This document shows positions 1 to 23,880 of a stretch of DNA of 23,880 nucleotides, in pieces. Each line of letters opens with the position of its first letter. The first letter of the stretch is position 1. The notes beneath the pieces were generated by a model. The model did no database searches. It worked only from the letters and a program-made list of their open reading frames with translations, and was not told the origin of the DNA. This DNA is from a virus. The translations under genes were made by a program, and so were the position numbers. The DNA lies in IMG/VR virus record IMGVR_UViG_3300042309_000372, positions 1 to 23,880 of that record; one strand, given 5' to 3'.

Positions 1-866
1 ACTACAGCTACATTGAAGCAAACGCGCAGACGTTAAAATTCTGCACATTTGAAGCAAACGTTTATTTGAATGGTGTAGACAATGTAGACGGGTACACCTA
101 CCCAGAGAAGTTTAACGATGCGTACATCGAGTCTCTTATGGGGCGTATGTCGCGCAAGAAGTTCTTCGCGCAATACCTACTTAAACACATCTCAGACGAG
201 GACGTAATACTTGATGAAGGTGCAGTAAGTTGGATAGCACCTCCGCAGATTTGTTTTACGAAAGACGGGTACGCAACCATAAATGTTGGAGGAGGTGTTC
301 AAAAGAGAATACGTCTACATCTTGTTGTTGACCCTGCTTCTGGTAAACAGGTTGGGCGCGTGGACAAAACTGCAATCGGTGTCGGCGGACAAGATGAGTT
401 ATTGAACATGTATGTGGTGTATCTACAGTCAAAGAAAACACTCACATCAGAAACAATTGACACAATCTACAAACTGGCGACTGATTATGGTATCACTGTT
501 GTTAACATTCTCGTTAGAGGTGTCGGCGAACTATTACCACACGCCATACAAAGAGAGCGCACCACTTATGGGAAGGTGCTTGTAACTAAAACTGTTTCTG
601 AGACAGGAAATAAGAAGGTGCGTATTACTAACGCGCTGCAACCATTAATAAAAACCAACAAGTTATTTGTCGTAAGTTGGGTGCAAATCAACACCCCATT
701 TGTCAAAGAGCTAAGGCAACATCCAGAAGGTAATGAAGATAACTGCTTGGATGTGGTGTCTGCTATTGTGCAGCTTTCACAACCAACGCGACAAAAAGTA
801 AACAAGAGAGGAGAGGTTAGATGTACCCATCTGACGATAAACAAGAAGTACGGCGGAAGTCTCTAA
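1..866 (+). CDS. terL: Terminase large subunit, C-terminal part (left-truncated)
   Basis: This is the nuclease half of the packaging motor that cuts concatemeric phage DNA and drives it into the prohead. The reading frame is open to the left edge (complete codons from base 3), so the gene begins outside the window; the TTG at 66 is not the real start. The ATPase domain is not in view. The visible part has a RNase H-like nuclease pattern: a beta strand ending in HLVVDPASG (first metal-binding Asp, about base 330), then DKTAIGVGG, and near the C-terminus NEDNCLDVVSAI, matching the late Asp-rich site of terminase nucleases. The portal gene follows directly and overlaps its end by 46 bases, the usual terL-portal order. 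Identification rests on motif pattern plus context and I am fairly sure of it. Confidence 0.85.
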   Translation, partial: YSYIEANAQTLKFCTFEANVYLNGVDNVDGYTYPEKFNDAYIESLMGRMSRKKFFAQYLLKHISDEDVILDEGAVSWIAPPQICFTKDGYATINVGGGVQKRIRLHLVVDPASGKQVGRVDKTAIGVGGQDELLNMYVVYLQSKKTLTSETIDTIYKLATDYGITVVNILVRGVGELLPHAIQRERTTYGKVLVTKTVSETGNKKVRITNALQPLIKTNKLFVVSWVQINTPFVKELRQHPEGNEDNCLDVVSAIVQLSQPTRQKVNKRGEVRCTHLTINKKYGGSL

Positions 867-2680
867 AGAAACTCGACCACGGTGCTGTTTTAAATTACGT
901 TAACTCAAAACTTAACGACATGAAAAACAGCAGAATTGAGGTGGAGGAGACTTGGGTAGAAAGTTGGGCGCAGTACCTCGCTACTCACGCAGCGCAAAAT
1001 GAGCTTCGCGCACAACGAATAAAGTCTGTAGGTAATGTAGGGACAGATTGGCGGCACAAGATTGACAGAGGAAAGGCGTTTGAGATTGTAGAAACAATTC
1101 ACGCATACCTGATGGGTGCACTCTTCCCAAACGAGAACTGGTTTGACATTGAGCCGCGTAATCCATCGGACACAGACCTATTGAGGGTGCTCCGAAAGTT
1201 TTTGCGTGATGAGTTAAAAGACTTGGAGTTTGATATTAAGTTTGACGACTTCGTGCGACAGCTTATCATCACTGGAAACAGTTGTTTATTCTTTCCTTGG
1301 GATGACGATGACGACGCTGTAGAAATTGAACTCGTTAATGTGTTCGATTTTTGGCTGGATGCTGCTGGAAAAGACCCTTCAGATACTAACGTTGTGCGCC
1401 GCGTTATGATGACTCGCGCGGAAGTTATGGAGAAAACCAAATCTGATGAGTTTCCTTTGACAGACGAGTATGAAGTGTTGAAGGTGCATGGTACGCGCAG
1501 CTACAATAAGTTCGACAAAGTGCGTCAATTCCAAGGATTGCAGTCTGTTGAGCGTAATTCAGTAGATGAGTTCTGCGAAATTTATGAGTATTGGGGCTGT
1601 ATTATTATAGACGGTTGTGAATACGAAGATGTTGTCGTCACTTTTGCGGATAATCTTCTGCTTAACATACAACCAAACTTGTATAAAAGCGGCACTCCCA
1701 TGATTTACTGCAACTTTATCCCTGTAGTAGACATGGTGTACGGTATTGGTGCGCTTCAATCTTCGTTAGGTATGATTCACGTTCTTAACATCCTCACAAA
1801 TCAACGTTTGGACGGTATAGAACTAACAACTAGCCCGATGTGGACGAAGAAACCATCATCCACGCTAGACGCGGAAGATTTATACGCAGAGCCGGGAAGG
1901 GTGCTCGAAGTTGATGACCATGACGATATAAAACCGATACCTCCTTCTCAGTGGAACATTCAAACGTCTTACGAAGAGGCGAATTACATGGAAAGCAGTA
2001 TTGATAAAAATGCTGCAACTGGACCGCTTATTGGTGCAGGTATGGGAAGAAGCGGCGAACGTGTCACAGCAGCCGAAATCGCAGCAGTGCGCGAAGCTGG
2101 AGGCAACCGTCTAAGTGGTATACACCGTAGATTGGAAAAGCGCGGACTCACAAAAGCTATCGACAAGATATTCAATATTTACCGACAGTACAAAAGTAAG
2201 GCGGCGATTGTCAGATACGCTGGAGACGAGGCAGGTAAGTTCGACTATGCTCGTATTACACGTTCAGACTTGGTTGAGGTGCGCGTAGATGCAAAAGGAA
2301 GTGACCACGTTATTGAAAAACGTAAAGCACTCCAAGACATTTACGACTTTCTCGGTGCTGTCAACCAAGACTCTGAGATGGCGACACTCATCGACAAAGA
2401 AGCAGTTCTAAGGAGGGTAATGAGACACCTCCCATTTGACGACCCTCAAGAATTTCTCAAGACTAAAAAAGCTCCTGAGAACCCTATTCGACAAATGGGC
2501 GGACAAAGCGCTGTCAACGCAATTGAACAACAAATGCAGACAGATGGCGGAAATCAATTACTAAATCAACTAAAGGATTCGTATGGACAACCAGCAACAA
2601 TCACCGATGGAGCAGAGCCAACAGTCTCCAGCGCCGCAATTGACCCCAATCTCGGACAAAGCGGCAACCTTATTGGATGA
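821..2680 (+). CDS. Portal (head-tail connector) protein
   Basis: The 619-residue product forms the dodecameric ring at one capsid vertex through which DNA enters and leaves. Its size fits podovirus portals (T7 gp8 is about 540). Supporting features are the N-terminal helical segment with RGKAFEIVETIHAYLMGALF (about 83-102), an acidic loop WDDDDDAVEIEL (160-171), and the portal stem/wing signature GERVTAAEIAAVREAGGNRL (412-431) followed by a long helix. The C-terminal tail (from about 557) is rich in Gln, Asn, Ser and Gly. The ATG is preceded by GAGGAGAGG at a suitable distance, which decides the start inside the terL end. The last 98 bases also encode the N-terminus of the scaffold in another frame. 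The call is confident from sequence pattern and position. Confidence 0.9.
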   Translation: MYPSDDKQEVRRKSLKKLDHGAVLNYVNSKLNDMKNSRIEVEETWVESWAQYLATHAAQNELRAQRIKSVGNVGTDWRHKIDRGKAFEIVETIHAYLMGALFPNENWFDIEPRNPSDTDLLRVLRKFLRDELKDLEFDIKFDDFVRQLIITGNSCLFFPWDDDDDAVEIELVNVFDFWLDAAGKDPSDTNVVRRVMMTRAEVMEKTKSDEFPLTDEYEVLKVHGTRSYNKFDKVRQFQGLQSVERNSVDEFCEIYEYWGCIIIDGCEYEDVVVTFADNLLLNIQPNLYKSGTPMIYCNFIPVVDMVYGIGALQSSLGMIHVLNILTNQRLDGIELTTSPMWTKKPSSTLDAEDLYAEPGRVLEVDDHDDIKPIPPSQWNIQTSYEEANYMESSIDKNAATGPLIGAGMGRSGERVTAAEIAAVREAGGNRLSGIHRRLEKRGLTKAIDKIFNIYRQYKSKAAIVRYAGDEAGKFDYARITRSDLVEVRVDAKGSDHVIEKRKALQDIYDFLGAVNQDSEMATLIDKEAVLRRVMRHLPFDDPQEFLKTKKAPENPIRQMGGQSAVNAIEQQMQTDGGNQLLNQLKDSYGQPATITDGAEPTVSSAAIDPNLGQSGNLIG

Positions 2681-3314
2681 AAGTGGTAAGGAGGTGTGGG
2701 TAAACCCAGACGCACCCTCACCAGTAGAAGAAACAGACCTTATTGAGTTACCCGATATTGACGGTGACGAAGAAGAAACTCCAGAAGAAGAGACACCACC
2801 AGAGGAGGATGACAAACCTCTGACGCTCGATGAGAAGTTCACTAATTACTTTGTTGAACAAACTGGTATGGAGGTGAAAGAGTTCACTGAGATTGCTAAA
2901 GCAATTCAAGATGTATTCAAAGAAGTTGGTGGTGCTGACAACTTGCGCGAAGGTTTGGCGGAACTTAAGAACGTACGCATCGCTCAGCAAATTGTAGCAA
3001 AGCAGGATGAGCTTGCTGCCTTATGGGGTGTAGATATTAAAGAGACTCAATCTCGTCTGGCGGAAATCAAACCGTACTTTAACAAGATGTCTAAAGCTGA
3101 TAAAGCTTTGTACGACAACCCTAAAGGTGCTGATGTTCTTTGGCGCAGTCTTCAAGCTGGTAGTGCTAAGACAAAATCAACGAAAAGCAGCCCAAACACA
3201 GGCGGAAAGCGCTTCTTGTTCACACAGTCGCAAATTGATGCAATGAGTGTAGATGAGTACCGCGCAAACGCTGACAAAATTACACACGCTTACAACAACG
3301 GACTCGTAGGATAA
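2583..3314 (+). CDS. Capsid scaffolding protein
   Basis: The 243-residue, strongly acidic protein lies between portal and major capsid, the standard scaffold position. Residues 1-35 are Gln/Ser/Pro-rich, and residues about 45-80 are dense in Glu and Asp (DGDEEETPEEETPPEEDD). Residues about 83-165 are predicted helical and probably coiled, with a conserved-looking middle (FVEQTGMEVKEFTEIAKAIQ). The C-terminus is basic (SAKTKSTKSSPNTGGKR), as expected for a capsid-binding scaffold tail. The ATG has AAAGGA five bases upstream, within the portal gene; a second in-frame ATG (residue 9) is possible. Scaffold sequences diverge fast, so the call rests on composition, size and location more than on motifs. 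Confidence 0.8.
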   Translation: MDNQQQSPMEQSQQSPAPQLTPISDKAATLLDESGKEVWVNPDAPSPVEETDLIELPDIDGDEEETPEEETPPEEDDKPLTLDEKFTNYFVEQTGMEVKEFTEIAKAIQDVFKEVGGADNLREGLAELKNVRIAQQIVAKQDELAALWGVDIKETQSRLAEIKPYFNKMSKADKALYDNPKGADVLWRSLQAGSAKTKSTKSSPNTGGKRFLFTQSQIDAMSVDEYRANADKITHAYNNGLVG

Positions 3315-3321
3315 CAACAAC

Positions 3322-4347
3322 ATGGCTTTACATGCACCATACAACGGCAGTGCAAATACGCTTCAAGCTAATTCCGCGTTCATTCCTCAAATTTGGGAAA
3401 CTGAACTAAAGAAAGAGCTTGACGCAAATTTTGTGCTGACCCAAGCATCGACAATGGTTAACTTTTCTGGTAAGAAGGGTGACACCATCAAAGTCCCACT
3501 CATCAAGAGAATGGGTGTTTTTGATAAGTTACCTGAAACTCAAGTTCGGTTACAGTCATTTCCCGGTGAAAACTGGGAAATGAAGGTTGATAAGTACAAG
3601 GAAGTGTCCTTCATGATTGAAGACATCCTCGACTTGCAATCTAACTTCAGTCTTCGTGTACCTTACATCTCTGAAGCAGCTTACGCAATGGCGCGTGACA
3701 TCGATAACTCCCTTCTCGGTCTTCGCGCTTCTATTCCAACTACACAGCAAATCGTTGTCTCTAGTACTGGTACGATTGCTGGCGACCCTGCTGCGTTAGA
3801 CGACAACGCTGTACGCGCTGCAATTCAACGTCTAGACGAAGCAAATGTTCCTCAACGTGAACGCCACTGGATTGTTGCTGTCGGTCAATATACTGACTTA
3901 CTTGGTATCACCAAGTTCACCAGCAAAGATTTCGTCAACGGCGCACCTACATCTACTGGTGTTATTGGCACTCTCTACGGTATCCCTGTTATTGCTACAA
4001 CTCAGATTGCTGCAAATACTTTAAATGGCTACATCAACGGTGAAGGTGCAACGGGTGAACCAACCCCGGGGGTTGTGGGAAGTCCTTACTTACCTACACA
4101 AGACACTCCTGTAGGTTTGGTGTCTGGCGGTCTGCCACGCGGCAAGACTGGTGCTGAAGTTGCACAACCATTCTGTACTTGTATGCTGGTACAGAAAGAT
4201 TGGGCTAGGTACGCTATGCAGAAAACACCCTCATCTGAAATGAGCCGTGAAAACCTGTACCAAGCTGACGTACTCGTAAACACTCAAGTTTACGGCATGC
4301 GCGTCTACCGTCCCGACCACTGCGTTTTAATTCACACCGCACCTTAG
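3322..4347 (+). CDS. Major capsid protein (HK97-type fold likely)
   Basis: The 341-residue product should be the main shell protein. The N-terminus (NSAFIPQIWETELKKELDAN, 17-36) and the following KKGDTIKVPLIKR and DKYKEVSFMIEDILDLQSNF segments match the N-arm and E-loop/P-domain layout of podovirus capsid proteins. The region YAMARDIDNSLLGLRAS corresponds to the spine helix, and the C-terminus ends in a short beta segment (VYGMRVYRPDHCVLIHTAP). It follows the scaffold by only 7 bases. The upstream sequence TAGGATAACAACAAC has only a weak AGGA at about 10 bases, which is surprising for what should be the most abundant virion protein. Translational coupling or an A/C-rich leader may compensate. 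The stop TAG overlaps the GTG of the next gene. Confidence 0.88.
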   Translation: MALHAPYNGSANTLQANSAFIPQIWETELKKELDANFVLTQASTMVNFSGKKGDTIKVPLIKRMGVFDKLPETQVRLQSFPGENWEMKVDKYKEVSFMIEDILDLQSNFSLRVPYISEAAYAMARDIDNSLLGLRASIPTTQQIVVSSTGTIAGDPAALDDNAVRAAIQRLDEANVPQRERHWIVAVGQYTDLLGITKFTSKDFVNGAPTSTGVIGTLYGIPVIATTQIAANTLNGYINGEGATGEPTPGVVGSPYLPTQDTPVGLVSGGLPRGKTGAEVAQPFCTCMLVQKDWARYAMQKTPSSEMSRENLYQADVLVNTQVYGMRVYRPDHCVLIHTAP

Positions 4348-4556
4348 TGAAAAGAACACCCGTAAAATCGACTAACATCGCTGCTATCGGGTACGACTCG
4401 GCTTCCAGAACTCTGGAGGTCGAGTTTAAATCTGGTGGAGTGTATGAATATAAGAGCGTTACACCTGCAACTGCTCTTGCGTTTAAAAGAGCAAAGTCTA
4501 AAGGAAATTACTTTGCTTCAGTTATAAAAAATAAGTATGAAGGTAAGAAGCTGTGA
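4347..4556 (+). CDS. KTSC-domain small protein
   Basis: This 69-residue protein is almost entirely a KTSC domain: S-x-N-I at residues 8-11, IGYDSASRTLEVEFKSGGVY at 14-33, EYKSV, and the C-terminal AKSKGNYFASVIKNKYEG. The domain is common in phage and bacterial proteins, sometimes fused to other modules; its molecular role is not settled. The start is a GTG whose G is the last base of the capsid stop (TAGTG), with no clear ribosome binding site, so translation probably depends on ribosomes finishing the capsid gene. It ends in a GTGA overlap with the adaptor gene. The location between capsid and tail adaptor suggests a virion or assembly part, but that is inference from position only. Confidence 0.75.
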   Translation: MKRTPVKSTNIAAIGYDSASRTLEVEFKSGGVYEYKSVTPATALAFKRAKSKGNYFASVIKNKYEGKKL

Positions 4557-5191
4557 GTACAAAGCAGATGGACTTCATAAATGGTTGTTTACTCGCTGTA
4601 GGTGAGCGCGACTACATGGTAGGTACTATAGTAAACTCACCACAACGCCGCGCTTACAAAATATTTAAAGACACTTTTACAAGCTTCACCCACGAATGTG
4701 TGTGGAGCTTTTTAAATAAGGTGGGTGGTGCAACTTCGTGGTCTGCTAACGTGGCGACTGTTCCACAGTATCAGCAAATGATTTCTGTTGTTGTTGGTGA
4801 ACGTAAACTTACACCAATATTCAACACTGAACTTGTAACACTTGAACAAGGTGACGAAGGGTACGTTCAATATTTCTGTTTGCAGAATAACACAACTGTC
4901 TCTTTTTACGCCAAACCGTCAACAGCAGACAAAGCTCAAATACGATTTCAATATGTGGAAGAGTTGTTACTACCGTCTTACACAGCTAACGCTCTTATTC
5001 CGTTTACAGATGACTTTGTGAACGTTATGGAGAACTTAATGCAAGCGAAATTGTGCTTGCAGATGCTTGACGACCAAGGAGGGTATCAAGCATTTATACG
5101 TGAGTATGGAATACGTTTAGCAAAAGCGATACAGAAAGACCAGCGCATAACGCGCAATCGTCCAAATATGTTCAGAGGTGGAAGAAGGTGA
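4553..5191 (+). CDS. Tail adaptor, tail tubular protein A-like
   Basis: The 212-residue product is the likely counterpart of T7 gp11, the ring joining the portal to the nozzle. Characteristic features are the N-terminal helix (MDFINGCLLAVGERD), the segment AYKIFKDTFTSFTHECVWSF with a loop after it, and a C-terminal helical part (VMENLMQAKLCLQMLDDQGG, AIQKDQRI) ending in a basic tail (RNRPNMFRGGRR). The length is close to the family norm of about 190-210. The start is GTG at 4553, four bases overlapping the stop of the KTSC gene, with AAGG about 9 bases upstream. It is followed directly by the nozzle gene, the standard pair order. Confidence is good from length, pattern and neighbours. Confidence 0.8.
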   Translation: MSTKQMDFINGCLLAVGERDYMVGTIVNSPQRRAYKIFKDTFTSFTHECVWSFLNKVGGATSWSANVATVPQYQQMISVVVGERKLTPIFNTELVTLEQGDEGYVQYFCLQNNTTVSFYAKPSTADKAQIRFQYVEELLLPSYTANALIPFTDDFVNVMENLMQAKLCLQMLDDQGGYQAFIREYGIRLAKAIQKDQRITRNRPNMFRGGRR

Positions 5192-8100
5192 AGACAAAGT
5201 TCGGAGGATTAAACACTGTAAGCGGAGAGTTGGCACTCCCTAAAGATGACTCACCTTCTTTACTAAATGTAGATTTTGACATTGGCGGAAGTGTCCGCAA
5301 GCGTAACGGAACACTTACACTGTTTAAAGACGCGGTTACACCCAATCCAGTGTTTGTCAGTAGGTTCGTAACCACACTAGGGTATGAGTTTATAATCTCA
5401 AAGTTTAACACTAAATTAAGGGTGTTTGATTTACAGAACGATGTAATGACAAAGTTGTGGGAGAAAGATAATGTATTCAAGAGTGCATCATCGTTACCAT
5501 TCAGCATACCACTGGATGACAACTTCAATCTTCTGTTGTGCGAAAAACAAGCACCTGTCCAAGTGAGGTTTGAAGAAGCATCTTCTGTCGCAATTACCGC
5601 AGGTTCAATAGTAATAGCCGTTGGCACAACTTGGGTTAACACCTACACAGATTGTGTGGTGTATGTAAACGGTGTACGTGTTGCACGAACACTTGGTTAT
5701 TCTGCTGGAAACCTCACTATCACATCAGCTAGTATCACCATCGGCGCAACTGTTTACGTTTGCACCTTCTCTTGGCAATGGTGGGCGGAATCTCTTATCT
5801 GGTTTGGTGACAACTTTTACCAGCGCGTCTCTAGGTTTGGTGTCTCTGACGAAGACAAACACGTTCAAATCCCTAATTCAATTGTAACAGATGAAATACC
5901 AGACAGCACCCGTTACGGTGTATTTGCATTTATTAATGATGCATTTGGAAATATTTACACTTACAAATCTAACAATCAACCGCAGATTTCGGTAGAGTAT
6001 TCTTTCTCTGATGGTGCGAATTACACACCTTCTGCGAACACCTACACTAGCCCGTCAAAGTTCTTTGTGACGTTTGGTGACATAACAAACTCGAACATCC
6101 GCACATTCACAGACAAAGATGTGTCTGGCAACCAGATAAAAATCTTAAAGCACAAACTTAAGAGTTATGACATTGTCAATTTGTCCAACACTGAAGGTGC
6201 TGTTCCTGTAAGCTTGTCTGACTCTGCTGCCTATTACGCGAAAGAGATTAACGAAGATGTTATCGAGTTGTACACAGATGCAGCGTTAACAACGATAGCA
6301 ACAATTGGTGCACGCAACACAAAAACGTTTACCGATTTGGCTGTAGATTACACCGATAACTTCATCGCGATAACTGCACACGGTTTTACAAACGCACAAC
6401 CAATACGTTTTATTACAACAAACACCCTTCTAGTAGGTTTACTCGAAACGACAACGTATTACGCGAAGTCGTTATCAGCTAATGCATTTGAGGTGTATTA
6501 CGACCAAAATCTGCGCAAGAAAGTTATTTTTGTCTATAGGTCTGAGTTGTTCTTTGACCATCAAGCTGTCTCTAACACCAACCTTTTAACTATCGCGCAA
6601 CACAAGTTGTTTACTGGTGACGCTGTAAGAGTTAAAACAACCAACGGTACTTTACCAGCAACGTTAAACGCAACAACGGTTTATTATGTGTTGGTGTTGA
6701 CTGCTAACATCATTAAGTTGTACACCGATTCTGCTTTAACTACTGCTGTAGCCAACTATACTGGTCTGGCTGGCGACATCTTTCTGTATCTAGATGGAGG
6801 TGTTCACTCAGTAATCGCGGACGGTCTTACAACAACTATAGAAAGAGTTGCATACGATTCGGTATCATTCGTAAGGTTGCGCCAACTTCGTTTTAACAAT
6901 AAGAAGGGTGTTCTTAACGCTAACTTAAATGTGTTTGTCGGTGAAACAGCAGTTGCAAGAAGCACCATAACTACTGTGTCTGGTACACAAAAATACTACA
7001 CTCACGAAACAGAATCTCTTACACCCTACACAGGGACTTCAACAGTACAGAAGTTTGTGTCGTTCACTGCAAGCACTCCAATAGGCGTTAAAAAGGACGA
7101 GTACGTTACTCTAGTAAATACTGAACGTAAGTGGTGCGGCTCTGCTGCGCTTAATACAAAGTACAATTACGATAACGGGTCTTATGTCCCAGCTTACGGT
7201 TTTGGTGATTACGCTAATTACGATGAAGGAATATTTCCGACTTTCGGTGCGCTCTACCAGTCGCGCTTATGCCTTGCAGGTGTTGGTGCTACTCTACTGG
7301 TTAGCGGTGTTTATGACAAAATTGTAGATGGCGCACCTTACAGGTACTTCCAAACAACAGACGACTTAAATAATCCTACAATAGACCCGTTCAAAATTAG
7401 AGTGCCGTTCTCTCAGTCTGACACTGTTCTCGCAATGCGACAGTGGCAGCAATTTCTGTTTGTGTTCACACGCACCAGCACATATAAAACCACGTTAGAC
7501 ACTAATGGACAGTTTAACGTCAACACTCCAACACTCACACTAACTGCCAGTGTAGGGTGTATCGGCAGAGATGGTGTAGAAACAACAGAGAGTACCCTAT
7601 TCTTTTTATCTGAGAATGGGGTGTTTGACCTAGGTATCGTAACCTCTAATGAGTACCGCGCTAGTGAGATTTCGTTACCTATACGCAATGTTATCAAAGA
7701 GTTTGGCGCTGACTCAAAGCTTTCATACGACACCTTCAATAACAAGCTGTACGTCTACAATCAAAGATTGATGGTGTACTTCACAGACCAGAAGGTGTGG
7801 AGTGAATACAAAGCTGTACTACCTTGGGACATTTCATCGTTCTTGTTCTGGCGAGAGTTTATGCTGCTGTGCTGCAAGACGTTGTGTGATTTCCAGATTA
7901 CGCGCACAGAGTACGAGTTGTATATTGACTTTGCTAAGAAATTCACAGCAGGTCAAACAGTAGATGTACAACCATGCGCCCAAAACATACCTACCTACAC
8001 GGGTGTTACTCGTTACACTTCTCCACTAGTTATGTCACCTGTTCTCGGTGAACTTGATGTAACTATATTATATGATGGTGTTCTTACAAACAACTGGACT

Positions 8101-8802
8101 AAACTCAATAGCGAAGAGATAAGCATTAGTGGTGTTGTAGATGGGAAGCAGTTGACTTTCTTCTACAAAGTAGCAGGGTCATTTAATGGTGCTGTGTTGT
8201 ACGAGGACAGCGTTATTCAGACACTTAACAACGTGTCTTTTGGAGTAGTGCCTTTGAATAACTTCTGTGAGTTGCTGCCTTACAGCGACATAACAGACAG
8301 TGACACGACTCCATATGAGGGTGCAGTAGACTCAGACGGGAATCCTGTGTACGCAAATGGAAATCCGCTACAGTTCCCAAGTATGTGGTCATGCTCTGAT
8401 GGGGTGTGTTCGCTAAACCCTGACGGTAGTTATGTGTCACAAGCTGAATGTGAAGCGGCTCGAACTCTTCTATTTACTGGCGGTCAGTGTGTTGGTACTT
8501 CTTACACAGTTACAGCACTTGGAAAGATAAGAAATGGTGCAGGTACACTTATTACAGAGACATACATATCCACATCGGGTGTTGGCGCTATCAGCAGTAT
8601 AGGTGTAGTTGTAACTTCAGTATCAGGTACATACTATTTTACAGCGACAATCGTTTTTGCTAACGTAACTCACACAAGAACATTATATGATAATGGTGTT
8701 CCACCTGTATTCAATCCAGCTAGTTGGACTTATGAATTAACTGACATTGTGATAACTGGTTCACCAGATAATTGCGGCAACAAATACGCTTGTGGAGTAT
8801 AA
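5188..8802 (+). CDS. Tail nozzle, tail tubular protein B-like, enlarged
   Basis: This 1204-residue protein should form the hexameric tail tip (T7 gp12 counterpart, which is about 790). Residues 1-45 (FGGLNTVSGEL, NVDFDIGGSVRKRNGT) match the start of the nozzle family. The beta-propeller core is seen at about 680-880: ALYQSRLCLAG, DPFKIRVPFSQSDTVLAM, QFLFVFTRTSTYK, SVGCIGRDGVETTESTLFFL. Two parts are extra. Residues about 319-525 hold three copies of a roughly 60-residue module with a TYY or AYY strand and ending like LYTDAALTT / LYTDSALTT. The last about 180 residues carry a cysteine pattern (WSCSDGVCSLNPDGSYVSQA, then C) and beta-rich sequence. Start is GTG in a GTGA overlap with AGAGGTGGAAG upstream. 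No separate tail fibre is visible here, so the extra modules could touch the host surface (inference). Confidence 0.85.
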   Translation: MKTKFGGLNTVSGELALPKDDSPSLLNVDFDIGGSVRKRNGTLTLFKDAVTPNPVFVSRFVTTLGYEFIISKFNTKLRVFDLQNDVMTKLWEKDNVFKSASSLPFSIPLDDNFNLLLCEKQAPVQVRFEEASSVAITAGSIVIAVGTTWVNTYTDCVVYVNGVRVARTLGYSAGNLTITSASITIGATVYVCTFSWQWWAESLIWFGDNFYQRVSRFGVSDEDKHVQIPNSIVTDEIPDSTRYGVFAFINDAFGNIYTYKSNNQPQISVEYSFSDGANYTPSANTYTSPSKFFVTFGDITNSNIRTFTDKDVSGNQIKILKHKLKSYDIVNLSNTEGAVPVSLSDSAAYYAKEINEDVIELYTDAALTTIATIGARNTKTFTDLAVDYTDNFIAITAHGFTNAQPIRFITTNTLLVGLLETTTYYAKSLSANAFEVYYDQNLRKKVIFVYRSELFFDHQAVSNTNLLTIAQHKLFTGDAVRVKTTNGTLPATLNATTVYYVLVLTANIIKLYTDSALTTAVANYTGLAGDIFLYLDGGVHSVIADGLTTTIERVAYDSVSFVRLRQLRFNNKKGVLNANLNVFVGETAVARSTITTVSGTQKYYTHETESLTPYTGTSTVQKFVSFTASTPIGVKKDEYVTLVNTERKWCGSAALNTKYNYDNGSYVPAYGFGDYANYDEGIFPTFGALYQSRLCLAGVGATLLVSGVYDKIVDGAPYRYFQTTDDLNNPTIDPFKIRVPFSQSDTVLAMRQWQQFLFVFTRTSTYKTTLDTNGQFNVNTPTLTLTASVGCIGRDGVETTESTLFFLSENGVFDLGIVTSNEYRASEISLPIRNVIKEFGADSKLSYDTFNNKLYVYNQRLMVYFTDQKVWSEYKAVLPWDISSFLFWREFMLLCCKTLCDFQITRTEYELYIDFAKKFTAGQTVDVQPCAQNIPTYTGVTRYTSPLVMSPVLGELDVTILYDGVLTNNWTKLNSEEISISGVVDGKQLTFFYKVAGSFNGAVLYEDSVIQTLNNVSFGVVPLNNFCELLPYSDITDSDTTPYEGAVDSDGNPVYANGNPLQFPSMWSCSDGVCSLNPDGSYVSQAECEAARTLLFTGGQCVGTSYTVTALGKIRNGAGTLITETYISTSGVGAISSIGVVVTSVSGTYYFTATIVFANVTHTRTLYDNGVPPVFNPASWTYELTDIVITGSPDNCGNKYACGV

Positions 8803-9282
8803 ATGTACACAGTTCCGACAGACAGTATCGCAGTAGTAGGGTATGTGTACCCTTCTTGGTACATTACACCACTAGATGTGGAAGATGCGGCGCAGCAAGG
8901 TGTTATGCAATTGCAGCGCCTTAAAGCAATTAAATATGTTTACGTTGTTGTAGACCGTAGCGACAACAAGAAGTTCATCGCCTCTGATGTCAACTTACTT
9001 ACGCAAGACTACTCAGACTTGCTAGGTAAGTTAAAAACACAACTTGACGTAAACATCACCATACTTCTCCAGCACCAATACAACCAAGTGACGGCAGAGG
9101 ATGTGGTGTCGTATGTCGAAGACTCGACAGACAGTTATTACGTTTTTAAAGAGCAGTTACAAGGTATCGGATACACCCATCAAGTGTGTGTCTGGAACAG
9201 GTCTGAAGGTTACTTCTCACTGACCGCCGTTGATGTTGAGACTAGATTAAAAGGTAAGAGATACTTATCAGGGAGTACATAA
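8803..9282 (+). CDS. Unknown protein between nozzle and internal virion genes
   Basis: I do not recognise this 159-residue protein. The sequence suggests a compact alpha/beta fold: an N-terminal strand region (SIAVVGYVYPSWYI), a helix (DVEDAAQQGVMQLQRLKAIK), a strong strand (YVYVVVD), a helix (SDLLGKLKTQL), another strand (NITILLQH) and a C-terminal part with CVWNRSEGYFSLTAV. No signal peptide, membrane segment or catalytic motif is evident. ATG immediately follows the nozzle stop (TAAATG), with GGAG about 5 bases upstream, and only one base separates its stop from the next start, so it is expressed with the virion genes. It could be a tail accessory or an assembly factor; position alone supports this. 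Confidence 0.7.
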   Translation: MYTVPTDSIAVVGYVYPSWYITPLDVEDAAQQGVMQLQRLKAIKYVYVVVDRSDNKKFIASDVNLLTQDYSDLLGKLKTQLDVNITILLQHQYNQVTAEDVVSYVEDSTDSYYVFKEQLQGIGYTHQVCVWNRSEGYFSLTAVDVETRLKGKRYLSGST

Positions 9283-9283
9283 T

Positions 9284-10345
9284 ATGGGATTCATCGCACC
9301 AGTAGTAGGTGTAATATCTGCTGTAGGTGGTGCAATTACTAGCGCTAATGCAGCAGCTTCACAAAATGCTGCTAACGCAATGCAGATAGAAGCCAATCGC
9401 CGCGAAGAGAGTATTAGACTGATGGATGTGGAAGCACAACGTCAGTCTAACTTTCTTGATTTTGAGGTGTCATCACAACAAAGAGTGGCGGCTCTCGCAG
9501 CAGCACTCACCAGCGCTGATATCGCACGACTAGACAACCGCACTCAACGCGCAATACAAAGCGCTCAAATTAACACCGCCAACTCTGCACTCGATGTTAA
9601 CAGCAGCAAAGCTCAAGTCGGTAGAGAAAACCAACAAGAAAATATGCTAGCGCAAGCTGCTAAGGCAAGAGGTATAGACACTCAAAACGTACCTTATGAC
9701 AAGTTGGCGCAAAATGTTTTAACACAACGAGCAGCTATATACGCAGCACTCAACCCGCGTATGGCAGACTTATACCGTACAGGTGAAGAGAGTGCGCTCC
9801 TTTCTCAATACGACACCCTCCGTAATGCAGAAGGAGACCAACGTGTACAAGTAGATTACGCGCAGCAGTACGGCGACCTTATTGAACAGTTCGCTGATGT
9901 GACAAAAGAGACTGGTGATGTTGCAGCAGGTTATCAGCTTGCTTCGGCAAAAAATGCTCTTAACGCGACTGACGCGATGCAACAGAACTCTTTCGCAGCT
10001 AACGACTCCATGTTTGGTGTAAATCAAGAGATGACCGCCAACGCTTCAAAGATAGACCAGTTAGGTGCTTACCGTAAGCTTCTCGCTGGCGAAAACATCT
10101 CTAGCGCACAAGAAGGTAACATAAGGAGTGCCACTTCTGCAAAGAACGTTGATGTATCGCGCAATAACAGAAGTTACTCGTTGTTTGACTCTCTACCAGC
10201 ATTTGCTAGTGCAGGTGTAAGTTTATTTAACGCTTTTCAGGAGCAGTCGCAGCAGCAGCAAACACCTCAACTGCCGCAAGCTCCGCGTGTGTCTGACTCG
10301 CGGTACGACATCAACTACAGAGGAAGACAAGATTACTTTGGTTAA
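9284..10345 (+). CDS. Internal virion protein, gp14-like
   Basis: The 353-residue product resembles the small internal core/ejection proteins of T7-like phages in position and composition. The N-terminus (APVVGVISAVGGAITSANAA, residues 5-24) is hydrophobic and Gly/Ala-rich, suited to inserting into the outer membrane during ejection as T7 gp14 does. Residues about 25-130 are Ala/Gln/Asn-rich and likely helical; the C-terminus is Gln-rich (SQQQQTPQLPQAP) and ends RYDINYRGRQDYFG. It is longer than T7 gp14 (about 196 residues). GGGAG lies about 8 bases before the ATG. Sequence-level evidence is weak because this family diverges quickly, so the call leans on the glycine-rich N-terminus and on lying just before the large internal proteins. 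Confidence 0.65.
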   Translation: MGFIAPVVGVISAVGGAITSANAAASQNAANAMQIEANRREESIRLMDVEAQRQSNFLDFEVSSQQRVAALAAALTSADIARLDNRTQRAIQSAQINTANSALDVNSSKAQVGRENQQENMLAQAAKARGIDTQNVPYDKLAQNVLTQRAAIYAALNPRMADLYRTGEESALLSQYDTLRNAEGDQRVQVDYAQQYGDLIEQFADVTKETGDVAAGYQLASAKNALNATDAMQQNSFAANDSMFGVNQEMTANASKIDQLGAYRKLLAGENISSAQEGNIRSATSAKNVDVSRNNRSYSLFDSLPAFASAGVSLFNAFQEQSQQQQTPQLPQAPRVSDSRYDINYRGRQDYFG

Positions 10346-10348
10346 ATT

Positions 10349-13228
10349 ATGGAATTTATAGGCTCTGATTATCAAACTAAACCTCTCGACAGTAGTATGC
10401 AAGACGGTAAGCTTCTAGACTTACCTAAGCTTGCTGACGCTTCTGCTAACAGTATTAGACAGTCTATCGGAGAGGTGCAAAGAATTAACAGCACCGCTTC
10501 TAACGCTGATGCTGAAGCTGCTGGACGTAAGGTAGTGGTGCAACCAAAAGAAGGCGGCGGTCTTGTTGGCGCTCTTGCTGGTCTTGGCGAAGTTGCTGTA
10601 AAGTATACAGAGCAGCAAGAGAAACTCGCTAAAGAGCGCAAGAAAGAAGAGATGGCGAAAGCTGAGAAAGAGTATATCATTGCAGCAAACAGGTTAGCTG
10701 CAAGCGCACCTGACTACATCAATAAAACTAACGAAGGTAGTATTGGCTACCAGAGAAAAATTGAAGAGCTTAACACTCTCTATAAAGACAAAGTAGATGG
10801 AGGTGTTCTGCAAACACAATCTTTACGGATGTACTCTCCTATACAACAGTACCAAGAGCAAGACATTACACGCCTTAGAGAAGAAGGTAAGAAGATACGC
10901 GACACAAACGTGCAGACTCTTATAACTCAGCAAATTATAACAGTAGACACCCAACTAGCTGACTTGTCAAACGAGACAGATTCTACTAAAGCTCAGACCA
11001 GAGTAGACAACGTTTACAAAGTTTTAACAGACACGTTAGTAAACTCTAAACTAGACGGCGCTGATAAAGCTGTGTTTATTAACGGCGTTGTCACAGCTAT
11101 AGGTAAATCATCTGCTGCTGGTGCGAAAATAAGAGGTGAGTTGATGGGTGCAGTCCGCGTTATTAACGACACTAATCTTCTTATTCAACAAACTGAAGAT
11201 ATGCCAGCAGAGCAGAAGAACACTCTTAGACTTGCTAGATTAGCAATACTCCCTCCTCAAATAGCTAAAGCGTATGCTGATATACTTGACCCTGCTGCAC
11301 GAAGACGAGCCGATGCTGAACTGGCGCGAAATCAGCGTGAGTTGGACAATGCTGCGAAAGAGGGTACGATTGACGCTCTTAAAGCATTTAGAATTTCAGC
11401 AGACTACAACCAATCGATGACTGCTATTTATCTTAAATCTGATGGTAACACCAGAGCCGCACTTAAAGCAGATTGGGAAAATATTCCAGCATTGAAGGCT
11501 GTTGTAGAAGCTGCTGATAATTATGACAAGGACAAAAATAAACTAGCTACTCTTGAAGGTGAAAGCAGAGCACTCGCAAGTACTATCGCTGGACTCGGTA
11601 AGAGTGACGCTAAAGAACGTTTGAGTTGGGTGCAAGATGCTTTCAAGCTTCCTATGTTGTCACTTAATGTAAGTGTTGCACAAGAGTTACAAGAAGCTGT
11701 AAAAAACTACACTAAAGCACTTGCTCAAGGTACTCCAGCAGAAGTACAGAAGGCACAGCAGGAAGTAGAGAAGTTTAACAAAATTGCGCTTGATGCTGTC
11801 AACGACAGGGTTAAGTTTATACAGCAAGAAATGAAGAGAGTGAACACCATTTGGCAACCACTAGATGAATTGCTAAAAGACCCAAGCAAGATAGAAGTTG
11901 CGCTCACACGCTTCAGAGAAACAACACAAAACATAAAGACAATTAGAGAGCAACGCAACCAATCTACTATGAGAGGAGAAAACCAAAATTTTAATATGCC
12001 CCAACTTGCCGAATTGCAGGTTGGGGATGTCAAGTTTCCACTTCCTTTCAAAGCAGGTACGCAAGTAACATATTCTGGTGATTACAGAGAATGGCGCGGC
12101 AACCGACAACACGCTGGTATCGACATCGCTGTACCAGAGAACACTCCACTCATATCTCCTATTGGAGGTGTAATTGCTACAGTGAGAGATGACGGTAACG
12201 AAGGGTACGGCAAATTTATCGATGTCCGCACACCTGACGGTAAATATGTCCGTTATGCACATCTTAATACGATTAATGTACGTGAAGGTCAACAAGTGCT
12301 AGCAGGGCAAGTATTAGGCGCAACTGGAAATACTGGTAGTTCTACTGGAGCGCACCTACACATGGAAGTACGCAACGACATGTACGGTGGTGTAGAAGCT
12401 ACAGAAGACCCTATTGCTTGGAGTGTGAAGAACATCAACAATGCAAACAGAGGACTCCGCGCCCGTTCAGGAGCAAACACTCCAGAAGGAGTGCCTCCTA
12501 ACGCAGTACCGTTGAGTGGTGCTTATTTACTAGACGGTAAAATTTACTACACAAACGGCTCTGCGGCAACACCTCCATACAACAATCGTAACCCTATACG
12601 CGACATACCACTGCCAGCAGACAAGTCAAAGTATGTGTCGTCACCTGAAAAGAACTACGGTTATCAAGAGTTGGCGCAAAATGCTCCGTTTCGTAAAGAG
12701 TTGCACCGAGTAGCAAAATCTCTTGGTACACCTGCTCAGTGGTTAGCAGATGCAATGGCGTTTGAAACTGGAGGTACTTTTGCTGCTTCTGTTACAAACA
12801 GTGATGGTTACACTGGACTTATACAGTTCGGTGATGAAGCTGCAAAAGACGTTGGCACTACCAAATATGAGTTAAGGCAGATGACTAACACTGAGCAACT
12901 TAAGTATGTTGAGAAGTTCTTAAAGATGCGTAGAGATACATACGGTTTAAAGTATGACAAACCAGAAGCCATCATTATGGGAATATGGGGAGGTGTAGAG
13001 CATATTCAAAGTTATGTGCGCGACCCACAATCTGTAAGGAACGTAAGAGATAAAAACATCACTTTTGCGGAGTATGTCAAACGTGTCGGAGAACACGCAG
13101 GTAGAAAATACCAAACTTCTTATGATGACAAAATTAGACCAGTTCACACTTCATACCGAGCTTCTTGCGCGATGTGCCAAGCATTACAGAGAGCAGGTAT
13201 GGGTATATTACCACATGAGGCTCCATAA
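10349..13228 (+). CDS. Internal virion protein with M23 peptidase and transglycosylase-like domains
   Basis: The 959-residue protein is probably an ejected core protein that opens the host cell wall. Residues about 80-560 are helical and charged with likely coiled coils. Residues about 575-690 form an M23 zinc endopeptidase: HAGID (H588, D592), RYAHLN (H638) and GAHLHMEV (H669, H671), so all expected zinc and catalytic residues are present. Residues about 770-895 resemble a lysozyme/lytic transglycosylase fold: AMAFETGGTF (candidate catalytic E806), then VTNSDGYTGLIQF (815-827). Two wall enzymes in one chain can cut both peptide and glycan. T7 carries a single transglycosylase domain in gp16, so this is a different distribution. 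The start ATG has only a weak ribosome site three bases after the previous stop; the end overlaps the next start by one base (TAATG). Confidence 0.85.
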   Translation: MEFIGSDYQTKPLDSSMQDGKLLDLPKLADASANSIRQSIGEVQRINSTASNADAEAAGRKVVVQPKEGGGLVGALAGLGEVAVKYTEQQEKLAKERKKEEMAKAEKEYIIAANRLAASAPDYINKTNEGSIGYQRKIEELNTLYKDKVDGGVLQTQSLRMYSPIQQYQEQDITRLREEGKKIRDTNVQTLITQQIITVDTQLADLSNETDSTKAQTRVDNVYKVLTDTLVNSKLDGADKAVFINGVVTAIGKSSAAGAKIRGELMGAVRVINDTNLLIQQTEDMPAEQKNTLRLARLAILPPQIAKAYADILDPAARRRADAELARNQRELDNAAKEGTIDALKAFRISADYNQSMTAIYLKSDGNTRAALKADWENIPALKAVVEAADNYDKDKNKLATLEGESRALASTIAGLGKSDAKERLSWVQDAFKLPMLSLNVSVAQELQEAVKNYTKALAQGTPAEVQKAQQEVEKFNKIALDAVNDRVKFIQQEMKRVNTIWQPLDELLKDPSKIEVALTRFRETTQNIKTIREQRNQSTMRGENQNFNMPQLAELQVGDVKFPLPFKAGTQVTYSGDYREWRGNRQHAGIDIAVPENTPLISPIGGVIATVRDDGNEGYGKFIDVRTPDGKYVRYAHLNTINVREGQQVLAGQVLGATGNTGSSTGAHLHMEVRNDMYGGVEATEDPIAWSVKNINNANRGLRARSGANTPEGVPPNAVPLSGAYLLDGKIYYTNGSAATPPYNNRNPIRDIPLPADKSKYVSSPEKNYGYQELAQNAPFRKELHRVAKSLGTPAQWLADAMAFETGGTFAASVTNSDGYTGLIQFGDEAAKDVGTTKYELRQMTNTEQLKYVEKFLKMRRDTYGLKYDKPEAIIMGIWGGVEHIQSYVRDPQSVRNVRDKNITFAEYVKRVGEHAGRKYQTSYDDKIRPVHTSYRASCAMCQALQRAGMGILPHEAP

Positions 13229-16200
13229 TGTCTAACGTAATTAAAGAGTACCAAGAAGCACTCAATACAACACCTCCATTAAAGGTTAATATCGCTCCAG
13301 CGTTTACACCTCCTGCTGGTGTACAAGACCCTGCGTCACCACCTACTCCAACTATACCTGCTTCAGCATTTCCATCTGCACCTACTCAAGCATCACCTAT
13401 TCCAGAGCAGCCGCAGATTCAACCTACGACATCTTCATTGTTGGAAGTGCCTCCGACACCAACTGGAGACACAGCACTCTCATATGGTGAAACAGTGTCG
13501 CGTCTGTCTGCACAATCAGCGCAAGAAATTCAGAAAATATTGGCTGAGTCTGGACAACCTAAACCGAATGAGGTGCAAAAGCAACTTCTTGGAAGCTCTA
13601 ACCCTATCCAGATAGACCCTAAACTTACTTCACAAAACAACCCGTTTAAGAGTAGTCGAGAGCCGCGCAACGCAGCAGAACGTTTAGCGTTTGAGCCTCC
13701 TGTGCTTCCTAATGGTATGCGTAATGCTTTCTCAAACCCTAACGCAAGAGCAGCGTTAGCAGCAGGTATCTCTAAAGGAGAGTACCTAGACTATATTCAG
13801 TCTTTGCGTGATAAAGGCGCACAGTATGTTGGGTTTGGTGAGCGTGACGTTGACAATGGAGGGTTTACTAACGTAACTGGACAGCGCGTAATAGAGACAG
13901 AAGACTTTACTGGCTTGAGTGCCGACCAGATACGTCAGAAGATGAAAGACCGTACAGGTTTTTACTCTACTCAACGTGCTTTTAACCAGTCGTTTTTACC
14001 ATTTTTAGGTGACGACAGAGGTAGTCTGGAGACATTGTTCGGTGTTCTTGCTTTACCTGCAAACTTGGTCAGAGGTGTAACTGCTGACATAGTAATTAGA
14101 CCTGCTGCTGCTTTGATAAGTGGTGGATTTGATGTAGAAGCAATTAAGAAAGCTTACGAAGAAATGCGCCCAACTAGAGGAGGCACTTTCACGGGTGCTG
14201 CTTGGCACGGTGAGCAGTTTCAATCTCTAGCTGTCACTGGCGAAAAAGGAAAACCATTCAACCCTTTTGCTGCTGTAAGAGATGATAAGAACTTGCTACA
14301 AGTAGGTGGCGCATTTCTATTCGATTTGGGTGCAGACCCTTTAAACTTTGAAGTAGGAAAAGCTTTCAACAGATTTAGACGCAACACCGTTGCACCTCCT
14401 CCTATCACTCCAGAGGTGCTGCCCCCTGTACGCGAACTACCTCCATCTAATGTTGCAGGTGTCCTACCAGAAGCGCGTACAGTAGATGTACCAAGTGTTG
14501 TAGATTCTCCAATTACTCCAAGAACACCTCCTACACCTGAGAGGGTGTTGGTTACACCTAATCGTGAAGCACCTTCTAGAGTGTACTTGCCTGAAAACAC
14601 TGTCGCGCAAGATGCAACAACTTCACAAACTACAGTTGGTCGTACTGTCGCGCAAAGTGACACAGCCGCACAAAACATAACCACAGTAGAAGGTGCTACT
14701 CAGGTAAATGACATAACTGTACCTCAGAAAAGAGCAGAACCTGAGCTTGCTGCTTCCTATGATTCTTTGGCACGTTATGAACCATCTGAAGTGGTGTTCC
14801 CTGTACCGCGCGAACCTTATACACCTCCTGTAGTCCGTTATCACGGCTCTTCTTCCCCAGTGACAGAGTTAAAGAACGACTTCTTTAACAAAGATAACAT
14901 CTACGGTAATGGTTTCTATACTACAAGAGACAGGTCAGTAGCTGAGACGTACCAGAAAAAGGGAGCTTCTGAAGGTACTGGTGAAGGATACTTATATCAA
15001 GTAGATTCATCTAATGATAAGCTTTTTAATCTAGATGATGTGATACCTGCACAAATAAGAGAGAGTGTAAGGCTTAATGCACCAAACTCTGGTAGGCTTG
15101 GTGTTCTGTACAAAGAAGCTGAAAGGTTACTGAACGGTGGTAAGAGTTATGGTCTTGGTGGAAAAGTTGTTACATCTACAGCCGAGTTGTTTGACGCAGT
15201 GCGTATATTCAGTAAAAGAGTGACTGTAGAAACTGGTGAAGACGGCTTTGCTAAGTTTGTCGATTCGTTTAAACCAGAACTACAGAAGTCAGGATACACA
15301 GGATTCACGCACGAAGGAGGTAGGCTCACTAGAGGTAAGCGTCACCAAGTAGATATTCTCTGGAGTCCAGAAACGTCAGTGAAACTGTCTCAACTAAATG
15401 TACCGAAAGTTGAGCCAGCAGATGTGCAGTTGTACAACAATGTAACTGCACTCTTTAATGACTCACCTCAACTACCTGTTGTACAGAACCTACTTCGCGC
15501 CGTTGTTGAGCAGACACCTACACCTCAAACAGTTTACCAGAACCGCATTTTACAGGAAGTTGCAGAGTACGGACGTACTGGTGAACTTACACCCAACATC
15601 GCAGTATTGAAGGGTGCTACTCCAGACGAAGTTCGCGCTATCGTACAAGACAAGTTGGAGGTGATGCGCGACACTCCTTTAGTTGTACCACGATTAGAAG
15701 TGCAGCCGATTACAATCCCGAAGCTGGAGTTCGCATTCCAAGGTAAAACAGGAGGTCGCGTCACAAGAGGTGTAAGACCTAGCAAAAGAGCAAGTGCAAG
15801 AGACTCAGCACTTGATGAGTGGGTGGTTAAGTTTGACAATTGGTACACCTCAAATAGAAGACCTGAGTATATCAGGACAGGAGCAACTGGTTCTGACTTT
15901 GAGCCACTGATTAACGCCTACATTCGTAAAGGAGACTACTTAGTCAATGGTGAGAAAGTAGACGCAATCACATTTGCTAACATCTCTGTGTCTGAAGACG
16001 TAAGAGGAAAGGGGATCTTCTCAGACATCCTCAAACGTACAGAGGAGAAGTATCCTGACAAGGTATTAGTTATTGAAGAAGTCAATGAAAGCTCTGCTGC
16101 TCTAGCGAAGAAAAATGGATTTACTGTTGACAGCACAAACCCAAACAATTGGGTGAAAGTACCTCCAGACAAACCTGTACCAACTAGTAAACCTGTTACT

Positions 16201-17643
16201 GTGGTTGAGATGTATCATGGAGGTGCAAATAAGATAGAGAAGCTTGATGACACATACAGGTCTGTGGACAATTTGTACGGTAACGGTCTCTACACTACAG
16301 AAAATATCGAAGTTGCAAATTCGTACAGGGGTAAAAACGCTGTTGACAAGACAGAAGAAGGGTATTTATACAAACTGCAAGAAATAACACCTCAAAAATT
16401 ATACGACTTAGACAATCCTTTAGTTGCTGGCACTCCTGAATACACAGCAGTTAGAAAGACTTTAATAGAGTACGCTAAAGTAGATGGTGGAGAATTTACT
16501 GGTGTTGCTAGGCATATACTCAAAATGTTTCGTAATGGTCAAGTGCCAAAGCTTACTGAGATTTTTAAGTCTGGCAGACCACTAACTAAGGACTCTGCTA
16601 AATACGCAGCCTTTGTTGACTCTTTTCGTACAGAGTTAGAAAAGCTTGGCTACAACGGTTACACCCACACAGGTGGTAGGAGTATAAGAGGTTTCATAGA
16701 CCATAAAGTAAACATATACTGGAACTCTGAGAATGCGTTGCGTTTAGAGCAACTCGAACCAAAACCAGTACCAACTAGTAAACCTGTAGTTGTCACAGAT
16801 TCAGCAATTGTAACTGTTGCTGACTTGCAAGACGCTGCTAAAGGTATTGGCACTCTTGGTGAGGTGTCTCAATGGTCTGTGCGCGGCGACTTCATTACAC
16901 CACTCAAGGAAGTGTTAAACGCTGTAGACGACCTCGGCTTAGACGTACTCAACACTCCTGCACTATCCAAGATGGTTAAAGGTGGTATCGGCAAACTATC
17001 CAACAAAACAGTGGAAGGTGTTGCATCTTCACTCCAGAAGGTGTCTCTTGAGACTGCGGAAGATATCGCTAAAAGTATCTTTAACGCACTGTGGCGCAAA
17101 TCTACACCAGACCAGAAAGAGATTATACTTGGTAAAATCTCTGCTACTCGTCTGGAGCAGCTTGGTTTGGAGAGGGTGCAAACAAAGATAACACCTCCTA
17201 CAACTCCTGCACCACTTCAGTATGTTCAAGCTGGCGTGTTAGATGAGGTGACTGTATCTGCTTATCACGTTGTCAATGACTCGCAAGTACCTATTGAAGA
17301 TTTGTACCAAGCAATGATGAGAAGTGCTGGTTTTAGTGCGCGTGAGGCGCGTGAAGCTGGCGGTCATTTTATCACAGAACAGATAGCTTTCACAGGTGCA
17401 GTCACTGATAGAAACCTTAAGACACTTATAACTTTAAAGAGTTTGTCCGTAGAGTCACCTGTAAAGCAGAAGTGGAGCAGTAAGATGCTTCAGCAAATAT
17501 GGGAAGTAGCAACACCAGAACAGAAAGCCTACATCATGAAAAACGTAGACAACTTAGAGCAGCTAGGTCTAGAGCGTATCGCGCGTTCAAATGTAATTGA
17601 CGACCATCTACCACCAGAAGGAGTATTTGACACACCATGCTAA
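13228..17643 (+). CDS. Giant virion-associated protein: ART-like, GNAT-like, ART-like
   Basis: The 1471-residue protein sits among the internal virion genes and looks like a multi-effector 'polyvalent' protein. Residues 1-75 and about 390-535 are Pro/Thr-rich linkers. Residues about 150-385 are unassigned, with a possible membrane-seeking stretch (LETLFGVLALPANLVRGVTA, 267-286). Residues about 535-723 and 991-1177 are two related ADP-ribosyltransferase-like domains: YHG (538-540; 996-998), DNIYGNGFYTT and DNLYGNGLYTT, GYLYQV / GYLYKL, FVDSF, and a shared GGR-x-x-RG segment. Between them, about 865-977, is a GNAT acetyltransferase-like domain with VRGKGIFSDIL as acetyl-CoA loop and ESSAALAKKNGF as motif B. 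Residues about 1198-1454 hold two helical repeats ending LEQLGLER. The third acidic residue of a typical ART triad is not obvious. GAGG precedes the ATG. Activity is inferred, not shown. Confidence 0.75.
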   Translation: MSNVIKEYQEALNTTPPLKVNIAPAFTPPAGVQDPASPPTPTIPASAFPSAPTQASPIPEQPQIQPTTSSLLEVPPTPTGDTALSYGETVSRLSAQSAQEIQKILAESGQPKPNEVQKQLLGSSNPIQIDPKLTSQNNPFKSSREPRNAAERLAFEPPVLPNGMRNAFSNPNARAALAAGISKGEYLDYIQSLRDKGAQYVGFGERDVDNGGFTNVTGQRVIETEDFTGLSADQIRQKMKDRTGFYSTQRAFNQSFLPFLGDDRGSLETLFGVLALPANLVRGVTADIVIRPAAALISGGFDVEAIKKAYEEMRPTRGGTFTGAAWHGEQFQSLAVTGEKGKPFNPFAAVRDDKNLLQVGGAFLFDLGADPLNFEVGKAFNRFRRNTVAPPPITPEVLPPVRELPPSNVAGVLPEARTVDVPSVVDSPITPRTPPTPERVLVTPNREAPSRVYLPENTVAQDATTSQTTVGRTVAQSDTAAQNITTVEGATQVNDITVPQKRAEPELAASYDSLARYEPSEVVFPVPREPYTPPVVRYHGSSSPVTELKNDFFNKDNIYGNGFYTTRDRSVAETYQKKGASEGTGEGYLYQVDSSNDKLFNLDDVIPAQIRESVRLNAPNSGRLGVLYKEAERLLNGGKSYGLGGKVVTSTAELFDAVRIFSKRVTVETGEDGFAKFVDSFKPELQKSGYTGFTHEGGRLTRGKRHQVDILWSPETSVKLSQLNVPKVEPADVQLYNNVTALFNDSPQLPVVQNLLRAVVEQTPTPQTVYQNRILQEVAEYGRTGELTPNIAVLKGATPDEVRAIVQDKLEVMRDTPLVVPRLEVQPITIPKLEFAFQGKTGGRVTRGVRPSKRASARDSALDEWVVKFDNWYTSNRRPEYIRTGATGSDFEPLINAYIRKGDYLVNGEKVDAITFANISVSEDVRGKGIFSDILKRTEEKYPDKVLVIEEVNESSAALAKKNGFTVDSTNPNNWVKVPPDKPVPTSKPVTVVEMYHGGANKIEKLDDTYRSVDNLYGNGLYTTENIEVANSYRGKNAVDKTEEGYLYKLQEITPQKLYDLDNPLVAGTPEYTAVRKTLIEYAKVDGGEFTGVARHILKMFRNGQVPKLTEIFKSGRPLTKDSAKYAAFVDSFRTELEKLGYNGYTHTGGRSIRGFIDHKVNIYWNSENALRLEQLEPKPVPTSKPVVVTDSAIVTVADLQDAAKGIGTLGEVSQWSVRGDFITPLKEVLNAVDDLGLDVLNTPALSKMVKGGIGKLSNKTVEGVASSLQKVSLETAEDIAKSIFNALWRKSTPDQKEIILGKISATRLEQLGLERVQTKITPPTTPAPLQYVQAGVLDEVTVSAYHVVNDSQVPIEDLYQAMMRSAGFSAREAREAGGHFITEQIAFTGAVTDRNLKTLITLKSLSVESPVKQKWSSKMLQQIWEVATPEQKAYIMKNVDNLEQLGLERIARSNVIDDHLPPEGVFDTPC
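14830..15396 (+). other. ADP-ribosyltransferase-like domain 1 (coding)
   Basis: This segment encodes residues about 535-723 of the giant protein. It has the order expected of the H-Y-type ADP-ribosyltransferases found in phage polyvalent proteins: strand with YHG (His for NAD ribose), then GNGFYTTRDRSVAETY (Tyr for nicotinamide stacking and the following helix), then GEGYLYQVD, and late HEGGR and VDILWSPE. It pairs closely with domain 2 downstream. The last acidic catalytic position is not clear, so it may have atypical chemistry or bind NAD without transfer. Confidence 0.6.
15820..16158 (+). other. GNAT acetyltransferase-like domain (coding)
   Basis: This segment encodes residues about 865-977 of the giant protein. 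ITFANISVSEDVRGKGIFSD contains a strand followed by the R-G-K-G pyrophosphate-binding loop of GNAT motif A, then a helix (ILKRTEEKY), a strand (VLVIEEV) and motif B (NESSAALAKKNGFTV). This order is typical of GNAT folds. It lies between the two ART-like domains and is followed by a short Pro/Thr linker. The target is unknown. Confidence 0.65.
16177..16196 (+). repeat. 20-bp direct repeat, left copy, flanking ART-like domain 2
   Basis: The 20 bases GTACCAACTAGTAAACCTGT are found here and again at 16768-16787, with starts 591 bp (197 codons) apart and in frame. Both encode a VPTSKP linker. The pair brackets the second ART-like domain. Confidence 0.85.
16198..16758 (+). other. ADP-ribosyltransferase-like domain 2 (coding)
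   Basis: This segment encodes residues about 991-1177 and is a diverged copy of domain 1: MYHGGAN, DNLYGNGLYTTENIEVANSY, TEEGYLYKL, FVDSFRTELEKLGYNGYTH, GGRSIRGF, VNIYWNSENALRLEQL. It is flanked on both sides by identical linker DNA. Duplication inside one protein suggests dose or target diversification. Confidence 0.6.
16768..16787 (+). repeat. 20-bp direct repeat, right copy, flanking ART-like domain 2
   Basis: This is identical to 16177-16196 and in the same frame. It could permit loss or gain of the domain-2 cassette by recombination without breaking the reading frame. Confidence 0.85.
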
Positions 17644-20600
17644 GCCCTTGCCCTCTACCTAAAGGACGTGACAAAGAAGCGTTCACACCTGACGAACTCA
17701 ACACCGCCAAAGCTCGTTTCGCTAACGTGAGAGCAGAGCGTGACAAGTTTATCAAATACTCAGATGAACTCGCTGCTGCCAAGACTGCTGACATTCCTAA
17801 GATTGACGCGAAATTCCAGAAGGGTGTCACCGATGCACAGAACTCTGTCGTTAAAGCGCAAAACAAAGTTGACGCGATAGAGCAGCGTGTGATGATGCTC
17901 GGTTCTACTGACAAAGCTGTACAGAAAGAATTTGACTTGGTGAAAGCTGAAGTCAACGCTTACGAGCAATCCTTAAAAGCACAGAAACGTATCGAAGATT
18001 CTATTAACGACCTTTACAACCGCTACTACGCCGCCAATCCTGAGATTACACCTCAGATGGTTAAAGCCTATGAAGGAATGTTTAACCTTGCGAAGACAAC
18101 CACCGACCCCAAGCAGTTAAAAGCAATTGATGTTCAACTACGTCAAATGGAACGTGCAATGGAAGCAGAGGTGAAAGGCTCCGCGAAACTTCTGGAAGAG
18201 GTGTTCCAAAATAAGAAGATTCAGACGCGCAACTTCAACATTCAAGTAGAACGTTCGCGTGTTGCGCGAAATCGTGTCACCCGCGCAGAAAAGAAACTGG
18301 ATGCAGCTATCGCCAAGACTGACACCAAACTCAGTAAAGAATTGGAGGAGGCGCGTAACGCACTAGATGGTACAATCCTCAACCGCAATGCAGAGGAAGC
18401 TCTTGCTCAACGTTACACTCAACGTCTAGACAAACAGCGTGCTGATAAATACGCTGCCAAGTCAGCGCGTGACGAGTACAACGTTGTTCTAGGTGAAGCT
18501 GTCGCTCTAGACCCACGCAAAGGGAGAGGAGTGTTTGACTTCGTTGTTTCTCGTCTTGGGTATACTCTTGAGATGATTGGTACAGAAATCGCTGCTGGTG
18601 TTCGCACTAACCTACAACGTGCTGGCTACCTTGCAGAGAACGCTGTCAACGCAATTGGTGATGTGGTGCAGGTAAAGACTGTCATCGACTTCACTAACGA
18701 TTTCAGAAAAGCGGCGAACAAGTTAGGTATTTCCCGCAAAGAGCGTCTAGTACTTCAGACAGAAACACTTGAAGTAGGACAGATACCTGACTTCTTGAAC
18801 TTCTTTGACTCAGGAAATCCTGTAGTTAAGCAGGTACAGAACATCCGCTACAACCAGTATGTCGAAGCCATGACCAAGAAGGGCTTCACTATCACACAGA
18901 TTGACGAATTTGTCAACCAAGCTGTAAAAGTTTCTAAGGTCTTTGACGACATCCGTGTGATGGGTAACGCAATGGGTGTAGGTATCGAAACCATCGACCC
19001 GTTCATCGGATACATCACTCGCATCTTTTCTCTCGATGGTGACTACGCTCTAAAGCGTATCGTCAACCCTGACAGAGTTACGGGCGATGTGCTGGCTGTC
19101 GGCAAAGACTCGAAGTTTCAGTTCGACATTGCGCGTAAGTACGAGTTTCTTGTACCACAAGACATCGATATTGCCGCTGACATCTTTAAAATCACTCCAG
19201 ATGAACTGACAGACTTAATAAACAATCCTGTGCAGATGCAGTTGTTTATTGAAAAGAATCTTGCACCCGCCCAAATCGACACCCTTCTTAACGTTGGTTT
19301 CTTCCAGAAGTTGCCAATGTCTAGTAGAGAGGTGTACGACTATCTGATGGCGCAATACCGTCTTCCATTCAGCAGTGCGGCTGATATGTTTAATCTTGAC
19401 ATTGTAGAGAATCTTGGTACATATAGACGCGCTATTGGCGACCAAGCAAACATCTCAATGATGTTAGGACGTATCTTTGACGAAGAGGGTGTAAAGCTTG
19501 GATGGAGTATCGACATCAACGCGTATGAAGCAGATAAATTGCTTCCTGCTGACAAGCGCCAGTTTGCTAATTACGTCAACATGGAAGACAAGATGTTGAC
19601 ATGGACGGCGCGACTCGGTCTACCTGCTGATGTACAAGCACAGTTCGGTAAATTCTATATGCACCCTGTAGTCGCCGACCAAGTAATTGCACTCATTGAC
19701 ATCACCAAATCTCCTGCGCTTCTTGGGCAGTTAGGTGGCTTCATTGGACACGCCAACAGATTCTTTAGTTCAATGTCTAGAGGTGTTTTAGTTAACAACT
19801 TTCCTGTTTACTTGTCAAACCAAGCTCTTGGTAACTTCATAAGCTCTCATGCTGCTAGCACCAACCCACTGAATCTTCCTATCGCGTTTATAGACCACAT
19901 CCGAGTAATGCGCGGCGGTCTTGAAGTTCTTGACAATACCGTAAAGCGTTGGGAAGTTGGTGGTAAACAATACACCCACCGAGAGTGGTTTCAGCTGTAT
20001 TACGAAAACAACGGTACAGCAGTGTCCTCTGTGTTCGGTGAGCGTGGTCGTCCTTCTGTTACTGGTACGATAGATTACGCAAAAGATTTGTTGTCCAACA
20101 GTAGTGGATTTGTGTACCGTCTCATGACGTATATGTTCGGTACTGGTGAGCTTACTGGAGGTAAGGCACTCAACTCTATGGAGAGGGTGCTTGGAGGTGT
20201 TGACTACTTTATGAAACACGCTGACAACGTCCTTAATAGCTTATCTTCACCTGTGTTCTATACTGCTAACCTCATCGACTCATCCGCTAAATGGGCGAAC
20301 TGGATGAGTGTAGGTAAACGTATAGATGGTGCTTCTGCCGTTGCAGACAAAGCTGGAACATATATGTTTTCACAGTCTGTTAAGCAGTTCGATTCTGTTG
20401 CTGATATCAACGCCCACGTTCGCGCCTACTTCCCTGATATGCGTGACGTTGGTTCTACTGTGTATGGTGTCAACAAGTACGCAATCATGTTTACGTCTTG
20501 GCAAGCGTCTATGATACCGCGTGTGTTGCGCGATGTTGCGCGTAGACCTTGGAGGTATGCTGCTTACGAGAAACTGCGTCAGTTTATTGCTGAACCTCTT

Positions 20601-21611
20601 ACAGAAGATGACTCAGTTACAGAAGCAGGTATCTCTCCAGAGGTTGTCAAAGGACTACCTTACTACATCGGTCGTGTTAAGGACGATGACAACAAACTAA
20701 CTATGTGGATGGACGAGTCGTACAACCCTGCAACGTCTACATTTCAGTTTGTTAAAGAGTTAACAGGTGTAGGCAAAACTGCTGCGGATAAACGTGCAGA
20801 ATTGCAAGGCGAGGGTAGAAACGACACCCTCGTTAGGTTAATGAACTCGTCTTACCCTGTCTATAAAATCATCTACGAACTTACAAGTGGCACTAACCTT
20901 CGTACTGGAAAACCTCTGCGCCGCACAGACGGGCGCGGTATCCCTATCCTTGGCTTTGAAGCACCTCCTGAACTATACTCCATCATCAACAACGCTGTAC
21001 CTGCTATCGGTGCTATCGATAGAATGGATATACCTGCCATCAGTGGTCTGCCAACTATCCGCGACAACAACGGCAACATCATCCAGAAAGGCTACGGCGG
21101 TCTAGGAGGTGCAATCCCCGATGCCACTGGAAGGGTGCTCCGTAACCGCGAAGTGGCTAACGAGTGGGTTGGTGCTGCACTCTCGCTCATTGGTGGTAAA
21201 CTCAAAATCGTGGACATGGCGCGTCAGAACAAAATTACCTACAACGACATCTCGCGCTCACTCGACATCGTTGGCAAACAAGTTGACACCAAAACTCAGG
21301 AACTGTTGCGCGACCAGCGTGATGGCATCCTCAGGAAGGGTGAGTATGAGAAGAAGCTTAAAGACATCGAGCGCCTTATCATCGCGCGGGAACAACTTCA
21401 ATACGATGAAGACATGGTGTGGATGTGGCTCAACGAGAGAGGTGTCCTTACTGACAAGGAAATCAAACAAAAAGAGCGCTACATGACAGAGCTTCAGCAA
21501 AAAGGTATGCACCCTTCCGAAGCTGCTATCCAGAGGAGTGCCGACCGACTACTACGTTTTAGACAAAGTACTATCTATAACTATGTCGAAAACAAGAAAA
21601 AAGCCCCGTAA
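17637..21611 (+). CDS. Very large internal virion protein (gp16-position)
   Basis: The 1324-residue protein follows the other core proteins and most likely belongs to the ejected channel complex. Residues about 15-290 are highly charged, Ala/Lys/Glu-rich and probably long coiled coils. Residues about 300-690 are mixed helical (for example GNAMGVGIETIDPFIGYITR). Residues about 700-990 form the best-defined block, with LVNNFPVYLSNQALGNFISS, FVYRLMTYMFGTGELTGGKA and KYAIMFTSWQASMIPRVLRD, aromatic and amphipathic as in membrane-interacting ejection proteins. The C-terminus (about 1200-1324) is again charged and helical. No enzyme motif was found; wall hydrolysis sits in the 959-residue protein instead. 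The ATG overlaps the upstream stop by 7 bases; GGAG lies 13 bases away, so translation is probably coupled. The first about 2 kb looks somewhat richer in C and G codons than its neighbours. Confidence 0.75.
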   Translation: MLSPCPLPKGRDKEAFTPDELNTAKARFANVRAERDKFIKYSDELAAAKTADIPKIDAKFQKGVTDAQNSVVKAQNKVDAIEQRVMMLGSTDKAVQKEFDLVKAEVNAYEQSLKAQKRIEDSINDLYNRYYAANPEITPQMVKAYEGMFNLAKTTTDPKQLKAIDVQLRQMERAMEAEVKGSAKLLEEVFQNKKIQTRNFNIQVERSRVARNRVTRAEKKLDAAIAKTDTKLSKELEEARNALDGTILNRNAEEALAQRYTQRLDKQRADKYAAKSARDEYNVVLGEAVALDPRKGRGVFDFVVSRLGYTLEMIGTEIAAGVRTNLQRAGYLAENAVNAIGDVVQVKTVIDFTNDFRKAANKLGISRKERLVLQTETLEVGQIPDFLNFFDSGNPVVKQVQNIRYNQYVEAMTKKGFTITQIDEFVNQAVKVSKVFDDIRVMGNAMGVGIETIDPFIGYITRIFSLDGDYALKRIVNPDRVTGDVLAVGKDSKFQFDIARKYEFLVPQDIDIAADIFKITPDELTDLINNPVQMQLFIEKNLAPAQIDTLLNVGFFQKLPMSSREVYDYLMAQYRLPFSSAADMFNLDIVENLGTYRRAIGDQANISMMLGRIFDEEGVKLGWSIDINAYEADKLLPADKRQFANYVNMEDKMLTWTARLGLPADVQAQFGKFYMHPVVADQVIALIDITKSPALLGQLGGFIGHANRFFSSMSRGVLVNNFPVYLSNQALGNFISSHAASTNPLNLPIAFIDHIRVMRGGLEVLDNTVKRWEVGGKQYTHREWFQLYYENNGTAVSSVFGERGRPSVTGTIDYAKDLLSNSSGFVYRLMTYMFGTGELTGGKALNSMERVLGGVDYFMKHADNVLNSLSSPVFYTANLIDSSAKWANWMSVGKRIDGASAVADKAGTYMFSQSVKQFDSVADINAHVRAYFPDMRDVGSTVYGVNKYAIMFTSWQASMIPRVLRDVARRPWRYAAYEKLRQFIAEPLTEDDSVTEAGISPEVVKGLPYYIGRVKDDDNKLTMWMDESYNPATSTFQFVKELTGVGKTAADKRAELQGEGRNDTLVRLMNSSYPVYKIIYELTSGTNLRTGKPLRRTDGRGIPILGFEAPPELYSIINNAVPAIGAIDRMDIPAISGLPTIRDNNGNIIQKGYGGLGGAIPDATGRVLRNREVANEWVGAALSLIGGKLKIVDMARQNKITYNDISRSLDIVGKQVDTKTQELLRDQRDGILRKGEYEKKLKDIERLIIAREQLQYDEDMVWMWLNERGVLTDKEIKQKERYMTELQQKGMHPSEAAIQRSADRLLRFRQSTIYNYVENKKKAP

Positions 21612-21816
21612 AGGTAGCACAAAGGCTACAGGACGAGACTACACTTATGACAAGAAGTACCAGAAGAAAAAGGCTAAATACAGAGCCGAACTCAATGCCT
21701 ACAACAGGGCGAAGGGTACTTATGGCAACGGTGATGGTCTCGATGCCTCACATAAGAATGGTGTTATTAGCGGCTTTGAACCAGCCGCCGTAAACCGAGC
21801 GAGGAAGACTAAATGA
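21583..21816 (+). CDS. Small basic protein with a GDG-x-D-x-SH-x-N motif
   Basis: The likely product has 77 residues from ATG 21583. It is lysine/arginine-rich at the N-terminus (MSKTRKKPRKGSTKATGRDY), then AELNAYNRAKGTYGNGDGLD, ASHKNG, and ends EPAAVNRARKTK. The pattern R-x-x-LN-x-x-NRAKG ... GDG-x-D-x-SH ... NRA recalls small podovirus proteins with an HNH-like H-N arrangement that accompany virion genes; whether they cut DNA or are structural is not established here. A longer form from GTG 21538 (92 residues) is possible, but its GAGG is too close to the start. ATG 21583 also lacks a good ribosome site and overlaps the previous gene by 29 bases. The gene ends in an ATGA overlap with the next. 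Confidence 0.65.
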   Translation: MSKTRKKPRKGSTKATGRDYTYDKKYQKKKAKYRAELNAYNRAKGTYGNGDGLDASHKNGVISGFEPAAVNRARKTK

Positions 21817-22247
21817 AGTACTTTATTTCGCAGGTGTCTACACCTCAGCAACTAGCAACACCTAACGCCAACAATCAAACTGTAGATTTGAATGTCATAC
21901 TCGCGTTAATTGTAGGAGGTGTAGGTGCTCTCGGTATTCCGAAGTTGGTGCAGATGTTTGTAGCTGACAAAGTTGACGGTTCAAAAGCAGAACGCCGCCG
22001 TGACGACATTGTATTGGAGAGTGTTCTTGAAGTCAACAAAACGATGCTGAAAGCAAGCGCTGACAACTATCTAAAGATGATGGAGTTCACGCAAACACTC
22101 GTCAGTGAAATCTCGATGATGCGCGAAGTCATCTCTAATAACACCAACGTTATGGAGAAGGTGCGCGTAGCAGGTGAGGAGTTAAAAGAAGAGATGCACT
22201 TTATCAAAGTGCAGATGTCTGCGCCACGCAACAACGATATAATGTGA
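21813..22247 (+). CDS. Single membrane-segment protein, holin or spanin candidate
   Basis: The 144-residue protein has a short polar N-terminus, one hydrophobic segment (LNVILALIVGGVGALGIPKL, residues 26-45, continuing VQMFVA), a basic patch (KAERRRDD) and then a long charged helix to the C-terminus likely to be a coiled coil. This layout occurs in one-span holins, inner-membrane spanins and some virion membrane proteins, and the sequence does not separate these. It is the last + strand gene, next to the terminator region, where lysis genes often lie. The start ATG is in an ATGA overlap with the previous stop, with GAGGAAG about 6 bases upstream, so the start is firm. No endolysin gene is adjacent in the window. 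Confidence 0.6.
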   Translation: MKYFISQVSTPQQLATPNANNQTVDLNVILALIVGGVGALGIPKLVQMFVADKVDGSKAERRRDDIVLESVLEVNKTMLKASADNYLKMMEFTQTLVSEISMMREVISNNTNVMEKVRVAGEELKEEMHFIKVQMSAPRNNDIM

Positions 22248-22280
22248 AGTTTATACGAATACGAAAGTTTACTGAAGTAG

Positions 22281-22346
22281 TTGATCGGATTCATTACCAA
22301 TTGATCGACAGTACAGAAACGTGATCAGCGATAGCTGTAAGCGATC
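22281..22346. repeat. Array of four GATC sites at exact 20-bp spacing
   Basis: GATC begins at 22283, 22303, 22323 and 22343, each exactly 20 bp apart, in contexts TTGATCGG, TTGATCGA, GTGATCAG and GCGATCTG. Three of the four fit TGATC(A/G). The sequence between sites is not conserved. Twenty bases are close to two helical turns, so the sites face one side of the DNA. Only one other GATC was found in the whole window. Function is unknown; methylation-sensitive protein binding is a natural hypothesis. Confidence 0.85.
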
Positions 22347-22433
22347 TGTAGACACTCTAATAGGTTAGATGTGTGTTTGTAAGGTCAGACTCTACCAAGC
22401 CGTACAGAATCAAACAGCACCATTCAGGTAAAG

Positions 22434-22460
22434 TTCACATAGATAATACTCTGCTATTAT
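22434..22460 (+). promoter_or_regulatory. Weak promoter-like element with inverted repeat
   Basis: TTCACA (22434-22439) and TATTAT (22455-22460) resemble -35 and -10 boxes, but the spacing of 15 is short. ATAATA (22443-22448) and TATTAT form a 6-bp inverted repeat around CTCTGC, which might be an operator. A transcript from here would meet the terminator after about 60 bases. This is speculative. Confidence 0.25.
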
Positions 22461-22493
22461 TCGTGTAAATTTCATACAATTTAATGACATACA

Positions 22494-22528
22494 AAAGCCG
22501 CAGTCAATTAAGATTGCGGCTTTCTTTT
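22494..22528. terminator. Bidirectional intrinsic terminator
   Basis: AAAGCCGCA (22494-22502) pairs perfectly with TGCGGCTTT (22515-22523). Pairing continues inward through GTC/GAT (one G-U) to a 6-base loop AATTAA, giving a 12-pair stem. On the + strand TTTCTTTT follows; on the - strand the other side gives a TTTT run. It lies between converging genes, so it can end both transcripts. Confidence 0.9.
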
Positions 22529-22558
22529 GCTGTCTTTAGCAGCGTTACATATTTACAC

Positions 22559-23761
22559 CTACCATGAGTTACTCCTCTCAATTGCGCGGACGAAATCTTC
22601 AACTTTTTTTACACCACTCCAGTAGATGAGCTTAGACTTGGAGAGTGTGCGCTTTGCACCAGTAATGTCGAGCTTGTACAACAACTCCGATGTGCGGTTA
22701 GTCATGCACTTCTCGTCACTCCAGTACGAGCCGTCTACCCAAATCATGCGCTCAACTTGTGGATTGTCAAGCAACAGTTTGTAACACCAAGTACCGTCCA
22801 TGTCGCCAGCGATGATGACGGTGCTGATGTCGTACAAAGAACACCTCTTCCCAAGTACGGCGGCGTAGAACTTTTGCGCGTCTTCACGTTCAGTGATATC
22901 AGCCCACATATCTCCGTCTGAGTATTCGCGACAATAATCTTTGCCGAAATACTCCATCTCTCGTTTGTCGCGTACGCCGTTAACAACAAACCACTTCGGC
23001 AATCCGTTGTAGTGAGGTGCGCTTACAACGTTAAAGTCATCGCGGATAGTAGAAACACCACTGAGGAGGGTGTTATACAACGAAGCGTAAGAGGAGCAAG
23101 AAGGGCTGAAATCGGGCAGAAATAGTATAGAAGGATTGGCGCGGTCTTTCTGAGAGGTGTTGATAGTGACATCGCGGTGTGTTTCAAGCCGCGCTACAAA
23201 CTTGTCTCCGTCAAGCTGGTCATTGTCGTGAACCATACCACCTTCCATCAACGTATAGATGGCGCGTTGTATGCGCTTGATGTCATTGATGGAGGTGCTG
23301 CCTTTAGGGAGTGAAATAGCAGCGCGTGGAAACCATCTGTTGATGTTGGTGCTGCTACTTGCCACAGGAGGTGTAACAACATCGTTTGACACCTCTTCTT
23401 CTGCATCGCCGAACTCAAGTTCGTCATAGTCAGGGTTGATGAGTTCTTCATCGATTAAGTACTCAACTTGTTGTGGGTCAACTTGTAAGTCTTCTTCTTC
23501 AACGATTTCGTCAAACAACAAAGAGACGATAGCAGGTGCAGTGTCGCGCAACTCATCAAGTATTGCGTCCTTCATTGGAGTGTGAGGCTCATCGCGCAAG
23601 CTGTTTAAGTACTCATCTTCTTCGTCAAAGTTGATAGGTTCATCATTAAATGAAGGTAAAGTTTTAGTATCACAAATACCACACACATCATCGTATGTGT
23701 AAACATCACACTCAACCCAAACCTTACCAAACAAATCTTGACGCGCGTAATAGTATTTCAT
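22559..23761 (-). CDS. Acidic protein with von Willebrand A (MIDAS) motif, CobT-like layout
   Basis: The 400-residue protein has an acidic region (about 39-128; FDEEDEY, FDEIVEEEDLQ, DYDELEFGDAEEE) and a C-terminal alpha/beta half. SILFLPDFSPSCSS (211-224) holds the metal-site pattern D-x-S-x-S (D217, S219, S221) at the end of a hydrophobic strand. A later strand VIIAGDMDGT (315-324) is where the second metal-site Asp usually lies. An acidic middle followed by a VWA domain is the layout of CobT-type proteins, which work with a MoxR/CobS-type AAA+ ATPase; such pairs are known in phages. No ATPase is visible, but the partial gene upstream runs in the same operon. GAAGGTG lies about 9 bases before the ATG. 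An N-terminal CGIC pair (27-30) is unexplained. It is not a virion gene by position. VWA assignment is moderate; partner and role are inferred. Confidence 0.65.
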   Translation of the reverse strand: MKYYYARQDLFGKVWVECDVYTYDDVCGICDTKTLPSFNDEPINFDEEDEYLNSLRDEPHTPMKDAILDELRDTAPAIVSLLFDEIVEEEDLQVDPQQVEYLIDEELINPDYDELEFGDAEEEVSNDVVTPPVASSSTNINRWFPRAAISLPKGSTSINDIKRIQRAIYTLMEGGMVHDNDQLDGDKFVARLETHRDVTINTSQKDRANPSILFLPDFSPSCSSYASLYNTLLSGVSTIRDDFNVVSAPHYNGLPKWFVVNGVRDKREMEYFGKDYCREYSDGDMWADITEREDAQKFYAAVLGKRCSLYDISTVIIAGDMDGTWCYKLLLDNPQVERMIWVDGSYWSDEKCMTNRTSELLYKLDITGAKRTLSKSKLIYWSGVKKVEDFVRAIERSNSW

Positions 23762-23763
23762 TG

Positions 23764-23880
23764 TTAAAACACCTTCGTGATAAACTTGTTAGCGAAATTA
23801 CCTTTCTGAAGAATCTCCATATCTTCAGGTTCTTTGCACAGGTGTGCATACATCAAGCACTCAACATCCTTAACGTTGGT
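23764..23880 (-). CDS. C-terminal 38 codons of an unidentified gene (right-truncated)
   Basis: On the - strand an open frame enters from the right edge and ends with TAA at 23766-23764, two bases before the ATG of the VWA-like gene. The visible end includes ECLMYAHLCKEPEDMEILQK followed by GNFANKFITKVF. The tight spacing shows one operon with the VWA-like gene. The fragment is too short to name. A MoxR-type AAA+ ATPase would fit the usual partner of a CobT-like protein, but nothing in these 38 residues proves it. Confidence 0.6.
   Translation of the reverse strand, partial: TNVKDVECLMYAHLCKEPEDMEILQKGNFANKFITKVF

Follow-up and report, generated by a model that had tools for sequence, protein, structure and literature searches.

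Genes and sequence features at the locus

The window, i.e., the whole stretch of 23,880 bp that was analysed, belongs to a podovirus with a distant relationship to cyanophages (Saffermanviridae). The best matches of its portal protein (39% identity) were cyanophages of filamentous cyanobacteria of the Pf-WMP3 type, now assigned to the Saffermanviridae. The genes form a T7-like set, with those for terminase, portal, capsid, tail and peptidase on one arm; the converging arm of the relatives encodes DNA polymerase A, a primase-helicase, a ligase, a Sak-like annealing protein and a Cas4-type exonuclease. Between the last late gene and the converging early-arm gene there is a gap of 311 bp (22248-22558). 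For the 400-aa product of the early-arm gene a single distant match was obtained, which is located on a plasmid of the cyanobacterium Gloeobacter, and no relative was found among 84,980 species genomes. Based on the cyanophage portal matches and the Gloeobacter plasmid match, the host is probably a cyanobacterium, as judged from these relatives. The counterpart of the 400-aa gene in the related phage G003 lies at L080:8658-10064; together with the neighbouring MoxR-type AAA ATPase gene it may recall couples of the MoxR/VWA type.

Table 1. Positions of genes and sequence features where the late and early arms converge (window coordinates)
Feature	Position	Strand	Remarks
Last late gene, 144 aa	21813..22247	+	no family match; upstream of the gap
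Repeat L1 TGAAGTTTATACGAAT	22245..22260	+	shares bases with the TGA stop codon of the late gene upstream
Repeat L2 CGAAAGTTTACTGAAG	22262..22277	+	17 bp after L1 in 6/6 lineages
GATC site 1	22283..22286	.	+38 from L1 in 6/6 lineages; GATCG invariant
GATC site 2	22303..22306	.	offset +58 in the window; +63 to +65 in other lineages
GATC site 3	22323..22326	.	offset +78 in the window; +83/84 or +93 elsewhere
GATC site 4	22343..22346	.	+98 in the window, +104 in G002, +121 in G007/G009; absent in G003 and G008
20-bp block AAGCCGTACAGAATCAAACA	22397..22416	+	identical in the window, G002, G007 and G009
AT-rich stretch, 71% AT	22406..22485	.	top 0.1% of the window's 80-bp stretches
Repeat R2 TGAACTTTACCTGAAT	22422..22437	-	inverted relative to L1/L2
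Repeat R1 TGAAATTTACACGAAT	22459..22474	-	37 bp from R2 in 6/6 lineages
Intrinsic terminator hairpin, then CTTTT	22494..22523	+	end of the late operon
Converging early-arm gene, 400 aa	22559..23761	-	adjoins the MoxR-type AAA ATPase gene in relatives

At this junction we identified an element of approximately 230 bp (22245-22474) with a rigid geometry across lineages (Table 1). Comparison of its arms disclosed a 16-bp repeat with the rough consensus YGAAAKTTANNYGAAW (24 copies, 21 bits). L1 and L2 have the same orientation, while R2 and R1 are two inverted copies embedded in AT-rich DNA. When the motif for each genome was trained exclusively on the remaining lineages, the four copies turned out to be the top four matches genome-wide in the window, G002, G003 and G009, and ranked 1, 2, 4 and 6 in G007. 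In G008 three copies gave the top three matches, L2 being absent among the best matches listed. The AT-rich right part belonged to the top 0.007-0.2% of 80-mers across the genomes. In place of the 20-bp block, G003 and G008 have sequences able to form a short hairpin.

An inverted repeat follows the AT-rich right part in the window, G002, G003, G007 and G008; the contig of G009 ends earlier. The terminator hairpin exhibited compensatory changes in relatives. The G009 contig (L108) stops at position 10971, about 16 bp past R1, where the co-occurring G007 has a different sequence. A transposon was set aside, as the element is found at one and the same location in every lineage and, in the window, extends into a stop codon. 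An attP site was rejected as well, since a search for a tyrosine integrase (PF00589) yielded no match in G002, G003, G007 and G008, all of which have the size of complete genomes. Moreover, the 20-bp block was absent from 84,980 species genomes, so it does not represent an attachment core that these genomes have in common with the phage.

Distribution of the element

Two phages (G005 and G006) were about 97.7% identical to the window and contained all four GATC sites; they were taken together with the window as one lineage. Five more distant relatives (G002, G003, G007, G008 and G009), each counted as a lineage of its own, had the element behind the same set of late genes; wherever the contig is long enough, the same converging gene follows. 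G002, G003 and G007 are circular assemblies (127-bp k-mer-type end repeat) and probably complete. The ends of G008 overlap by about 140 bp as seen by eye, but not as an exact repeat.

An nhmmer profile of the element gave no match in the phages A-4L, TR020, Pf-WMP3, Pf-WMP4 and CHP58 and in contig L107 of G010. Scans with the pattern of sites 2-3 and with the 20-bp block did not reveal any further element-bearing phages. The four-site pattern with 20-bp steps was found in 57 stretches among 2.9 million viral contigs, two of which were G005 and G006. A total of this order lies close to what chance would give, and the pattern by itself therefore points to no obvious broader class. In G010 (L138), TGATCGA is immediately followed by ten consecutive C near position 21114, possibly an assembly or sequencing artefact.

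Depletion and retention of GATC

The window contains exactly five GATCs (16014, 22283, 22303, 22323 and 22343). Dinucleotide shuffles of the same DNA gave 56.6 ± 7.0 sites, and a Markov estimate amounted to 71. If five GATCs were placed randomly in the window, the chance of finding four of them within 60 bp would be about 1 in 200,000 or less. The sequence-only reading, which had described an intergenic cluster of four GATCs in exact 20-bp steps (22283-22346) with one further GATC elsewhere, agreed with the count in each of these points, all four sites residing inside the gap between the converging genes. It had also claimed a strong depletion, which holds true, although the roughly 90 sites it expected were somewhat too many.

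The avoidance is not confined to this word. GGCC was missing from the window (0 versus about 14 expected), CCGG was found three times versus about 21 expected and CATG was reduced to 45%; a similar depletion of these words was seen in the element-bearing relatives. As GGCC and CCGG are also depleted, the loss of GATC is part of a general, restriction-type avoidance, which fits an avoidance of words targeted by host restriction or methylation. In A-4L, TR020 and Pf-WMP4 there is not a single GATC, and the 43-kb genome of Pf-WMP3 wholly lacks AATT.

Whole records of the relatives, for which 57-129 GATCs were expected, contained five (three of them in the element; G003), ten (four; G002), nine (four; G007) and eight (three; G008) sites, and all four GATCs of the 22-kb fragment G009 reside inside the element. 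In some records the GATCs of the element are the only ones in tens of kb. When merely the composition of the element is considered and the avoidance disregarded, about one GATC would be expected versus four in the window (P ~0.014), the excess having P values of 0.01-0.06 per genome. Since the density is therefore only moderately high, the weight of the case lies on the retention of the sites in relatives.

Six lineages, which otherwise purged this word and which share the anatomy of the element, have kept three to four GATCs at a common location where the late and early arms converge. In pairwise alignments, all alignable GATCs of the element were also GATC in the partner genome (4/4, 4/4, 3/3 etc.), while none of the isolated GATCs outside the element was conserved, the latter being few cases (0 to 3 per pair). 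The proposal that the sites are preserved where the genome has lost GATC was thereby supported. In the comparisons of G007/G009 with the other lineages, the alignment of the GATC part was too poor for counting.

Two other features noted in that reading, the exact step of 20 bp and the hexamer TGATC(A/G), did not withstand the comparison with relatives. The steps were 20/20/20, 26/20/20, 26/20, 25/20 and 27/28/28, depending on the lineage, and the contexts included CGATCG, CGATCA, GGATCG and CGATCT, GATC alone being common to all. Sites 3 and 4 lie at +93 and +121 in G007/G009, compared to +78 and +98 in the window and +84 and +104 in G002. As the offsets and contexts of these sites differ at a constant length of the element, what is maintained seems to be how many GATCs there are, not one particular sequence. 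We read this as a turnover of sites at a maintained number; compensating insertions and deletions are the alternative.

Methylation and candidate partner proteins

A methyltransferase encoded by the phages, which the sequence-only reading had suggested to look for, was not found: nine records, some of them fragments, gave no match to PF02086 (D12) and PF01555 (N6/N4 adenine methyltransferase). DmtA-type GATC methylation is reported for nearly all cyanobacteria except the picocyanobacterial group, and DmtA is essential in Anabaena PCC 7120 (PMC4390886). Given that DmtA is nearly universal, a host belonging to these cyanobacteria would methylate the sites of the element.

No member of a known initiator family was detected among the scanned proteins. 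The element-bearing relatives encode two paralogous early proteins of 362 and 310 aa (in G003 at L081:701-1789 and L081:2029-2961), which matched each other with a profile probability of 98.6% and had no match in the phage collection. The element-less relative G010 revealed a weak match to the 362-aa protein, but not to the 310-aa protein. By eye, the motifs SGRHR and GLRHR of these proteins recall ParB/sulfiredoxin folds; the corresponding profile hits were at noise level and the structural models were poor (mean pLDDT 51-54). We regard the two proteins as a lead only in the search for a partner of the element.

Possible function of the element

Our tentative explanation, which we hold with less than even confidence, is that the region 22245-22474 is a cis-acting control site whose repeats are bound by a protein and whose GATCs could be read by way of host methylation, most likely for the control of replication. 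A phage- or host-encoded protein would bind the four YGAA-N7-YGAA repeats and might fold the approximately 230 bp into a compact complex. Assuming that a DmtA-type methyltransferase of the host modifies the sites between the repeats, the element could distinguish parental methylated DNA from new hemi- or unmethylated DNA. Its most likely use would be in controlling genome replication, either at initiation or in fork handling where the arms meet, by a logic comparable to that of P1 oriR or of iteron origins containing GATCs. Of the methylation-sensing switches considered by the sequence-only reading, one acting on replication or transcription is conceivable.

The assignment to replication control, as opposed to another DNA transaction, is the weakest step of this explanation. 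The maximum of the cumulative GC skew coincides with the element or lies close to it (closest in G002 and G008), which is terminus-like rather than origin-like and gives no support for a replication start at this place; as gene direction accounts for the peak equally well, the skew is confounded. We therefore consider replication control in the broad sense, origin or terminus alike, to be most likely. The fact that the related phages G010, A-4L, TR020, Pf-WMP3/4 and CHP58 replicate without the element counts against it.

Known systems resemble the element in part. Like an iteron origin, it has motif copies confined to one locus (four copies), and the adjacent region may serve as the AT-rich part of such an origin, as far as AT-richness tells. 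P1 oriR and the origins of Vibrio chromosome 2 likewise combine repeated sites (of 16 bp in our case), GATCs, AT-richness and a compact intergenic location, but they contain direct arrays, whereas two inverted pairs exist here and the skew gives no sign of an origin. As in the SeqA-bound clusters of oriC, multiple GATCs occur at helix-scale spacing; this spacing, however, is not conserved here. SeqA is not known from cyanobacteria. The SeqA-type phasing envisaged earlier was not corroborated, as the steps vary from 20/20/20 through 27/28/28. The lambda origin comprises four iterons and an AT-rich region (PMC7466680), to which the four iteron-like repeats and the AT-rich stretch correspond; in contrast to the O-protein iterons, the element lies outside an initiator gene, its repeats are inverted between the arms and it has retained GATCs.

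A more far-reaching version, which we think doubtful though conceivable, is an infection clock. Having purged GATC nearly everywhere else, the phage would carry the host mark on three or four GATCs at one nucleoprotein site, which switches replication and perhaps packaging. This nearly sole methylated site would then separate parental from newly replicated genomes.

Alternative explanations

A nucleoprotein boundary where the two arms meet, acting as a fork trap or roadblock at which GATC methylation signals that the second arm has been copied, appears unlikely. The position of the element exactly between the converging arms, at or near the maximum of the cumulative skew, is compatible with such a boundary, as are the adjoining terminator and the direct repeat pair on one side facing an inverted pair on the other, an arrangement known from polar fork traps. 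Yet, a Tus/RTP-like protein was not seen, and near relatives with converging arms do without the element.

It is quite unlikely that the element is a methylation-sensitive transcription operator for an unannotated RNA or for readthrough of the late genes. GATC clusters in OxyR-type operators are known, the element is intergenic, and the operators of Mu mom, agn43 and P22 gtr also contain three to four GATCs in a short regulatory stretch and are marked by the host methylase. Here, however, there is no evident promoter or regulated gene: both neighbouring genes point into the gap, and promoter-like sites were no more common than in shuffled sequences.

We assign an equally low probability to a structured RNA within the 3′ UTR of the late transcript, in which the GATCs would be RNA letters. 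The RNA of the window folded better than shuffled sequences (z -4.5), and the outer arms are able to pair, some pairs being changed on both sides. Nevertheless, the likeness of the arms is not specific for pairing. R2 and R1, which cannot pair with each other, were most alike (12.5/16), and arm comparisons of the nested (11.8, 11.0) and the crossed kind (11.0, 10.7) gave about the same values. One protein-binding motif present four times thus fits better than a specific helix. Furthermore, the minimum-energy folds differed among the lineages within the GATC part, no Rfam family reached its gathering score (best 24.2 bits versus a gathering score of 80), and the retention of a methylation or restriction word points to DNA. 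A tRNA search was negative.

We have strong doubts that GATC itself is free of selection, the tetramer being incidental to fixed protein sites or the host enzyme being inactive here. The number of GATCs only modestly exceeds the expectation from the composition of the element, and site 1 is placed in a rigid context. On the other hand, sites 3 and 4 are still GATC at the other offsets and in the other contexts of G007/G009, and the flanks of the sites vary while GATC stays.

A P1-like methylation-dependent site for packaging or concatemer cutting, as put forward by the sequence-only reading, is highly improbable: P1 pac, 161 bp with seven TGATC(A/G) hexamers (PMC10028697), also clusters several GATCs in short phage DNA under possible methylation control, and the G009 contig ends 16 bp past R1, but the element has no conserved hexamer, possesses flanking 16-bp repeats, lies outside the terminase gene (about 20 kb away), and the assembled circles break at unrelated places. 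Sequenced Saffermanviridae have direct terminal repeats of 107-234 bp at the map ends between diverging arms; the element is situated where the arms converge, opposite on the map to the genome ends presumed from this family, which disfavours packaging.

Significance of the element

Phages commonly avoid restriction words. The retention of a purged word at one site constitutes a natural experiment that sets the word as a target of defence apart from the word as needed for function. The element is short, present in a single copy and testable, and it occurs in phages that are probably phages of cyanobacteria. In these bacteria the role of DmtA is unsettled, even though the enzyme is near universal and essential in Anabaena. 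If methylation matters there, the element would be a methylation-controlled viral site beyond the enterobacterial Dam systems.

Follow-up and report, generated by a model that had tools for sequence, protein, structure and literature searches.

An AAA+/VWA-like gene pair with an LPDxSPSC motif in tailed phages, a candidate MoxR-type protein-remodelling machine

Pairs made up of an AAA+ ATPase and a VWA or CobT-type protein are already in print for phages and archaeal viruses (PMC8651126, PMC9503304, PMC7911831, PMC7824862, PMC2147016), so the kind of gene pair considered here is already known. According to two of these accounts the phage pairs have mostly been filed as CobST and taken to be vitamin-B12 genes (PMC8651126, PMC9503304), and phage cobST clusters are described as widespread (PMC8651126). 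How such a pair can work is described for NorQD, where a finger of the VWA adaptor is reported to enter the AAA+ pore while the adaptor C-terminus contacts the ring, and where ATP turnover twists and stretches the adaptor linker with the result that the target is remodelled (PMC13036017); the MIDAS of NorD is reported to be required for the target but not for NorQ binding (PMC9976466). Among viruses, the account of ATV p618/p892 concludes that there is a chaperone role in tail development (PMC4124505), a survey of jumbo phages proposes a virion-assembly role for their MoxR-vWA pair (PMC7824862), and orf66/orf63 of Bacillus phage 0305phi8-36 are presented in their paper as a metalloprotein chaperonin (PMC2147016). 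Conflict systems of MoxR-vWA type with EAD1 have also been described (PMC7159879). Here we compare with these systems a phage gene which, at a probability that we put at roughly 0.6, would encode the adaptor of a MoxR-type remodelling machine made up of two gene products, belonging to an LPDxSPSC family of its own and having a phage-coded complex as its likely target.

The window, that is the whole stretch of DNA analysed, is an entire IMG/VR record of 23,880 bases, probably a fragment, and the features of interest are collected in Table 1. The 400-aa VWA-like gene is opposed in direction to the virion operon, whose last + strand ORF ends at 22247, and with a terminator-like hairpin between the two the convergent arrangement that had been proposed from the sequence is borne out (it should be noted that the hairpin search of the region gave two sites against a shuffle mean of 1.2, and flagged them on the + strand only). 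The original prediction had also read a D-x-S-x-S site (D217, codon 23113-23111) and a later GDMDGT behind an acidic region; all of these are present at those positions, the interval 22790-23130 covering both motifs and residues 37-130 holding 33 D/E and 3 K/R among 94. Elsewhere in the window, a 959-aa protein (10349-13228) is a possible virion lysin: Pfam detects an M23 peptidase domain in it (E 1.5e-24) and, very weakly, a transglycosylase towards the C-terminus (E 0.13). A 1471-aa virion-operon protein (13228-17643) has two similar stretches with GNGFYTT and GNGLYTT contexts, which we take to be reminiscent of ADP-ribosyltransferase-like domains, plus what is presumably a GNAT-like stretch, and it could be an ejected multi-domain protein.

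Table 1. Positions of the features discussed, in coordinates of the 23,880-base window.
Feature	Positions	Strand	Remark
VWA-like adaptor gene (candidate) P0001, 400 aa	22559..23761	minus	homologue directly after AAA+ gene in relatives
MIDAS-like motif 1, D217-F-S-P-S-C222, at end of predicted strand 1 (211-217)	23096..23113	minus	
GDMDGT, residues 319-324, second acidic site just past predicted strand 4	22790..22807	minus	
Acidic stretch, residues 37-130	23372..23653	minus	mostly low model confidence
AAA+ ATPase gene, final 38 codons and stop	23764..23880	minus	rest outside window
Terminator-like hairpin, 12 pairs, between two convergent operons	22494..22523	+	pattern match only

An AAA+ gene had been predicted to lie to the right of position 23880. 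A search with the VWA-like protein recovered two IMG/VR contigs (L001 and L002; 97.7-97.8% identical over the overlap) that extend beyond this point, and both carry a full AAA+ ATPase of 451 aa (L002:8643-9998 and L001:7170-8525, both outside the window) which ends 2 nt upstream of the VWA-like gene in the same orientation. The partial frame at the right edge of the window corresponds to the last 38 residues of this protein, and the AAA+ gene whose absence from the phage genome was to count against the prediction is thus seen in the continuing contigs. All 12 aligned ATPases have identical residues at Walker A, Walker B, sensor 1 and the arginine finger (we take GKPGTGKT to be Walker A, CIDEID Walker B, TSN sensor 1 and RRC the arginine finger). 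The best Pfam family is AAA_5 (dynein/MoxR class, E 3.4e-18). Two results tell against a clear-cut MoxR label: the best PHROG is the clamp-loader family phrog_168 (1.1e-12), and when the ATPase profile was compared with the PDB, the best 60 of 166 matches were Hsp104/Clp and p97/Cdc48 types, none of them MoxR-class. The podovirus-like ATPases have at least about 195 extra, poorly conserved N-terminal residues (L002:8643-9227) that are absent from the large-phage ATPases L021-L030, where it is instead the VWA proteins that have long Gln/Pro-rich or acidic linkers. In one contig (L006:5579-7209) the AAA+ frame upstream of the core seems, unlike that of its relatives, to be split into a 147-aa ORF and then a 468-aa ORF in another frame, either by a frameshift or through a different start.

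Searching with the AAA+ protein gave six contigs in all, the two above and L005-L008 (57-76% identity over the best segment), and in all six of these podovirus-like contigs the VWA-like gene comes directly after the AAA+ gene. A scan with the aligned AAA+ proteins brought in 13 more contigs of 39.7-205 kb, with an ATPase identity of 31-34%, and a VWA-like gene lies beside the ATPase in 13/13 of them; this count is made up of 11 in which the scan found an LPDxSPSC gene next, L032, which was added, and L031, which is incomplete because the contig ends before the motif, and judging from coordinates and motif lines it probably includes near-copies (L026/L028/L029 and L025/L027/L033). hhalign shows the podovirus-like and large-phage VWA groups to be homologous (probability 98.3, E 1.5e-14, 139 columns), with 8 of the 13 aligned sequences only 14-17% identical to the window protein. 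Eighteen columns of the 13-row alignment are invariant, including D217, S219, S221 and D320, with D322 nearly so; the D, S, P, S and C of DxSPSC are the same in 13/13, and neither phage group shows any variation in LPDxSPSC, in the Asp that follows strand 4 or in the catalytic motifs of the ATPase. As the DxSxS pattern arises in 1109 of 5000 shuffles of the 400-aa protein it is not significant alone, and the case therefore rests on conservation and context. The family is hardly visible in reference collections: tblastn with the SPSC VWA proteins gave no match in INPHARED, nothing scored above cut-off in Pfam or NCBIfam, PHROG matches were weak and were taken as chance, and a pattern scan of the species-genome collection gave 46 stretches with 0 confirmed VWA relatives. 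A cellular origin was considered and set aside, with no VWA relative confirmed in that collection and with the four ATPase loci inspected by eye (of 19) looking FtsH-, Lon- or CDC48-like.

The VWA domain, a six-stranded Rossmann-like a/b fold, is said to be defined by an Asp ending strand 1 and another ending strand 4 (PMC7159879), and in the fold predicted for the 400-aa protein the invariant D217 lies at the end of strand 1 and the invariant D320 just after strand 4. Two models were made. In the first (7 rows, mean pLDDT 57.7) the C-terminal domain, about residues 210-400, is mostly at pLDDT 70-90 with the strands and helices in VWA order; in the second (13 rows) the mean pLDDT is 62.0 and the pTM 0.55, the order of elements is unchanged, and in both residues from about 57 to 153 are mostly unreliable. 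With the first model the top PDB hit in Foldseek was the NorD VWA (E 2.4e-3, with none below 1e-3), and VIA placed one designed protein first (Z 9.7) and then mostly VWA domains, among them Rea1-MIDAS (Z 8.4, rmsd 4.0, 165 aligned), MDN1-MIDAS (8.1, 3.9, 167), CMG2 (8.1) and NorD (7.7, rmsd 4.0, 157 aligned). The BFVD list is headed by an unnamed protein and a glycosyltransferase, with virus proteins labelled VWA at ranks 3, 6, 8 and 22, the last being ATV ORF892. With the second model, which has the better confidence, NorD was only seventh in Foldseek (E 0.065), while in VIA acetyl-CoA synthetases led (best Z 8.1), MDN1-MIDAS standing at rank 13 (7.7) and NorD at rank 21 (7.2).

Profile comparisons added little to this. 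The only Pfam VWA profile to respond was VWA_CoxE, sub-threshold, in 2/12 members (best E 0.0084, L008, residues 183-222), and PDB sequence searches with the SPSC VWA profiles returned no VWA. In hhalign against 42 control ORFs and seven VWA targets, of which two are one and the same protein, the targets were not separated from the controls by the whole family or by the large-phage rows; by the podovirus-like rows alone they took four of the top five places (E 0.04-0.06 against 0.09 for the best control). Thicker alignments gave E 0.055 for the CoxE-like VWA, with motif Asp on motif Asp in the best alignment, and 0.097 for CobT, but CobT run in reverse reached 0.038, and with the large-phage rows 0.0051, so that both stand at decoy level, and a link by sequence to CobT or another VWA was rejected. 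In HMMER with shuffled decoys 0/11 VWA proteins exceeded the decoys. The complete MIDAS pattern DxSxS-T-D is not found either: DxSxS and D are invariant, but the Thr is not conserved, no column between residues 245 and 300 holding S or T in at least 7 of the 13 sequences. Taking predicted structure and conservation together, we assign the C-terminal half of the protein with moderate confidence to a fold that is probably VWA-like, and a non-VWA fold is unlikely.

The two groups of phage ATPases make up one clade (97/93) of a 29-row tree, sister to MadB-like ATPases and three cyanobacterial MoxR ATPases, and a 97/93 branch parts them from CobS, RavA and a Rhizobium MoxR; the tree was rooted for drawing only, and because several branches are long the exact placement is unsure. 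With the family AAA+ profile, three MadB-like ATPases score 51-57 bits and three cyanobacterial MoxR 46-51, whereas CobS proteins reach 34.8 and 30.6 bits (those of the large phages themselves) and 2.9 (Rhizobium); two Clp-type Rhizobium ATPases, at 30.2 and 26.4 bits, come out about equal to the large-phage CobS. The nearest NCBIfam family is MadB_ATPase (NF047784; E 3.2e-7 to 5.8e-9 in 4/4 ATPases scanned), but as the scores (29.8-35.6 bits) are far under the curated cut-off of 475 we do not claim membership, noting that an Acinetobacter MadB-like protein taken as a yardstick itself reaches only 125 bits against that cut-off. MadC (NF047783) had no match in the eight family VWA proteins scanned, and a literature search on "MadB" found nothing relevant. 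By tree and profile scores the phage ATPase is grouped with the MadB-like and cyanobacterial MoxR ATPases and away from CobS. On cyanobacterial plasmids (L101, L102 and L104) a MoxR-type ATPase gene is followed by a VWA-type gene, and in L102 and L104 these genes are beside EAD1-domain genes of conflict-system type. The INPHARED record "Acinetobacter phage MD-2021a" (CAKLQH020000018.1, L097) looks like bacterial chromosome around the match (rnd, ycgL, trpB), and "phage" matches from this record therefore need care.

Because the VWA-like gene sits directly behind an AAA+ gene in several phages, the pair is probably a protein-remodelling machine. By analogy with NorQ/NorD and related systems, the motor role would fall to the phage ATPase and the adaptor role to the 400-aa protein: the ATPase would form a hexamer on whose ring the VWA domain docks, the adaptor would hold the target protein through its MIDAS-like face, its acidic N-terminal part or both, and ATP-driven motion of the ring would then twist or stretch the adaptor.

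Two other views of what these proteins are have to be set against this. Were the C-terminal domain some other Rossmann-like fold, with DxSPSC as a structural turn, this would agree with the unrelated proteins that lead the second-model searches, with the unconserved MIDAS Thr and with the lack of a significant profile match to VWA; we nevertheless give it little credence, since the motifs are placed at strands 1 and 4, the first-model fold matches are rich in VWA, and an AAA_5-type ATPase adjoins the gene in every contig. The other view is that of a phage CobST, in which the pair would join a host CobN-like subunit and drive cobalt insertion for B12, along the lines put forward for tailed viruses in PMC8651126. 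The gene pairing is the same, Rhizobium CobT likewise has an acidic stretch ahead of its C-terminal DxSxS domain, and the ATPase has a weak match (7.1e-6) to phrog_249, "porphyrin biosynthesis". Against it, a search of 4 podovirus-like contigs for CobT_C (PF11775) gave no match at E<=10, and the matches of this family in 3/10 large contigs always fell in another frame of about 1140 aa, leaving 11 of 14 contigs unmatched; CobN was found in 0/14 phage contigs searched (these are possibly fragments, and host CobN could serve); and there is the branch between the ATPase and CobS, together with the 2.9 bits of Rhizobium CobS and the fact that the large phages' CobS score no better than about level with the Clp-type Rhizobium ATPases. 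Moreover, canonical CobST pairs are present in addition to the SPSC pair at L072:2140-7062 (G014), L073:1592-6481 (G016) and G011:C1:19945-24783, where G011 seems to be a near-copy of G016 and its CobS and CobT were detected by search. Two of these three canonical CobT genes were inspected, and they have the motif DQSGSM and are preceded by a 499- or 487-aa ATPase. In the canonical pair of G014 the VWA gene matches both CobT_C (3.1e-12) and phrog_17276 "CobT" (3.9e-11), and the ATPase has phrog_249 as a match (6.6e-41); tblastn with this CobS-like ATPase gave matches in 110 INPHARED records, cyanophage CobS among them. A "finger" segment before strand 1 that, by eye, could be aligned with CobT over about 40 residues ungapped was tried and rejected as not beyond chance: among 111,515 windows, with the podovirus-like rows, scores as high occurred in 8.7-8.9% for phage CobT and 97.5% for Rhizobium CobT. 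A cobaltochelatase role is accordingly very unlikely, and of the original prediction of a CobT-type partner of a MoxR/CobS ATPase, the VWA-type partner of a MoxR-kind AAA+ protein is supported while the strict label "CobT-like" is not supported.

For the remodelling machine itself, gene position points to a phage-coded complex as target, virion assembly or maturation being slightly favoured over replication and recombination proteins. In 4/13 large contigs there is, 2.8-3.0 kb upstream of the pair and on its own strand, a match to a major-head-like family (phrog_2522), with none in the other 9; for L026, which is not among the four, hmmscan gave a head match at 2.8 kb (E 7.8e-4). ATV p618/p892, with its part in tail development (PMC4124505), is a precedent for such a target, and a virion-assembly role is what has been proposed for the jumbo-phage pair (PMC7824862). 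A search with the PF03237 terminase matched 0/4 podovirus-like contigs, which should have a terminase, and so it is uninformative (the window's own terminase matches phrog_38). What counts against a virion-assembly target is that in podovirus-like phages the pair sits in the replication operon. In L002 this operon runs from a primase-helicase through two unassigned genes, DNA polymerase A, a small gene, ATP ligase, a Sak-type annealing protein, a further small gene and a Cas4-like exonuclease (phrog_1990, 1.2e-21) to the AAA+ gene, which overlaps the exonuclease gene by 4 nt, and the VWA gene, and by resemblance the order is the same in the visible parts of L005-L008. This would suit a role in remodelling the replication and recombination machinery, by disassembling or activating the exonuclease, the Sak-like annealing protein, the polymerase or the helicase, a reading that involves the same machine and differs only in the target. 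We consider it unlikely, as the pair is not among recognisable replication genes in the five large-phage loci inspected (of 13), and, apart from unassigned genes, its neighbours in L026, the only ones scanned, show no more than one weak match to a head family and weak ones to tail fibres. It is also rather improbable that the pair is a phage counterpart related to the MoxR-vWA conflict systems and acts as a switch against the host or rival elements: cyanobacterial MoxR genes are among the nearest AAA+ relatives, and two of these have EAD1-domain genes as neighbours, but no third gene common to both phage groups was seen beside the pair in the loci inspected, and PADLOC gave weak matches to the ATPases alone.

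The SPSC pair appears to be a separate, unnamed family that resembles known phage pairs and is not of the vitamin-B12 CobS/CobT type. In the literature searched on phage MoxR/VWA pairs (jumbo phages, ATV, Hardycor1, the Bacillus phage and others) we did not find the family described, although it may go under another name. We would further suggest, tentatively and at somewhat less than even odds, that tailed phages carry here a further and so far unnamed MoxR-type/VWA machine, distinct from CobST, whose dedicated task is to remodel phage proteins and which occurs in small podovirus-like as well as large phages and in some large phages beside canonical CobST. If this is true, a pair that lies outside CobS and coexists with CobST would mean that gene pairing alone does not indicate cobalamin, and would argue for testing such pairs as general protein-remodelling machines; the incomplete MIDAS (SPSC with no conserved Thr) would imply that the target is gripped differently.

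Compared with the known systems, the pair shares with phage and archaeal-virus CobS-CobT (phrog_249, phrog_17276, PF11775; described in PMC8651126) the two-gene AAA+/VWA cluster and the C-terminal DxSxS, but belongs to another AAA+ clade, has SPSC in place of SGSM, and its SPSC protein is without a CobT_C match. In MadB/MadC and MoxR/CoxE-like pairs the next gene after the ATPase is likewise of VWA type, and is so annotated in some relatives, but the MadC-type partners are not significantly similar in sequence to the phage SPSC VWA proteins, and the Acinetobacter VWA partner has D-V-G-G-S-M where the phage family has D-x-S-P-S-C. The ATV, jumbo-phage and 0305phi8-36 pairs also combine a virus MoxR ATPase with a VWA protein or a second MoxR subunit according to their accounts (PMC4124505, PMC7824862, PMC2147016), a likeness drawn from description, with the fold search alone touching ATV ORF892 (rank 22). 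ATV p618-p892 is a virus-encoded MoxR ATPase with a partner, in an archaeal spindle virus (PMC4124505), and in the jumbo-phage group 2.2 MoxR-vWA pairs the VWA is, as reported, fused to a metallopeptidase, unlike the SPSC protein (PMC7824862). NorQ-NorD, as described in PMC13036017 and PMC9976466, shows the same division into motor and adaptor as that proposed here, and the NorD VWA is the top Foldseek match of the first model, a likeness that comes from the fold search. NorD has DxSxS-T-D, with its T and D reported to be needed for nitric oxide reductase maturation (PMC9976466), whereas that T is not conserved in the phage SPSC family.
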